Assembly (NCBI RefSeq): GCF_014931565.1
Contig: NZ_CP063353.1
Location: forward strand, 1,240,001 to 1,304,000
Reading direction: 5' to 3'
Length of the DNA stretch: 64,000 nucleotides
Source: Clostridium sp. 'deep sea'
GTDB taxonomy: Bacteria > Bacillota > UBA994 > PWPR01
Position numbers and translations under genes: made by a program. The notes under the pieces are model-generated. The model was not told the origin of the DNA. It did no database searches and saw only the letters and a list, made by a program, of their open reading frames with translations. Below, piece by piece: positions 1 through 64,000 of the stretch. The first letter of the stretch is position 1. Each line of letters opens with the position of its first letter.

Positions 1-459
1 ATCTTGTATAGAAACTACAGTCATACCTTTAGTTATGCCTGAGGAGCTTCCTATATCTACGGTTACACCTTTATACCAATCTGAGGGATCACGCATAACT
101 ACGCGAGAGAAGGCCATAGTTAACTCTGTATTTTTTTGCTTATAATTTAAGGCCTCTAACAGGCTTTTGTTTTCCCTTTTAAGCTCTTGATTTTCGCTCT
201 GAAACTTCTTTAACTGTGCTATTTCAAAAAGCAATTCATCTCGCTGATTTTGAACATTTTTAAAGTCTTTAATATTTTGCATAGTTTTAGTTCCAAAGTT
301 ACTAATGCTTTTAAATATCACTTGAATAGGATAAAAAGCTCTATCGGCAACACTAGCTATACCTCTGTGATAATTACTGCCTATAGTAAGCACCATTAAC
401 ACCAAAAGTATAGAAATACTAATAATAATTGTTATATGTTTTTTCCACTTCTCCCACAT
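1..459 (-). CDS. mreC: MreC, rod shape-determining protein (N-terminal part, cut by window edge)
   Basis: The reading frame starts at an ATG at 459 and stays open to base 1, giving 153 codons of an unfinished protein. The N-terminus is MWEKWKKH, then a hydrophobic membrane segment (about residues 9-27), then a coiled-coil-like stretch (about 65-110), then the start of the beta-rich MreC core (RDPSDWYKGVTVDIG). MreC is a bitopic membrane protein that links MreB filaments to the elongasome that builds lateral cell wall. It lies 15 bases downstream of mreB in the usual maf-radC-mreB-mreC order, so a shared transcript is likely. The C-terminal beta domain is outside the window. Confidence 0.93.
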   Translation of the reverse strand, partial: MWEKWKKHITIIISISILLVLMVLTIGSNYHRGIASVADRAFYPIQVIFKSISNFGTKTMQNIKDFKNVQNQRDELLFEIAQLKKFQSENQELKRENKSLLEALNYKQKNTELTMAFSRVVMRDPSDWYKGVTVDIGSSSGITKGMTVVSIQD

Positions 460-474
460 AGTATACTCCAAATT

Positions 475-1494
475 TTATTTTTCAGATTTTTTACCCTTTG
501 AAACATAATCTAAATATTTACCAGCTCCAATAGCTACTGCAGTTAAAGGGTTTTCGGCTAAAAACACAGGCATATGAGTAGTCTCACTTATGCGTATGTC
601 TAAACCTTTTAGTAATGATCCACCACCACTTAGTAGTAAACCTCTATCCATTAAATCCGCGGCTAATTCAGGTGGGGTACGTTCAAGAGTAAATTTTACA
701 GCATCAATTATTGACTCTATACACCAGTCAAGGGCTTCTCTAATATCTTTTGAAGTGACCTGTATTGTTTTAGGTAATCCTGTAAGTAAATCTCTACCCC
801 TTACATTCATTTCAATATTCTCTTCGTTTTCTACGGGTATTGCTGAACCAATACTTATCTTAATATTTTCTGCAGTTCTGGCACCTATGGCTAAGTTAAA
901 GTTACGTTTAATATAACTAATTATGGCTTCGTCCATCTTATCTCCGCCAACACGTACAGAACGAAACTTAACAATGCCTCCAAGTGATATTAAGGCAACC
1001 TCAGTTGTTCCACCGCCTATATCTATTACCAAATTACCTTCTGCTTCCATAACTGGCAAATTAGCTCCAATTGCTGCAGCCATAGGTTCTTCTATTGTTA
1101 AGGCCTCTCGTGCACCGGCTTGAACAACAGCCTCTTTCACGGCACGCTCTTCTACCTCTGTGATTCCACATGGTACACACACCACTACTCGTGGTTTTAC
1201 AAATCCTCTATTTTTATAAACTTTTTTTATAAAGTCAGCAATCATTTTTTGGGTAACATCAAAGTCTGCTATTACACCATCTACCAAAGGTCTTATTGCT
1301 GTTATGTTACCAGGAGTTCTACCAATCATTTTTTTGGCATCGTTTCCTACAGCCATTATCTCTCCGGTGTTTTTTCTTATTGCTATAACTGAAGGCTCTT
1401 GTAAGACAATACCCTTACCATGTACATACACTAGAGTATTGGCAGTTCCTAAATCTATACTAATATCTTTCGAAAAACTGTTTAAAAAACTCAT
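475..1494 (-). CDS. mreB: MreB, actin-like cell-shape protein
   Basis: This 339-residue protein matches the usual MreB length. It shows the actin-fold phosphate-1 motif [11 protein letters not shown] near residue 14, the phosphate-2 motif [10 protein letters not shown] near residue 157 and the adenosine motif [11 protein letters not shown] near residue 288. MreB polymerises on the inner membrane face and directs lateral peptidoglycan synthesis. An AGGAG ribosome binding site lies about 9 bases before the ATG. It sits between radC and mreC, all transcribed leftwards. Nothing unusual is seen. Confidence 0.97.
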
Positions 1495-1525
1495 TATGGT
1501 TGGGCTCCTTTCTGTGACTGATATA

Positions 1526-2242
1526 CTATAGTATGCCCTCCCTTTTAAAACTTAAAAAGGAGTTATGCCCAATTATTAAATGATCTATTATGTTTATTCC
1601 TATTATTTCGCCAACTTGTACTAATCTTCTTGTAATACCTAAATCTTCACCGCTTGGAGTGGTATCTCCACTAGGGTGATTGTGTGCCAAAATACAGGAT
1701 ACAGCGCTATGACGAATAGCCTCTCTAAACACCTCTCGAGGATGTACTAACGAGGCATTTACTGTTCCAACATGAACCTCACAACATTTTATAACCTTAT
1801 TTTTTGAGTCTAATAAAACTGCTAAAAAGTACTCTTTAGCTCTGTACCTCAAACGTGGTATCAAAAAATTTGCTGCTGATTCAGGACTTGTTATTGCATA
1901 TTGGTCTGCTTCTGTTTTGATTGCAATTCGGCGAGAAATCTCTAAAGCTGCTTTTAAACGAGTAGCTTTAGCTACACCTACACCATGTATTTCTAAAAGT
2001 TCAGGCACTGTAACATTTATAAGATCAGATAAACTATATTTTGCTAATATATGATTAGCTAAATCTAAAGCAGTTACACGCTCATTATTGTGTCTTGACC
2101 CAGCAGTTAGTACTAGGGCAATTAACTCAGAGTCTTTTAAATACTGTTCACCTAACTTAACCATACGTTCTCGTGGTCTTTCATCAGGCACCATGTCTTT
2201 AATTGTATAATGCATATTTTGTGCTATTTCTTTTGATGCCAT
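1526..2242 (-). CDS. radC: RadC family JAMM/MPN+ protein
   Basis: This 238-residue protein has a helix-hairpin-helix stretch ([20 protein letters not shown], near residue 65) followed by a JAMM metalloprotease-like domain with [14 protein letters not shown] near residue 190 and an upstream [15 protein letters not shown] segment. The family's biochemical role is unsettled; early DNA-repair claims for RadC have been disputed. Its start ATG at 2242 lies inside the last codons of maf (19-base overlap), with a GAGGT ribosome binding site upstream, so the two are probably translationally coupled. The maf-radC-mreB order is common in Firmicutes. Confidence 0.94.
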
Positions 2243-2826
2243 TGTGAAAATACCTCGAAATTAAATTTTTTTAACATCTCCCCAACAGTCTCAACTGGTA
2301 ATCCAACAACATTACTATATGACCCAGTTATACTTTTAACAAAAACACCCGCTAAACACTGTATGCCATATGCACCAGCTTTATCGTATGGCTCATCAGT
2401 ATTTAAATAAGCCTCTATTTCATTGTGATTTATCTCTCTCATTTCAACTAAAGTTTCAACAGCAGCTGCTAGGTGCTGTGATGTACTTTTATCTATAACA
2501 CACACCCCCGTTAAAACAGAATGCTGTTTACCACTTAACACTTTTAAAGTTTCATAAGCATTTTTTCTACAAGTAGGTTTACCTAATATTCTATTTTGAT
2601 AAACCACAATTGTATCAGCTGCAATAATAAGCGAATTCTTAGTAGATATATTCTGTGATGCTGCTTTTGCTTTACCTACAGCGTTATCTATAACAATTTG
2701 CTTCGGCGTTAATTTACCACCCATATTTTCATTAAAATCTGCAACCACAACCTCTGGTTCGATACCTATTTGTTTTAATAGTTGTAATCTTCGTGGTGAC
2801 GCTGAAGCTAAATATATTTTTTTCAT
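2224..2826 (-). CDS. maf: Maf family nucleotide pyrophosphatase
   Basis: The start is placed at the ATG at 2826 (MKKIYLASASPRR) because a TAGGTGG ribosome binding site lies just upstream and family homology begins there; the frame extends further upstream without support. The resulting 200-residue protein has the Maf signatures SASPRRLQLL at the N-terminus, AADTIV near residue 70 and EPYDKAGAYGIQ near residue 145. Maf proteins hydrolyse non-canonical or modified nucleoside triphosphates and are linked to septum inhibition in Bacillus. It is the first gene of the maf-radC-mreB-mreC run here. Confidence 0.94.
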   Translation of the reverse strand: MKKIYLASASPRRLQLLKQIGIEPEVVVADFNENMGGKLTPKQIVIDNAVGKAKAASQNISTKNSLIIAADTIVVYQNRILGKPTCRKNAYETLKVLSGKQHSVLTGVCVIDKSTSQHLAAAVETLVEMREINHNEIEAYLNTDEPYDKAGAYGIQCLAGVFVKSITGSYSNVVGLPVETVGEMLKKFNFEVFSQWHQKK

Positions 2827-3126
2827 ATTAAATCCACCTAAGCTCAGAAATAAAATAATGTACAATCTACTATTTATTTTACCAATAATTCAACAAATAA
2901 AACAGTAATTTTTGTATGAATATTAAATTTATTTAAATTTAATAATAGTTAAATTTTGGTAAAATTCCAAATTATATTAAGAGATAATTATTATGCTCTT
3001 AAACCTTAGCTATATTGAGTCAAAAAAAACTATTGATTTTATAAATTTAATTTGTTAGAATTAACTAAATAAACATTCAGCTAGTTAAAATATATTACGA
3101 GATAGATTCAAAAAAGGAGAAAAAAA
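2827..3126. other. AT-rich intergenic region between divergent maf and adh
   Basis: Three hundred bases of very AT-rich sequence separate divergently transcribed maf and the alcohol dehydrogenase gene. I see the dehydrogenase ribosome binding site (AAAGGAG at about 3113-3119) but no confident promoter hexamers, riboswitch or open reading frame. Confidence 0.6.
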
Positions 3127-4164
3127 ATGAAAGCACTATACCAAGAGGCAGTTCATAAAGCTGTACTTAAAGATGTTGAAAAGCCTGTTCTAAAAAGCGA
3201 AAAGGATGTATTAGTTAAAATTACCTCAACAACTATTTGCGGTAGTGATGTACATATAATTGAGGGTGTTATACCTACTAAACCAGGCTTTGTATTAGGC
3301 CATGAGTATGTTGGTGTTATAGAAGAAGTTGGTTCAGAGGTTAAAAAGTTTAAGATTGGTGATAGAGTTACTGGTCCCCCTGCCCCTTATTGTGGTGAGT
3401 GTATAAATTGTAAAAGAGGCAACGTTGCTCATTGTTTAAATGGCGGTATACATGGCAGTGGAGAGGCTATGGGTGGCCTCGATGGTACACATGCTGAATA
3501 TATGAGTGTTCCACATGCAGACAACTGTTTGTTAAAGCTACCAGCTAATATTACTGACGAACAGGCTATTTTTGTATCAGATATTGCTGCAACAGGTTAC
3601 TCAGCGGCCGTTCATTTTGGGGTAAAAAACACAGATAATGTTGTTGTTTTTGGTTGCGGACCAGTAGGTTTATCTGCAATAGCTACAACAAAGTTGCACA
3701 ATCCTAAAACCATAATTGCTGTTGAAAAATCAAAAAATAGGTTAAAAAAAGCGTTTGAAATGGGCGCTACACATGGCGTTGTTGTTGGAGAAGACAATGT
3801 TTTGGCCAAAATAGCTGAATACACCAATAATTTTGGAGCTGATTTAGTAATTGATGCTGTAGGCCTAGAGGTTACAATAAACCAAGGGTTAGAGTGTTTA
3901 GGTATTAATGGTAATCTATATATGGTTGGTATACCAGCAAAGCCAGTAGCGATTGATCCTAAACACTTCTTTAAGAATATTACCTTTGCTATGGGTCTTG
4001 GTAACTTAACCATTATAGAAACATTATTAAATAAAGTTATTGAAGGTAAACTTGATTTAACGCCCCTTATTACTCATACAATGAAGCTTACAGAGATTGA
4101 AAAAGCCCTAGATATGTTTATGAATAATCCTGATGAGGTTGTTAAGATTATAATAAAACCTTAA
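3127..4164 (+). CDS. Zinc-dependent alcohol/polyol dehydrogenase (MDR family)
   Basis: This 345-residue protein has the medium-chain dehydrogenase layout: a GroES-like catalytic domain then a Rossmann domain. Visible residues are the catalytic zinc ligands Cys38 (CGSDVH) and His59-Glu60 (GHEYVG), a structural-zinc lobe with Cys89, Cys92, Cys95 and Cys103, and the nucleotide loop FGCGPVGLSA near residue 172. It most resembles the secondary-alcohol, butanediol and threonine dehydrogenase group; the substrate cannot be read from sequence. A strong AAAGGAG site precedes the ATG. A TetR regulator follows directly and may control it. Confidence 0.9.
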   Translation: MKALYQEAVHKAVLKDVEKPVLKSEKDVLVKITSTTICGSDVHIIEGVIPTKPGFVLGHEYVGVIEEVGSEVKKFKIGDRVTGPPAPYCGECINCKRGNVAHCLNGGIHGSGEAMGGLDGTHAEYMSVPHADNCLLKLPANITDEQAIFVSDIAATGYSAAVHFGVKNTDNVVVFGCGPVGLSAIATTKLHNPKTIIAVEKSKNRLKKAFEMGATHGVVVGEDNVLAKIAEYTNNFGADLVIDAVGLEVTINQGLECLGINGNLYMVGIPAKPVAIDPKHFFKNITFAMGLGNLTIIETLLNKVIEGKLDLTPLITHTMKLTEIEKALDMFMNNPDEVVKIIIKP

Positions 4165-4189
4165 AATGTCTATATATACCTATAACATG

Positions 4190-4228
4190 ATTAACAATCT
4201 GCTATAATACATATAGTAGATTGTTAAT
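4190..4228. promoter_or_regulatory. Inverted-repeat operator over the tetR promoter
   Basis: Two 15-base arms (ATTAACAATCTGCTA at 4190-4204 and TAGTAGATTGTTAAT at 4214-4228) are inverted repeats with one mismatch and a 9-base centre. A TATAAT -10-like hexamer (4203-4208) lies in the middle. The ribosome binding site and ATG of the TetR gene follow directly, so this is most simply an autoregulatory TetR operator. Confidence 0.75.
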
Positions 4229-4247
4229 TTGTGTAAAGGGGAACATA

Positions 4248-4865
4248 ATGACTATAGAGAAGAAGCGAAATGCAGAGGTTTCTATAAAAAAAATTATAGA
4301 AGCAGCCCAAAATTTATTTGCTGAAAAGGGGTTTAAGGCTACTACCTTAACCGAAATCGGCGAACATAGCGGTTTATCGCGTACAACACCATCTTATTTT
4401 TTTAAAAATAAAGAATTATTGTACAAAAGTGCAGTGCAAGCATTAATAGCAGATGAACAACGATTTGTTGAAACTTTGAATTACGATGATGAAGTTAGTA
4501 TACCAATATTAAAAGATTTGTTATTTAGACACATTTTTTACACCTACAAAAATCCCAACTTAGCTAAAATACTTGTGCGCGAATCCATGTCTAAAAACCC
4601 TCATGATTGGATTTATGAATATGTTCCAGGTACAGTATCCTGGAGTCATCAATATTTAGTAAAAGCTCAGGAAGTTGGAATTATAAGGCCAGATTTAGAT
4701 ACCTTTATAGTGTGGCTTGATGCTATGGCCATGGCTTGGTTACCTATTATTACTCAAAATACCTTTTTTAAATCATTAAATACAGATGTTTTTAGTGACG
4801 AATTTATTGAAAAACAAGTTAAGCAAATGACTACCTTATTATTCGAGTCTATAATTAGTAAATAA
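4248..4865 (+). CDS. TetR/AcrR family transcriptional regulator
   Basis: The ATG at 4248 is chosen because AAAGGGGAAC sits just upstream; a longer TTG-started frame from 4221 would run through the operator. The 205-residue protein has an N-terminal helix-turn-helix (IIEAAQNLFAEKGFKATTLTEIGEHSGLS, then TPSYFFKNKELL) and a long helical C-terminal ligand and dimer domain, as in TetR repressors. The large inverted repeat at 4190-4228 covers its promoter, pointing to autoregulation. The neighbouring dehydrogenase lies upstream on the same strand and is a candidate target. The inducer is unknown. Confidence 0.9.
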   Translation: MTIEKKRNAEVSIKKIIEAAQNLFAEKGFKATTLTEIGEHSGLSRTTPSYFFKNKELLYKSAVQALIADEQRFVETLNYDDEVSIPILKDLLFRHIFYTYKNPNLAKILVRESMSKNPHDWIYEYVPGTVSWSHQYLVKAQEVGIIRPDLDTFIVWLDAMAMAWLPIITQNTFFKSLNTDVFSDEFIEKQVKQMTTLLFESIISK

Positions 4866-4887
4866 AATTACTACATATATAATCTTT

Positions 4888-4921
4888 AACTAGGGGTATA
4901 TTTAATACTGCCTAGTTTTTT
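4888..4921 (+). terminator. Rho-independent terminator after tetR
   Basis: AACTAGG at 4888-4894 pairs with CCTAGTT at 4911-4917, with an inner GTAT/ATAC pairing, and is followed by a run of T. It lies 22 bases after the tetR stop. Confidence 0.7.
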
Positions 4922-5127
4922 CATTTAATTATATATGTATTTTTTTTACTTTTATGTAATTTATAATAATTAACCATACTCAAGAATCTCTTTCCATAAA
5001 CATAATTTAATTAGTATTAGCTAATACAACAAAGTAAATAAATTATTTGTATTTTTTTAGCTATTTCAAAGCTCACAAATTAAGCGTAATTTACATACTA
5101 TAAAAATTAAGAGGAAGGAGGTTTAAA

Positions 5128-6498
5128 ATGTTAACGAGTGTTCATTTCATTTACATAGCTTTTATTGTAATAACTTTAGTAACTATGGCTTTAAAAAGAG
5201 ACACCTTAATACCATGTATATTAGGCATTTTTTTCATTAGCTTATGTGCTAGTGGTAACATTATTTTCTCTATTGCAGCCATTTTCACTTCATTTTTGGT
5301 TGCTACTAAAGAGCTCATAACTATTATTTTAGTAATCTCACTCATTGTTGCTTTATCTAAAGCTCTTGAAGAAATAAATGCAACCCAAGTTATGGTATCT
5401 CCCTTTATAAAAGTAATTAAAAATAGAACAAGTGCATTTTTTGCTGTTGGTTTTGTAATGCTAATTTTATCTTGGTTTTTTTGGCCATCTCCTGCTACCG
5501 CACTAGTTGGTGCTATATTTTTACCAATAGCCTTAAAAGCTGGATTACCGGCAATTGGAGTAGCTATGGCTATTAACTTGTTTGGCCATGGTTTGGCTTT
5601 ATCCTCTGACTTTGTTATCCAAGGAGCCCCTACTATTACTGCTGCCGCTGCTGGGGTAAGCGTTTTTGATATAATGGTAGATGGCATGATTTTGTACTGG
5701 GTAATGGCAATTGTGTCTATTGCTATTGCTTTTTTTATGTTAAACAGAGACATGAAAAAAGGTAAACTACAGGCTACACAACAGGTTAAGCTTAATAAAA
5801 ACATTAAAAGCAATAAACAGACCGTAATATCAGCATTTTTAGTACCTTTTGCATTTTTAACAGACATTGTTTGTATGTATGCTTTTAATCTTAAAGGTGG
5901 AGAAGCAACGGCCTTAATAGGCGGAACAGCTGTATTACTGTTAGTTATTATTTCATTTATAAACTTTAAACAAAAATCACTTGAAAAAGTAACTCAATTT
6001 TTGCAAAGTGGTTTTAAGTTTGGCATAGAAATATTTAGCCCAATAATACCTATTGCCGCTTTTTTTTACTTAGGTCAGTTAGGTCCATTTAGTGCTACAA
6101 TTGGAGCATCTTTTTTACCAGCCACTTCTCATGGAATTTTATCTGATATAGGAATTGCTTTATCTCAAGCTATACCTATGAATAAGATTATTGCTTGCTC
6201 GCTACAGAGTACTGTTGGTGCTATTACAGGCTTAGATGGCTCAGGATTCTCAGGCATTTCACTTGCTGGAGGTTTAGCCAAAGTATTTGCTGAGGCTATC
6301 CATGTTAAGGCATCTGTATTAGCTGCTTTAGGTCAAATTTCTGCCATATGGGTTGGGGGAGGAACAATTGTTCCTTGGGGTTTAATTCCTGCTGCTGCCA
6401 TTTGCCGAGTTTCTCCTATAGAGTTGGCTAAACGAAATTTTATACCGGTTGTAATTGGATTACTGGTTACTACTATTGTTGCAATATTTATATTATAG
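5128..6498 (+). CDS. Multi-pass membrane permease (ion-transporter superfamily type)
   Basis: This 456-residue protein is almost entirely hydrophobic, with about 11-12 predicted membrane segments and two glycine-rich re-entrant-like stretches (QGAPTITAAAAGVS near residue 172 and TGLDGSGFSGISLAGGLAK near residue 370). That two-repeat pattern recalls the IT superfamily (GntP, NhaC and citrate carriers). The substrate cannot be assigned. An AGGAGG ribosome binding site is present and the gene stands alone, followed by a small GTGAG/CTCAC hairpin and then a 65-bp palindromic repeat. Confidence 0.65.
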   Translation: MLTSVHFIYIAFIVITLVTMALKRDTLIPCILGIFFISLCASGNIIFSIAAIFTSFLVATKELITIILVISLIVALSKALEEINATQVMVSPFIKVIKNRTSAFFAVGFVMLILSWFFWPSPATALVGAIFLPIALKAGLPAIGVAMAINLFGHGLALSSDFVIQGAPTITAAAAGVSVFDIMVDGMILYWVMAIVSIAIAFFMLNRDMKKGKLQATQQVKLNKNIKSNKQTVISAFLVPFAFLTDIVCMYAFNLKGGEATALIGGTAVLLLVIISFINFKQKSLEKVTQFLQSGFKFGIEIFSPIIPIAAFFYLGQLGPFSATIGASFLPATSHGILSDIGIALSQAIPMNKIIACSLQSTVGAITGLDGSGFSGISLAGGLAKVFAEAIHVKASVLAALGQISAIWVGGGTIVPWGLIPAAAICRVSPIELAKRNFIPVVIGLLVTTIVAIFIL

Positions 6499-6614
6499 GT
6501 TTTTAAATAATGTGAGTTTACTCACTAAGCTCACACAATTAACTTTATAATTTTATACCCTAACTTGTAGTTGGTTAAGATAACTCTGCCTATACTAATC
6601 CTATTACCTATATG

Positions 6615-6679
6615 ACGAACGCTGGGGACGGGTGATTTTGTTCGGAAAACGAACGAATACACCCGTCCCCAGCGTTCGT
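6615..6679. repeat. 65-bp palindromic repeat, copy 1
   Basis: Twenty-base arms (ACGAACGCTGGGGACGGGTG at 6615-6634 and its complement at 6660-6679) enclose a small inner hairpin GTTCG-GAAAA-CGAAC at 6640-6654. The element is GC-rich against an AT-rich background and recurs at 7239, 9669 and 22218. It resembles REP or MITE-like elements, but I see no linked transposase. Confidence 0.9.
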
Positions 6680-6693
6680 TAAATAACAATTCA

Positions 6694-7164
6694 CTACTCT
6701 TTACTCACTTCAATAGAACAAACTTTACCTCTAAAAAGCAGTATATAGTTTTTACCATTTAGATTAAATGATGCTTTCATATCACCATAATAAATTTTCT
6801 TATCTACAGAATAAACAGTCATCTCTTCTATCCATGCATCAGATAAGAATATTTTCACACTATACATCATCTCTGTTTTGCGTTTCATAATCTGCCTAGT
6901 ATTAGAGAAAACTACATTATCATGCTTATATGTATTGATTATATACTGTATTTCATCTTTATTATTATATACAATTTCTTCATTATTAATATGATTATAT
7001 ACAACAATAGATTCAATTTTATCAGTGTTTACAAAAAACTCATAAATACTTAGAAGTTTTTTTTCATTTTCTTTTTGGCATATATGGATAACAGTTAATA
7101 AAATTAGAGATATAATAACTATAGAATTAAATAAAAGTTTTTTTCCTCTTCTAGACAATTGCAT
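6694..7164 (-). CDS. Hypothetical single-pass membrane protein
   Basis: The ATG at 7164 is preferred over an upstream one because GAGAGGTG lies 6 bases before it. The 156-residue protein has a positively charged N-terminus (MQLSRRGKK), one membrane segment (about residues 10-28, SIVIISLILLTVIHI) and an outward-facing beta-rich remainder. I do not recognise the family. It is bracketed by palindromic repeat copies 1 and 2 in the same orientation. Confidence 0.6.
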   Translation of the reverse strand: MQLSRRGKKLLFNSIVIISLILLTVIHICQKENEKKLLSIYEFFVNTDKIESIVVYNHINNEEIVYNNKDEIQYIINTYKHDNVVFSNTRQIMKRKTEMMYSVKIFLSDAWIEEMTVYSVDKKIYYGDMKASFNLNGKNYILLFRGKVCSIEVSKE

Positions 7165-7238
7165 TCTTTCACCTCTCATAAATCTTATCAACAATATAAA
7201 ACATCATCTTTATAATGGATAGCCCTTAAGCAGTGCTT

Positions 7239-7303
7239 ACGAACGCTGGGGACGGGTGATTTTGTTCGGAAAACGAACGAATGCACCCGTCCCCAGCGTT
7301 CGT
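7239..7303. repeat. 65-bp palindromic repeat, copy 2
   Basis: This copy is nearly identical to the one at 6615-6679, with the same 20-base arms and the same inner hairpin orientation; one difference (T G C instead of T A C) lies just inside the right arm. It lies between the hypothetical gene at 6694-7164 and the CPBP protease gene. The rest of the 308-base gap (7165-7472) is AT-rich with no gene visible. Confidence 0.9.
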
Positions 7304-7472
7304 TAATCAACATATTAAATGTACATAAAATAAATAATATGATAATATTAGTAATCATTACATGAAATTTATTAGCTATACATAATCTCGCTCTGTCATC
7401 TTTAAGATTTTTATTATATTTAATTTTACATGCCTATTTTTTAGTTTAATATATTACAGCTGGAGGTAACAC

Positions 7473-8228
7473 ATGAATGCATTAAGTAAAAAAATACATA
7501 GTAATCTAAGCCTATTAAAGGTACTTCTTCTTGTTTTTTTACCAACATCAATCTTAACACTACTCTATATTTTAGCAGGTTATTTAAACAAAACGATACC
7601 ATCACTTTTAATGTTTTGCATTTTAGCCATGTGTATACTAATGCCAATCCAGTTATGGATTATATTACGAGCAAGTAAAAAAGAATATGGAAAGTATGGC
7701 TTAAAAAGTGCCTTTACTAATCACCAAAAACTACGGTGGTGGATTATATTGTTATATGGGTCGTTACTATTTGCTTTTGCTGGTATTATGTCCGCAATAA
7801 TAGCTCCCCTAGAAAACACATTATTTTCACCAATTTCAAGTCAACTTACGCGTGTTATTCCAACATACTTTCACTGGAGCAATATAGAATATTTAAAACA
7901 ATACTCAAATAGTATAGTGCTTATAACCTGTATTGTATATTTTATTTTTAATGGTTTTATTGGACCAGTTATTGAAGAGATGTTTTTTAGAGGTTACCTC
8001 ACATCAAAAATAAGCAGATACGGTAAGTATGCACCAATCATTATAACAGTACTATTTTCCTTGTACCATTTTTGGCTTCCGTTTAATAACATATTTAGAA
8101 TTGTGGTGTTTTTGCCTGCGGCTTATTTAGCATGGAAAAAGAAAAACATTTATATTTCAATTGTTTTTCATAGCTTAAGTAATATATTTTCAGTAATTAG
8201 CTTTATTGTTGCAGTATATGCAGCTTAA
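7473..8228 (+). CDS. CPBP family intramembrane metalloprotease
   Basis: This 251-residue membrane protein has about six to seven hydrophobic segments and the three CPBP (CAAX/Abi, Rce1-like) motifs: EEMFFRG near residue 168, FSLYHFWLP near residue 193 and HSLSN near residue 235. These supply the Glu and His residues of an intramembrane metalloprotease site. Family members process prenylated or signal-peptide-like substrates, and in Gram-positives many act in bacteriocin self-immunity. No bacteriocin gene is visible nearby. A GGAGG ribosome binding site precedes the ATG and a terminator follows. Confidence 0.88.
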   Translation: MNALSKKIHSNLSLLKVLLLVFLPTSILTLLYILAGYLNKTIPSLLMFCILAMCILMPIQLWIILRASKKEYGKYGLKSAFTNHQKLRWWIILLYGSLLFAFAGIMSAIIAPLENTLFSPISSQLTRVIPTYFHWSNIEYLKQYSNSIVLITCIVYFIFNGFIGPVIEEMFFRGYLTSKISRYGKYAPIIITVLFSLYHFWLPFNNIFRIVVFLPAAYLAWKKKNIYISIVFHSLSNIFSVISFIVAVYAA

Positions 8229-8242
8229 TAGACTACGTTTAG

Positions 8243-8273
8243 GGGTAGGTTTTCATGCTACCTACCCATTTTT
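8243..8273 (+). terminator. Terminator after the CPBP protease gene
   Basis: GGGTAGG at 8243-8249 pairs with CCTACCC at 8261-8267, followed by ATTTTT. It lies 15 bases after the stop codon. Confidence 0.8.
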
Positions 8274-8357
8274 ACTTTAAGTCCACCACAAAACAACCAA
8301 AAGTCGCTGCCTAGCTATAGTTTTAGTTATTAGAGACAAACTTTAATTATGCAAGTG

Positions 8358-9140
8358 TTAATTTATACAAGATAATATAATTTTATAGAATTGCTCTTTG
8401 GCCCATCTCTCAACCCAAGGTGTATGACCACATTTTTTTAATTCATAAAAGGTAAAATCTTTAACTATATTTTTTAGTGAATCACGTATTCCTTCTATTG
8501 GGTGTGAATCATAATCTCCATGAATAGCTATCACAGGGCAATTTATTTGCTTGCCCATTTTTGCCATTTCTCCACTTTTGCGCATAGCATGAGCCTGTGG
8601 CCAAACTTTATTAAATATTTCATAACTGATCATGCTAGTATTTTTTTCTGTTTCTACAGAATCATAAGTATCGAGTTTGCCCATTAGTTTACCAAACCGA
8701 GCAAAGATTTCATTCATGTTTTTATTACTAGTTGGATTACTAAATTTCTTTTTTAAACAACTAAGCTCTTCTCGCTCCGCCTCTGTTAAACGATCTTCTC
8801 TATTTTGGCATAGATCTGGATAATACTTTTCCTCAACAGCTCCACTACTTACCATAATAATTTTCTTTACTAAATGTTTATGTTTAGCTGCAAACATATA
8901 AATTAGCATTGCACCCCAAGAGTGGCCAATAAGAGTAATAGGCTCTTTACAGTTTTCTTCTAGTACTTGCATTAATTCTGTTATTTGACCCTCTACAGAC
9001 ATAGCTGTTTGTAAAGGCTCTAATACCCCAAAATACTTGCTTAATTCTAAGGCAACAGGCTTCATAGATCCTGCCCCACCTGGCCCACCATGAACTACAG
9101 CTACTTTATAGGGAGCAGTTCCATATTTTCTTAGGTTCAT
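8358..9140 (-). CDS. Alpha/beta-fold hydrolase (prolyl aminopeptidase-like)
   Basis: This 260-residue protein has the oxyanion-hole segment HGGPGGAGSM near residue 17, the nucleophile elbow GHSWGAM with Ser74, an acid-loop candidate HGDYDSHP and a C-terminal catalytic His in CGHTPW. The HGGPG motif is typical of proline iminopeptidases and related hydrolases. An AGGAGG site precedes the ATG. It follows a MerR-type regulator by 36 bases and is probably co-transcribed with and controlled by it. The substrate is unknown. Confidence 0.86.
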   Translation of the reverse strand: MNLRKYGTAPYKVAVVHGGPGGAGSMKPVALELSKYFGVLEPLQTAMSVEGQITELMQVLEENCKEPITLIGHSWGAMLIYMFAAKHKHLVKKIIMVSSGAVEEKYYPDLCQNREDRLTEAEREELSCLKKKFSNPTSNKNMNEIFARFGKLMGKLDTYDSVETEKNTSMISYEIFNKVWPQAHAMRKSGEMAKMGKQINCPVIAIHGDYDSHPIEGIRDSLKNIVKDFTFYELKKCGHTPWVERWAKEQFYKIILSCIN

Positions 9141-9176
9141 TTTACTGTCCTCCTTTATTATTTAACGAATCTTACT

Positions 9177-9533
9177 TTAGTTCTGTAATTTATGTTCATA
9201 AAAAGTTATTTTTTTATCTAAAAACTTAATAGCCTGCTGTAATTCATTAAAATCTGCTATTAGTTTTGCACGGCATTTTTTTGTAACAGCTAAGCGTAAC
9301 TTAAAGTCTTCATTTTGAGAGTAATATAAATCAGCGTATTGGCTAATTTCTGCTAATGAAAGTCTGGCATTTTTCATAGCTACTAAAAACTTAATCCACT
9401 TATAGTCGTCTTCAGTATAATCCCTTAAACCCTGTTTATTTCTATGAACGTTTCTAATTAAATTTTGCTTTTCATAGTATCTTAATGCAGAAATAGTTAG
9501 CCCAGCTCTTTTTGCTATGTCTCCAATTTTCAT
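9177..9533 (-). CDS. MerR family transcriptional regulator
   Basis: This 118-residue protein starts with a winged helix-turn-helix typical of MerR (MKIGDIAKRAGLTISALRYYE) and ends in a long dimerisation helix. It has no long effector-binding domain and no metal-binding Cys cluster, so a small-molecule or redox signal is more likely than a metal. GGGAGG precedes the ATG. A MerR-type promoter and operator lie directly upstream, implying autoregulation together with the downstream hydrolase. Confidence 0.9.
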   Translation of the reverse strand: MKIGDIAKRAGLTISALRYYEKQNLIRNVHRNKQGLRDYTEDDYKWIKFLVAMKNARLSLAEISQYADLYYSQNEDFKLRLAVTKKCRAKLIADFNELQQAIKFLDKKITFYEHKLQN

Positions 9534-9553
9534 TATTAATACCTCCCAAATAA

Positions 9554-9584
9554 ATGATAATACCTAAACCATGGTTGAGGTCAA
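9554..9584 (-). promoter_or_regulatory. MerR-type promoter with 19-bp spacer and central operator
   Basis: On the minus strand TTGACC (9579-9584) and TATCAT (9554-9559) are separated by 19 bases. A 20-base imperfect palindrome centred on AACCATGGTT (9562-9581) fills the spacer. An overlong spacer with a palindrome between the hexamers is the hallmark of promoters that MerR proteins untwist to activate. It sits just ahead of the merR-like gene. Confidence 0.75.
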
Positions 9585-9668
9585 ATAATTATTATTTTTT
9601 TACTATAATGTGATATCTAAATAGCTCTTTACAAACACAACCCTAAAAGTAATCATTTAAAAAAATTT

Positions 9669-9733
9669 GCGAACGCTGGGGACGGGTGATTTTGTTCGGA
9701 AAACGAACAAATGTACCCGTCCCCAGCGTTCGT
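9669..9733. repeat. 65-bp palindromic repeat, copy 3
   Basis: Same arms and inner hairpin as the copies at 6615 and 7239, with a few point changes (GCGAAC at the left end, AACAAATG in the centre). It ends 2 bases beyond the stop codon of the leucine-rich lipoprotein gene, so its transcript hairpin could also mark that mRNA's 3' end. Confidence 0.88.
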
Positions 9734-9735
9734 AA

Positions 9736-12081
9736 TTACTGTATTTTTAACAGTTTAGTTTTATATTTTATATATTCATTATCCCAGCCTGTTGTATTGT
9801 GTGAATAGCATATTGTAAAATCTGCATCACAGTTTTCAAAAATGTTATATGTTATTCCGTTTGGTGCGTCTCCTAAAAATATTGCCTGCTTTAAGTTAAC
9901 ACAGTCAGCAAATGCTTGTTGTAAAATATCAGTTAAGCTAGCTGGTATTTTTATGGTCTCTAACAAAACACATGATTTAAATGCATCATAACCTATTTTC
10001 TTAACTGCTTTTAACTCAACATTTACTAAGCCAAAACAGTTTTCAAAAGAGCCTGTATTAATTACTTTTATTGATTCTGGTAGCTTTAATTCTTTTAAAC
10101 TAATACAATTCATAAAAGCATGCTCACCAATTTCTTGTAGTTCTTGAGGAAATACCATACTCTTTAATGCTCTACAGTTCTCAAAAGTATCTTTGTTTAT
10201 TACTTTAATATTATCTGCTAAAATAATATTTTCAATAAATAAACTATTCTTAAAACCATATTCTAAAATTGTTTTGGTTTGTTGAGGAATATTATAGCTT
10301 TTATCTTCTTTACCCTCGGGATACTTTATTAAATCAGCTTTATTCTTAGTAAATAAAACACCATAATCTGATTCATAGTTTTCATTATTGTTATCAACAG
10401 TTATCTTAAATAAACTTTTGCTGTTTTCAAATACATTATCGTATATTTTGCTAACATTTGCAGCTATAAATATCTCTTTTAAATTCTTACAATCATTAAA
10501 TGAGTAAGAATTTAAGTGTTTTACATGGTCACCTACATTATAAATTTCATCTGCTTTATTTGGTGGATATTTCATCAATACTGTTGCATCTTTATTTAGC
10601 AATACCCCATCACTTGAGCTATAGTGTTTATTATTTTTGTCTACATCTATGCTTTCGAGCATTAAACAACCTTTAAATACATAATCTTCTATACGTTCAA
10701 CATTTTTAGGAATAAATATATTTATAAGATTTTTACAACCTGTAAAAGCAGATTGTTTAATATGTGTTACTTCATTAGGTATTGTAATATTTGTTAAAGA
10801 AGAACATTTATAAAATACATACTCACCAATAGTTGTTAAGCTTTTAGGTAACTGTACTGATGTAAGGTTTATACAATCTTCGAACAAATAATTATAAAGT
10901 TCTGTTAAGTTACTAGGTAAAACTATGCTAGTAAGTGAGCTACAACCATTAAAGACTGCTCCTCCTACATAGTTAATACTATTAGGTAAGTAAATGCTTT
11001 TTAACTTTTCACAATTTATAAAACTTCCACGCTCAATCTTCTGTAAACCATCTGGAATTTCTATGTTCTCAAGATAGCTACAGTAACTAAAAGCATCTTC
11101 ACCTATTTCAGTAACTGCATTTGGTATTATTATTTTTTTTAATGATTTGCAATTACTAAATAACTGTCTTGTAATTTTAGTTAAACCCTTAGGTAATGTA
11201 ATACTTGTTAAAGACTCACAATACTCAAAAGCTTGGTCTTTAATTGTAGTTACTGTACTAGGTATATTTATATTAACTAGAGAAATACAATTATAAAAAC
11301 TTGAATTTTCAATTATTTGCAAACCCTCTGGTAAAGAAATACTGGTGATTGATGTTGCATCACTAAATGCTGCTCTACCTATTTCTGTAACAGTATCTGG
11401 AACAACTACCTCTTGTAATTGAGTACATTGTGAAAAAGCATCTTCCTCTATTTTATTAACGCTTTTTGGTATAACATACTTTTTTAATTTTTTAGCAGGT
11501 GGATATTTTATTAGTGTGGTTATATCATCATTAAAAAGAATGCCATCTATTGAAGTATAATAAGTATTTTGAGAGTCAACTGCTATTGACTGAAGATTTT
11601 TACAATCTATAAATGCATCAAGATTAATATTGCTCACATTTTTAGGTATATCAATTGTTTTTAGTGATGTACAACAAGCAAATGCATAGTTCTCTATACT
11701 TACTAAACTATTAGGCAGAATTACAGTTGCTAGTGATGAATCTCCTAAAAAAGTTTCTCTACCAATAGTTGTTATACCTTCCTTAAAGCTGACACTTTTA
11801 ATAAAAGTTCTATCAAAAAAAGATCGCTCTCCTGTTTTTAAAACAGCTACCCCATCTATAACACTAGGTACTAAAATTTCTGTTTTTTCTGCATTATAGT
11901 ATAAAATTGTATTACTAGGTTTATCAAAAGCATATTCATCATTCTCATAAAACATATTACTATCAATAATATCATTAATATCTGCTAGCTTTTTTAGGTT
12001 GTTATCACTATTGTTACAGCCAGCCACTAAAAACATAACAATTAAAATTATTAGTGTTTTAAATTTATTAGCTTTTATCAT
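9736..12081 (-). CDS. BspA-type leucine-rich repeat surface lipoprotein
   Basis: This 781-residue protein begins with a lipoprotein signal peptide: basic start, hydrophobic core and lipobox LVAGC with Cys22. The rest is about 25 or more tandem BspA-type leucine-rich repeats of roughly 23 residues (pattern: IGxxAFxxCxSLxxIxIPxxVxxI), interrupted about three times by a longer insert of the form YYTSIDGILFNDDITTLIKYPP. BspA proteins are cell-surface, often adhesive. AAAGGGAG precedes the ATG. It stands alone and the palindromic repeat copy 3 abuts its stop codon. Confidence 0.9.
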   Translation of the reverse strand: MIKANKFKTLIILIVMFLVAGCNNSDNNLKKLADINDIIDSNMFYENDEYAFDKPSNTILYYNAEKTEILVPSVIDGVAVLKTGERSFFDRTFIKSVSFKEGITTIGRETFLGDSSLATVILPNSLVSIENYAFACCTSLKTIDIPKNVSNINLDAFIDCKNLQSIAVDSQNTYYTSIDGILFNDDITTLIKYPPAKKLKKYVIPKSVNKIEEDAFSQCTQLQEVVVPDTVTEIGRAAFSDATSITSISLPEGLQIIENSSFYNCISLVNINIPSTVTTIKDQAFEYCESLTSITLPKGLTKITRQLFSNCKSLKKIIIPNAVTEIGEDAFSYCSYLENIEIPDGLQKIERGSFINCEKLKSIYLPNSINYVGGAVFNGCSSLTSIVLPSNLTELYNYLFEDCINLTSVQLPKSLTTIGEYVFYKCSSLTNITIPNEVTHIKQSAFTGCKNLINIFIPKNVERIEDYVFKGCLMLESIDVDKNNKHYSSSDGVLLNKDATVLMKYPPNKADEIYNVGDHVKHLNSYSFNDCKNLKEIFIAANVSKIYDNVFENSKSLFKITVDNNNENYESDYGVLFTKNKADLIKYPEGKEDKSYNIPQQTKTILEYGFKNSLFIENIILADNIKVINKDTFENCRALKSMVFPQELQEIGEHAFMNCISLKELKLPESIKVINTGSFENCFGLVNVELKAVKKIGYDAFKSCVLLETIKIPASLTDILQQAFADCVNLKQAIFLGDAPNGITYNIFENCDADFTICYSHNTTGWDNEYIKYKTKLLKIQ

Positions 12082-12217
12082 AAAATTATCTCCCTTTTTT
12101 TAGTTATCTTGTTTAATATTTAACTAACTATTTAAACGGCTCGTTTATAATATACTTTAGCTTAATATTAGGAGCAGACAAGTACTTTTGCACTTGCCTT
12201 TCTCACAAAATTATTAC

Positions 12218-12508
12218 TTAATTTAACACACCTATTTCTTTTAATAATGCAATACAGTCTTTATAGCCCTGTAGGTAAATATCTTCATTTTGGTTTACTT
12301 CAACTAAGAGCTTTTTTTCTATATAGTTATCTGTAAAAGCTCTGTCATGATCGTTTAGGCTCTCAATAACTTCATTAAACTTATGTTCATAAACAGTTAA
12401 GTAGTTCTCTAATTCTAGAGTTTCCCGATTTTGTTTCTTTAACTCTTGATATACCTTTTGAACCATTAAAGCTGTAAAATTTTTAAAATCATATGTAAAA
12501 TTGTTCAT
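12218..12508 (-). CDS. Hypothetical small helical protein
   Basis: The ATG at 12508 (MNNFTYDFKNF) is chosen because GAGAGG lies about 9 bases upstream; the frame extends further without support. The 96-residue product is charged and largely helical, with no membrane segment or recognised motif. I do not know the family. It lies downstream of a small ribbon-helix-helix gene on the same strand, separated by hairpins. Confidence 0.55.
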   Translation of the reverse strand: MNNFTYDFKNFTALMVQKVYQELKKQNRETLELENYLTVYEHKFNEVIESLNDHDRAFTDNYIEKKLLVEVNQNEDIYLQGYKDCIALLKEIGVLN

Positions 12509-12560
12509 GGTAAAACCTCTCTTTATTGTTTTACTATCTTGAACAAGGTATAATAAATTT

Positions 12561-12633
12561 ACCACTGTTTAAGATAGTGGTGGTTATGAAGAGGCGGTTT
12601 GTTTTCTTGTTTGGAGAAGGCCGCTTCTTTTCA
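12561..12633. other. Two adjacent hairpins between small genes
   Basis: ACCACT/AGTGGT forms one stem (12561-12581). ATGAAGAGGCGG against CCGCTTCTTTTCAT forms a larger, imperfect one (12586-12633), followed on the plus strand by a T-run. The T-run points rightwards, against the direction of both flanking minus-strand genes, so the role is unclear. Confidence 0.35.
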
Positions 12634-12656
12634 TAAAATTTTTTAGTCTCCACTGT

Positions 12657-12836
12657 TTACTTCACCTTTAACTCACTCGCAATTCTTTCTATTCCCTTAC
12701 GAACAATATCAGAACGAGTGCTATTAAGCTTTTCAGCACATTCATCAAGTGTATTCATAGTATCTTGACTTACTCTTATTTGCAGCTTAATATTTTTAGG
12801 ATTTTCAACAGGTGGACGACCAACTTTTTTCGGCAT
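12657..12836 (-). CDS. Ribbon-helix-helix (CopG/Arc-type) DNA-binding protein
   Basis: This 59-residue protein begins MPKKVGRPPVENPKN, a basic N-terminus, then the beta strand IKLQIRVSQDT, helix MNTLDECAEKLN and helix TRSDIVRKGIERIASEL. That is the ribbon-helix-helix pattern of small repressors and antitoxins. A GAGGTG ribosome binding site lies 8 bases before the ATG. It is the kind of gene that pairs with a toxin, but the neighbour downstream (12218-12508) has no recognised toxin motif. It may instead repress its own small operon. Confidence 0.8.
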   Translation of the reverse strand: MPKKVGRPPVENPKNIKLQIRVSQDTMNTLDECAEKLNSTRSDIVRKGIERIASELKVK

Positions 12837-12936
12837 TTAAGCTTCACCTCTCTTATTTATGCCATTACATATATTATTATAATATTTGTCATTACAAAAA
12901 TCAATATATAAGTGTTAGATTTTCTATAATTGTAAT

Positions 12937-12964
12937 AAAAAAAATACCTAGTTTACGAGGTATT
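12937..12964 (-). terminator. Terminator downstream of fic
   Basis: On the minus strand AATACCT, an 8-base loop and AGGTATT are followed by a run of about eight T. It is the natural end of the fic transcript, 62 bases beyond the annotated fic stop. Confidence 0.85.
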
Positions 12965-13025
12965 TTGAGTTATAAATATTCTTCAAGCTTTTTAATGCCA
13001 TGTCTTAACGCTTTAAGGTCTTCTA

Positions 13026-13754
13026 TTACATTAAATTTAAATATATTCTTAAACTATTCTCTACTTCTTGTTCAACCATAACTATAAAATCAGTATAATC
13101 ACCCAATGTATGTGCTTTATCTAATGATTCATAGTAATTAACTCTTTCATCATTCTTAATAACTATAGGAGGATAACCGCTCTTCATTAATTCTAAGTTT
13201 AATAATAGCCTTGCTGTACGACCATTTCCATGGCTAAACGGATGAATCTTAACAAATTCACCATGCACTTTTGCTGCCCTCTCAATAGGGTGCATATTTC
13301 CGGCGTCTTGTGATCTGTACCACCCTATAAATTTATGCATTTCATCAATTAAAATGAACTGATTTGGCGGTATATGTTTTGCTCCGGAAATGATAACATT
13401 TTGCTTTCTATATCGCCCAGCGTTCTCATCATCTATTCCTTTTAAAACCAAACGATGAATATTTTTTATCTGCAACTCTGTTAGCTCTTCTTTATTGCTC
13501 ACAATTTCTTCTACATAAAGTATAGCATCTTGATGATTTATAACTTCAAGGTGTTCTCTTAATCTTTTTCCACCTATAGTTATTCCTTCTAATACTACTT
13601 TAGTTTCAATTAACGTTAGGGTGTTTCCTTCTATAGCATTTGAATTATAGGTCCAATCTAACATTAGCTTATCTCTTATGCTCTGAACTGTATAAGAAGG
13701 AAGTGGTCTTAAAGAGTCTAATTCTTCTTTCATTTTTGAAGCTTTATCAAACAT
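13026..13754 (-). CDS. Fic family protein (probable AMPylase), class II-like
   Basis: This 242-residue protein has the Fic catalytic motif HPFSHGNGRTAR with His171, which transfers AMP (or another nucleotide part) to target hydroxyl groups. Near the N-terminus the motif SNAIEGN (Ser38, Glu42) matches the inhibitory helix of class II Fic proteins, where the Glu blocks productive ATP binding. The enzyme is therefore probably autoinhibited. AAGGTGG precedes the ATG. After the stop, a 17-codon open stretch in another frame (EDLKALRHGIKKLEEYL, ending at 12970) continues up to the terminator, so a single-base loss may have trimmed the C-terminus. It lies beside type I restriction genes. Confidence 0.9.
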   Translation of the reverse strand: MFDKASKMKEELDSLRPLPSYTVQSIRDKLMLDWTYNSNAIEGNTLTLIETKVVLEGITIGGKRLREHLEVINHQDAILYVEEIVSNKEELTELQIKNIHRLVLKGIDDENAGRYRKQNVIISGAKHIPPNQFILIDEMHKFIGWYRSQDAGNMHPIERAAKVHGEFVKIHPFSHGNGRTARLLLNLELMKSGYPPIVIKNDERVNYYESLDKAHTLGDYTDFIVMVEQEVENSLRIYLNLM

Positions 13755-13898
13755 ACTTACACCACCTTACCCTAGATTTATATACTCCATTTGTAGTGTA
13801 TCATATTAAACCAAGAATTAACAACGCTAACATACTAAAGTATATGCTCAAACTTTTATACCATGATCACACTCATATTTATATTGAGTTAACCTAAT

Positions 13899-16800
13899 CT
13901 AAACAATCAACCTTTCATTTAGCTTATCAACAACTTTAATTATTTCTCTGGCAACATCTAATTTGCCAGTAAATAAATTAACTATGTTACCTCGTTTGTT
14001 AAATGGGTGTTCGTTAATTATTTCTTTTTCGATACTACCGTTTTTAATAATATAATTTACTATTAGCTTTACAAACTCCATTTGCTTAACATTTAGGTTT
14101 TCATCTGTTAAAAATTCTGAGAATATTTCATTGGCTGTTTGAGGTTCTAGTCCTACTATTCTACTAACCATTTTCAGCAGTGGCTCATCGCCATACTCTC
14201 TTTGGTAGTCTTCTTTAGTACCTAGCTCTTGCCAGAGCAATGTTTCAAGATGTTTTAAGTCTTTTTGCTGTAACTCTTTATTGTTACGTAGTTTATATAC
14301 AGCTAAATCTTCACTATGTTGTTTAAGGTATTGGTTAACTTTTTTTCGGTAGCTTTGCATTTCGTTAACAGTGTATATTGCTTCACCATCTTTTATCTCT
14401 ATTATTTCATCTTGAAAATTAGTGTAGTAAATATTTTTTTTCTCTTTCTCTATTGTTTTTATTAAATCACGAAATGCCTCTCTTACTTGCTCGTATTCTT
14501 TTACAGTAGCATTTTGCCAAAACTCTTCAGTTTGAACGGCTTTTATTAGCTCTGCGTGAGCCTGTATTTGCTCAACCCTACCTTTTTTAGCTAGGTTTTC
14601 TGCTGTTATAATTACCTTTTGTTTTGGCATTGAGTAGTTTAAACCTTTAAGGTCGGCATACTCAATGGTGTACATTAGATAATCGAATCTCTTTGCCATT
14701 TCATCACCTTGAATAGGTGGAACTAAGGGTGCAACATGATCCTCTAGCTCTTTTACTTGGCTATCTTGCAGAGTGTAAAGTGACTCTTTTTTATTGTATT
14801 TATGGATATACTCGATTTTTAATCGGGCATAAAATTTTGATTCATCTATAACTTTTATTGCTTGACTTAGACCTGTTATTAGCTCATTACTATAGCTAAT
14901 ATAATAATCGTTTTGATAGTTTAAGTGCTGTAGTTCTTTAACTATATTAAGCTTTACATTAAACAGCTTTTCAGTTAGGGTTTTACTAATTTTAACTTCT
15001 TTGCCGTTTTTATTGGCTCTAAAAAACTCGAAGTTACCACAGTAATCGAAGATTCTAAAGCCTTCTTTATGCAAACCTACTCCAAAAAGATCAAGGCAAA
15101 GCCGTGTACCTCTACCAACCATTTGCCAAAACTTTGTTTTAGAGCGAATTTTTTTAAAGAATACAAGGTTAACAACCTCGGGTATATCAATACCTGTATC
15201 GAGCATATCTACCGATACTGCAATTTGAGGTAGTTTTTCTTTTACCTCAAAGTCACTCATAGTGCTTTCTACGTACTTAATTCCTGTGTAAACAGGTTTA
15301 GCTAACTGACCTTTATATTTAGGGTAAAGAATATTAAACCTATCTATTATAAACTCAGCATGGCGCTTATTTTTGGCAAAAATGATTGTTTTACCAATTT
15401 TATCTCCACCCTCTACTTTAATACCATGGTTCATTAGGTTTTGAATTACTTTATCTATTGTATCTTTATTAAATAAAAACTCGTTTAAAGCCTCGCTACT
15501 TATGTCAGTTACACCCTCATCAAAGGTATTCTCGAACTCTTCTTGTTCTTCGGGTGATAAATCATCGTAGTGTATACCCTCTTCTAAAAACTTGGTTTTA
15601 ACCTCATAGGTATGATAAGGCACAAGGTATTTATCTTCAATCGCCTCACTAAGCTCATAGGCAAAGGTTGGCACATTGTTCTCAAGCTCAAATACCTCAT
15701 AGGTGTTTTTATCGATATCGCTTTTGGGGGTAGCTGTTAAACCAAGTAACATAGCATCAAAGTAGTTAAAAATAGCCTGATACTTTTTATAGATACTTCG
15801 GTGACTTTCATCTATAATAATTAAATCGAAATGCCCACTGGTAAAGAGCTTTTCATTGTGTTTATTTTTGATATTATCTATAGCATTCATCATGGTTGGG
15901 TAAGTCGAAAACACCATTCTACTCTCAGGACTATCTTTACTATCGAGTAAATTGCAAAGAGATAAGTTTGGTAATAGGTTTTTAAAATTCTTTTTGCCTG
16001 TTTTACTAAAGCGGTTCTATCAGCTAAAAATAAAATATTTTTTACCCAGCCTCTGCTAATTAAAACATCAACCAATGATATAGCAGTACGTGTTTTGCCA
16101 GAGCCAGTTGCCATTACTAACAATGCCTTTCGGCTTTTGTCCATAAATGTTTCACATACAGCATTAATAGCCATCTTTTGATAGGGTCGGTCGGTAATAT
16201 GGTCTTTTATAGTAGGGTTATGCAGTGGCTGTTTATTAGTTCTTTTATATAACAGCCATTCAAGCTCTTCTTTGGTGTAAATGCCCGATACTTTACGCTC
16301 GGGGTAATTATTATCATCCCATAAATAATACTCAAAACCATTAGTGTAAAAAATAATTGGTCTTACACCATACTGTTGCTCTAAACAATCGGCATATCTT
16401 AAAGCCTGTACCTGACCTATACGGGGGCTGACACTTGTTTTTTTAGCCTCTACTAAAGCCAGTGGTTTGCCATTATCAGCATAAAGTACATAGTCAACAA
16501 AACCTACACCAGAGCTATTAGGCATGCCTGTTACTTCTACTTCTTCAAGACAATTATCTCCTCTTACCCAGTTATTAAGCTCGAGCTCTAAATCTATGTA
16601 TAGCTTACGAGTTTTAAACTCCGAAATCTCTTTAACCTCAAATGCTCTACTCTGTTTATTCTTAACTCGTTTTTCTGCATTTAGCTTACGAAGCTCTTCA
16701 TTCTCTTTAATTACTTCTTCGAGTTTACGGTCTTTAGAGCCTAGTCGCTCGTATAAATCCTGTAGCTCTTTACGAGTTTTCTTTTCTTGCTCATTATTAG

Positions 16801-17221
16801 CTAAGAGATTTTCATTAAAATCAATATTATGTAACTCAGTAGAGTAACAGTAATCTATCCACGATACAAACTCATATAAATTATGCAAAGCCAAAACAGC
16901 CTGCTCTTTATTTATAGGAGACGCTGAATGAACAGCTTTATTGCCAAGCTGTTGAATATACCTTAACTTAGGAAATAAGTTAATATCTATAATATTTTTA
17001 AAGGTATGGTCATGGATTAAAGTAGCTAAATTATCTTGATAAGGTACAATTAAATCTTCATCGAAACTATAAACCCATTTTATAGTTAGCTCCAAAGCAC
17101 GCCTAGTAAGTATGGCTGTAGTAGCATACGACACAACCATACTCTTTTCTGCTTCAATACAGGCATTGGTGAATGAATTATATTTTTCTTCTTTTTTTAG
17201 GAAGGTGAAGTTGTTGTGCAT
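13899..17221 (-). pseudogene. hsdR: HsdR, type I restriction endonuclease subunit, frameshifted
   Basis: Two overlapping frames (15890-17221 and 13899-15917) together encode one complete HsdR of about 1,107 residues. The first part has a DUF4145-like N-terminal region, a PD-(D/E)xK nuclease (GFVDYVLYADNGKP...VEAKKT) and Walker A ATGSGKT. The second has DESHR, GLTATP and the helicase motif VGRGTR, then the C-terminal domain. The frame breaks at a five-base A tract (15991-15995); one more A restores KKNFKNLL and continuity. HsdR is the ATP-driven translocase and nuclease of the type I complex. Whether the break is real, phase-variable or a sequencing error cannot be told here. The start ATG at 17221 has AGGAG upstream. 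Confidence 0.85.
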
Positions 17222-17233
17222 ATGTTTTAACTC

Positions 17234-17401
17234 CTAATCTTTTATAGCATTATATATTTCCAGGGCTAATTCGTCATTATGGTCATAGTCTCCATTAAAA
17301 ATTGATGTCATTATTTTATGTAAAAGTTTCTTATTTATCTTTCCAGCAGCTACATGATAACTAATATTCTCTAACTTATGTATAAATTTTGTTTCTACCA
17401 C
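17234..17401 (-). CDS. Small ORF of 55 codons between the RhuM-like gene and hsdR
   Basis: A GTG-started frame overlaps the end of the RhuM-like gene by 26 bases and ends 12 bases before the hsdR ATG. The product (VETKFIHKLENISYHVAAGKI, then a charged acidic C-terminus) looks like a compact helical protein. I do not recognise it. It could be a small independent gene of the restriction operon or the displaced C-terminus of its upstream neighbour. No strong ribosome binding site is seen, so translation by coupling would be needed. Confidence 0.4.
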   Translation of the reverse strand: MVETKFIHKLENISYHVAAGKINKKLLHKIMTSIFNGDYDHNDELALEIYNAIKD

Positions 17402-18233
17402 TCGTAATTAAAGGTTTCCAATGAGGCAACTCTTCAAAATTCTTAAAAATCTTATCTACTTCCCAGTTATTAAGTTTTCTGTTGAGCTTTTCTGATTCAG
17501 TTTTGAGTAGCTCAGCTAAGCCACATTCGTATGAAGCAACTAAATCTAAAATTTCTGAATAAAACGTATCTCTCACTCTATCTTTACTCTTTAGGTTTAA
17601 AATAGCTCGGTATTCTTTAGCCTTTTCTTTAAAAATGCTCTGATAAATTTTATCGGTATAACGTGCGTACTTAAATTTATCCATATCTACATAATCTCTT
17701 AAAACATCAGTAAATTCTCTTCTATAGTTTTCTTCTTGTAAAAATGCTCCCAAGAAACTTCGGTCTCTTTGATTTATATACTTTGTAGCTCCACCAGTTT
17801 TTTGGTTAATTGTATCTATGACAATATCTAATATCATCTTACGTAAAACTCTGGAGTTATCGCTTTCTACTAAGAGCATTCCTATGTTTAAAAAACACTT
17901 AAAATTAAGTACTGCTAATACAGTAGTTTTGGTACCGACATTGATGTCGCTACCAAAAAATTTTTTCAACTCAACTAAAAACAGTTTAAGTCTCTTACCC
18001 TTTAATAATTGATATCCATTGCTATTTAATTCATCAGAATTTTTTGAGATATATCTTTCTATTGTTCTTATATCTACCTCAAAAAAATCTGCTACCATCT
18101 CTTTTGTAAAAGTAAGCTCCTGTTCAAAAATAACACCTTTTATACTGGCTGACTTTCGTATTTCAGTTAGGGCAATTTCATTATTTAAAATATTTTGCCT
18201 ATCTAGTTGAGAGTTAGTTAGGTTTTTATTCAT
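17376..18233 (-). CDS. RhuM-like/type I restriction-associated DNA-binding protein
   Basis: This 285-residue protein has an N-terminal helix-turn-helix region (FTKEMVADFFEVDIRTIERYISKNSDEL) and conserved-looking segments INVGTKTTVLAVLNFKCFLNIGMLL and INQKTGGATKYINQRDR. Proteins of this kind recur inside type I restriction-modification loci, with no settled function. Family members known to me are longer at the C-terminus, so this one may be shortened. It is inserted between the specificity and restriction genes and flanked by two copies of the hsdR 5' end, which suggests it arrived as a cassette. Confidence 0.65.
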   Translation of the reverse strand: MNKNLTNSQLDRQNILNNEIALTEIRKSASIKGVIFEQELTFTKEMVADFFEVDIRTIERYISKNSDELNSNGYQLLKGKRLKLFLVELKKFFGSDINVGTKTTVLAVLNFKCFLNIGMLLVESDNSRVLRKMILDIVIDTINQKTGGATKYINQRDRSFLGAFLQEENYRREFTDVLRDYVDMDKFKYARYTDKIYQSIFKEKAKEYRAILNLKSKDRVRDTFYSEILDLVASYECGLAELLKTESEKLNRKLNNWEVDKIFKNFEELPHWKPLITSGRNKIYT

Positions 18234-18315
18234 GTTTACACCTCTCTTCCTTTATATATTTATTTAATAAATTATTAGTTCACGGTTTAAATAAAGATAA
18301 CATCATCTCATATAA

Positions 18316-18414
18316 CTATATGATAGAACCAAACTCTTTTCTGCTTTCAATACAGGCATTGGTGAATGAAATATATTTATCTTCTTTTTTTAGGAATGTG
18401 AAGTTGTTCTTCAT
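18316..18414 (-). pseudogene. Remnant duplicate of the hsdR 5' end
   Basis: A 32-codon frame starting MKNNFTFLKKEDKY is a near copy of the first codons of hsdR (MHNNFTFLKKEEKY at 17221). Over the first 69 bases there are five substitutions; then one extra base shifts the frame, yet homology continues at the DNA level to about 18290. It still carries an AGGAG ribosome binding site. Together with the true 5' end it forms direct repeats around the RhuM-like gene. Confidence 0.85.
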
Positions 18415-18437
18415 GTTTTTTCTCCTGTTGTTTAATG

Positions 18438-19103
18438 CTAAATATTTTTAAACATATTAAAAAAATGCTTAGAAACAGGCTCATCTTCAAATAAAATGAA
18501 TTTATCACTTGGTATGTCCTTTATAATGAAAAAATCATTATTACTGTATCTATCTATCTTTTTAACATCTAAAGCTAAAACAAAATCTATATTAGGATAA
18601 TGTTGTGGTAATGATTTATCTAAAATATATGAATCTAAATAGTCATCATACCTATAGCCAAACTTTTTTAACATATTCCTCTTTTGAATTTTATAGCTAT
18701 AACAGAACAAACCTACTTTTAAACCGAAACTATTATTTAACTTTTTCATCTCATTTGCAATTTGATTAAGCTTCTTTAGGTCGCATGTATCTGCACAGCT
18801 TTTTACTTCTAAGACAATTTCAGCATATTTAATATCAACAATTGAGTGAGAGCCAAAAACTTCATTTGGAGCATTTTCTTTAGTAACGATTATATCTAAT
18901 TGGCTTGATTGATAGCCTTTATCGTCATCAATAATTACACCCTTTCTAAAATCAAGAGCCTTGAATCTTTTGATAACTTGATCTTTTAAAAACTCTTCTC
19001 TTATTTCGCCTCTAGTTAATTTATGATTTATTATTTCAGATGCATTATATTGAACAAGTAATAATCTTTCAATATAATCGTTGTATTTATCAAAAAATTT
19101 CAT
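18438..19103 (-). CDS. DUF6602-type nuclease-like protein
   Basis: This 221-residue protein has a compact PD-(D/E)xK-like core: an Arg/Glu-rich N-terminal helix, then QLDIIVTKENAPNEVF (Asp), then IVLEVKSCADTCDL (Glu and Lys). That layout matches DUF6602 proteins, which I recall near restriction systems; the assignment is from pattern recognition. Its start overlaps the end of hsdS by 14 bases, so it is part of the restriction operon. It could be an accessory nuclease or a fused-function relic. The activity is not known. Confidence 0.6.
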   Translation of the reverse strand: MKFFDKYNDYIERLLLVQYNASEIINHKLTRGEIREEFLKDQVIKRFKALDFRKGVIIDDDKGYQSSQLDIIVTKENAPNEVFGSHSIVDIKYAEIVLEVKSCADTCDLKKLNQIANEMKKLNNSFGLKVGLFCYSYKIQKRNMLKKFGYRYDDYLDSYILDKSLPQHYPNIDFVLALDVKKIDRYSNNDFFIIKDIPSDKFILFEDEPVSKHFFNMFKNI

Positions 19104-20256
19104 TTTCTAACCACAAATAATCACCACTAAAAGCTTTCTTGAGTATGCAGTTATAGTAATTTCTACATTCTGTTAGAGATTTTTGCACTTGCTCTTTTAG
19201 TAGATGTATTCTTCTTACCTGTATTTCATAATTATCTTGAACTGCCATTGCAGGTACAATAACATTAAAGTTTTTAATTTCTTTTAAATGTAAATCTGGA
19301 ACCCCAATTCCCTTAATTGATTTTATAGCTTGCCTAAATACATAGGGAGTTTTCATCATTTCTTTGAGAAAAACACTATTTAAATACTCTTTTTTTGGCT
19401 TTAATAATGCAACACTAACATATATACTAAACTCTATATTGTTATCTACTATTGCAGGAACTCCATATCTTGCTCCTACTTTGGTATATAAAATATCACC
19501 TCTTTCTGGCTTACATCTAGATGTATACTTTGTATGTGAATTAATTGAGATATATTTACAATCATCAAAAACAAGAGTTCCATTACTAATATTTTTAACA
19601 GATATAAATGGTATACCATCCTGTGTGTAGTTGGGCTTTTGATGAACTCCATCAGTAATTCTATTTGTTACATCACTTAGTTTTCTAATCTCCCACCCCT
19701 TAGGATTAGTCACAGGGTCACCAAACATATCATAGAAGATTGATTGAGTTAGCTCATCGAGTAGCCTTATTTGCTCTTTTCGGGCATCGATTAGGCTTTG
19801 GGCTTTATCTAAAACTTCAACAATTTTCTTTTGGGTTGGTAGTGGTGGTAGTGGGATTTTTATATCACTCAATATCGACTTATTAATAGACTTAAATGTG
19901 CTTCCAGTACCTAAGCTTATTATTTTATCCTTATTTTTTAATAGAAAATAAAATAAATATTTGAAATATAGCTTTTCATCTTCGCATCGTATGGCTGCTA
20001 GACCTCTACCTATACAATATTCTTGATCTGATATGTTAACATCACCTACTGGTGCCCTCACAGATATCAATAGGTCATTCTTAATCGATAATTTTTTTGG
20101 AGAACTACAGTATGTCCTAGCTTTTGGATTTACTTTACCAAAATCAGCTTTTCCCTGTAGAAATCTATACCCTTTACTAGCTTTATTATATGTTGAAGAT
20201 GGTGGAGATTGACCCATTATTAATTCTGCAATATCTTTTAACTTTACACATTTCAT
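19090..20256 (-). CDS. hsdS: HsdS, type I restriction-modification specificity subunit
   Basis: This 388-residue protein has two target-recognition domains (about residues 1-135 and 190-335), each followed by a conserved helical spacer. The first spacer is clear: PLPPLPTQKKIVEVLDKAQSL then LLDELTQSIFYDMFGDP. HsdS reads the two halves of the DNA target and holds two HsdM and two HsdR subunits. It starts 2 bases after hsdM, on the same transcript. The second spacer (VRRIHLLKEQVQKSLTECRNYYNCILKKAFSG) is present, so the gene looks complete. Confidence 0.93.
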   Translation of the reverse strand: MKCVKLKDIAELIMGQSPPSSTYNKASKGYRFLQGKADFGKVNPKARTYCSSPKKLSIKNDLLISVRAPVGDVNISDQEYCIGRGLAAIRCEDEKLYFKYLFYFLLKNKDKIISLGTGSTFKSINKSILSDIKIPLPPLPTQKKIVEVLDKAQSLIDARKEQIRLLDELTQSIFYDMFGDPVTNPKGWEIRKLSDVTNRITDGVHQKPNYTQDGIPFISVKNISNGTLVFDDCKYISINSHTKYTSRCKPERGDILYTKVGARYGVPAIVDNNIEFSIYVSVALLKPKKEYLNSVFLKEMMKTPYVFRQAIKSIKGIGVPDLHLKEIKNFNVIVPAMAVQDNYEIQVRRIHLLKEQVQKSLTECRNYYNCILKKAFSGDYLWLENEIF

Positions 20257-20258
20257 TA

Positions 20259-21710
20259 CTACACCATCCTCTCAAGTTCATCTAAACCCTCAAGGATTTG
20301 TTTTTCAAGTTTTTTTATTTTTTCAATTATTACTTTTGGCTTTTCATACTCTACTTCTTCATAAACTATTTCTTTATATCGGTTAATAGATAAGTCGTAG
20401 TCATTATCTACAATTTCTTTTTTATTAACTAGGAAAGACTGCTCGGTACACTCCCTGTTCTCTTCGTCTTTTAAGTTGTGATACCTAGCAATAATATCGG
20501 GTATATCATTTTGCTCGGTAGGTTGGCGTTTATCATCGAGTGAAAAACCATCTGCCTGCATATCGTAAAACCAGACTTTATCTGTACCACCTACCCCTGT
20601 TTTGGTAAAAATCATTATGGCTGTAGATACCCCTGCATAGGGCTTAAATACACCACTTGGCATTGAGATAATAGCATGTAAATGATGGTTTTCGATTATC
20701 TCTTTACGAATTGATTTATGGGCTTTTGAGCTACCAAATAAAACACCATCGGGCACTATTGAAGCACAGCGACCGCCAATTTTTAAGGAACGCAAAAATA
20801 AAGCTAAGAATAATAGCTCGGTTTTTTTAGTTTTAGTTACTTTTAGTAAATCTGCTGATACACTATCGTAATCGAGTGAACCTTTAAATGGAGGGTTGGC
20901 TAGTACTAAAGTGTATTTTTCGTTATCTTTGTTTTGTTCCGATAAGGAATCTTTGTATTCTATATTGGGTTTATCTACTCCATGTAACATCATATTCATG
21001 GCACCAATACGTAACATGGTTCGATCCATATCGTAGCCATAAAACATGGTATTGTGGTAGTGCTGTTTTAGCTCATTTACGTTAAATAAATCTTCATTAT
21101 GGTTTTGTAAATACTCACCTGCTGCTACTAAAAAACCTGCTGAACCGGCAGCTGGGTCAATTATTAAATCGGATACAGTGGGTTTCATTAGCTTTACCAT
21201 CATTTTTATGATGTGACGAGGCGTACGAAACTGCCCATTAGTGCCCGATGAAGCAACCTTAGAGAGTAAATACTCATATAAATCACCCTTAGTGTCACCA
21301 CCCTTTAACGGTAGGTTATCGATATTGGTAATTATTTTTTCTAATAATTGAGGGGTAGGTATCATAAAAATAGCGTCATCCATGTACTTAGTAAAGGCAG
21401 AGTCTTTATCTCCGTGCATGTTTTTAATAAATGGAAATGCCTTGCGAGATACCACATCGTACATAGCAATAGCACTTAGCTGTTTAAAATTGCTCCAACG
21501 AATATCTTGTTGCTTATTATTAAAGATTTTTTGAGGTTTAATGCCTAATATTTCTGCATTTTTTTCGAGGTCAGTCTGTTTATCATCGAGTCCTTTAATG
21601 AATAATAAATATGTAAATTGCTCAATAACTGAAAGAGGATTAGTTATGCCCCCTGTCCAGAATATCTCCCAAATTTTATCTACTTTGCTTCTTAACTCCC
21701 CAGTAATCAT
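20259..21710 (-). CDS. hsdM: HsdM, type I N6-adenine DNA methyltransferase subunit
   Basis: This 483-residue protein has an N-terminal helical HsdM domain (about 1-130), the SAM-binding motif DPAAGSAGFLVAAG near residue 180 and the catalytic motif NPPF (LANPPFKGSL near residue 272). It methylates adenine at the type I target and is the core of the modification complex with HsdS. GGGAGG lies 6 bases before the ATG. It is the first gene of the minus-strand hsdM-hsdS-DUF6602-rhuM-hsdR series. Confidence 0.95.
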   Translation of the reverse strand: MITGELRSKVDKIWEIFWTGGITNPLSVIEQFTYLLFIKGLDDKQTDLEKNAEILGIKPQKIFNNKQQDIRWSNFKQLSAIAMYDVVSRKAFPFIKNMHGDKDSAFTKYMDDAIFMIPTPQLLEKIITNIDNLPLKGGDTKGDLYEYLLSKVASSGTNGQFRTPRHIIKMMVKLMKPTVSDLIIDPAAGSAGFLVAAGEYLQNHNEDLFNVNELKQHYHNTMFYGYDMDRTMLRIGAMNMMLHGVDKPNIEYKDSLSEQNKDNEKYTLVLANPPFKGSLDYDSVSADLLKVTKTKKTELLFLALFLRSLKIGGRCASIVPDGVLFGSSKAHKSIRKEIIENHHLHAIISMPSGVFKPYAGVSTAIMIFTKTGVGGTDKVWFYDMQADGFSLDDKRQPTEQNDIPDIIARYHNLKDEENRECTEQSFLVNKKEIVDNDYDLSINRYKEIVYEEVEYEKPKVIIEKIKKLEKQILEGLDELERMV

Positions 21711-21925
21711 GCTGTTTCCTCCCGTTGTTTTTAAGTATATATATTTATATAAATTATAAAGAAAACAATTAATTAATACTTTATTATTTTAACATATTTT
21801 AAGTAGGTAATTTTACATTTTTTTATAGGATTTTATTAGATTTTAGGTTGTATGTGTTGAACTGGGTTGCGATGTGAAATGGTATATGCGATAAGGGAAG
21901 TAAGTAGCTTAAAGAGGAGATTTTT

Positions 21926-21946
21926 TGGGAGAGAGAACCTCTCCCA
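21926..21946. repeat. Short palindrome of the GGGAGAG/CTCTCCC group
   Basis: TGGGAGAG and CTCTCCCA (8-base arms, 5-base centre AGAAC) form a perfect hairpin. Related palindromes occur at 41151-41168 and at the IS4 insertion point (22342-22356 joined to 23964-23968). No gene lies within it; it is 19 bases downstream of the stop of the small frame at 21965. Confidence 0.65.
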
Positions 21947-21964
21947 TTGCAGTATAATCACACA

Positions 21965-22150
21965 CTAACAAACTTTTTGAAACAAATCCACACAATAATC
22001 TTTTATATCAGTCTCATTTATCATATTATATTTTTCATATATTTTATTATAGTATTCTTTTATTAATGTTTTTTCAATAATTCTATTAGATGGTTCACTA
22101 TCATTAAGACCCACTCTAGTTATTTGCCACGATCTTTCACTATGAGTCAT
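21965..22150 (-). CDS. Small hypothetical ORF, possibly a remnant
   Basis: A 61-codon frame encodes a polar, helical product (WQITRVGLNDSEPSNRIIEKTLI near the start). The ribosome binding site is weak and I recognise no family. The coherent amphipathic composition hints at real or recently real coding sequence, perhaps a fragment of a larger lost gene at the edge of the restriction island. Confidence 0.3.
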   Translation of the reverse strand: MTHSERSWQITRVGLNDSEPSNRIIEKTLIKEYYNKIYEKYNMINETDIKDYCVDLFQKVC

Positions 22151-22217
22151 TGCTTCGAGAACTTTACCACTATAACAGCCAAAGGTATTAGTTATTACGT
22201 TTATTATATTTAATGAG

Positions 22218-22282
22218 GCGAACGCTGGGGACGGGTGATTTTGTTCGTTTTCCGAACGATTATCCCGTCCCCAGCGTTCTCA
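22218..22282. repeat. 65-bp palindromic repeat, copy 4 (central hairpin inverted)
   Basis: The outer arms match the other three copies (CGAACGCTGGGGACGGGTGA on the left, CCCGTCCCCAGCGTTC on the right). The inner 15 bases read GTTCGTTTTCCGAAC instead of GTTCGGAAAACGAAC, which is the exact reverse complement. The right arm also carries small changes (ATTATCCCG, GTTCT). Confidence 0.88.
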
Positions 22283-22356
22283 TAAACTCATAACATAATT
22301 GTCAGTTCTAGAATTATAACCAGCTTTGATAGTAGTATTGCGGGAGAGATAACCTC

Positions 22357-23953
22357 CAATGTCATTAAGTTAAGAAATAAATTAAAATACTAATAGATTA
22401 TGAGAGAGGTTTTAATAAAAACTTCTTTTTTTTTGCAAGAATCCTTGACAAATAGTTCAAAAAATGTGGCGCAGCCCTTTAGATGAAATATTTTTAAGGA
22501 GGCGCCCTATGTCTAACTACCCTTGTTTTATTAAGAGCAAACTAACATCAATTATTAATGGAATGTCACTAAATAAAGACCAGTATGTCAGAAATCCTAA
22601 ATCGGATTTTACTCGTAAAAGAAAGATTTCTTTTGAAACAGTATTAAACCTGCTAATATCTATGGGGGGAAGTAATTTAAATTCAGAGTTATTAAACTAC
22701 TATTCCTTTAACACTAATACTCCCACTTCTTCTGCCTTTGTTCAACAACGTAATAAGGTATTACCAAAAGCTTTGGAACATATTTTTAATGTATTTACAC
22801 AATCTTTCAATAACTTAAAAACCTATGATGGATATCGTTTATTGGCCTTCGATGGCTCAGATTTGCATATTCATCATAACCCAAAAAATCCTTTAACATA
22901 TTGTCAGACAAAAGTAACTTCTAGAGGCTATAATTTGTTGCATCTTAATACTATGTATGATCTTAAAAATAAGATGTATTTAGATGCAATTATACAACCT
23001 ATTGGTATATATGATGAGCATAAGGCTTTAATTAGCATGATTGACCGCTCACAAATAAAAAGGGTCTTATGCATCGTTGATCGTGGATTAGAAAGTTATA
23101 ATAATATCGCCCATATGGATAGAAAAGGGTGGAAATACCTTGCCAGAGTCAAAGGTCCTACAAGTAATGGCATACTCAAGGGCTTAAAATTACCATCTTC
23201 TGATGAATTTGACGTTGAGTTTAATTTAATACTAACTAGAAAATTATCAAAAGTTAGAGCCAATTCAAAGCTATATAAATATATACATCACACCTCTAGC
23301 TTTAGCTACTTTGATGAAGATAAATGTCACTTCTATCCTTTTTCCTTTAGGGTTGTTCGAGTGCAAATTGAAAAAGATGTGTATCATAGTTTCATTACCA
23401 ATCTTCCGACCGATGAGTTTCCCAAGTCTAAGATTAAAATGCTTTATCATATGCGTTGGGGTATTGAAACTTCTTTTCGTGAACTAAAATATTCTATTGG
23501 ATTAACTGCTTTCCATGCTAAAAAGATGGATTCCATCATCCAAGAAATTTTTGCTAGACTTACTATGTATAATTTCTGTGCTATCATTACTCTCCACACA
23601 ATAATAAAACAGAAGCTTAGCAATAAACACTATTATCAAATCAATTTTACTCAAGCTATATACATTTGCAAGCGCTTTTTCTCTTGGAAAGATGAGAATC
23701 CACCTGATGTTGAAACACTTATAAAAAGATATGTTCAACCAATACGTTTAGACCGCAAGTTTTCTCGTAATGTTAAGAAAAAATCTTTTATAAGTTTCAT
23801 TTATAGGATAGCTTAATTATTGTAAATGGTCAAAATATTTTAGACAGATTTTAAATCTGTCTCATTAGCATACCTTTAATTATTTAATCGACACTATCAT
23901 TCATTATTCTTTTCGCATCTTTACCTAACCTTTTTACAAACTTAATGACATTG
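22357..23953 (+). mobile_element. IS4-family insertion sequence, complete
   Basis: The element is 1,597 bases long with 15-base perfect inverted repeats CAATGTCATTAAGTT at 22357-22371 and 23939-23953. A direct repeat AGATAACCTC flanks it at 22347-22356 and 23954-23963, giving a 10-base target duplication (11 if the shared G is counted). It carries one intact transposase gene. Joining the flanks restores GGGAGAGATAACCTCTCCCC, a palindrome, so the element landed in the centre of a hairpin. The intact ends and duplication suggest a fairly recent insertion. Confidence 0.92.
22509..23816 (+). CDS. IS4-family transposase
   Basis: The ATG at 22509 is preferred because a perfect AAGGAGG lies 6 bases before it; an in-frame ATG at 22464 lacks this. 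The 435-residue protein has DDE residues in LAFDGSDLHI and VDRGLES, and the IS4 signature Y-x2-R-x3-E-x6-K in YHMRWGIETSFRELK near residue 320. It is full length with no frameshift. A TTGACA (22445-22450) upstream may be its -35 element. It cuts and pastes the surrounding element. Confidence 0.93.
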   Translation: MSNYPCFIKSKLTSIINGMSLNKDQYVRNPKSDFTRKRKISFETVLNLLISMGGSNLNSELLNYYSFNTNTPTSSAFVQQRNKVLPKALEHIFNVFTQSFNNLKTYDGYRLLAFDGSDLHIHHNPKNPLTYCQTKVTSRGYNLLHLNTMYDLKNKMYLDAIIQPIGIYDEHKALISMIDRSQIKRVLCIVDRGLESYNNIAHMDRKGWKYLARVKGPTSNGILKGLKLPSSDEFDVEFNLILTRKLSKVRANSKLYKYIHHTSSFSYFDEDKCHFYPFSFRVVRVQIEKDVYHSFITNLPTDEFPKSKIKMLYHMRWGIETSFRELKYSIGLTAFHAKKMDSIIQEIFARLTMYNFCAIITLHTIIKQKLSNKHYYQINFTQAIYICKRFFSWKDENPPDVETLIKRYVQPIRLDRKFSRNVKKKSFISFIYRIA

Positions 23954-23963
23954 AGATAACCTC

Positions 23964-24430
23964 TCCCCTACGTTGTTATCGTAACGTATTCTTTATGCGT
24001 GGAACTACAGGGGTGTTGGTTGTTTGACTTAGTATTAGGTAGGCTCCCACCACGGTGCAAAGTAAGAGAAAGTTTATGCTGTAAATTTATTTTAAAATAT
24101 TGAGTTAAGAAATGCCCCTTGTTACAGGCTGTTGATACGCTTTTGGGTTGAGATTGTACTATAAGTATTTGTAATGCCCAGCAATTGAACGACACAGAGG
24201 TCGTTCACTACAGTTGTAGTCTTATCCTAATATTGTTGTTGTTTCAGTTTCAAAAACTATAACCAACTACCAGTCATGCATTACGTGGCTCACAGAATTT
24301 AGCCTAGATTAATGATTTTTCTATGCAACGCAGAGCTAGGCATGATTTTTGGTAACAAAATATCATACCTAAAACATCAGTTATTACAATTAATTATGGG
24401 AGCAACCGTGGAAAGAAATTTAACCCCAAA
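23964..24430. other. Non-coding stretch between IS4 element and hydrogenase operon
   Basis: About 470 bases with no convincing gene. It holds a GAACGAC/GTCGTTC hairpin (24187-24206) and a distant GCCTAG/CTAGGC inverted repeat (24302-24307 and 24336-24341). Both may be worn-down repeat debris. Open frames here have no ribosome binding sites and no recognisable product. Confidence 0.5.
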
Positions 24431-24431
24431 C

Positions 24432-24462
24432 AAAAAACTGCCACACATTCGTGTGACAGTTT
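24432..24462 (-). terminator. Terminator of the hydrogenase operon
   Basis: On the minus strand AACTGTCACAC, loop GAAT and GTGTGGCAGTT are followed by a T-run. It lies 9 bases after the stop of hydA. Confidence 0.85.
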
Positions 24463-24470
24463 TATTAATA

Positions 24471-26195
24471 CTATCTTTCTCTCTCAACATAATGAGTATG
24501 CAACAACTCGTGAGACTTATGTCCGTTAGGTTTACCTAACCACTTTTCATAAAGCTCTTGAACTGCTGGGTTCTCGTGAGATTTACGTAGTTTCATTTCT
24601 TTATCACCAGTGTAAATACCTGCGATTCTCTTTTCTATTACATCTGGATCTTTAGAGCGAGGTTGTCCGCCTCCACCAATACATCCACCTGGGCAAGCCA
24701 TAATTTCTATAAAGTGAAGATCATCGATTTCGCCACTCTGAATTTTTTCCATTAACTCGCGAGCTTTTGCTAAGCTGTGAGCAACAGCTACATTAACTGT
24801 TAAGTCACCAATTTGAATTGATGCTCTCTTAACGCCTTCTACACCACGAAGCATCTCGAAGTCTAATTTAGCTAAGGTTTCGCCAGTAATGATTTCGTAA
24901 GCTGTACGTAAAGCAGCTTCCATAACACCACCAGTTGCACCAAAGATAAGTCCAGCACCTGTAGAGATTCCTAATGGAGCATCATACTCTTCATCAGCTA
25001 AGGTTGCTAAATCTATACCTGCAGATTTAATTAATTTAGCTAATTCTCTAGTTGTTAATACTGCATCAACGTCTTGATATCCGCTACTATCCATACCTGG
25101 ACGAGTGATTTCAAACTTTTTAGCAGTACATGGCATAATAGATACTGAGTAAATTTCTTTTGGATCAATACCTTGTGATTCTGGATAATAAGTTTTAGCT
25201 AATGCACCAAACATTTGTTGTGGTGATTTGCAAGTAGATAAGTTAGGAAGCATAGTTGGGAAGTTATGCTCAATAAACTTAATCCAACCAGGACTACAAG
25301 ATGTAATCATTGGTAATACTCCACCGTTTGTTAAACGATCGATTAACTCAGTTCCTTCTTCCATAATTGTTAAGTCAGCAGTAAAGTCTGTATCAAATAC
25401 AGCATCAAATCCTAACTGACGTAAAGCAGCAACCATTCTACCTTTTACATTTGCACCTGGCTCGAAACCAAACTCTTCACCTAAAGCTACACGGGTAGCT
25501 GGAGCAGTTTGTACAACTACATGTTTGTTAGGATTAGCTAAAGCACGAGATACTCTGGTAACATGGTTAACTTCTGTTAAAGCACCAGTAGGACATACTA
25601 AGGTACATTGACCACAATTTACACAACTAATATCAGCTAAAGGTTTATGTTGTGCAGGAACAATTGCAGATTCAAAACCACGATCAGCAGCTCCAAGTGC
25701 ATGTACACCTTGAATTTGAGCACAAACTGCAATACATCTACGGCAGTTAATGCATTTGCTTGGATCACGGAAAATTGATTCACTTGAATTATCTATAGGA
25801 ATATTATTTTTAGCACCCTCAAATCGGTATTCTCTAATACCTAAACGAGCGGCTAAAGATTGCAATTCACAATTATTATTGCGATCACATACTAAACAAT
25901 CATGAGCATGGTCAGATAAAATTAACTCGGTGTTTATTTTGCGAGCTGCTCTAGCTCTAGGTGAGTTGGTTTTAACTACCATACCTTCTCTAACTTTATA
26001 TATACAAGATGGCTCTAAATTGCGAGCGCCTTCTATTTCTACAACACATACTCGGCAAGCACCAATTTCGTTTATCTTCGGAAGATAACAAAGTGTTGGA
26101 ATATCTATACCTAACTGTTTAGCTGCCTCAAGAACAGTAGTGCCAGCAGGTACAGTAACTTGTCGACCATCAATGGTTAAGGTTACGTTTTGCAT
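24471..26195 (-). CDS. hydA: HydA, catalytic subunit of NADH-linked [FeFe] hydrogenase
   Basis: This 574-residue protein has, in order: a plant-type [2Fe-2S] domain (Cys36, Cys47, Cys50, Cys64), a His/Cys-rich [4Fe-4S] site (HAHDCLVCDRNNNC), two [4Fe-4S] clusters (CINCRRCIAVC, CVNCGQCTLVC) and the H-cluster domain with TSCSPGW, MPCTAKKFE and MACPGGCIGGGGQP. That is the layout of HydA/HndD in multisubunit, often electron-bifurcating, hydrogenases. With HydB and HydC it would couple NADH and ferredoxin to H2 in the cytoplasm. The gene is last in its operon, 28 bases after hydB. Confidence 0.95.
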   Translation of the reverse strand: MQNVTLTIDGRQVTVPAGTTVLEAAKQLGIDIPTLCYLPKINEIGACRVCVVEIEGARNLEPSCIYKVREGMVVKTNSPRARAARKINTELILSDHAHDCLVCDRNNNCELQSLAARLGIREYRFEGAKNNIPIDNSSESIFRDPSKCINCRRCIAVCAQIQGVHALGAADRGFESAIVPAQHKPLADISCVNCGQCTLVCPTGALTEVNHVTRVSRALANPNKHVVVQTAPATRVALGEEFGFEPGANVKGRMVAALRQLGFDAVFDTDFTADLTIMEEGTELIDRLTNGGVLPMITSCSPGWIKFIEHNFPTMLPNLSTCKSPQQMFGALAKTYYPESQGIDPKEIYSVSIMPCTAKKFEITRPGMDSSGYQDVDAVLTTRELAKLIKSAGIDLATLADEEYDAPLGISTGAGLIFGATGGVMEAALRTAYEIITGETLAKLDFEMLRGVEGVKRASIQIGDLTVNVAVAHSLAKARELMEKIQSGEIDDLHFIEIMACPGGCIGGGGQPRSKDPDVIEKRIAGIYTGDKEMKLRKSHENPAVQELYEKWLGKPNGHKSHELLHTHYVERER

Positions 26196-26223
26196 TCTTT
26201 ACACCTCCGCTTCAAAGTTCCAA

Positions 26224-28023
26224 TTAATGCTTGCTAATTGCATCAAATGGGCAGCTTTCAATACATAAACCGCAACGTGTACATTTTTCGTTATCAACAG
26301 AGTATGGCACGCCTCTTTCGCCAGTAATAGCATTAACTGGGCAAATACGAGCACAGATACCACAACTACGGCATTTGTCTTGATCGATTTCTACGTTTAA
26401 TAATCCTTTACAAATACCAGCTGTACACTTTTTATTATAAATATGGTTTTCATATTCATCACGGAAGAATCTTAATGTACTTAACACTGGGTTTGGTGCA
26501 GCCTTACCTAAGCCACAAAAAGCTGAATCTTTAATAGCAAGTGCTAACTCTTCTAACTTTTCGATATCACCAGGTTGGCCATGACCTTCTGTTATTCTCT
26601 CAAGGATTTCAAGCATACGTTTTGTACCTATACGACAAGGTGTACACTTACCACAGCTCTCTTCTTGAGTAAAGTCAAGGAAGAAACGGGCTAGGTCTAC
26701 CATACAAGTATCTTCATCCATTACAATTAGCCCACCAGAACCCATCATGGCTCCTAAACTAATTAAACTGTCATAGGTAATTGGTGTATCAAGATATTCG
26801 GCTGGAATACATCCACCAGCAGGTCCACCAATTTGAACAGCTTTAAATTTCTTACCATTAGGAACACCACCACAAATATCAAAGATAACTGTACGTAAAG
26901 TTGTTCCTAATTCTACTTCTACTAAACCTGTATTTACAATGTTACCAGCTACTGCAAATACTTTAGTTCCTTTATTCTTTTCTACTCCAAATTTATTAAA
27001 CCAATCAGAACCCTTTAATACAATTTGAGGTAGGTTAGCTATTGATTCTACATTGTTAATAGCAGTTGGTTTACCAAATACACCAGCATCTGTTGGGAAT
27101 GGTGGTTTTGGAGTAGGCTCGCCACGTAAACCTTCTATTGAATGCATTAAAGCAGTTTCTTCACCACATACAAATGCACCAGCACCTACGCGTAAGTCTA
27201 ATTCAAAATCAAAACCAGATCCAAAGATATCTTTTCCTAATAAACCATACTCTTTAGCTTGTTTAATAGCGTGAGTTAAACGCTCAACAGCTAAGGGATA
27301 CTCAGCACGAACATATACATAACCCTGGCTTGCTCCAATAGCATAACCAGCTAAAATCATACCTTCAATAACGGCATGAGGATCACCCTCTAAAAGGCTA
27401 CGATCCATAAATGCACCTGGATCTCCTTCATCAGCATTACAAATCATGTACTTTTCGTCGCCAGGAGATTTATGTCCTAACTCAAGTTTTAGACCAGTAG
27501 GGAATCCTCCACCACCACGTCCACGTAAACCTGATTTTTTTACTTCTTCAACAACATCTATAGCCTTCATTTCTGTTAAAGCCTTAGCTGCTGCTTGGTA
27601 ACCGTCACGAGCAATATACTCATCAATTATTGTTGGATCAATAATACCAGTGTTTCTTAATACAACACGTGTTTGACGGTTAAAAAATTCTATATCATAA
27701 TATTTTTCAATAAAATTAGCTATTTCAGAGGTTTTATCCTGATACATTAAACGATTAACAGGACGACCTTTTAATAGATGTTCTTCAACAATTTCAGCAA
27801 CATCTTCAACTTGAACTTTTTGATAGAAGATTGCCTCAGGGTAAACCATAATAATAGGACCTATATCACAGGTACCAACACATCCAGTAACTATTACATT
27901 TATTTCATTAGCTAGGTCGTAGTTATCAATCTGCTTTTCAAGTTCTGCTTTAACATCTTGACAGCCAGAAGTTACACAACCTGTACCCCCACAAACGAGT
28001 ACATGAGCTCGGTATAATTGCAT
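26224..28023 (-). CDS. hydB: HydB, NuoF-like flavin subunit of [FeFe] hydrogenase
   Basis: This 599-residue protein has an N-terminal thioredoxin-like [2Fe-2S] domain (GGTGCVTSGC...GCVGTCDIGP), the NuoF-type FMN/NADH domain (GLRGRGGGGFPTGLK near residue 165), the SLBB segment, a [4Fe-4S] site ESCGKCTPCRIGTKR, and two C-terminal [4Fe-4S] motifs (CRSCGICARIC, CTRCGLCIESC). It is the NADH-oxidising, FMN-bearing hub from which electrons pass to HydA. Length and layout match HydB/HndC proteins. It follows the small ferredoxin-like gene by 28 bases. Confidence 0.95.
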   Translation of the reverse strand: MQLYRAHVLVCGGTGCVTSGCQDVKAELEKQIDNYDLANEINVIVTGCVGTCDIGPIIMVYPEAIFYQKVQVEDVAEIVEEHLLKGRPVNRLMYQDKTSEIANFIEKYYDIEFFNRQTRVVLRNTGIIDPTIIDEYIARDGYQAAAKALTEMKAIDVVEEVKKSGLRGRGGGGFPTGLKLELGHKSPGDEKYMICNADEGDPGAFMDRSLLEGDPHAVIEGMILAGYAIGASQGYVYVRAEYPLAVERLTHAIKQAKEYGLLGKDIFGSGFDFELDLRVGAGAFVCGEETALMHSIEGLRGEPTPKPPFPTDAGVFGKPTAINNVESIANLPQIVLKGSDWFNKFGVEKNKGTKVFAVAGNIVNTGLVEVELGTTLRTVIFDICGGVPNGKKFKAVQIGGPAGGCIPAEYLDTPITYDSLISLGAMMGSGGLIVMDEDTCMVDLARFFLDFTQEESCGKCTPCRIGTKRMLEILERITEGHGQPGDIEKLEELALAIKDSAFCGLGKAAPNPVLSTLRFFRDEYENHIYNKKCTAGICKGLLNVEIDQDKCRSCGICARICPVNAITGERGVPYSVDNEKCTRCGLCIESCPFDAISKH

Positions 28024-28051
28024 TATTCTCCCCTCCAGTTCCTATAATGCA

Positions 28052-28429
28052 TCACTTACCAATACTGCAACCGCAGTTAACGACCCATTCGTCAAGTACA
28101 ACATTGTTAATAACATGCTTGTTAACAATACGACGGGCTTTTTCTTCATCAATATGTCCATACATTACTGAGCCTTCACCTTTAATTTCTACCTCAACTA
28201 ATGGCTCATGCTCACAAAGGCCAATACAACCTTTTTGTAATACTTCTACATCACTAATATCATTTTTTCCTAATTCATCGAGTATTGCAGTCATAACTTT
28301 ACGTGCTCCAGCAGCTATACCACAGGTACCCATATAAACACGAACTTGGGTGCGTTCGCCAGATTCTCTTAAAGAAATATTGTGACGAGCTTTGTCACGA
28401 ATTTTTTTTAGATCAGCGATAGATTTCAT
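28052..28429 (-). CDS. Thioredoxin-like [2Fe-2S] ferredoxin subunit
   Basis: This 125-residue protein resembles the N-terminal domain of HydB/NuoF partners: Cys in MGTCGIAAGARKV, then KGCIGLCEHEP, giving the four-Cys thioredoxin-like [2Fe-2S] pattern. It is similar to HndB of Desulfovibrio-type hydrogenases. It probably passes electrons within the Hyd complex. Its ATG shares one base with the stop of the preceding HATPase gene, so translation is coupled. Confidence 0.85.
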   Translation of the reverse strand: MKSIADLKKIRDKARHNISLRESGERTQVRVYMGTCGIAAGARKVMTAILDELGKNDISDVEVLQKGCIGLCEHEPLVEVEIKGEGSVMYGHIDEEKARRIVNKHVINNVVLDEWVVNCGCSIGK

Positions 28430-28986
28430 TAAAAAGCTCCTTTCTGTTTTAGTTGTTCTTCGTTTTCAAGGATGTAGTCACGTATCCAATTTAAAACTGA
28501 AGGTGTCGTTATAGACACACCATCTAATTCAGTTTTAATGTCTTTTGAGTTAAATACAAAAGTGTTGCTACCAATAACACGAGTATATTTAATATCAAAT
28601 CCACTACCATAACATAATAACGTGACTATGGTGTCAGCCATATCCCCTAATGGAGGTCGATCAATGTTATCTCTCTCCATGTCAACTATGATTTCAGTTC
28701 CCAAATTGGGTTCCGATTTTAGCACTAAATGACCCGCACAGCGCTTGGCTGTTGCTGCAAACATGGGCAAACCAAGTCCAACTGATCTAGTAGTTCTCTC
28801 TGTTGTAAAAGGATCAAGTACTTTTCTGGCGTATTCTTCACTCATACCACAGCCATTATCAGTAACTTTTACAATTAATTTATTATTAATTAAATCTTCC
28901 TCTACTAGTATTTCAATTAAACTTGAATTAGCTCTTAATGAGTTTTCGGCGATATCTAAAATGTGTAAAGAGAGTTCACGCATCAT
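28429..28986 (-). CDS. HATPase-domain regulatory protein
   Basis: This 185-residue protein has a GHKL ATPase fold only: N-box (HILDIAENSLRAN), G1 box DNGCGM and G2 box GLGLPM. It has no His-phosphorylation domain or sensor domain of its own. Such stand-alone ATPase proteins occur in Firmicute [FeFe] hydrogenase operons and are thought to relay signals, as kinase-like or anti-sigma-like partners. It sits between hydC and the small ferredoxin gene. The C-terminal ~65 residues are unlike known output domains. Confidence 0.85.
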   Translation of the reverse strand: MMRELSLHILDIAENSLRANSSLIEILVEEDLINNKLIVKVTDNGCGMSEEYARKVLDPFTTERTTRSVGLGLPMFAATAKRCAGHLVLKSEPNLGTEIIVDMERDNIDRPPLGDMADTIVTLLCYGSGFDIKYTRVIGSNTFVFNSKDIKTELDGVSITTPSVLNWIRDYILENEEQLKQKGAF

Positions 28987-28989
28987 ACA

Positions 28990-29460
28990 TTAAAAATATT
29001 TAGATAATATGCGTTGAACATCTTCTTGCTTAACACGACCATAAACATCTTCCCCAATTGTCATGAATGGTGCTAAGCTGCAAGCTCCTACACAGCGACT
29101 AAAGCGCAATGTGAACTTACCATCTTCTGTTGTTTCGTTAACTTTAATACTCAATAAGTTCTCAATTTCATGCTGAACATCTACTGCACCTTTTACATAA
29201 CAGGCAGTACCCATGCATAACTCAATAATGTACTTGCCAGTTGGCTCAGTATGAAATAATGAGTAGAAAGTAATTACACCGTAAACATCTGCTACAGGAA
29301 CATTAAGTCCATAGGCAACATGTTTTTGGGCCTCTTCTGGCAAATAACCAAAAATGTTCTGTACTTTTTGTAAAACAGGAATTAAAGAACCCTTTTGATC
29401 CTTAAACTCTTCAATAATCTTGTCTATCTGTTTTACATGATCTGCTGATAGTTTAGACAT
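28990..29460 (-). CDS. hydC: HydC, NuoE-like [2Fe-2S] subunit of hydrogenase
   Basis: This 156-residue protein is a NuoE-like thioredoxin-fold [2Fe-2S] protein with Cys in ELCMGTACYVKGA and RCVGACSLAP, and an N-terminal helical bundle (GSLIPVLQKVQNIFGYLPEE). It forms the third core subunit with HydB and HydA. A GGAGG site lies upstream. The next gene begins 3 bases after its stop. Length is normal for the family. Confidence 0.94.
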   Translation of the reverse strand: MSKLSADHVKQIDKIIEEFKDQKGSLIPVLQKVQNIFGYLPEEAQKHVAYGLNVPVADVYGVITFYSLFHTEPTGKYIIELCMGTACYVKGAVDVQHEIENLLSIKVNETTEDGKFTLRFSRCVGACSLAPFMTIGEDVYGRVKQEDVQRILSKYF

Positions 29461-29507
29461 TATTCAAACCTCCTTGTTTAAATGATTGTGTTCTCGCTAA
29501 ACGATTT

Positions 29508-30260
29508 TTAGACTACTACCACCTCATCAAAATTTTGCTTACTTTTGAGTTTGCTTAATATACATTTAGGGCTACAATCTGTAACCTTTAAGGCTGTAAA
29601 AGGTTCAGTATATAAATCCTGTATGCAATGTGCATCAGAGTTTACAACAATATTATAATGTGAAATTAATGATTCTTCAATATTTGCTAAATTGTAATTA
29701 GCTTTATGTACCTCTAATGTACTTACACACAAATTTGGGGGAATAAATCCTAAAACCGATATTATGCCATTAGCCTTTCTATATATATGTGAAGGAATTG
29801 GCACACCCCCTAACGATAACACTATATTAACTACTTTTTCAAGTGTTATTTGGGCTGATTGTGCTAGTAATTTTGGGTACTCGCCCATTACTCTATTATT
29901 TTTTGAGAATATTGTTTGGTAACCAAACACCTCAGTGTTATTAGAAATGTTGGGCAATAAAGCTTCTATAATTTTATTAAATTGGCTGAGTAAATTCATG
30001 TTTTCAAAAAGGGTTAAAACATGCACCCCTTCAATTGTTTCTACTTCCATGCCAGGTATAACAGTTAAATTATACTTTTTTCCGGCTTCTATGGCAGCTA
30101 AAACATTTAATGAGCTATTGTGATCAGTTATTGCAATTGCATTTAAGCCGCTCTTTTTAGCATGTTTAACTACATTTAAAGGAGTTAATTCAGCACTTGC
30201 ACACGGTGATAAGGCAGTATGAATGTGTAAGTCAACAGCAATATAACTCTCTTCACTCAT
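29508..30260 (-). CDS. PHP-domain phosphoesterase
   Basis: This 250-residue protein has a PHP metal-binding domain: DLHIHTALSPCA near the N-terminus, AITDHNSSLN near residue 43, PGMEVETIEGVHVL near residue 70, IPSHIYR near residue 155, and VNSDAHC near residue 212. PHP domains hydrolyse phosphoesters. Their recurrence in hydrogenase operons suggests a role in nucleotide signalling, but no substrate is known. Its ATG shares a base with the stop of the DRTGG gene before it. Confidence 0.85.
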   Translation of the reverse strand: MSEESYIAVDLHIHTALSPCASAELTPLNVVKHAKKSGLNAIAITDHNSSLNVLAAIEAGKKYNLTVIPGMEVETIEGVHVLTLFENMNLLSQFNKIIEALLPNISNNTEVFGYQTIFSKNNRVMGEYPKLLAQSAQITLEKVVNIVLSLGGVPIPSHIYRKANGIISVLGFIPPNLCVSTLEVHKANYNLANIEESLISHYNIVVNSDAHCIQDLYTEPFTALKVTDCSPKCILSKLKSKQNFDEVVVV

Positions 30261-30595
30261 TATCTTTGCTGTAATAGCTGGTATAGCTTACCGCATACCT
30301 GATAACTTGTTAGTTTAGATGAAAAAAGTGCAACTTCTTTTTCTTGTGCTTTAGTAATTGTTGTTTCGTTTGGCATATAATCACCAGTTACAATAACTGC
30401 AGCTAAATCTTTTAAGATAGCTACTGCAACAATATTTTCATGCCCTTGTAAAGTAACCCAAATTTCGTTTTCTTCAGCATTAGCAATTACATCACTTAAT
30501 AAGTCCGAAGAATAAGCTCCACTTACTTCTGCTTCACTATTAAAAGTAGTCAATGATTCCAGCTTTAACTCTGCAACTATTTTACTTAGTTTCAT
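30260..30595 (-). CDS. DRTGG-domain protein, copy 2
   Basis: The ATG at 30595 (MKLSKIVAEL) is chosen because AGGAGG lies 6 bases upstream; the longer frame starts at a TTG inside the sensory hydrogenase gene. The 111-residue protein is a DRTGG domain, a fold also found in phosphotransacetylase and CBS-containing proteins and thought to sense small molecules. It overlaps the upstream hydrogenase gene by 14 bases and pairs with a second DRTGG gene at the operon's start. Confidence 0.8.
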   Translation of the reverse strand: MKLSKIVAELKLESLTTFNSEAEVSGAYSSDLLSDVIANAEENEIWVTLQGHENIVAVAILKDLAAVIVTGDYMPNETTITKAQEKEVALFSSKLTSYQVCGKLYQLLQQR

Positions 30596-31943
30596 TGTTG
30601 TCCTCCTCATTTGAGTTCTCCTCCATAGTTGGAGGTAAATTTTCAGCAAAATCTAACATACGCTCGGCTAATTTTCTTACATCGTTCCTTAACTCAATAG
30701 TACAATAAGTTCTAGTTGCTAAACCCTGTACTATATCCTCAGCTAGTGCTCTACAAGTAGGAGAACCACAGGCACCACAATCTAACCCTGGCAAACTATC
30801 TGTTATTCTTTCAACATCTTCTACTTTTTTTAGTGCTTTATGAATATCATCATCTAATTTCATTATTTGACGAGCTTTTATATCGTTACTAAAATGCAGT
30901 ACTCCTGCTTCATTTAGTTCTTGGTACCAGGCTTCATCTATCTCAGGTGTGTTTGTTCTATTATTTGCCATTTGATTTATATATACACGAGCCACAAAGG
31001 GATTCTCTACAGTTAGGGGCCCTCCCAAACAGCCTCCAGGACATGCTTGTAGCTCTAAAAAATCTACTTTTCGTAATTTGCCCATTTCAACTTGCTCTAA
31101 AACTTTTATAATATGGTCTATGCCTTGCACTTGTACATGTGAAATTTTGTCATGAAAACCTATAGACTCTCCACCAGGTCTAGCCCAGCGTAAACCTCCG
31201 CTAGAGGCTCTTGGATGTGATGTTTTAAGAAGTTCTGGGAAATGACGTAGTTTACTATAATTTCGAATAATAAGACCATATATTTCAGAAAAAGATATTA
31301 TTCCGTCAACATTTGTGGCATTTGCCACAGGTTGTCTTACAGCAGTAACTTTTGCTGGACATGGACTAATAAAAAATACACCAACGTCTTTTGGGTTTAT
31401 ATTTTTTTTCTTAAGGAGTTCTTGTTTAGCAATATACGCTGCTACCTCCATTGGCGACTCGATTGGAATAATATGGGGTAATAATGTAGGAAATCTTACT
31501 TGAATAAGTCGTACTAATGCCGGACATGCTGAGCTTATAGCAGGGCGTAGGACATCTGGTTGTTCAAAATATTTGCGATAAGCCATAGAAACAAAATCTG
31601 CCCCCAATGCTACCTCAACTACATCATCAAAACCTAACATTTTGAGGGTTGCAATAATCTCAATATCACTTAGTTTTCCAGCAAACTGACCAAATAACGA
31701 AGGTGCAGGAATTGCAAGCCTGTATTTAAAATCACATAACATTTTAAAGGTATCGGTTATAGCAAATTTAGCGTGCTCAGGACAGACTCTAATGCACTCT
31801 CCACAATCAATACATCTCTCTTCAATTATGTGTGCTTTTCCATCTCTAACACGTATAGCTTCTGTTGGACACCTTTTTATACAATTGGTGCAACCTTTAC
31901 ATTTATCCTTATCTAAACGAACAGAATGGAAATACTCACCCAT
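30582..31943 (-). CDS. Sensory-type [FeFe] hydrogenase (HydS/HfsB-like)
   Basis: This 453-residue protein has two N-terminal [4Fe-4S] motifs (CKGCTNCIKRC, CIDCGECIRVC), a hydrogenase H-cluster domain with degenerate motifs (SSACPALVRL, SPCPAKVTAV, ELQACPGGCLGG), and a C-terminal CODH/ACS-type cluster (LDCGACGSPTC). The canonical TSCCPxW is altered: Ala sits where the proton-transfer Cys would be and the Trp is lost. Such changes are known in sensory [FeFe] hydrogenases. It has no PAS domain. It probably senses H2 or redox state and signals to the HATPase and DRTGG partners. Confidence 0.87.
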   Translation of the reverse strand: MGEYFHSVRLDKDKCKGCTNCIKRCPTEAIRVRDGKAHIIEERCIDCGECIRVCPEHAKFAITDTFKMLCDFKYRLAIPAPSLFGQFAGKLSDIEIIATLKMLGFDDVVEVALGADFVSMAYRKYFEQPDVLRPAISSACPALVRLIQVRFPTLLPHIIPIESPMEVAAYIAKQELLKKKNINPKDVGVFFISPCPAKVTAVRQPVANATNVDGIISFSEIYGLIIRNYSKLRHFPELLKTSHPRASSGGLRWARPGGESIGFHDKISHVQVQGIDHIIKVLEQVEMGKLRKVDFLELQACPGGCLGGPLTVENPFVARVYINQMANNRTNTPEIDEAWYQELNEAGVLHFSNDIKARQIMKLDDDIHKALKKVEDVERITDSLPGLDCGACGSPTCRALAEDIVQGLATRTYCTIELRNDVRKLAERMLDFAENLPPTMEENSNEEDNNETK

Positions 31944-31945
31944 AG

Positions 31946-32371
31946 CTAACCCTCACTTTCAGTAAGGTTAAAGTGCATCGAAACAGTTGTTCCCGTACCA
32001 ACTTTTGTATTGATATGTAATTCTCCGCAGCTTTTCTTGATGTTTGGAAGTCCCATTCCAGCACCGAAACCTTGACGGCGCACTTCTTCACTTGCGGTAG
32101 AAAAACCCTCTTGCATAGCTAAATCTAAGTCAGCAATTCCAGGCCCTTTATCCTCCGCTACAACTTTAATTTCATCAGCGTTAACACATAAAGTTAACTC
32201 ACCTTCATACGCGTGAATAACAATATTCATTTCTGACTCGTAAGTAGCAATAGCTACCTTGCGAATTATATGTGAAGGTATTCCTATTTGTTTTAAAACT
32301 CTTTTTATCTTACTTGAAGCCTCACCAGCTTGTACAAAGTCATCACTGGCGACAGGAAAAGTAATTTTCAT
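31946..32371 (-). CDS. RsbW/RsbT-like HATPase regulator
   Basis: This 141-residue protein is a small GHKL ATPase with N-box (KVAIATYESEMNIVIHAYEG), EDKGPGI and GAGMGLPNIKK. That size and layout match anti-sigma-factor kinases (RsbW) and RsbT-type switches. No partner anti-anti-sigma STAS protein is seen here, so its target may be encoded elsewhere. It is 2 bases upstream of the sensory hydrogenase gene, implying joint function. Confidence 0.85.
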   Translation of the reverse strand: MKITFPVASDDFVQAGEASSKIKRVLKQIGIPSHIIRKVAIATYESEMNIVIHAYEGELTLCVNADEIKVVAEDKGPGIADLDLAMQEGFSTASEEVRRQGFGAGMGLPNIKKSCGELHINTKVGTGTTVSMHFNLTESEG

Positions 32372-32394
32372 AATTCTCCTCCTACCTCATTTAA

Positions 32395-32742
32395 TTACCA
32401 GCAACCGTTTAAGCCTAATTTATAAAGCTTACCGCAGGTATTAAACATATTTTCTTTTGTGCATAGTAAGGGCACACCAAAGTCTTCTGCCATCTCTACC
32501 ATTTGTTGATTAGGTTTTTTGCCTCTTACAAAAATAATTGCAGACAATTCTACCATTTCTGCAGTTCGAATAACTTGGCTATTTGCTAAACTAGTTACTA
32601 AAAGAGTATTAGGTTCTATATCGCATGCTAAAACATCACTCATTAAATCAGCAGCACATGTCACATCTATTTCACGATTAATTAAATGATTACCGCATAT
32701 AATCTGAGCCTGTACCTCTTCAATTATCTGGACTAATATCAT
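32395..32742 (-). CDS. DRTGG-domain protein, copy 1 (first gene of operon)
   Basis: This 115-residue protein has the DRTGG-type fold (DVTCAADLMSDVLACD, LLVTSLANSQVIRTAEMVELSAIIFVRGKKP) and ends CGKLYKLGLNGCW, close to the end of the other DRTGG protein (CGKLYQLLQQR), so the two are paralogues. GGAGGGG precedes the ATG. It opens the ten-gene minus-strand hydrogenase operon. Ligand unknown. Confidence 0.8.
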   Translation of the reverse strand: MILVQIIEEVQAQIICGNHLINREIDVTCAADLMSDVLACDIEPNTLLVTSLANSQVIRTAEMVELSAIIFVRGKKPNQQMVEMAEDFGVPLLCTKENMFNTCGKLYKLGLNGCW

Positions 32743-32852
32743 AGCTACCCCTCCAGAACTCTTTGGATTATTTTAATTATTCAAACTTTTATAATTTTAT
32801 ATATTACACTAAGATATAATAACATATAAAATCCTTTTTTTCACGAATTATT

Positions 32853-32867
32853 ACAAATTAAATTTGT
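32853..32867. promoter_or_regulatory. Palindrome upstream of the hydrogenase operon
   Basis: ACAAATTAAATTTGT is a 15-base perfect palindrome about one central base, 110 bases before the first gene. A TTGACA (minus strand, 32865-32870) overlaps its end, consistent with a -35 element under repressor control. It only loosely resembles Rex sites (TTGTTAA-N4-TTAACAA), so the regulator is left open. Confidence 0.45.
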
Positions 32868-32960
32868 CAATTCTAAGCAATTGTACTATCTCAAATACAC
32901 ACCATACTAAATAATGTATTCAATATTATTGTTTATGCGACTGATATATGCCAATACAAT

Positions 32961-32988
32961 TTGATTTGGTGATTGGTTATACTATAAT
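32961..32988 (+). promoter_or_regulatory. Promoter of the two-component system
   Basis: TTGATT (32961-32966) and TATAAT (32983-32988) are 16 bases apart and lie 43 bases before the response regulator ATG. This is a good sigma-A-type promoter. Confidence 0.6.
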
Positions 32989-33031
32989 AAATAGGTGAAG
33001 TTATTAATAATAAACTTTATAGGAGTAATAA

Positions 33032-33700
33032 ATGAAAATATTAATTATAGAAGATAATAAAAAGCTAGCTTTAGAATTAGCAAAGCTTTTACATAGATAT
33101 AGTTACAAAGCAATTGTTGCCACTGATTATGAAAATATTATAGCCTTTGTAAAAACTGAAAAACCCCATTTAATATTGCTTGATATTAATCTACCATACT
33201 TTGATGGTTTTCATTTTTGCAGAGAAATTAGGCATTTTTCAAGTATACCAATTATTTTTTTAACAAGCAGAAATAGTAATATGGATGAAGCAATGGCTAT
33301 TACAATTGGTGGCGATGATTTTATTACTAAGCCTTATAATAGTGAGGTTTTACTTGCCAGAATAAATGCTGTATTAAAAAGAAGCTATGGATCTAATAAA
33401 TTACAAGAAATAGTTAAACACCATAACATAAGCCTTAATATTGCTGCTTCTACCCTTGTTTACAAAGACAAAAAAGTAGACCTAACTAAAAATGAGCTTA
33501 GAATTTTACATACTTTAATTCTTAATGCTGGCAGTATAGTTAGTAGAAATAGGATAATTGAAAAACTTTGGGACTCGGATTTATTTGTTGATGATAATAC
33601 TTTAACTGTAAATATTAATAGGCTGAGAAAAAAGCTAACCGAGCTCGGACTAAATAATTGCATTTTAACAAAACGCGGACTAGGTTATTATATAAAATGA
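33032..33700 (+). CDS. OmpR-family response regulator (BceR-like)
   Basis: This 222-residue protein has a receiver domain with phosphorylation site Asp51 (LLDINLP) and a C-terminal winged helix (DNTLTVNINRLRKKLTELG). The small size and partner kinase match BceR/GraR-type regulators that respond to cell-wall-active peptides. The ribosome binding site TAGGAG precedes the ATG. Its stop overlaps the start of the kinase gene by 4 bases (ATGA). Confidence 0.92.
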   Translation: MKILIIEDNKKLALELAKLLHRYSYKAIVATDYENIIAFVKTEKPHLILLDINLPYFDGFHFCREIRHFSSIPIIFLTSRNSNMDEAMAITIGGDDFITKPYNSEVLLARINAVLKRSYGSNKLQEIVKHHNISLNIAASTLVYKDKKVDLTKNELRILHTLILNAGSIVSRNRIIEKLWDSDLFVDDNTLTVNINRLRKKLTELGLNNCILTKRGLGYYIK

Positions 33701-34695
33701 GATTAAAAGAGTATTTATACTGGAAAAGGTGGAAGTTAGCTTTAAGTATAGTAGGTGTATTTGTACTTAATTTGTTTTTAACAGCAGCTAAAGTAAGTGC
33801 CAATAATACCGTAGGCATATCTGTTACAATTCTATTTTGTTTTTTGATATTGCATATTTATGAATATTTAAAGGCTAATAGTTATTTTAAAGAGCTAACT
33901 GAAAATATTAATAGCCTAGATGAAGGCTATATTTCAGATTTTATTCCTACAGCATATAACCTAGAGACTTATTTATTTGAACAAGTTTTAAGGCAAAACA
34001 TTGATACTTACAATAATGATATTTCGAAGTTGAGGATAAAAGAGCAGAGCTATAAAGAGTATATTGAACAGTGGGTTCACGAAATAAAACTACCTATTGC
34101 CACCATTAATTTAATAACCGATAATACCCAAGATGAGATAGATGAGAGTATTTTAGAGGAATTAGACAATATTGAATACTATGTGGAGCAGGTTTTGTTT
34201 TATGCAAAAAGTGAATATGTTGAAAAGGACTACATTATTAAACGTATCAATATTGCTGATGAAGTTAAATCAGCCTTAAAAAAGCATAAAAGACTGTTTA
34301 TAAGTAGTAATGTTAATCTTAGTATTAATTTACAGGAGGCTTATGTTTTAAGTGATAGTAAATGGCTGGCTTTTATATTAGCTCAATTACTCACTAATGC
34401 TGTTAAGTATAGTGAACACCAAAATAAAAAAATAGCAATAAAGGTATCCAAACAGGACAATCCCCTAGTTTTATCTATTACTAATAATGGTGATACTATT
34501 CCTTTAGAGGATATTAAATATGTTTTTAATAAAGGATTTATAGGTAAAAACGGACGCAAAAATCAACGCAGCACAGGAATGGGTTTGTACCTAGTTAAGA
34601 ATTTATGTCAGAAACTAGGTCATGATATTACAGTGAACTCTAAAAATGGAATTACGGAGTTTAAAATGGTGTTTTCGGAGTTTAATCAGTTTTAA
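33697..34695 (+). CDS. BceS-like intramembrane-sensing histidine kinase
   Basis: Starting at the ATG at 33697 (MRLKEYLYWKRWK), 4 bases inside the regulator's stop, the protein is 332 residues. It has two membrane segments (about 14-32 and 40-57) with only a short loop between them, His128 in WVHEIKLPIATI, and a GHKL ATPase domain (NAVKYSEHQN, NGDTIP, GMGLYLVKNL). Lack of an extracellular sensor domain is typical of BceS kinases, which read transport activity of a partner ABC exporter. A likely partner is encoded at 36932-39665. Confidence 0.9.
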   Translation: MRLKEYLYWKRWKLALSIVGVFVLNLFLTAAKVSANNTVGISVTILFCFLILHIYEYLKANSYFKELTENINSLDEGYISDFIPTAYNLETYLFEQVLRQNIDTYNNDISKLRIKEQSYKEYIEQWVHEIKLPIATINLITDNTQDEIDESILEELDNIEYYVEQVLFYAKSEYVEKDYIIKRINIADEVKSALKKHKRLFISSNVNLSINLQEAYVLSDSKWLAFILAQLLTNAVKYSEHQNKKIAIKVSKQDNPLVLSITNNGDTIPLEDIKYVFNKGFIGKNGRKNQRSTGMGLYLVKNLCQKLGHDITVNSKNGITEFKMVFSEFNQF

Positions 34696-34713
34696 GTTAG
34701 AATACTGATATAA

Positions 34714-34740
34714 AAACCGCAAGCCGTGGGCTTGCGGTTT
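34714..34740. terminator. Bidirectional terminator between kinase and AraC genes
   Basis: AAACCGCAAGCC (34714-34725) and GGCTTGCGGTTT (34729-34740) form a 12-base perfect stem with a 3-base loop. A-rich and T-rich flanks on either side suit termination of the two converging genes. Confidence 0.85.
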
Positions 34741-34888
34741 AACTTTTATACACTACCTCACCTAGAAAAATTTTAATTAACTGTAGGTATTGCCATAAAC
34801 CTTAATTGTAACACTATAAAGTAAGCCAAAAGTTTTTGGTGGCTGTTTTTTAGCATAAACCCGTCTAAACATACTGCACTTTATGAGG

Positions 34889-35752
34889 CTACAAAATAGG
34901 CACCCACACCTCAATATCTGCTATACCCTGCTCATTAACTTCTTCACCATACTTTACAAAATCATATTTTGCCTGATGATTAAGTTGATATGTTGAAGAA
35001 GGAAACCATTCTTTATAGATATAGTCTATAGTTAACTCAATTGAATCTTGTGGTTTAGCTCTTATAGAAAATACAACATAACGACTTTTTGGTAATTCTT
35101 TTACTACCATATTTTCTTTAACTCTATTTTTATCTTCAACTTCAATACAAGCATAATAATCAAAGCTTAAGCCTTTATCTTCTTTTTGCTCAGCGTTTTC
35201 GTAATCGTTAAAAGCAAATAGCCATGCCCTAGAAACCCGATTACTTATTTTATTTTTTGATTTGTGTAATTTTTTCCACAGTCTAGGTATAACAAATAAC
35301 CCCTTTAGAATACATGAGCTATAACCAACTAATGTTATTTCACCACAGTCTTCTAGTCTAACATCCATAATACTTTCACCCTTTAAGCTACAAGATTTTT
35401 GATATTTAGCAGTCAATGAAAACTTTTTAATCTTAAACCTAAATATTTTAGGACTTGTATGAAATGTTTTTTTAAAGGCATCGGTAAACGCTTGTTGTGA
35501 TTCATAGCCTGAGTTTAATGCTATGTCTATAATACTATGGTCTGTACATAATAGTTTTTTAGCAGCTTCACTTAGTCTTCTTTTTTTGATGTATTGATAT
35601 AGTGGCATACCAACTATGTTAGTAAACATCTTATGCATATGATATTTTGAGTAACCTATTTCTTTTGCTAACATTTCCATAGAATAGTTTCTGCTTAAAT
35701 CTTCTTCAATTAAGTCAACAATATATAGAACTCTGTCATAATTAGTTTTCAT
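34889..35752 (-). CDS. AraC-family regulator with effector-binding domain
   Basis: This 287-residue protein has two N-terminal AraC helix-turn-helix motifs (SMEMLAKEIGYSKYHMHKMF, DIALNSGYESQQAFTDAFKK) and a C-terminal GyrI-like effector domain (from about residue 125, EDCGEITLVGYSS to DIEVWVPIL). Such regulators bind small hydrophobic or drug-like ligands. It faces the radical SAM gene across a 200-base shared intergenic region, so it may control that operon, itself, or both. Confidence 0.88.
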   Translation of the reverse strand: MKTNYDRVLYIVDLIEEDLSRNYSMEMLAKEIGYSKYHMHKMFTNIVGMPLYQYIKKRRLSEAAKKLLCTDHSIIDIALNSGYESQQAFTDAFKKTFHTSPKIFRFKIKKFSLTAKYQKSCSLKGESIMDVRLEDCGEITLVGYSSCILKGLFVIPRLWKKLHKSKNKISNRVSRAWLFAFNDYENAEQKEDKGLSFDYYACIEVEDKNRVKENMVVKELPKSRYVVFSIRAKPQDSIELTIDYIYKEWFPSSTYQLNHQAKYDFVKYGEEVNEQGIADIEVWVPIL

Positions 35753-35846
35753 CTGAATACCTCCAATTCCATACTATCAAAATCTGCTTTTGTTTTCTTC
35801 ATCATTCTTGTTAATAATAGTAACCTAACATTGTATATATTGTATC

Positions 35847-35862
35847 CTTACAAAACTGTAAG
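35847..35862 (+). promoter_or_regulatory. BceR-type binding site candidate upstream of radical SAM operon
   Basis: CTTACA-AAAC-TGTAAG is a perfect 6-4-6 inverted repeat. It resembles the TNACA-N4-TGTAA repeat I recall for BceR-like regulators. A second half-like copy ACAGTAAG lies 20 bases on (35875-35882), two helical turns away. The site is 90 bases before the radical SAM start codon, fitting control by the two-component system at 33032-34695. Confidence 0.55.
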
Positions 35863-35952
35863 TCTACATATAAAACAGTAAGCTTAATCAATGTTTAATA
35901 AGCTGGCAAAGTTTTATGATTAACTCAAGATTAAAAAAAGGAGTAGTTAATT

Positions 35953-36939
35953 ATGATTGTTAATCCATATAAATCTTTTGCAGGTAAGGTTAAAGGGATT
36001 TTAGAAAAAAAATTTCCAAACTTTACTAATAGATATGTTATGCCATCTAGTATGGCTATAATAGATACTGTTTATAAAAAGGCTAGTAGAAAAAAGAGCA
36101 AGCAATATTTATGTAAAAAGCAGTTTCCCATTTTTAGGAATATTGAAATTGAAACTATTAACCGCTGTAATGGCAAGTGCTCATTTTGTAATGTTAATGC
36201 TATGGTAGACCCCCGCCCCTTTAGGCTAATGGAGGAGAGTTTATTCAGTAGTATTATTGAGCAATTAGCTTTGATAAACTATACTGGCGAAATTGCCTTG
36301 TATTCTAATAATGAGCCCTTACTTGATAAGAGAATTTATAATTTTTTAGAACTAGCTACAAAGAGGTTACCTAATGCCACTCACTATTTGTACACAAATG
36401 GCACATTATTAACTAGGGAGAAATTTATTAGTTTAATGAAGTATTTAGATTTTTTAATTATAGACAATTATAACGACAACCTACAGCTTATTAAACCAGT
36501 TAACGATATTTATAATTTAATTAAAAGTAGAAAATATAGCAATAGGGTAATAATACTATTAAGAAAACAAAATGAATTATTGTGTAACAGAGCTGGTAGC
36601 ACTGAAAACAGAGAAATAACTTCAAGAAAAGTATCTTCATGCTGTATGTATCCTTTTCAGCAAATGGTAGTGCGTCCCGATGGTAAGGTAAGTTTATGCT
36701 GTAATGACTCACTAGGTCAAATGACCCTAGGGGACCTCACCCAAACTAGTGTTATTAATGTTTGGAACAATGAAAAATTTGCTAAAATAAGAAGTGCAAT
36801 GTCAGGCGGCAGGCAAAATGTAAGTCTGTGTGCTAATTGCGATACAATAGTACCTAACGTTGTGGGCAGTAACCCACTACCCAAAAATTATCTTAAAAAG
36901 CTTTTTAAAACTGGTGAAGTAGGTGATATAAATGAGTGA
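35953..36939 (+). CDS. Radical SAM/SPASM protein
   Basis: This 328-residue protein has the radical SAM cluster motif C-x3-C-x2-C (Cys72, Cys76, Cys79 in RCNGKCSFCN) and a C-terminal SPASM-like Cys set (SCCMYPFQQMVV, KVSLCCND, LCANCD) for auxiliary Fe-S clusters. SPASM enzymes often modify peptides or make thioether, epimer or crosslink changes. The gene overlaps the ABC ATPase gene by 8 bases and probably works with the exporter. No precursor peptide is visible. AAAGGAG precedes the ATG. Confidence 0.88.
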   Translation: MIVNPYKSFAGKVKGILEKKFPNFTNRYVMPSSMAIIDTVYKKASRKKSKQYLCKKQFPIFRNIEIETINRCNGKCSFCNVNAMVDPRPFRLMEESLFSSIIEQLALINYTGEIALYSNNEPLLDKRIYNFLELATKRLPNATHYLYTNGTLLTREKFISLMKYLDFLIIDNYNDNLQLIKPVNDIYNLIKSRKYSNRVIILLRKQNELLCNRAGSTENREITSRKVSSCCMYPFQQMVVRPDGKVSLCCNDSLGQMTLGDLTQTSVINVWNNEKFAKIRSAMSGGRQNVSLCANCDTIVPNVVGSNPLPKNYLKKLFKTGEVGDINE

Positions 36940-37702
36940 TTTAGTTTTAAAAGCAGAAGACATTAAAAAATACTACGGCAACAGAGGCAATATGACTAAA
37001 GCTATTGATGGCATTAATCTAAATATAACTAAAGGTGATTTTATAGGCATTATGGGTGCCTCTGGCAGCGGTAAAACTACCTTACTTAATGTTTTATCTA
37101 CTATTGACACTGTAACAAACGGAAAAATTGTTATTGAAAGTAAAGATATAACTAAGCTATGCAGTGGTAAGCTAGCTAAGTTTCGCAGAGAGCAATTGGG
37201 ATTTATTTTTCAGGACTTTAATTTGTTAGATAACTTAACTTTGGGTGAAAATATTTCACTTGCGTTAGCTATTAATAAAGTGGACAAAAATACAATATTA
37301 CAGAGAGTGCAAGAAGTAGCTAGTTTATTAGGAATAGAGAATCAATTAAATAAATACCCTCATCAAGTTTCGGGTGGACAAAAACAAAGAGCTGCGGCAG
37401 CAAGAGCCATTGTAAACTCTCCTAATATTATTTTTGCTGATGAACCTACAGGTGCCTTAGATTCAAAATCTTCGCAAAATTTATTAAGTGCTTTACGAAA
37501 TATTAACAAACAACTACAGGCAACTATTTTATTAGTAACCCACGATGCCCATGCAGCAAGCTACTGTAAAAAGGTTTTGTTTTTAAAAGACGGTAAGATT
37601 TTTAATGAGCTCTGTAAAGGCAACACTACCAGAAGGCAGTTTTTTGATAACATATTAGAGGTTGTTGCGGTGCTTGAGGGGTATAATGATTATGATGTTT
37701 AA
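36932..37702 (+). CDS. ABC transporter ATP-binding protein (BceA-like)
   Basis: This 256-residue protein has Walker A GASGSGKTTLL near residue 38, the Q-loop, signature SGGQKQRAAAARA near residue 150 and Walker B IIFADEPTGALD. It is of the MacB/LolD/BceA branch, which powers transporters dealing with antimicrobial peptides. The start overlaps the radical SAM gene. It overlaps the permease gene by 17 bases. Its own ribosome binding site lies within the radical SAM gene, so translation is coupled. Confidence 0.93.
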   Translation: MSDLVLKAEDIKKYYGNRGNMTKAIDGINLNITKGDFIGIMGASGSGKTTLLNVLSTIDTVTNGKIVIESKDITKLCSGKLAKFRREQLGFIFQDFNLLDNLTLGENISLALAINKVDKNTILQRVQEVASLLGIENQLNKYPHQVSGGQKQRAAAARAIVNSPNIIFADEPTGALDSKSSQNLLSALRNINKQLQATILLVTHDAHAASYCKKVLFLKDGKIFNELCKGNTTRRQFFDNILEVVAVLEGYNDYDV

Positions 37703-39665
37703 GCTAAGCTTCCGAAATGCCATAAGAAGCTTTAAGGATTATATGGTTTACTTTTTAACCTTAGTATTTGTTATATCTTTATACTATGTATTTGCTTCAA
37801 TTTCTTATCAGCCATTTATTCAGAGCCTGTCTCCTGAAGCAGTTAAAGAAATCATTAGTCTGTTAGGCAGGGTAAATCTTGTTTTAATTGCTGTTGTAAC
37901 AGGATTTGTGTTTTATGCCAATAATTTTTTATTGAAAAGACGTGGTAAAGAACTAGGAGTATATATGACTATTGGAATTAGCCCTATAAAAATTAACATT
38001 ATGTTATTTTTAGAAGCTATATTTATTGGTGTAATTGCAATATTTATAGGGGTAGCCTTTGGCATTTCTTTAACTACTTTAATTGGTTTGTTAATAGTTA
38101 AAATGTTAGGTTTAAATCACATTGCTAGTCCCTTTGTTTTAGAATCTAGCTCTATTATTAATACTGCTAAGGTATTTATTTGTATTTTTATTGGTTCTGC
38201 ATTATTGAATTATTTTAGAATTGTTCGACTTAAGGTTGTAAATTTGCTAAACTCTTTTGGCAAACAAAAAAAGATTCAAAAAACTCACAAAGCAATCTTT
38301 GTAATATCTGTTATTGTTTTTATTCTTAGTGTTTGTGTTATGCTATATAGCTACAATACCTTTATTAACTATGGTATAGACTTTGGTCAATCTTTTATCT
38401 TAAACTCTGTTTATTTTTTAGCTATAGGTTTTGTTGCTTTTATTGCTAGCGGAACATATATTTTATCTTTTATTGCAGACCGTAATAAAAACATGGTTTA
38501 TAAAAATATAAATATTTTTACCTTTAAAAAAATGACTGATAATATTGTTAATAATAGTTTGGTAATTGGCACTATAGCTTTAATAATGTCTATAACACTA
38601 GTAGCTGTTGGCATGGGTTTTTCATATAAAAGCTGGCTTAATGAAAGCTTACTGGCTGAAGCTCCCTACTCTATCTCTGTAAGTTCTCTAACAACAGACC
38701 AAAAGATTGGTGATTTTTTACCGTATTTTAATAACAAAGGTTATGAGGTGAAAAATGCCTTAGAATTTAAAGTTTATGTAACTGATATTCAGCAGAATGA
38801 AGTTGTGGATAATTTTTTAATTATTAGAGATATAGATAAATACGACTTAAAATCAAATCTTAGTTATATTAAGCTAAGTGATTATAATAAAATTTTAGAT
38901 ATCATTGGTAAAAAAAACATAGTACTAAAAAATAATGAGGTAGCTATTAATAGCAGTAGTACTTTTTATAACGCAGTTAAAAGTTACTTTAAAAAACATA
39001 AAAGTTTAAACTTAAATAATACAATTGTTAATACTAGTATAAATCGTGTTTATGATTATAAAATTAGTGATGCTTTTTATGTTACAGGTAGTAATATAAA
39101 CCTTATTGTGCCAGATAATTTTGTGCCAAATAAGCAACCTAAAGTTTTAAAGTCTTTTATTATAAATACTAATACAGATTTAAGTATTAAGGATGTTAAA
39201 GAATTTAGAGATTATATGTTTAGCAAAACTGGTGGTTTTACTATGTCATCTCAGTCTGAGCAAATGGAATATAAATTAAAAAATGCTACCTATAAAATTG
39301 TAGCTAGTTTGTTTTTAGGTATGATTTTAATGGTGATTGGCTTAAGTATTTTATCACTACACCAAATGACAGATTCCATAGAGAGCCGAAAAAACTACAG
39401 TATTTTAAGTCATTTGGGAGTTTCGAACATGGCTCTTAAAATGTCGCTACTAAAACAAATTTGCTTCTATTTTTTAATACCACTAGCTATAGCTATACCT
39501 AATTTTATTGTAGCTATGAAGGTTATAGCCACCTGGTTTGGGATAGCTGGTTCGTTTTCCGTATCTGTAGCTTTCTTAACAACTTTTGGTGTTATTTTAG
39601 CTATTTACGTTTTGTTTATAATGCTAACCTACTGTAGCTGTCGTATGATCTTGAACTTATCATAA
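37686..39665 (+). CDS. BceB-like FtsX-domain ABC permease
   Basis: The ATG at 37686 is chosen because GAGGGG lies 4 bases upstream. The 659-residue protein has ten predicted membrane segments in the BceB pattern, with a large extracellular domain of about 200 residues between segments 7 and 8 (from about LNESLLAEAPYS to MEYKLKNAT). BceAB transporters give resistance to bacitracin-like and lantibiotic peptides, and signal to the BceS kinase. It shares the operon with the radical SAM gene. Confidence 0.9.
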   Translation: MIMMFKLSFRNAIRSFKDYMVYFLTLVFVISLYYVFASISYQPFIQSLSPEAVKEIISLLGRVNLVLIAVVTGFVFYANNFLLKRRGKELGVYMTIGISPIKINIMLFLEAIFIGVIAIFIGVAFGISLTTLIGLLIVKMLGLNHIASPFVLESSSIINTAKVFICIFIGSALLNYFRIVRLKVVNLLNSFGKQKKIQKTHKAIFVISVIVFILSVCVMLYSYNTFINYGIDFGQSFILNSVYFLAIGFVAFIASGTYILSFIADRNKNMVYKNINIFTFKKMTDNIVNNSLVIGTIALIMSITLVAVGMGFSYKSWLNESLLAEAPYSISVSSLTTDQKIGDFLPYFNNKGYEVKNALEFKVYVTDIQQNEVVDNFLIIRDIDKYDLKSNLSYIKLSDYNKILDIIGKKNIVLKNNEVAINSSSTFYNAVKSYFKKHKSLNLNNTIVNTSINRVYDYKISDAFYVTGSNINLIVPDNFVPNKQPKVLKSFIINTNTDLSIKDVKEFRDYMFSKTGGFTMSSQSEQMEYKLKNATYKIVASLFLGMILMVIGLSILSLHQMTDSIESRKNYSILSHLGVSNMALKMSLLKQICFYFLIPLAIAIPNFIVAMKVIATWFGIAGSFSVSVAFLTTFGVILAIYVLFIMLTYCSCRMILNLS

Positions 39666-39678
39666 TTAAACACTCTAA

Positions 39679-39711
39679 AGTAAGGTTGATATGAATTAAC
39701 CTTACTTTTTA
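39679..39711 (+). terminator. Terminator of the radical SAM-ABC operon
   Basis: AGTAAGGTT (39679-39687) and AACCTTACT (39698-39706) form a 9-base stem followed by a T-run. It lies 13 bases after the permease stop. Confidence 0.85.
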
Positions 39712-40401
39712 TTATGGACAAAAAATTCCAATGGCTAATGTGACTAATGAAAATAACAAAGGGTAATAGGTTACTTTATGCCCTAAATAAGCACCAAAAT
39801 AAGCTGCAACTATATTTGTGAACGGAAACGCCAAGCTACCAAATCCTACAGCGTAAAATAATGGTTTTAAGATAGGGTTCGCTAAGGTTGATGTTTCAAT
39901 ACCTATAGCACCACCCACAAATACACCTAGTATTAAAAATAATAATCCTGTTAAAGCTATTACTAAGTCTAAAACCGGGTGTTTTTTAGAAAACTCTTTG
40001 TCAATTTCAGAAATAGTTTTTGTTTTATCTATTTTAAATTTAAATCCTAACTCTAGTTTTTCTTTACCAGCTAGAATATCTTTAATACTAATATCTATTT
40101 CTATATTAGTGTTTAATTTTAATAGTCTGTTAATGAATTTTACAAAGGTCTTTTTATTAAATAGGGTATTAACAAAGTAATAAAGTTGTTCATTTTTTAA
40201 GACAATACAAAAAGCATAAGCATTTTTTTTAGTATTAGATTTTACTAATTTAATAAATCTAATATCATTTATGTTTATGTTTTGATAGCCATTAATACAA
40301 AATAGCTTAAGGCTATTTTTTTTAATTTTAGCGGCGTATTTAATTCTATTTAATAATTTTATGAATTTGCTAGGTTTATATTCTATTGAATTACTAGACA
40401 T
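39712..40401 (-). CDS. Hypothetical membrane protein
   Basis: This 229-residue protein has a cytoplasmic, beta-rich N-terminal half (INDIRFIKLVKS...FCIVLKNEQLYYF), perhaps PH-like, and three hydrophobic C-terminal segments (about 145-165, 177-200 and 207-228). I do not recognise the family. Its stop abuts the terminator of the converging ABC operon. Confidence 0.5.
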   Translation of the reverse strand: MSSNSIEYKPSKFIKLLNRIKYAAKIKKNSLKLFCINGYQNININDIRFIKLVKSNTKKNAYAFCIVLKNEQLYYFVNTLFNKKTFVKFINRLLKLNTNIEIDISIKDILAGKEKLELGFKFKIDKTKTISEIDKEFSKKHPVLDLVIALTGLLFLILGVFVGGAIGIETSTLANPILKPLFYAVGFGSLAFPFTNIVAAYFGAYLGHKVTYYPLLFSLVTLAIGIFCP

Positions 40402-40586
40402 AATAATACCTCTTTAATAATTGTAGTAGTAATTTTATGATAAGCAAATTATATTGTAAAGTAACTAAAAAGGAATAAGTTTACTACAATATGTTTTATT
40501 ATTTTACTCTTACTTTTGTGACAATAGCCCAGTTCAGTTCTTTTAAATAAGATAAATCTTGCGAACATTGTTCTATAATATTATTA

Positions 40587-40943
40587 CTATATCCTTTTAT
40601 CTGTACTATAATTTAACACTATCTCCCCATTTTTTAGTTGATTGTTAACATCAGTAATATTATCGTCGTATATGTAAGTTAAACCGTTATTCTCGTGAAC
40701 TAAAGAACCTTTGCAATAGAGGCTTACAGAAACATTAACCACCTCAACGCTTTTATCATAATTAAATTTAAAAACTTTCACTTTGTCTTTAAGATTTAAA
40801 GTCTCAAGCAACTCAGTTTGTTGCTTTGTATATTTTAGTGGCTTAATAGAGTTTAGTTCAGTATTTTTTGGTTCGTTTAGATATAAAAATATGCCTAAGG
40901 CCAAGGTTATTAACAAGATAACTGCTATTATTAATTTACGCAT
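40587..40943 (-). CDS. Hypothetical secreted or anchored protein
   Basis: This 118-residue protein begins with a signal-anchor (MRKLIIAVILLITLALGIF) and has a small outward domain with one Cys. There is no lipobox. I do not recognise it. GGAG precedes the ATG at about 9 bases. It stands alone. Confidence 0.5.
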   Translation of the reverse strand: MRKLIIAVILLITLALGIFLYLNEPKNTELNSIKPLKYTKQQTELLETLNLKDKVKVFKFNYDKSVEVVNVSVSLYCKGSLVHENNGLTYIYDDNITDVNNQLKNGEIVLNYSTDKRI

Positions 40944-41260
40944 TGTATTTCTCCTAGATTAATTTATTATATTAAAATTCTATTTATGGCACTAATGTTA
41001 TATGGATATATACCCAGAGTTGTTTATAGTTAAACGATTTAATTAGGAACAGAGGGTTATTTATTTGACCATGAGTTTATAATGCACCTATGTTGTTACT
41101 ATGTTTTGGGGTTGGTATTTTGTATATGAGAGTGATAGGTGTTGCTTTTAGGAGGGAGAACCCCTCCCCTACTGGTCAAGCGTTTCTGTTAATTACGATT
41201 TAAGGATTAAGAATTGTTGCAATAACGTTTTCGAAAATGTTCACTATCAAGGCACTAGAT
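40944..41260. other. Non-coding region with a GGAGGG palindrome
   Basis: No gene is seen. GGAGGG-AGAAC-CCCTCC at 41151-41167 is a member of the dispersed palindrome group also found at 21926 and at the IS4 target. The rest is AT-rich with no ribosome binding site or open frame of note. Confidence 0.5.
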
Positions 41261-41309
41261 AAAAATAAGCAGAGGGTGTACATGTGGTACTCCCTCTGCT
41301 TATTTTTTT
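41261..41309. terminator. Strong bidirectional terminator
   Basis: A 16-base stem (AAAAATAAGCAGAGGG at 41261-41276 and its complement at 41292-41307) is bounded by A and T runs on both sides. It lies 83 bases beyond the stop of the ABC-2 permease gene and can end minus-strand transcription of that operon. Confidence 0.85.
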
Positions 41310-41391
41310 CGTACAACAAAGATTTTTGCTTACAAAATATCTTACCTTAAAAAATTCTGCAAAATTTCGAGAGCGTTGATTCTCGCTAAAA

Positions 41392-42135
41392 TTACTCCCA
41401 TTTAAAGAGGGCTATTGCTAACCCGGTTAACAGCACAAACACTGATCCTAATATTGCTATATTAGCTAAATGTGAGCCTAAGCTTTCTCCTAGCCATACA
41501 CCTTGCAGTAATTTTACGGCGTAGGTTAGAGGTAATACATTTGACACTCTTAGCACACCAGCTGGCATCATTTCTAAAGGAAGCGTAGCTCCAGATAAAA
41601 ATAACATCGGAAAATAGATTATATAAGCGATAATATTTGCTGCTTTACTATTGGGTGAAACTCCTGCTATTAACAAGCCTATCGAAAACATGCTTACTGA
41701 TATTAAAACAAAGGCTATCAATGTTGGCAACAGGCTACCTAAAAAATGTAGATTAAAAACTATTTTACCGAATAATATCATAAATATTGTTCCTATTATT
41801 GTCATTACAAACATTACTACATATTGAGATAGTAGAATGTCTCTTGGGTTTAGCGGGGTTGCTTTAAATCTTTTTAGTATTTTTTTATTGCGATAATCTG
41901 CTATTACTAAGGGTAAGCTCATTAAGCCATTTACGGCAATAATCATACAAATATAAGATGGAACCAATACATCTACTGCCCCATGTCCATCAAAAAATGT
42001 TGAGGGGTCATTACCATAGATAGATCCAAATATTAATAACATCATAATTGGAAAGACAATTGCAAAGAATACATTCATAAACTCTCTAAAATATAATTTA
42101 AACTCGATTTTTGTGACTTTTATAAAATTAGACAT
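41392..42135 (-). CDS. ABC-2 type exporter permease
   Basis: This 247-residue protein has six membrane segments and the ABC-2 permease pattern (FREFMNVFFAIVFPIMMLLIFGS, then PLVIADYRNKKILKRFKATPLNP, then ATLPLEMMPAGVLRVSNVLPLTYAVKLLQG). Such pairs export drugs, lipids or polysaccharide parts. It starts 3 bases after the ATPase gene, so the two are one operon. The substrate is unknown. Confidence 0.9.
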   Translation of the reverse strand: MSNFIKVTKIEFKLYFREFMNVFFAIVFPIMMLLIFGSIYGNDPSTFFDGHGAVDVLVPSYICMIIAVNGLMSLPLVIADYRNKKILKRFKATPLNPRDILLSQYVVMFVMTIIGTIFMILFGKIVFNLHFLGSLLPTLIAFVLISVSMFSIGLLIAGVSPNSKAANIIAYIIYFPMLFLSGATLPLEMMPAGVLRVSNVLPLTYAVKLLQGVWLGESLGSHLANIAILGSVFVLLTGLAIALFKWE

Positions 42136-42138
42136 TTG

Positions 42139-43047
42139 TTATTCCCCCATTCTCTTCCCAGTCATTTTAATAAAGCTATTCTCTAGATTTGGTCGTTTTA
42201 TGTTTAGTTTGTTATAGTCTATTCCTAGCTCTACTAAAACTCTTATTAAAGCTTTTATGGTCTCTTCTTTTTGGGTAGTTATTTTAACAAAACCATTGTG
42301 TTGTTCTATACAGGCATTACTTAGTTTATGTTCTAAGGCTTGTTCAACTTCATCGGTGGTGGTAAAGGTTATTTCAATATCTATGTTGGAGCTAGCAATA
42401 ACTTCAGCTACTGTGCCAATAGCTTTAATTTTCCCCTCATACATTATAGCTAAGCGATCACATAAATACTCTGCCTCTTCCATGTAATGGGTGGTCATTA
42501 TTATGGTTCTACCTTCATCTTTGAGGTCTTTTAAGTACCTCCACATATCTCTACGAGCTGCTGGGTCTAACCCCGTTGTTAATTCATCTAAAAATATTAT
42601 TTTAGGATTAGAGATAAGTGCTAATATTATTGAGAGTTTTTGTTTTTGCCCGCCCGATAGTTTGTTTATATATGACTTGCGTTTATCCAATAAATCAAAG
42701 CGTTTTAGTAACTCAACATAAGAGTATGGCTCATCATAAAAGTTCTCAAACAACTCACATAGTTCATATACTTTTATTTTATCTTGATAACTTGTTTCTT
42801 GTAACTGTACTCCTATTTCCTTAAATAAGGTATGTCTGTCCTTTTTAGGGTCGAATGATAATACTTTTATTTTACCTGCTGTTACATCTTTAAGACCTAC
42901 AATACATTCGAGCGTTGTAGTTTTGCCTGCCCCATTTGGCCCTAACACACCAAATATTTCTCCTTTTTTTATGTTAAAAGATATATCATCTACAGCTTTG
43001 AGTTGTCCATATGTTTTAGTTAGGTTTTCAACTTTTATAATACTCAT
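42139..43047 (-). CDS. ABC exporter ATP-binding protein
   Basis: This 302-residue protein has Walker A GPNGAGKTTTLEC near residue 38, signature LSGGQKQKLS near residue 133 and Walker B KIIFLDELTTGLDP, with a C-terminal extension (from about residue 215) typical of drug/ABC-2 exporter ATPases. GGAGG is seen upstream. It pairs with the permease 3 bases downstream. Confidence 0.92.
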   Translation of the reverse strand: MSIIKVENLTKTYGQLKAVDDISFNIKKGEIFGVLGPNGAGKTTTLECIVGLKDVTAGKIKVLSFDPKKDRHTLFKEIGVQLQETSYQDKIKVYELCELFENFYDEPYSYVELLKRFDLLDKRKSYINKLSGGQKQKLSIILALISNPKIIFLDELTTGLDPAARRDMWRYLKDLKDEGRTIIMTTHYMEEAEYLCDRLAIMYEGKIKAIGTVAEVIASSNIDIEITFTTTDEVEQALEHKLSNACIEQHNGFVKITTQKEETIKALIRVLVELGIDYNKLNIKRPNLENSFIKMTGKRMGE

Positions 43048-43340
43048 AATACTTGCCTCCTACTTCTAAAGTATAAAATCTAGAAAAAGCTTAACATTAC
43101 AGCTCTAGTTTTTGAACATACCAGTACTTGATTATGTATTATTGGGGGTTTAATTAAGTAATACTTTAGGTTTACTTCTTATTTATTATGGCGAAACCCT
43201 TTAATTTATGTTAATAATCTTCCTTTTATTATATTAAAATTAGTACCTAAATTAAATATTATAGCAAGCTAGTTATTGTCTTAAATAAACAAAGGGGTTG
43301 TCGTGAAATAGGAATTTTAGCCCCTAAAAACAAGAAGTAA

Positions 43341-43393
43341 TAAAAACCTGCTAGGTATAACACTAAAGAACAGTGTACATGACCTAGTAGGTT
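43341..43393 (-). terminator. Terminator inside the IS1182 left end
   Basis: AACCTGCTAGGT (43345-43356) and ACCTAGTAGGTT (43382-43393) pair with one mismatch, enclosing CACT/AGTG. On the minus strand a T-run follows. It is placed to end the transposase transcript. Confidence 0.75.
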
Positions 43394-43468
43394 TCTTATT
43401 TTATGGTCTAATATTGAATTTTGGGTATAACAAATAAAGGTACAGTGGCTAAAGAGAAGCTTTTTCAA

Positions 43469-45215
43469 TTAAGCAACATTACCTACTGTTTTACCTTCAT
43501 ATTTATGTAATTTACCATTTTGAAAACGATGGTATTTATTAATATTTCTAGAGAAAACATATAATAGAAACTGTTTATACACTTTTTCTGAAGAGCGGTA
43601 ATTAAAGCGTCTAAATTTCTGATTGCCTTTTATATCTCCAAAGTGACCTTCCGTTTGGATTGAGCGTATTTGTCTATTTAAGATACCTTTCTCACTTTGT
43701 ATATTAGTATATGAGTTCTTTTTTAAGGTCTCCCATAGTTCATTAACTTTCATAATTTTATTTTTATGAGCATGTTTTTCTTCATTATATTTATATAAAC
43801 ACTGTGGTTTGAGATGACAGCCATTACAATCATCACAGGCATAAACCTCAAAGGTTTTTGTGTATCCATTTTCTTTATGTTTTTCACTATGACTATGTAA
43901 AAGCTTGCGGTTATTATGACAAATATAATAAGGTTTTTCACAATCTACTTTTTTCATGTTATAGTGTTTTCCGATATTTTGAAAATAGGCTCTTGTTTTC
44001 ATCTTCTCATGTTCTTGTAGTTTTATAAAACTTTGTATTTTACGTTCATGTAAGTAAATTAGGTTTTTTCACTACAATAGCCACTATCTGTAGTTGTCCC
44101 ATCTGGATAATATCCAAAATGTGTTTTATGTTTATTAAGTAATGGGATAAGGGTATTATAGTCTGTTCGGTCATTACTGATGTAACTATGAATAATAAAG
44201 TAATTTTCTACAGCTATCTGAACATTATATGCTGGTTTTAATTGCCCATTTTTCATGTGGTCATCTTTCATTCTCATAAAGGTTGCTTCAATATCTGTTT
44301 TAGAGTAGCTATTACGGTCAGTTCCCATAATCTTAAAATGTGTTTTGTATTTTAGTAATTGCTTACTATAGGTTTCTAGTTGCTCATATAGCTTTTGAAG
44401 CTCATTTTTTGGTTTACCTTTACCACTTGTGAAGGTAATTCCTTCTCCCTTAGCTATTTTTATAAGATTAGCTTGTAATTTTAATAGCTTGATCGGTGAG
44501 GTATTGTCAATTTCTATGATAGTGTTATTTGATCTTTTCTTTTGCCCTTTATTCTTGCGTTTACGATTTTGGGCAATTATTTTTTTTACTTTGTCTATTC
44601 CCTGAATACTAAACATAATGGTATCTGCCAATTTGTATTTTTGGTCATAGCCACCATTTTTAATAAAGATGTTATATCTTGTATATAAGTTATCTATGTT
44701 ATCTAATAGCCCTGCTAAGTGATAGTTAATACTACCTCGCCAAACAAATGTATAACGATTAGCATTTGCCTCTATTTTAGTTCCATCTATATACAATTGC
44801 TTTAGAGTAACATAGTTTTCTTTTTGCAATGTTCTTATAAATTGATAATGTAAGTCTTCTAATATTTCAACTGTCAATTTATTATTGAAGAACTGATAAA
44901 AAGCATCTCGCTTTGGAGTCTCCCCTTAGTTAGCGATATATATACTATATCTCGTTCACATAATTCTACTATTTTATCTACCGAACTTACTCCTTGCATG
45001 TTCGCATACACCATAACTGCATACATCATTATTGGATTATAGCCTTTTCTTCCTCTATTTTTATATCTAGCTAACAGGCTAGTATAGTTTAATTCCTCCA
45101 ATATTTTTATTAAGGTATAGACTGGGTCATTGGCTGGCAATCCTATTTCTGATAGTTTGAAGTTTATTTTTAGTTGTCCTTTTTTGAAAAATTGATTATA
45201 ATATTCTTGTTTCAT
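43469..45215 (-). pseudogene. IS1182-family transposase, split by two frameshifts
   Basis: Three frames follow each other: 44874-45215 (N-terminal, DUF772-like, GYNPIMMYAVMVYANMQG), 44059-44877 (DDE core, LYIDGTKIEANANRYTFVWRG) and 43469-44002 (C-terminal, with a Cys-rich CDDCNGCHLKPQC patch and the GHFGDIKGNQKFRRFNYR DDE end). One base is missing at the AAGGGG stretch near 44917 and one at a six-base A tract (44064-44069). Restoring each rejoins the homology, for example SEKNLIYLHERKIQSF. Together they give a normal IS1182 transposase of about 580 residues. Confidence 0.88.
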
Positions 45216-45247
45216 GTGTAGTTACATTATACAATGTAGCGGGAACG

Positions 45248-45276
45248 AGATGGTCTTTTTTGACCATCTTTTTTCT
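45248..45276 (+). terminator. Hairpin with T-run in the IS1182 right end
   Basis: AGATGGTC (45248-45255) and GACCATCT (45262-45269) pair and are followed by T5 on the plus strand. It points rightwards and may shield folC-side DNA or the element from read-through. Confidence 0.6.
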
Positions 45277-45291
45277 TTTCATATTAAAATA

Positions 45292-45326
45292 AGCAACTCT
45301 ACTCTTTCGAGTATTGTTGCTTTTTA
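45292..45326 (+). terminator. Second rightward terminator in the IS1182 right end
   Basis: AGCAAC (45292-45297) pairs with GTTGCT (45316-45321), with TACTC/GAGTA inside, and a T-run follows. It lies close to the right inverted repeat. Confidence 0.6.
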
Positions 45327-45375
45327 GGATTGTATTTCCCGACAACCCCTTAAGATAACATATATTTAGTAAGAT

Positions 45376-46671
45376 TTACTCTTTAGTTAAAAATGAACGA
45401 GCCTCACCTATAGTGTATAAGGAGCCTGTCACTAATATTATGTCGTCTTCATTAGCTATTTTTTTAGCTTGCTCAATTGCCTTTGTTACAGGTACAATTG
45501 CTCTAACATTTTTTATTAGTTTCTTAGCCTCTTCTGCTAAAACATTTATATTTAATGCTCTGTAATAATCTGGAGCTGTAATAATAGCATAGTCTGTTAA
45601 ATCAGCAATATGCTCTATCATTTCAGCAAAGTCTTTATCTTTTAAGATACCTATTACAGTTATAATTCTTTTATTTTGCTTTAGCTCCCTCATAGATTTT
45701 GCTAAGGCTTTTGTACCATGGGTATTATGGGCACCATCTAGTATTATAGTTGGTTTTTTAGCTACTACTTCCATTCTACCTGGCCATTTCACTTTTTTTA
45801 TGCCCTCAGTTATAGCCTGCCAAGATATTTTATACCCCTTGCTTTGAAGTACCTCTACAGCAGCAATTGCCACACAGGCATTATCTACTTGATGAATACC
45901 GTTTAGTGAAATACTAATATCATATAAGTCACTATTTAGGCTTTCGTAAGTAAACTGCTGACTTTGCAACTTAAACTCTCTATTTTTACTGGCAAAGTTT
46001 TTATTAATGGCATACAATGTTGCCTCTTCTTCGTTTACTCTTTTAGTAATTACAGCTAGCGATTCGTTATCCTTTACACCTGTAATAACTATGCTATTCT
46101 TTTTAATTATCCCAGCCTTTTCATAAGCTATTTTGGCAAGAGTATCACCAAGTATTGCCTGATGATCAAAACCAATTGTGGTTATTACCGCTACTTCTGG
46201 AGCTGGTATTACATTGGTAGCATCAAACCTACCACCTAAGCCAACCTCAAGCACTACAATATCAACCTTTTGCTCAGCATAATACTTTAAAGCAAGTGCT
46301 GTTGTTATTTCGAACTGAGTTGGATGACCAACTGGTGTTTTACTTATCTCTTCGCAGATTAATTTAATTTGCGTTACTAATATAGCTAACTCATTGTTGG
46401 GTATTTCACAACGGTTTATTTGAATACGTTCATTAAATCTCTCTAAAAATGGAGATATATATAAACCTACTCTATAACCAGCTTCTTGTAACATGCCAGT
46501 AATAAAAGCAGAGGTTGATCCTTTACCATTAGTACCTGCTACATGAACAAACTTCAATGATTTTTCGGGAGAACCAAGATGCTTTAAAAGCTCTTTAGTT
46601 CTTGCTAAACCTGGTTTACTTCCAAATCTCTCTATTCCATGTATATAATCTATTGCTTGTTGATAATTCAA
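45376..46671 (-). CDS. folC: FolC, folylpolyglutamate/dihydrofolate synthase
   Basis: This 431-residue protein shows the Mur-ligase-like ATP motif GTNGKGSTSAFI near residue 46, the folate-site segment LGGRFDATNVIPAPEVAVITTIGFDHQAILGDTL near residue 147, and the C-terminal domain motif ILDGAHN near residue 310. It adds glutamates to folates and may make dihydrofolate from dihydropteroate. It follows valS by 12 bases, a common pairing in Firmicutes, and so shares its T-box-controlled transcript. Confidence 0.95.
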   Translation of the reverse strand: MNYQQAIDYIHGIERFGSKPGLARTKELLKHLGSPEKSLKFVHVAGTNGKGSTSAFITGMLQEAGYRVGLYISPFLERFNERIQINRCEIPNNELAILVTQIKLICEEISKTPVGHPTQFEITTALALKYYAEQKVDIVVLEVGLGGRFDATNVIPAPEVAVITTIGFDHQAILGDTLAKIAYEKAGIIKKNSIVITGVKDNESLAVITKRVNEEEATLYAINKNFASKNREFKLQSQQFTYESLNSDLYDISISLNGIHQVDNACVAIAAVEVLQSKGYKISWQAITEGIKKVKWPGRMEVVAKKPTIILDGAHNTHGTKALAKSMRELKQNKRIITVIGILKDKDFAEMIEHIADLTDYAIITAPDYYRALNINVLAEEAKKLIKNVRAIVPVTKAIEQAKKIANEDDIILVTGSLYTIGEARSFLTKE

Positions 46672-46683
46672 TTATAACCCTCA

Positions 46684-49335
46684 CTATTTTAATTTTGCTA
46701 AACTAGCAATTCTATCTTTTACTGCCTGAAGCTGTGCTTTGTAATCCTCTAGTTTTTGGCGTTCAGCATCAACAATATGGGCTGGAGCTTTACTAACAAA
46801 TTTTTCATTATTTATTTTGCCGTTAGCCCTTTTAACCTCACCTTGTAATCGTTTTAACTCCTTCTGTAAACGTTCAGTCTCTTTAGCTAAGTCTATTAAC
46901 CCTGCTAGTGGCAAGTAAATTGTTGCCCCACTTACGATAGCTGTTAACGCCTCTTCAGTAGGTGCTTGATCTTTTTGCAACAGTTTAACCTCAAGCTCAC
47001 CTAAACCAGCTAGAGTCTTTAGATATATTTCATTTTTAATAAACATCTGCTGAGTCTCTATGTTATCTGCCATTATTATGGCTTTTATTCTTTGACTAGG
47101 TTTAACATCTGATTCTTGACGAATGTTTCTAATTGAACGAACTGCGTCCATTAATACCGCCATTACTTTTTCAGTGTCTTCGTTGTAATAGTTTGCTTCT
47201 GGTAGTGCAGTAATTACAATCGACTCACCTTTGTGAGGCAATGACTGCCAAAGTTCTTCTGTGATAAATGGCATAAATGGATGTAGAAGCTGTAAAGTAC
47301 CACTAAGCACAGTTATTAACACTGAACGTGTAGTTAACTTATCTGCTTCATTATCACTATATAAGCGAGGTTTAGCCATTTCAATATACCAATCGCAGTA
47401 TTCACTCCACAAAAAGTCATATAACATACGTGCTGCTTCACCAAATTCATAACGATTAACAACTCTATTAATTTCTGTTATAAGGGTACTAAATCTACTT
47501 AATATCCACTTATCTGCCAAAGACAAGTTTTCTGTTAAGTTTATATCACTCCATTTAAATTCAGCTAAGTTAAGCTGTACAAAACGAGCAGCATTCCACA
47601 TTTTGTTGGTAAAGTTGCGGTTAGACTCTAGTCTTTCCATATGAAAACGCATATCGTTACCCGGAGTATTGCCAGTTACTAGGGTAAAGCGTAATACATC
47701 TGCTCCAAAATCAGCAATAGCCTCTAGTGGGTCTACCCCATTGCCTAAACTTTTACTCATTTTTCGACCCTGGCTATCTCGAACTAAACCATGTAATAAA
47801 ACAGTATCGAATGGCACTTGATCTGTACACTCTAAACCCATAGTTATCATTCTCACAACCCAAAAGAAGATTATATCGTAACCAGTTACTAAAGTAGAAG
47901 TAGGATAAAAATCTAGTTGTTCTGGCTTTAGGTCAGGCCAGCCTTGGGTAGAGAATGGCCATAATGCTGAACTAAACCATGTGTCTAACACATCTTCATC
48001 TTGTATTAGGTTTTTACCACCACATTTAGGGCAAGTGCTTGGAGTCTCTTTGCTTACTATTATTTCACCACAGGTACAATACCATGCAGGAATTTGATGT
48101 CCCCACCATAATTGACGACTAATACACCAGTCTCTAATTTTTTCTAACCACTGTAAATATATTTTTTCAAATCTATCAGGTACAAATTTTACGTCTTTTT
48201 TACGGGCAGCCTCAATGGCTCTTTCAGCTAAAGGTTTCATTTTTACAAACCACTGATTTTTAATTAGTGGCTCAACTGTAGTTTCACAGCGGGTACAGTG
48301 GCCAACGTTATGTTGGTGGTCTTCTATGTTTCGTAGTAAACCAATTCCCTCTAAGTCTCTAATTAACGCTTTACGACAATCGTATCGGCTCATACCAGTG
48401 TAAGGAGCTCCATTTTCATTGATGGTAGCGTCTTCATTCATTATATTTATTTCTGGTAAGTTATGTCGTTGCCCAATAGCAAAGTCATTTGGGTCATGTG
48501 CAGGTGTTATTTTAACAGCACCAGAACCAAACTCTTTTTCTACATAGTAGTCAGCAACAATTGGTATTTTACGGTTGGCAATTGGTAGAATACAATGTTT
48601 GCCAACTAAATGTTTGTAACGCTCATCATCCGGATGCACTGCTACCGCAACATCACCTAGTATTGTTTCGGGTCTGGTAGTCGCTATAATAATCTCTCCC
48701 TCACCCTCAGCTAAAGGGTAAGCTACATGATATAGTTTACCAGCACTCTCGTGGTGTTCTACTTCTATGTCGGAAAGTGTTGTACCACACTCTGGACACC
48801 AGTTAATTATATAACTACCTTTATATATTAAACCCTTTTCATAAAGGCTTACAAAGGCTTCTTTAACGGCCTTAGAGCACCTTTCATCCATAGTAAAGGA
48901 TTCTCGATCCCAATCACAAGAGCTACCTAAAGCACGTAATTGATTTGTAATTGTACTACCGTATTTATCTTTCCATTGCCATACTCTCTCTATAAACTTC
49001 TCCCTACCTAGGTCCTGCATGTCTATTCCCTCTTTACGTAGGGCATCTCGTACCTTACGTTGGGTGGCAATTCCCGCATGATCTGTACCAGGAATCCAAC
49101 ATGCTTCGTAACCTTGTTGGCGTTTATAACGAACTAATATATCTTGTAAAGTCATGTCTAAAGCATGACCTATATGCAATTGACCTGTTACATTAGGGGG
49201 AGGCATCATTATTGAAAACTTACCCTTAGAAGGGTCTCTTTTTACTGGTTTAAAATAGCCCTTTTCTTCCCATAATTTATACCATTTTTTTTCGGTGTCT
49301 GTATGATTATAATTCTTTGGTATTTGTTGTGACAT
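46684..49335 (-). CDS. valS: ValS, valyl-tRNA synthetase
   Basis: The ATG at 49335 is chosen because TAGGAGG lies 8 bases upstream; an earlier in-frame start has no such site. The 883-residue class Ia synthetase shows the HIGH motif in GQLHIGHALDMTL near residue 45, the zinc-like Cys set, the editing domain (ATTRPETILGDVAVAVHP), the KMSKS motif (GRKMSKSLGNGVDPLE) near residue 525, and the C-terminal coiled coil that binds tRNA. Control is by the T-box leader upstream. Confidence 0.97.
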   Translation of the reverse strand: MSQQIPKNYNHTDTEKKWYKLWEEKGYFKPVKRDPSKGKFSIMMPPPNVTGQLHIGHALDMTLQDILVRYKRQQGYEACWIPGTDHAGIATQRKVRDALRKEGIDMQDLGREKFIERVWQWKDKYGSTITNQLRALGSSCDWDRESFTMDERCSKAVKEAFVSLYEKGLIYKGSYIINWCPECGTTLSDIEVEHHESAGKLYHVAYPLAEGEGEIIIATTRPETILGDVAVAVHPDDERYKHLVGKHCILPIANRKIPIVADYYVEKEFGSGAVKITPAHDPNDFAIGQRHNLPEINIMNEDATINENGAPYTGMSRYDCRKALIRDLEGIGLLRNIEDHQHNVGHCTRCETTVEPLIKNQWFVKMKPLAERAIEAARKKDVKFVPDRFEKIYLQWLEKIRDWCISRQLWWGHQIPAWYCTCGEIIVSKETPSTCPKCGGKNLIQDEDVLDTWFSSALWPFSTQGWPDLKPEQLDFYPTSTLVTGYDIIFFWVVRMITMGLECTDQVPFDTVLLHGLVRDSQGRKMSKSLGNGVDPLEAIADFGADVLRFTLVTGNTPGNDMRFHMERLESNRNFTNKMWNAARFVQLNLAEFKWSDINLTENLSLADKWILSRFSTLITEINRVVNRYEFGEAARMLYDFLWSEYCDWYIEMAKPRLYSDNEADKLTTRSVLITVLSGTLQLLHPFMPFITEELWQSLPHKGESIVITALPEANYYNEDTEKVMAVLMDAVRSIRNIRQESDVKPSQRIKAIIMADNIETQQMFIKNEIYLKTLAGLGELEVKLLQKDQAPTEEALTAIVSGATIYLPLAGLIDLAKETERLQKELKRLQGEVKRANGKINNEKFVSKAPAHIVDAERQKLEDYKAQLQAVKDRIASLAKLK

Positions 49336-49532
49336 AATAATCCTCCTATTACGATTGTTTATACATAGATTTAGCAATGGTTCTAACCTTGTTTTAACAA
49401 TGGTTATAGCGATTGGGTTTAAAGTTACGGTTGCTTGTAACTCAACTCCCTATTGGAGGACATGAAGCCCTCCACTACAATAGCTACATCTACTACGTCC
49501 ATTGCTCTGTCAACTGCTTAATCCACTACAAT
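49336..49532. other. 5' untranslated spacer between T-box terminator and valS
   Basis: About 200 bases between the T-box terminator and the valS ribosome binding site. They hold a short palindrome TGGAGG-N8-CCCTCCA (49454-49475), distantly like the GGGAGAG group. No gene is seen. Confidence 0.5.
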
Positions 49533-49760
49533 AAAAAAAACCCTTTCATCTTTAATAAAGGACGAAAGAGCTCCGCGGTACCACCTTAATTTTGCTATCT
49601 AGCAACACTTTATAATTATAACGGAATTACCGGTTGTTACTACTTAAGTTCGCAACAACACCTCATGGGCTACGTTCATTAGATCTTTCAAAAACAGGTT
49701 TTCAGCCTAGGACCCATTATCTCTACTTGCTTATTCTAATTACTCTTCCCAATCTTAGGT
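49533..49760 (-). promoter_or_regulatory. T-box riboswitch (tRNA-Val) controlling valS-folC
   Basis: The conserved T-box core AAGGTGGTACCGCGG is present on the minus strand (49570s), followed by a terminator stem CTTTCGTCCTTT / AAAGATGAAAG with T8 (about 49533-49567). Upstream is a stem I with AGAGATAATGGG pairing CCCATGAGG (K-turn-like) and a specifier region GAACGTAGC; the triplet GTA is a valine codon. Uncharged tRNA-Val binding should stabilise the antiterminator and raise valS expression. Confidence 0.9.
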
Positions 49761-49894
49761 TATGATTTTTTTGTAATATATCATAAAATTTGCGTTAATG
49801 TCAATGTATTTAAAGCTTAAATCTCAACTTCACTTTCTTGACTTAATTATCTTTAGCTCATTGTTTAAGGCTACTGCATATAATTTTAAGCAAG

Positions 49895-51211
49895 CTAAGC
49901 AATACTATCAAATACTTCTTTTAGTTTAGCTGCATAATCTCTACTCTCTTCATATAAAGACCAAGTATTTAGTGCATTGCTAAATAGTCTATCAAAATGT
50001 TCTTGATCCCAGTTTACTAATACATCTGTATCTACATTTGATTGCAGTTTACTTTTTATATATAAAATCATATAACATAGTTGAACGGTTAAGATATGAC
50101 AACTATTTAAGTGATACTGCTTTATTATTTGCTCATAGTTTTTATCACCAAAACGGGTTTGTCTATATAGTTTCACAAACTCTTCTTCTTGCTCTATAGA
50201 TAAATCAACTATGGGGTCTTTTAGTAAATCTATTAAATTAGTCATATCTGAGCTAGTATCATAGTCGCTCCAATTTCTAATTACTGGATTATTGTCATTT
50301 ACAAACATTTCATAAGGAGTTAATGATTTAAATCTAATATTACGTTCAAAGTTGTCTCCTAACCAAACTGCTGTACTATAGTATTCGTTTAATAAGTCAT
50401 TTATTTGAGCCTCTGATAATAGCTTAGCCTTAACAAGCTGTTTTAAACCAGAATGTAACATTTTACGAAAATCTTCTGCTTGCATTGCTCTACGTGATGG
50501 TACCAATAATGAAACATTTTTAAATGCATTATGGGCATGGGCTAATTGAATTGTAATTGTTTTTATTAAATCTAATTTTTGAGTATCCTCTATGTTTACC
50601 AACACATCTTTGAGCAATGTTAAACCACAAAATTCAGTTAATACAAAATTTTTCTTTTCATCAAAAAAATATATTTTAGGTACAATATTACTGTATTCAT
50701 TAATCTTTTTAGTTATTTCAACATCTATAGCAAACTTTTTGGTTCTAACCTCAATTACTCTTCCCTCTTTTTCAAGTTTTGCTTGATCTCTAAGCATTCC
50801 TTGCGCCATTTCTATCCCAGCTGAATGAGTAGATGTAGCTAATCCAGCACCAGTTGAGTTCATTGACTCATCTTTTGGGCGAGATTTTTTTTGCTCTGCT
50901 TCGAATTGCTCTTCAGCGTAGTCAGCAGATGGATCATATATACATCCCTCAAAAAGGTACTGTTTACCACTGTTATCTTTAGCATTGATTTGGTAATAAT
51001 ATTTATCATTGATGTAATTTTCAGTCTTCATTTGTTGAGGTTCAAAGCTTTCTATAATAATACTTTCATCATTAAAAGCTATTTTAGGAAAGACCTTTTG
51101 AAACAAAGTTGTTATGTATTTTTTTGTTAGTTTAAATTTCTTAACAAATTTTGTAATGAAAAAGATAACAACCGCCACTGCTAATACTGAAAGCACAATG
51201 CCCTTAACCAT
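49895..51211 (-). CDS. Membrane-anchored pseudokinase-like protein
   Basis: This 438-residue protein has an N-terminal membrane anchor (about 5-22), a spacer, and a C-terminal half that reads like an aminoglycoside-phosphotransferase/kinase fold: hinge-like NFVLTEFCGLTLLKDVL, helical lobe, then RFKSLTPYEMFVND, NNPVIRNWSDYDTSSDMTNLIDLLKDPIVDLS. That last stretch matches HxDLTPxN...IIDWxD...DLAxLLRDP in pattern, but the catalytic Asp, Asn and metal-binding Asp are Ser, Glu and Asn. It looks catalytically dead. Function is unknown; AGGAGG precedes the ATG. Confidence 0.5.
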   Translation of the reverse strand: MVKGIVLSVLAVAVVIFFITKFVKKFKLTKKYITTLFQKVFPKIAFNDESIIIESFEPQQMKTENYINDKYYYQINAKDNSGKQYLFEGCIYDPSADYAEEQFEAEQKKSRPKDESMNSTGAGLATSTHSAGIEMAQGMLRDQAKLEKEGRVIEVRTKKFAIDVEITKKINEYSNIVPKIYFFDEKKNFVLTEFCGLTLLKDVLVNIEDTQKLDLIKTITIQLAHAHNAFKNVSLLVPSRRAMQAEDFRKMLHSGLKQLVKAKLLSEAQINDLLNEYYSTAVWLGDNFERNIRFKSLTPYEMFVNDNNPVIRNWSDYDTSSDMTNLIDLLKDPIVDLSIEQEEEFVKLYRQTRFGDKNYEQIIKQYHLNSCHILTVQLCYMILYIKSKLQSNVDTDVLVNWDQEHFDRLFSNALNTWSLYEESRDYAAKLKEVFDSIA

Positions 51212-51267
51212 ACAATATCCTCCTGTTTACTAAATATATAATGAACATGTAATATGCTCTAGATATA

Positions 51268-51408
51268 CTGTTGATAAAATGCCCTTTCTTTTATTACCTG
51301 TGTATGTTGCACACCTTAATAACAAACACTATCAACAGGCTATCATTTTGTTAACTCTGTTAACAAAATGAAGCGAACACATAAAATGTTCGCTTCTACT
51401 TTTTTTTA
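51268..51408. other. Highly structured intergenic stretch with twin hairpins
   Basis: CATTTTGTTAAC-TCT-GTTAACAAAATG (51344-51370) and GAAGCGAACA-N7-TGTTCGCTTC (51370-51396) abut each other. The second is followed by a T8 run on the plus strand. CTGTTGATA/TATCAACAG (51268-51276 and 51330-51338) pairs across them. Both flanking genes are minus-strand, so the plus-directed terminator has no obvious gene to end. Confidence 0.55.
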
Positions 51409-51498
51409 ATACTAAGAAGTAACATATACTATTAGTTATTATAACTCGTAATATAATTTTTTCCTAATATATTTTTATATTTAATATGTTATATTAGT

Positions 51499-52899
51499 TT
51501 AAATTGGGTGAACGCCTTTATCTCCGGCTTCTTCATGTTCATTTAAAGTCTCATAGTCTACTTTATACTTTTTTGTTTGGCGGAGTTTTAAATATTTTTC
51601 TGCAACCTGTGGGAAAGCAGCGTAAGACAATACGTCTTCGTCTTTCTCCATATATTCAGCAATGGCTTTTTTAGCATCTTCATAACCAGGCTTTAGTGTT
51701 TCAGCAGGTCTACAGGTAATAACCTCAGCATCACCAATTATGCTTCTACGAAATTCTTCGTCAATTGTTCCTGGTGGTCTTCCATAGTAACCTTTGAGAT
51801 AATTTTTAACCTCATTAGTAACCATTTTATATCTCTCACCAGCTAAAACATTCATAACTGATTGCGCACCTACCATTTGACTTGATGGTGTAACCAATGG
51901 TGGATAACCTAAGTCTTTACGAACACGTGGAACCTCTGCTAATACAGCAGGTATTTTGTCTAATTGACCCTCTAACTGTTTTCTAAAGTTAGATAACATT
52001 CCACCAGGTACCTGATACTTTAATACATTAATATCTACAGACTTGTCCACTAATTTAGACTCGGGGTATTTCTTTTTAATGCCTTCGAAATACTCAGCTA
52101 TTTCAGACAATAACTCTGAATCTAAACCTGTATCATAAGGTGTACCCTGTAGAGTAGCAACCATAGGTCCAGTAGCAGGCTGTGATGTTCCCATAGCTAG
52201 AGGAGCAAATGCTAGGTCTATAATATCTACACCAGATTCAATTGCTTGCATGTACATCATATTACCCATACCACTTGTCATATGAGTATGAAGATGAATA
52301 GGTACGTTGAGTTCCTTTTTCATTTGTTTGATTAAATCACGAGCTAAATATGGCTTTAAAATACCTGCCATATCCTTAAGACAAATTTGATCGCAACCAA
52401 TTTGAACTAATTCTTTGGCTGTTTTAATGTAGTGTTTTATATCATGTACTGGGCTTATTGTATATACAACTGTACCCTCAGCAATACCGCCAGCTTTTTT
52501 AGTAAATTCGATAGCTTTTTGCATATTACGTACATCATTTAAAGCATCAAAAATACGTAAAATATCTATGCCATGTTCAACAGTTTTTTCAACAAATTTC
52601 TGTAAAATATCATCAGGATAATGTTTATATCCTAAGATATTTTGACCTCTTAACAACATCTGTAACTTAGTATTTTTAACACGTTTGCGAATTTCATCAA
52701 GGCGATCCCATGGATCTTCATTTAAATACCTTAAACAAGAGTCAAATGTTGCGCCGCCCCAAACTTCCATTGAGTAAAAGCCAACTGAATCCATCTTTTC
52801 GAGAATAGGTAACATATCCTCAGTTTTCATTCTTGTAGCCCATAATGACTGATGGCCATCTCGCAAAGTGGTATCGGTTATTTTTAATCTTTTATCCAT
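51499..52899 (-). CDS. oadA: Oxaloacetate decarboxylase alpha-type carboxyltransferase (no biotin domain)
   Basis: This 466-residue protein has the HMGL-like TIM barrel of carboxyltransferases: ITDTTLRDGHQSLWATRM (metal/active-site Asp and Arg), the metal His pair in PIHLHTHMTSGM, and the conserved QVPGGMLSNFRKQLEGQ. The C-terminus ends without a biotinyl lysine (MKM), so it is the 5S-type/OadA barrel alone and needs a separate biotin carrier. It may act in oxaloacetate or methylmalonyl decarboxylation. No partner subunits lie next to it. Confidence 0.88.
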   Translation of the reverse strand: MDKRLKITDTTLRDGHQSLWATRMKTEDMLPILEKMDSVGFYSMEVWGGATFDSCLRYLNEDPWDRLDEIRKRVKNTKLQMLLRGQNILGYKHYPDDILQKFVEKTVEHGIDILRIFDALNDVRNMQKAIEFTKKAGGIAEGTVVYTISPVHDIKHYIKTAKELVQIGCDQICLKDMAGILKPYLARDLIKQMKKELNVPIHLHTHMTSGMGNMMYMQAIESGVDIIDLAFAPLAMGTSQPATGPMVATLQGTPYDTGLDSELLSEIAEYFEGIKKKYPESKLVDKSVDINVLKYQVPGGMLSNFRKQLEGQLDKIPAVLAEVPRVRKDLGYPPLVTPSSQMVGAQSVMNVLAGERYKMVTNEVKNYLKGYYGRPPGTIDEEFRRSIIGDAEVITCRPAETLKPGYEDAKKAIAEYMEKDEDVLSYAAFPQVAEKYLKLRQTKKYKVDYETLNEHEEAGDKGVHPI

Positions 52900-52961
52900 T
52901 ACTTCACTTCCCGCCTCTTTGATATATAGTTTATTGTATACAGTATTTCTATTGTACCCTA

Positions 52962-53543
52962 TTAAATCAAATTTGCCAACTCATTTATCAATGAATCTCC
53001 ACCAAATTTTTTTTCACTTGAAATAACAAACATTCTGTTAGGGTCTTTCATTCCTAATTCTCTAGCAATTTTCAGAGCTTGTTGTTTTTGCTTTGTTTTA
53101 CCAATTTTATCTGCTTTAGTTATTACTAAAAGCCACGGAATATTTAAATGTTGTAGATAATTAGCCATTTCTTTATCTAAGGCTGTGGCATCATGTCTGA
53201 TATCTGTAACCTGAATTACACCTTTAAGTTGGTCACGATTTTCCATATAACGTTCCATTTCATGGCGCCATTTTTTACGCATGTCTATACTAACCTTAGC
53301 ATAGCCATAACCTGGCAAGTCTACAAAGTAAAAAGAATTATTAATTAAGTAATAATTAAAGGTCTGGGTTCTACCGGGTGATGAGCTAGTTCTTGCTAGT
53401 TTTTTTTTGTTAACTAAATAGTTAAGTAGTGAAGATTTACCTACATTAGAACGACCTGCAAAAGCAAATTCCGCAAAACCCGTAGTTGGACAATGTTCTA
53501 ATGTAGGAGCCGATTTTATAAACTCCGATTGTTTTATTTTCAT
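52962..53543 (-). CDS. engB: EngB/YsxC ribosome-biogenesis GTPase
   Basis: This 193-residue protein has the P-loop GRSNVGKSSLLN near residue 31, switch region SSPGRTQTFNYY, G3 DLPGYGYA, and G4 TKADK. It is a small Obg-like GTPase for assembly of the large ribosomal subunit. It starts 2 bases after the lon stop, in the usual lonB-lonA-engB order. Confidence 0.95.
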   Translation of the reverse strand: MKIKQSEFIKSAPTLEHCPTTGFAEFAFAGRSNVGKSSLLNYLVNKKKLARTSSSPGRTQTFNYYLINNSFYFVDLPGYGYAKVSIDMRKKWRHEMERYMENRDQLKGVIQVTDIRHDATALDKEMANYLQHLNIPWLLVITKADKIGKTKQKQQALKIARELGMKDPNRMFVISSEKKFGGDSLINELANLI

Positions 53544-53545
53544 TT

Positions 53546-55855
53546 TTAATCACCTTTTAACGCTACTTTTAATACTTGATCTACATTTTCTACTGCAATT
53601 ATTTTTAAGGCCCTCTCAACTGACTTTGGTATGTCAATTAAATCATTTACATTCGCCTTTGGTATTATAACAGTTTTTACCCCAACGCGCTTAGCTGCTA
53701 GTAATTTTTCCTTTAACCCCCCTATTGGCAACACCCTGCCACTAAGTGTTATTTCACCAGTAAATCCAAATCTATTTTGCACAGGTTTTTTAACTAGTGC
53801 AGATAATAATGCAACTGCAATGGTTATGCCAGCTGAAGGGCCATCTTTAGGAACTGCCCCCTGTGGTACATGAACATGAATATCGTTTTTGCTAAATACC
53901 TCATCTGGAATTAGGTACTTTCCTGCCTGTGAATGTAAATAGCTTAAGGCAGTTTGAGCTGATTCTTTCATTACATTACCTAGTTTACCTGTTAACTTCA
54001 GTTTACCCTCACCACTAGAGATAACAACCTCTACAGGCATTGTTTCACCACCAACCTCTGTATAGGCTAAAGCAGTTGCAATTCCAACTTGATTGCCATC
54101 AGATAATAAGTCTACTCTAAAAATAGGTTTGCCTAATAAATCTCTAACATTTTTTTGTGATATTGTAAAGCGCGTGCGTTCTTTAGCAACTATTTTTTTA
54201 GCAACCTTACGACATATAGAGGCAATTTTTCGCTCTAATTCCCTAACTCCTGCTTCACGAGTGTACTCATTAATAATTACTTTTATCGCCTTATCATCTA
54301 TTTTTAGCTGTGTTTTCTTTAAGCCATGAGCTATTAACTGTTTAGGGAACAGGTGTAGTAATGCTATTTCGGCTTTTTCTTCTTCAGTATATCCTGGTAA
54401 GGTTATTAACTCCATTCTATCTAGTAATGGTTTAGGTATATTATGTGTTGTATTAGCTGTTGTTACAAATATTACTTTACTTAAATCAAACGGCAAATCT
54501 AGGTAGTGATCTGTAAACTGATAGTTTTGCTCGGGGTCTAGTACCTCTAACATTGCAGAAGATGGGTCACCCCTATAGTCGCTACTCATTTTATCTATTT
54601 CATCGAATAAAAATAAAGGATTTCTTGTTTTAACGCGTTTTAATGATTTTATCACTCTTCCAGGCATTGCGCCAACATAAGTACGTCTATGTCCTCGAAT
54701 AGCAGCTTCATCTTTTATTCCACCCAAAGAACTGCTAATAAACTTTCTTCCTAAAGCCCTTGCTATAGACTTGGCTAAGGAAGTTTTACCAACGCCAGGT
54801 GGTCCCACAAAACATAAAATAGGCCCTTTTAAGTTATTAGTTAACTTTAAAACTGCCATATACTCTATTATTCGTTCTTTAACTTTTTTTAAACCATAAT
54901 GGTCTTCATTTAAAATTCTTTCAGCCTCAGCAATTTCCATATCCTCATTATCTAGGTTATTCCAAGGTAGGCTTAAACATAGGTTTAAGTAGTTCTCAAT
55001 TATTGAGCGCTCTGGTGAACCTTTAGGTGCCTTACTTAAACGCTCTATTTCTTGTAAAAGTTTTTCTTCTACGTCTTTATTTAAATCAAAATCACTGAGT
55101 TTATTGGTGTACTTAGCAAACTCGGGGGTACTCTTTTCTCTTAAACCGAGCTCTGTTTTTATGGTTCTTAATTGCTCTCGCAAATAGTACTCACGCTGAG
55201 TATCTTCTAGCTTTTCCTGTACCTGTTTTTGAATATTTTGGTCTATTTTTAAAAGAGCAATTTCTTCATGTAAGTATGCTAAAAGTTTTTCTAAGCGATT
55301 GTAGAGTGATTTTGTCTCTAAGAGTTCTTGTTTTTTTTCTACTGAAAATGGCATATTACCACCTATTAAATCACCTAATTGTTCAGCACTGTCGATATCT
55401 GTTAATGCTGTAATATCCTCAAATTGGATGTTATGATTTAATGATAAAAACTTGACAAATGCCTCTTTAACTGCCCTTAAAACAATGAGTATATTATCAT
55501 TAGCTTCATCAACTGTGTTAAAGTCTGCTACCTCTGCCTGTAGGTAGGGATTGCTTGCTTTAAATGAAATTACAACAACTCTTTCCATACCCTCTACAAG
55601 TACTCTTGCTAACCCTCCTGGCACTTTAATTATTTGTCTTATTGCTGCAACAACACCAATCTCATACAAGTCTTCGGCTTGTGGATATTCTTGCGAAGCG
55701 TTAACTTGCTGTACTAAACACACTAAATCATCGTTATTAACACTCTTTTCAATCGCAATAAGCGATGATTTACGCCCTACATCGAGGGTTATCATAGTAT
55801 ATGGAAAAACAGCTGTTCCTCTCAATGGTATAACAGGAATATTCCTTTTTGACAT
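53546..55855 (-). CDS. lon: Lon protease (LonA), ATP-dependent
   Basis: The ATG at 55855 (MSKRNIPVIPLRG) is chosen because GGAGGTG lies 5 bases upstream. The 769-residue protein has the N-terminal LAN domain, a coiled region, AAA+ Walker A GPPGVGKTSLAKS near residue 348, and the protease domain with catalytic Ser in KDGPSAGITIA near residue 672 and Lys in GLKEKLLAAKRVG. It degrades damaged and regulatory proteins. engB follows directly. Confidence 0.96.
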   Translation of the reverse strand: MSKRNIPVIPLRGTAVFPYTMITLDVGRKSSLIAIEKSVNNDDLVCLVQQVNASQEYPQAEDLYEIGVVAAIRQIIKVPGGLARVLVEGMERVVVISFKASNPYLQAEVADFNTVDEANDNILIVLRAVKEAFVKFLSLNHNIQFEDITALTDIDSAEQLGDLIGGNMPFSVEKKQELLETKSLYNRLEKLLAYLHEEIALLKIDQNIQKQVQEKLEDTQREYYLREQLRTIKTELGLREKSTPEFAKYTNKLSDFDLNKDVEEKLLQEIERLSKAPKGSPERSIIENYLNLCLSLPWNNLDNEDMEIAEAERILNEDHYGLKKVKERIIEYMAVLKLTNNLKGPILCFVGPPGVGKTSLAKSIARALGRKFISSSLGGIKDEAAIRGHRRTYVGAMPGRVIKSLKRVKTRNPLFLFDEIDKMSSDYRGDPSSAMLEVLDPEQNYQFTDHYLDLPFDLSKVIFVTTANTTHNIPKPLLDRMELITLPGYTEEEKAEIALLHLFPKQLIAHGLKKTQLKIDDKAIKVIINEYTREAGVRELERKIASICRKVAKKIVAKERTRFTISQKNVRDLLGKPIFRVDLLSDGNQVGIATALAYTEVGGETMPVEVVISSGEGKLKLTGKLGNVMKESAQTALSYLHSQAGKYLIPDEVFSKNDIHVHVPQGAVPKDGPSAGITIAVALLSALVKKPVQNRFGFTGEITLSGRVLPIGGLKEKLLAAKRVGVKTVIIPKANVNDLIDIPKSVERALKIIAVENVDQVLKVALKGD

Positions 55856-55980
55856 TGAGGCACCTCCGAAAATATAATAATAGGGCTCACGCATTAGCAA
55901 AATGAACGCTAAAGCGACAGCCCCTTAGTGTATTCGCTTGTAGCTTCGTGTGGTTTGTAATTAACAAGTTGATTACGTGG

Positions 55981-56052
55981 TGTGCTTTCGCGTAATGTGT
56001 ATACCTTAGGTATACGTTTAAATACTGGCTACTGCAACGCGAAATATCACAT
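55981..56052. other. Nested palindrome between lonA and lonB
   Basis: Outer arms TGTG-C-TTTCGCGT (55981-55993) and ACGCGAAA-TAT-CACA (56037-56051) enclose a second, perfect palindrome GTATACC-TTA-GGTATAC (55999-56015). It lies about 125-195 bases before the lonA start and could fold in RNA or serve as an operator. It is not a CIRCE or CtsR site. Confidence 0.55.
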
Positions 56053-56131
56053 TAGTAAAATGTTTAGCTTGCAATTCAAACATTCACTCGTTAGCAAAAT
56101 AACAAAAGTTATTATTGTTTTTAGTTTTAAA

Positions 56132-57790
56132 TTACTGCCCTACAGCTTCTGTAGTATATTTAACTCGCTCTACATCTATTAATATGTGTGGTAAAACTTC
56201 ACTAAAACTGCTTACAGGTATAACTTTTACGCCGGGATAGTCACAAAATGCATCTTGCCAGTTCTCTTGAGGGATTATGGCGATATCTACCTCATTATTT
56301 CGTGAAGCAGCTCTTAATTTATCAATGACTCCACCAATAGGCTTTATTTGCGCCCTTAATGATACCTCACCTGTCATAACTACGTTATTGGCTATTGGAA
56401 TTCCAGTAAAGGCACTATATAGAGCACTAGATATAGTTATACCTGCTGAGGGACCATCAACGGGTGCTCCACCAGCAAAGTTAATATGTATATCATATGA
56501 ATCTATAGCAATATCATACTCTTTTGCTAACATAGTTAAAGCGTTTTCTACTGAGTCATGCGCCATACTTCTTCTTTTTACTTTATGCCCATTTCCACCA
56601 AACTCTTCTTCACTAACAATACCGCTTACTCTAATAGAGCCTTTACCACTTGCTACAGCTTTAACCACAGCCTCTACCTCAATTAATGCACCCGTATGAT
56701 TATTAAAAACAGCCATACCATACGCTAAACCAACCTGAGGATTATCTGCAATTTGTAATGAGTGGCGTGGTTGTAATCTACTACAGTTTATTAACCAGTC
56801 TACGTCACTTGATTTTATTTCTTTACGCTTTTCAACCATTGCTAAGCCTGCAGCAATTTGAACCAAGTTTACTGCCTCACGACCATTTTGAGCATATCTG
56901 CCAATTGTAGATAAGGCTTTTTGATTAAGTTCCATGGATATTCTTTGGCTAGCATTTTTAGCTATAACCATGATATCTGAAGCAGTTAAAGGTCTAAAAT
57001 ATATTTCCAGGCATCTTGAACGTATCGCAGGTATTATTTCATTAGGAGACCTAGTTGTTGCCCCTATAAGCCTAAAATCAGCGGGTAGGCCCTTTTGAAA
57101 AATACTATGTATATGTTCGGGTATTTTACTGTTTTCTTTACTATAATATGCACTTTCTAATAAAACTTTTCTATCCTCTAAAACTTTTAGTAGTTTATTT
57201 ATTTGAATATTATGTAATTCGCCAATTTCATCAATAAATAAAATCCCACCATGGGCTTTACTTACCGCTCCGGGTTTAGGCTGCGGTATACCAGCAACCC
57301 CCATAGAACCTGCGCCTTGATAAATTGGGTCATGCACAGAGCCTATTAAAGGATCTGCTATACCTCTCTCATCAAACCTTGCGGTTGCTGCATCTAGTTC
57401 TATAAATACAGCATTAGCTCTAAAAGGTGAAACAATATTTCTTTTGGCTTCTTCAAGTACTAAACGGGCAGCAGCAGTTTTACCTACTCCAGGAGGTCCA
57501 TATATTAATATATGCTGTGGATTAGGACCACATAAGGCAGCCCTTAACATTCTAATAGCATCCTCTTGTCCTATTATTTCATCAAAACTTTTAGGCCGTG
57601 TTTTTTCTGACAAAGGCTCACTTAGTTTTATAGCTCTTTTTTGTCTTAGTTTTTCTAGCTCTGAACGTGATTCTTTAACTATTGCCTGTTGAGAATTGTT
57701 TTGAGTTAATAATAATCGCAAAAAGTAAATACCTATAATAGCTGCAAATAAAAAATTTAAGATTGTAATAACACCAGTATAACCGTTCAT
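56132..57790 (-). CDS. lonB: LonB, membrane-linked ATP-dependent protease
   Basis: This 552-residue protein has an N-terminal membrane segment (about 8-27), an AAA+ ATPase (GPPGVGKTAAARLVLEEA near residue 100, FIDEIGELHN, RSRCLEIYF) and a Lon-type protease domain with catalytic Ser in DGPSAGITISSA near residue 448 and Lys in GGVIDKLRAA. It has no N-terminal substrate-binding LAN domain. It is the Bacillus-type LonB, which sits next to lonA. GGGGG-type sites precede the start. Confidence 0.93.
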   Translation of the reverse strand: MNGYTGVITILNFLFAAIIGIYFLRLLLTQNNSQQAIVKESRSELEKLRQKRAIKLSEPLSEKTRPKSFDEIIGQEDAIRMLRAALCGPNPQHILIYGPPGVGKTAAARLVLEEAKRNIVSPFRANAVFIELDAATARFDERGIADPLIGSVHDPIYQGAGSMGVAGIPQPKPGAVSKAHGGILFIDEIGELHNIQINKLLKVLEDRKVLLESAYYSKENSKIPEHIHSIFQKGLPADFRLIGATTRSPNEIIPAIRSRCLEIYFRPLTASDIMVIAKNASQRISMELNQKALSTIGRYAQNGREAVNLVQIAAGLAMVEKRKEIKSSDVDWLINCSRLQPRHSLQIADNPQVGLAYGMAVFNNHTGALIEVEAVVKAVASGKGSIRVSGIVSEEEFGGNGHKVKRRSMAHDSVENALTMLAKEYDIAIDSYDIHINFAGGAPVDGPSAGITISSALYSAFTGIPIANNVVMTGEVSLRAQIKPIGGVIDKLRAASRNNEVDIAIIPQENWQDAFCDYPGVKVIPVSSFSEVLPHILIDVERVKYTTEAVGQ

Positions 57791-58025
57791 TCCTGCACCC
57801 CCGCAATTAGTAAATACCCTATAAAACCCTAAAAACTAAAATAACTCTTTTAGGAGAGTTAGGATACCTGTTTTATTATTTCCTATATAGCAGTAGGTTA
57901 TAATGAAAAATTTAATTTTTCTAGAAAAATAATGAATCTATTAACATGAATGTGTTTATACATATAAAGTTAACCATTCGCTTTAGCTGGTGAAGTAGAA
58001 AGCTATATAAGAAGGTTCGTAAACT

Positions 58026-58053
58026 ACAAAAAGCCTAGCGTAATGCTAGGCTT
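58026..58053 (-). terminator. Terminator overlapping the surface-protein stop codon
   Basis: On the minus strand AAGCCTAGC (58045-58053), loop ATTAC and GCTAGGCTT (58031-58039) form a 9-base perfect stem followed by T-rich sequence. The stop codon TAG (58035-58037) is inside the stem's second arm, so the last five sense codons are part of the hairpin. Confidence 0.85.
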
Positions 58054-61000
58054 CTTGCTGCTGCTTCAATATCTCCAAAGGCCCAATGTTCTTTTGTTAT
58101 ATCTATAAACGAACTATCACAATCTGTGATAGGTGTTCTATGAAGCATTCTATTTATTTCTACAATTGCTTCTGCTCTTGTTATAGCTTTATGTGGGTTA
58201 AACAATGTACTTCCATTGATAAATATATTAAGTCTATAAAGCTGATTTATGTATTGCTCAGCAATATGCCCCTTAATATCTGTAAAATATTGCTCGTTTG
58301 AGTTCTGCTTTTTTAAACCCAAGAATTTTGCAATAACAAAGGCTAGCTCTGCTTTTGTTACATTGCTCTGGGGTTGTAAAAGATCATCATTATAAATCTC
58401 TAGTAAACCGTTTTCATAAGCTATTACAATATTATTGTAATACCAGTTCTCTGGTGTAACATCAGTATAGTAATTTTCTTTACTTGTTCTAACCTCACTA
58501 CCTAGTAGCCTGGCAAATAATGAGATCATCTCTGCTCTAGTTATGTATTGATCTGGCCGAACTGTTTTATCTTCATAACCCATCAAGTAGCTTTGGGTAA
58601 GAAAAAGATAATCACTTGAGAACGCTATAAAAGGCTGTCCAGCTCCATTAGTATTAACTACTTTTCCATTATTCTCACTGCTAATTACAGATATTAGTTT
58701 TATTATTTTATAGTCATTTTGGCCATTATATTTAATTTTGAAGTGAACATTACCAGACTCATTTGGTTCAACATTACCAATTTTCCAAACCAGTTGACCA
58801 TCAACAACTTCTCCCTCAATAACTTCAACTACCTCCATACCATCTGGTATTGGTACTGTGATAACTACATCTTGATAGGTTTGTGTTGAGTTATTTTGAT
58901 ACTGCACTGTACCTTTAACCTCATTATTATTAGAGCTATTATCATTTATAGTTATTTTACTATAAAAGTTCTTAGTAAAGTCTAGGTCTTTTTTTACCAT
59001 ACTAAAGTTGTATTCTACTAAATCTTGTTCTACTGATATTACATCGCTAGTAAAGGGTACATATCCTTCTTTAAATGCCTCAATATAATAATCTGCCTCT
59101 GGAAATACCATAAAGGCATATTTACCTTCACTATTAGAGAACTGTGGGTTTTTATTATTTGCTGGTGGCAAGTCATCTACCTTATATAAATTCACTAAAG
59201 CTCCTGCAATATTTCCTTTGGCAGAATTTCTATTTGTATCTGCATAATAAAGCTTAACATAAACACCTGTAATAACCTCTTCAGTAACACTATCAGTAAT
59301 TATGACAAATGGATCAATCAGTATTTGACCGATGCAAATCTCACCATCATTATTAGGAGAGATAGTAGTATTACCTAAGTTAACTTGTTGTCCATTAGGC
59401 AATTGATATACAACACTAAACTTATAATTTTTACCTTCTTCCAGTTGATCGGCTATAAAGATACCTGTATTGCGATTGAGGCTACCATTGATAATATTGC
59501 CTGAGTCATCAGTAACAATCAGGCTAAGCTCATTATGCTCTAAAATACTAGCTCCATTACTGCTCTTAGGAGCATAAACTATCCCAGCAGCGGTTTTATT
59601 AGCATATACCTCACTATTTTCTTTAGATATTTTACCTACATTAACCTGTTGAGTAAATGGTATTTCTAATATTTTACCATCTATCTCAATAATTTCAATT
59701 ATTGTTATATTATAATGCTCATTCGCATTAGGTACATTCATTTCATAATTTCCATTTTCATCAGTGGTCGTTTCATAGGAATAATCTACAATTCCATCCC
59801 CATCAAAATCTTTGGAGATAATTACTTTAGTACCTTTTTTAACTTTACCAGTACTATTGTCTCTAACACTGCCTTTTACTTTTGGCTTTATCTCGTCTTC
59901 ATCGTCATCATCAGGCAAGGTATCATTATCTATAATAGTTATCAGGGTTTCACTTGTGCCTATACTTGCTCCGCCTGTTGCGTTACAAATTTGCAATTTA
60001 AATACCTGACTACCCTCAACCACACTATCATTAGTGATTGGGATAGTTATTATTTTCTCAGCACTATCTCCATTACTAAAGCTGATTGTGCCACTCTTAG
60101 TTGTGTAATCTGTGCCTGCTATGGCACTTTCATCTACAGTTGTATAATCTACACTTACTGCTCCATCACTACCAACTGTACGAGTTATCTGCACCTCTAT
60201 ATAAGCTGTACCCTCCGTTACTTTGTAAGTTGCTTGCTTAAGTGAGATAATTCCATTGTTTACGGGTGGCGCTGTATCATTTACAGTAATAATTACAGTA
60301 GCATCTGCTGAATCTTCGTTACTATCATTAACCTTAAATTTAAAGCTATCTGCACCTATATAATTTGCATTTGCAGTGTAAATAAATCCTCCATCGCTAT
60401 TTACTGTTACAACTCCGTTAGTTGGGTCACTTACCTTTATAAAGGTTAAACTATCGTTATCGGCATCAATTCCTGTTAGTGTACCATTATAGGTTGTATT
60501 CTTAGTTATAGTTACTGTTTGATTATTGGCTACTGGTGTGTTATTTACGGAATCATCATCCTGTATTGTTACAGTAGTTTCATCTAGTAACAATGTTGCT
60601 CCACCTGTAGCTTGACTGAGCTTTATTTTTACTGTTTCATTTTTTTCATGAATATTATCATTTATTAGTTTTAATACTATGTTTTTTGCTCCAGATTCTC
60701 CATCAGTAAAGTTTATAGAACCAGTTAAAGCTTCGTAATCTGAGCCAACTACTGCACTACCACCTGTAACAGAATAATTAACAGTTACAACTCCATTGTT
60801 ACCTACAGTTCTTTCTATAGGGATAGGTAGTTCGTTTACATTTTCATTAATCGTGTAATCACTTGAAACAAAGCCAATAACACCATTTTCATTATCATAT
60901 ACTGTTAATATAAGTTTTTCAGTATGTTCAATTTCTCCATCGCTCACTTTAACACAAATAGTACAGCTGCCAGTTTTATTGTTGTTTGGATTTAATATCA

Positions 61001-64000
61001 GGGTGCCATTATCTCCTGTTAAGGTACAGCTTATATTACTATTCGCTATTAAGCTCTCATCATTGGATATTGCAGACAGCATTAGATTATTTAAAGGTGT
61101 ATCTACATCTTCAACCTTAACTTTAAATTCAACAGGAGTATTTTTAAGTGTACTGATTGAAGTATTAATACCACTAGACTTAACCCAATTAGCACCATGG
61201 ACTGTTGCATTGCTAAAGCTACTTGCACTAACGCTGTTAAATAATTTATTAGCAACTCCTTCATCAACTTTATAATAAGCAATTAAGCCTAACTCATTTC
61301 CACTCAGCTCTTTATTTAAGTTTTCATTAATCTGTTTTTCATTTAGTGCTCTATCCCAAATTCTAATATCTTTTAAATACCCTTTAAATAAATCATCAAC
61401 TGCCCAATTACTTTTACCAAAGTAATTATTGTTTCGCACTTCATTTAGTTTTATTGCTAATGCACCACTTTGTTTTAAAACACCATTAACGTAAATATAA
61501 CCAGTATTTTTTAAATGATTATATACAAAAGCTGTCCTAGTCCATTCATTTAAAGGCATAATTTCTGATACTACTTTACTATTATTCGAATCAATATATG
61601 ATTCGAATATTAACCTTTTATTAAGACCTTCCATTCCTGCCCAAATATTCAGTCCGGGTTCACCATTACCAAAGTCAAAAAGTCTACTCCAATTTTGATG
61701 GGCAAGCCATTTTGAGGAAATTTCAATTGTAAATGAATCAGGCATAATTATTGCATCTATTTGAGCATAATCCTCACCGTCTTCATTGAACTTATTTCCA
61801 TCAAAATATAATAACTTTGTTTGAGATAAATCATTTAAGAGAGGTGCATCATTAACTGGGGTTATTTCAGCATACAATTGAAGTTCATTTACGCTAAATC
61901 CTGTATTTATCCCATTAATTGTTGTATCTGCTTTTTTAAATGCTGTTCCACTTCTAAGGTCCCAGCCCCGCATTTTAAGATAAGCATCACCATTCCAATT
62001 ATCATTAGGTATGAAAATAAGCTTAACGTTATCTGGTAATAAAAACGCATTGTTTTCACTAACATCAGTAATAGAATACCAGTATCCGTCTTTTAAATAT
62101 TGAACTAATCCGTTATTATTTACAGAGGTAATTGCAACACCTTTAGTGCCATTTGGATAGTCAATTCTATCCTTAACTATCTCAGATATTAGTAATCCAT
62201 CTCTATCACTAAAGTCTTCTTTTTTTGTATAAAGAAGCTCTGGGGTAGATTTTAAAACTACAGGTGGACCATTATCTATCTCATCATCAACTATTGTAAG
62301 TGTAGCTGATTTTATGCCACATACCGCACCACCATAGATATTTTTTAGGTTAATAGAAATGGTTTCATTACATTCAATAATACTATCATCGTTAATATTT
62401 ACAATGAAATTCTTTGTTGATTCTCCTACATTAAATATTAGTTCATTACCAGTAACACTAAAGTCATCACTATCTGCTGTAATTCCAGCTACCTCACAGA
62501 TAACTTTTGTTGTTTTATTCATTCCACCTGTTTTATTCACTATTACATTAATTGAGTTATTTTCATTTACACTAAATGTATTACTACTTAAACTTACAAC
62601 TCCATCTTGATCACCAAAAACATTAAATCTAAATATCTCAGTTACAGTATTAACATCATCTTGTACTTCAATTGTTATATTAGCTGATCCCACTTCATCT
62701 GTATTGGGTGTAAGAGCTATTTTTTTTGCTGAACCAGTTCCACTTACTAGTATATTTTTATTAGATATTAAACTCTCATTATCTGATGTAACAGCCACTT
62801 GGATGTTTTCCATATTAGTATCACAATCAAAAATATCTATATCTATACTTATTGGGGTATTTTTTAAAGTACTAACTGGAAAATCAGCTTTATTATAATC
62901 CTGCCAACTAGCACATCCACTAATACTTGCTGTTGAACTAAAGCCTGCAGAACTATTACATACTAGGTTATTAGCAGTATTTCCACTTTCTTCATTTAAG
63001 GGATAGTAAGCCAATAATCCTTGTTCTGCACCTGTAAGGTTATTATGCATCTCATTAACTATCTGTTTGGCACTTTTGGCATAGTTCCAAACTCTAACAT
63101 CTTTCATATATCCATTAAATAATGAATCTGTGCTCCAGTTACTTCTACCTAGATAGTTTGTAGTACGTTCAATATTTGGTTTTATATGACCTTCCCCTTC
63201 AATCATCAATTGGCCATTCCAATAAATTAACATTTTTTTTGTATTGTCATCATATATGAATGCAGTATGTATCCATTCATTGTCTGGAATAAATTGTGTT
63301 GTGGTTATATCTTTTATTTCATTATCTTTGCGTATTTGAAATAAATTTTTAGTAGTATTACCACTAACTGAAGCTAGAATATTATTATTTTCAGTGCCAA
63401 TACCAAAATCAAAGAATCTCCTCCAATTATCTCTGGCACTCCATTTGGTCCACATCTCTATGGTAAATGAATTACTTAAGGTCATAGAACCAATATCTAT
63501 GTAATCATCTCCATCAAACTTAAGTATTTTATGACTATTGCTATATGTTATTATAGGTGGATTAGGATAGCCAGTAATATTTACATCTACTGAATCAATC
63601 CAATCAACATCAATAATATTTAAAAAACTATCGCCATATTCAACTATATAACCACCCATATTGCCTATTTGCTGATGTGGAAAATCATTCCATGTACCCT
63701 TCATTTCTTCATGAAAGATGCCATCCCAATATCCTGAATGCATATGAAGATAATCTTCATTATTACCATGGTTATTAGGCTCAACTCCAGCATTCCAGTT
63801 ATTGTACATATTATTTACTGTAATTCCTCCTACTTTTGAGCCTAATCCACTCCAAAACTGAGTATTTTCACTTGTAATTGGGCTAGTAACCCACTTCCAT
63901 TCGCCTTCTTGATTATTGTCTTCAGCTCCTAGCCAGCCATTAGCTTCACATTTACTAGCAACAAACTCATTTTCTTCTTGTGAAGTAATTACTGCTAAAT
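58035..64000 (-). CDS. Giant modular cell-surface protein with SLH domains (N-terminus outside window)
   Basis: The frame is open to the window edge, giving at least 1,987 codons; the start lies beyond 64000. In order: a C-type lectin-like domain (LAVITSQEENEFV...WNAGVEPNN...EDYLHMH), two LamG/concanavalin-type domains (about window residues 115-275 and 740-900), Calx-beta repeats at several points (SxNENxxIxxxV...DDE), a cadherin-like tandem (NQTVTITKNTTYNGTLTGIDADNDSLTF), SdrD/carboxypeptidase-like repeats, a DUF11-type repeat, and three C-terminal SLH domains (MGYEDKTVRPDQYITRAEMISL, and two more) that hold it on the wall. It is probably an adhesin or scaffold. The stop codon is inside the terminator. 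Confidence 0.9.
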   Translation of the reverse strand, partial: LAVITSQEENEFVASKCEANGWLGAEDNNQEGEWKWVTSPITSENTQFWSGLGSKVGGITVNNMYNNWNAGVEPNNHGNNEDYLHMHSGYWDGIFHEEMKGTWNDFPHQQIGNMGGYIVEYGDSFLNIIDVDWIDSVDVNITGYPNPPIITYSNSHKILKFDGDDYIDIGSMTLSNSFTIEMWTKWSARDNWRRFFDFGIGTENNNILASVSGNTTKNLFQIRKDNEIKDITTTQFIPDNEWIHTAFIYDDNTKKMLIYWNGQLMIEGEGHIKPNIERTTNYLGRSNWSTDSLFNGYMKDVRVWNYAKSAKQIVNEMHNNLTGAEQGLLAYYPLNEESGNTANNLVCNSSAGFSSTASISGCASWQDYNKADFPVSTLKNTPISIDIDIFDCDTNMENIQVAVTSDNESLISNKNILVSGTGSAKKIALTPNTDEVGSANITIEVQDDVNTVTEIFRFNVFGDQDGVVSLSSNTFSVNENNSINVIVNKTGGMNKTTKVICEVAGITADSDDFSVTGNELIFNVGESTKNFIVNINDDSIIECNETISINLKNIYGGAVCGIKSATLTIVDDEIDNGPPVVLKSTPELLYTKKEDFSDRDGLLISEIVKDRIDYPNGTKGVAITSVNNNGLVQYLKDGYWYSITDVSENNAFLLPDNVKLIFIPNDNWNGDAYLKMRGWDLRSGTAFKKADTTINGINTGFSVNELQLYAEITPVNDAPLLNDLSQTKLLYFDGNKFNEDGEDYAQIDAIIMPDSFTIEISSKWLAHQNWSRLFDFGNGEPGLNIWAGMEGLNKRLIFESYIDSNNSKVVSEIMPLNEWTRTAFVYNHLKNTGYIYVNGVLKQSGALAIKLNEVRNNNYFGKSNWAVDDLFKGYLKDIRIWDRALNEKQINENLNKELSGNELGLIAYYKVDEGVANKLFNSVSASSFSNATVHGANWVKSSGINTSISTLKNTPVEFKVKVEDVDTPLNNLMLSAISNDESLIANSNISCTLTGDNGTLILNPNNNKTGSCTICVKVSDGEIEHTEKLILTVYDNENGVIGFVSSDYTINENVNELPIPIERTVGNNGVVTVNYSVTGGSAVVGSDYEALTGSINFTDGESGAKNIVLKLINDNIHEKNETVKIKLSQATGGATLLLDETTVTIQDDDSVNNTPVANNQTVTITKNTTYNGTLTGIDADNDSLTFIKVSDPTNGVVTVNSDGGFIYTANANYIGADSFKFKVNDSNEDSADATVIITVNDTAPPVNNGIISLKQATYKVTEGTAYIEVQITRTVGSDGAVSVDYTTVDESAIAGTDYTTKSGTISFSNGDSAEKIITIPITNDSVVEGSQVFKLQICNATGGASIGTSETLITIIDNDTLPDDDDEDEIKPKVKGSVRDNSTGKVKKGTKVIISKDFDGDGIVDYSYETTTDENGNYEMNVPNANEHYNITIIEIIEIDGKILEIPFTQQVNVGKISKENSEVYANKTAAGIVYAPKSSNGASILEHNELSLIVTDDSGNIINGSLNRNTGIFIADQLEEGKNYKFSVVYQLPNGQQVNLGNTTISPNNDGEICIGQILIDPFVIITDSVTEEVITGVYVKLYYADTNRNSAKGNIAGALVNLYKVDDLPPANNKNPQFSNSEGKYAFMVFPEADYYIEAFKEGYVPFTSDVISVEQDLVEYNFSMVKKDLDFTKNFYSKITINDNSSNNNEVKGTVQYQNNSTQTYQDVVITVPIPDGMEVVEVIEGEVVDGQLVWKIGNVEPNESGNVHFKIKYNGQNDYKIIKLISVISSENNGKVVNTNGAGQPFIAFSSDYLFLTQSYLMGYEDKTVRPDQYITRAEMISLFARLLGSEVRTSKENYYTDVTPENWYYNNIVIAYENGLLEIYNDDLLQPQSNVTKAELAFVIAKFLGLKKQNSNEQYFTDIKGHIAEQYINQLYRLNIFINGSTLFNPHKAITRAEAIVEINRMLHRTPITDCDSSFIDITKEHWAFGDIEAAARSLALR

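Follow-up and report, generated by a model that had tools for sequence, protein, structure and literature searches.

The window (the whole stretch of 64,000 nucleotides from Clostridium sp. 'deep sea' that was analysed) carries a type I restriction-modification locus with an EcoEI-like HsdR, in which hsdM, hsdS and hsdR are all present together. The locus lies on the minus strand, in the order hsdM, hsdS, a DUF6602 gene, a relic of the hsdR 5' end, a PDC-M59A frame, a small frame and hsdR. The methyltransferase gene hsdM (20259–21710) matches Pfam N6_Mtase and HsdM_N as well as the profile MTase_I (E 3.7e-192), and the specificity-subunit gene hsdS (19090–20256) matches Methylase_S. The end of hsdS is overlapped by a PD-(D/E)xK-like gene (18438–19103) with DUF6602 and PD_DExK matches. 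The relic (18318–18436) comprises a ribosome-binding site and an ATG (18414), after which come about 33 codons that have decayed and contain one inserted base. It is followed by an 84 bp spacer (18234–18317), in which no hsdS tail was recognised, by the 285-amino-acid PDC-M59A frame (17376–18233) and, in another frame, by the last 50 or so codons of PDC-M59B (17234–17386). The gene hsdR itself (13899–17221), which carries the other copy of the repeat at its 5' end, is read as two frames (15890–17221 and 13899–15917). The left flank of the locus is formed by the 3' remnant of a SocA/Panacea-domain gene (21966–22210), also on the minus strand, and a Fic-family gene, for which PADLOC PDC-S04 and SoFic are the best profiles, is located just downstream of hsdR (13026–13754). 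We also note that the window contains four copies (at 6622, 7246, 9676 and 22225) of a REP-like palindrome, CTGGGGACGG...CCGTCCCCAG, whose arms are separated by about 41 nt; one of its arms is also found upstream of M59A in L213, a locus described below.

An earlier, sequence-only reading of this DNA had reported that the hsdR start (17221) and a decayed copy of it (18414) bracket a RhuM-like gene and a small frame, the copies differing by five substitutions in 69 bases plus one inserted base. The repeat is found where that reading placed it and the count is exact: counted from the start codons, the first 69 bases contain five substitutions, and one inserted A follows. The homology spans more than these 69 bases, running from the ribosome-binding site to about codon 33, and 103 of the 118 aligned columns match between hsdR (17126–17245) and the relic, a relationship well beyond a short shared start. 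The blastn E value is 1.5e-31 and the local alignment score is 81, compared with a maximum of 19 across 500 dinucleotide shuffles; the repeat is far beyond chance. Most of the differences between the copies are nonsynonymous, a pattern that suits decay following duplication and cannot discriminate between the routes considered below. No convincing further copies were found elsewhere in the window's own genome, and no transposase was seen between the two copies.

The name RhuM-like did not hold. Neither the M59A protein of the window nor its intact homologue in L043 has a Pfam match, RhuM (PF13310 Virulence_RhuM) included. The 285-amino-acid frame instead matches PADLOC PDC-M59A (PDLC04717) over residues 3–283 with an E value of 1.6e-88. 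M59A is the first gene of the PADLOC candidate defence pair PDC-M59, a name that was not found in the literature searched, and M59B encodes a Doc/Fic protein. Intact relatives of M59A (in L043 and L048) have 339–342 codons and are followed by the Doc/Fic gene PDC-M59B. Alignment with these homologues shows that the window has suffered a deletion of about 0.5 kb: M59A breaks off near codon 282 and is joined to the C-terminal 50 or so codons of M59B, which lie in another frame, and the Doc catalytic HxFxDGNKR region is gone. The gene is thus the first member of a broken pair. The small frame, earlier listed as an element of its own, represents the 3' end of M59B that the deletion spared; an intact M59B adjoining M59A is absent from the window, where only the C-terminal codons remain.

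Intact M59A–M59B pairs are located directly upstream of hsdR in relatives from two hsdR families. In the second of these families, the pair is intact in L211 and L212, upstream of an hsdR nearly identical to that of L207. L207 has independently suffered a deletion that ends at another point in M59A and likewise leaves the M59B tail beside hsdR. We note that the deletions in L207 (1–830) and in the window (17234–17394) both drop the Doc active site and keep the last 45–50 codons of M59B before hsdR; perhaps this tail is retained because hsdR translation may depend on the stretch. The pair is also found after a type III system on Ilyobacter plasmid pILYOP01, and no relative of M59A or of the window hsdR was found among viral contigs. 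Of two predicted structures of M59A, the first had a pLDDT of 36; the second reached 64.6 and was confident only in its N-terminal segment. Comparison with the PDB gave no significant match. We infer that M59AB is a candidate toxin–antitoxin-like defence pair.

Compared with its relatives, which read through, the window hsdR lacks one base in an A-run near 15.97 kb (15960–15985), giving two frames, and a complete hsdR reading frame is not present in the window sequence. The shortfall may be real or may be an assembly error. The history of the site is illuminated by a same-genus genome, G001, which has the same flanks. In this genome (L253, contig 60, 5727–6940) the SocA/Panacea-domain gene is complete and is followed directly by the last 55 or so codons of hsdR, the rest of the type I locus having gone from the site. 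Because G001 keeps this hsdR 3' end between shared flanks, we regard the locus as old at this position and lost in G001. Over a short stretch of 166 bp, the 3' end of the window hsdR is 79% identical to the G001 remnant, compared with 63–75% to other loci, suggesting that the 3' part of the gene did not come from a distant donor. At least this end of hsdR looks native to the site, whether resident or acquired from a congener.

A scan of genome contigs, together with genome searches, provided 17 loci with close hsdR genes, the window included. These loci are not all alike, the hsdS–hsdR gap being either empty or occupied by at least six unrelated cargoes. The gap is empty (26–36 bp) in L167, L168 and L198. 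The arrangement hsdM-hsdS-DUF6602-hsdR, which the sequence-only reading had proposed looking for in relatives, is found in L037 (Paenibacillus MAEPY2), where there is no M59 and the DUF6602 homologue lies directly between hsdS and hsdR; in the window, the DUF6602 gene is the older cargo. L048 (Alkaliphilus NORP52) has the order hsdM-hsdS-M59A-M59B-hsdR, with a short M59B–hsdR spacing similar to that in the window. A Septu-like AAA pair occupies the gap in L036, L039 and L041. In L043 the second gene of this pair survives as a tail only and is followed by M59AB and then hsdR, an order from which we conclude that cargoes stack on the hsdR side. As for the other cargoes, L038 carries a TrlF-like ATPase, which is found decayed in L034, L044 carries AbiTii together with other genes, L042 a set that includes an integrase, and L035 an unknown gene; none of the cargo proteins tested has a match in the 1.2 kb gap of L169. 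When the comparison was widened to 80 loci in which hsdM and a presumed hsdS lie upstream, the gap was empty (80 bp or less) in 14 and longer than 250 bp in 66, a rough count that includes second hsdS genes and misassigned hsdS frames.

Cargo type does not agree with the hsdR tree, and DNA homology between hsdR relatives with different cargo ends mostly at positions −28 to +6 around the hsdR ATG. For example, L038 (TrlF) and L041 (AAA pair) share 95% identity across the 8 kb that begin at −15 of the hsdR ATG, while their hsdM genes are 83% identical. The hsdR genes of L065 and L085 are 97–99% identical over the first 600 bp or so and mostly 79–93% identical thereafter, with unrelated upstream DNA, which looks like a recent recombination tract beginning at the hsdR start. 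As judged from these comparisons, defence genes have docked repeatedly at the hsdR start. Raised synonymous identity over the opening 33 codons of hsdR was considered as a further sign of repeated docking and was rejected, since hsdM has the same gene-start effect.

Scars comparable to the relic are rare. The 600 bp or more available upstream of hsdR were scanned in 110 loci at a threshold of E 0.001, and copies of the hsdR start were found there in three (the window, L036 and L085), each with an E value of 5e-14 or lower and with repeat lengths of about 118, 57 and 43 bp. L036 (Herbivorax ANBcel31) has the order hsdS, hsdR relic (93%), duplicated hsdS tail, Septu-like AAA pair and hsdR. Its relic follows the end of hsdS at the spacing of empty loci, and the duplicated hsdS tail (81.5%, E 5e-31) begins exactly where the relic ends. 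Because this second hsdS tail abuts the relic, we interpret the insert as a donor piece from a type I locus that was joined inside the old hsdR start. L085 offers a weaker parallel, its shorter repeat being located around repeat DNA and not a gene. Tails of hsdS without a second hsdS gene are also present between cargoes in L035, L042 (two), L044, L091 and L104. No relic is detectable in L048 or L043, both of which carry M59AB, and scar-free exchange must therefore also occur. A decayed relic suspected in L043 between the AAA-pair tail and M59A was rejected, as 588 of 2000 shuffles reach its score. Finally, in L213 M59A, M59B and codons 1–26 of hsdR are followed by a TPP riboswitch and thi genes, and the stretch read contains no type I genes. 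This orphan unit is either M59AB in a form that moves together with an hsdR stub or what is left of a type I locus that has been lost.

In our view, the most consistent interpretation, to which we assign a probability of roughly 0.6, is that M59AB joined to an hsdR start was inserted additively at the resident hsdR start, leaving direct repeats, and subsequently decayed. In this scheme a resident hsdM-hsdS-DUF6602-hsdR locus would have received DNA in which M59A-M59B was joined to an hsdR start. The incoming stub would have recombined with the resident hsdR start in an additive event, cutting off the first 35 or so resident codons upstream as a dead relic and placing the cargo between the relic and a complete hsdR start, so that the hsdR 5' end would stand as a direct repeat on both sides. 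The left junction of the insert is then within the 84 bp spacer (18234–18317) or at its edge. Homology-facilitated illegitimate recombination and additive single-crossover integration are processes in which the anchoring sequence is repeated around the insert and one join is made without homology. The DNA may have been a circle integrated by one crossover, or a linear fragment with one anchored end and one illegitimate join; the predicted product is the same. The relic would later have decayed, and the deletion of about 0.5 kb would have fused M59A to the M59B tail and removed the Doc active site. The scheme builds on the observed repeat, gene identities, deletion, loci with and without the pair, recurring scars and orphan M59AB unit with its hsdR stub; we infer from these the physical route, circular or linear, and the order of events. 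The junction was compared with that of other species only, which leaves the insertion undated.

Three other routes to the repeat rank below additive insertion. A linear donor carrying the cargo and most or all of a new hsdR could have replaced the resident hsdR, with an illegitimate join in the old hsdR start. L036, where a donor hsdS tail, cargo and hsdR all lie downstream of the relic, would suit such a replacement, as would the L065/L085 tract of about 600 bp that begins at the hsdR start. We nevertheless think it rather unlikely for the window, where the 3' end of hsdR resembles the G001 remnant at this site more than any other locus. The sequence-only reading had suggested an insertion at the hsdR start that left a relic and possibly brought in a new hsdR. 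Its first part stands, given loci with and without the gene, the break in homology at the hsdR ATG and the second relic in L036; the import of a whole new hsdR is unneeded and, because of the G001 comparison, mildly disfavoured. Its proposal that accessory genes move in and out at this point is borne out by the difference between L037 and L048, by the homology breaks between loci with different cargo and by the L036 relic.

An element that inserted M59AB and duplicated about 100 bp of target would also leave cargo flanked by direct repeats. This seems improbable to us, as the repeat length varies among the three cases, no transposase is seen between the repeats and a donor hsdS tail adjoins the relic in L036. 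We judge equally poorly a tandem duplication within one locus in which M59AB was already present, followed by deletion. The two window copies are indeed closer to each other than to any other hsdR start found, but extra steps are required, and the order in L036, where hsdS stands against the relic as in empty loci and is followed by a divergent second hsdS tail, is left unexplained. A relative with DUF6602, relic and hsdR and no cargo, which would favour this route, was not found. It is very improbable that the relic is no scar at all and serves as a functional leader, either a short reading frame or a regulatory site. It does retain a ribosome-binding site and a 32-codon frame, but it is missing from the comparable loci L048, L043 and L037 and has acquired a frame-shifting insertion and mainly nonsynonymous changes.

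The usual account of how defence genes gather inside restriction loci speaks of a hotspot only. Join scars reveal which ends recombine and which cargo came last, and they indicate that the start of a neighbouring gene may be the docking sequence. We tentatively extend additive insertion to a wider possibility, that defence cassettes might move as units with a short hsdR (or hsdS-end) stub as a homology handle and dock additively at any related locus, the hsdR start acting as an attachment site without a dedicated integrase. Since the scars record joins, the number of hsdR-start and hsdS-tail scars across public genomes offers a test of the hotspot idea.

The cargo of the window resembles PADLOC PDC-M59 in that its M59A matches by profile, but this M59A lacks its end and most of M59B is gone. 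The NCBIfam restriction-system-associated AAA ATPase TIGR04435, or Septu-like PtuA pair, takes the same slot in L036, L039 and L041, and in L036 the second relic flanks it; the window cargo differs, and the AAA pair scores below the family's own cut-off. The direct repeats at the insert edges and the single join without homology liken the window to homology-facilitated illegitimate recombination, known here from the anatomy alone. Defence genes embedded between hsdS and hsdR, such as DarTG2 in the EPEC RRDM island, have been described, with the site as a potential recombination hotspot, in PMC12255303. The loci reported here are similar in carrying unrelated cargo between hsdS and hsdR, namely DUF6602, M59AB, the Septu-like AAA pair, the TrlF-like ATPase and AbiTii. 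No earlier description of hsdR-start or hsdS-tail scars was found in a search that largely excluded preprints and subscription papers, including the 2024 embedded-defence preprint cited in PMC12255303. The hotspot idea is thus already published and, within that literature, the scars appear to be the new element: unlike the embedded-defence loci, for which the sections of PMC12255303 consulted describe none, the loci compared here record their insertions as duplications of the hsdR start and the hsdS tail.
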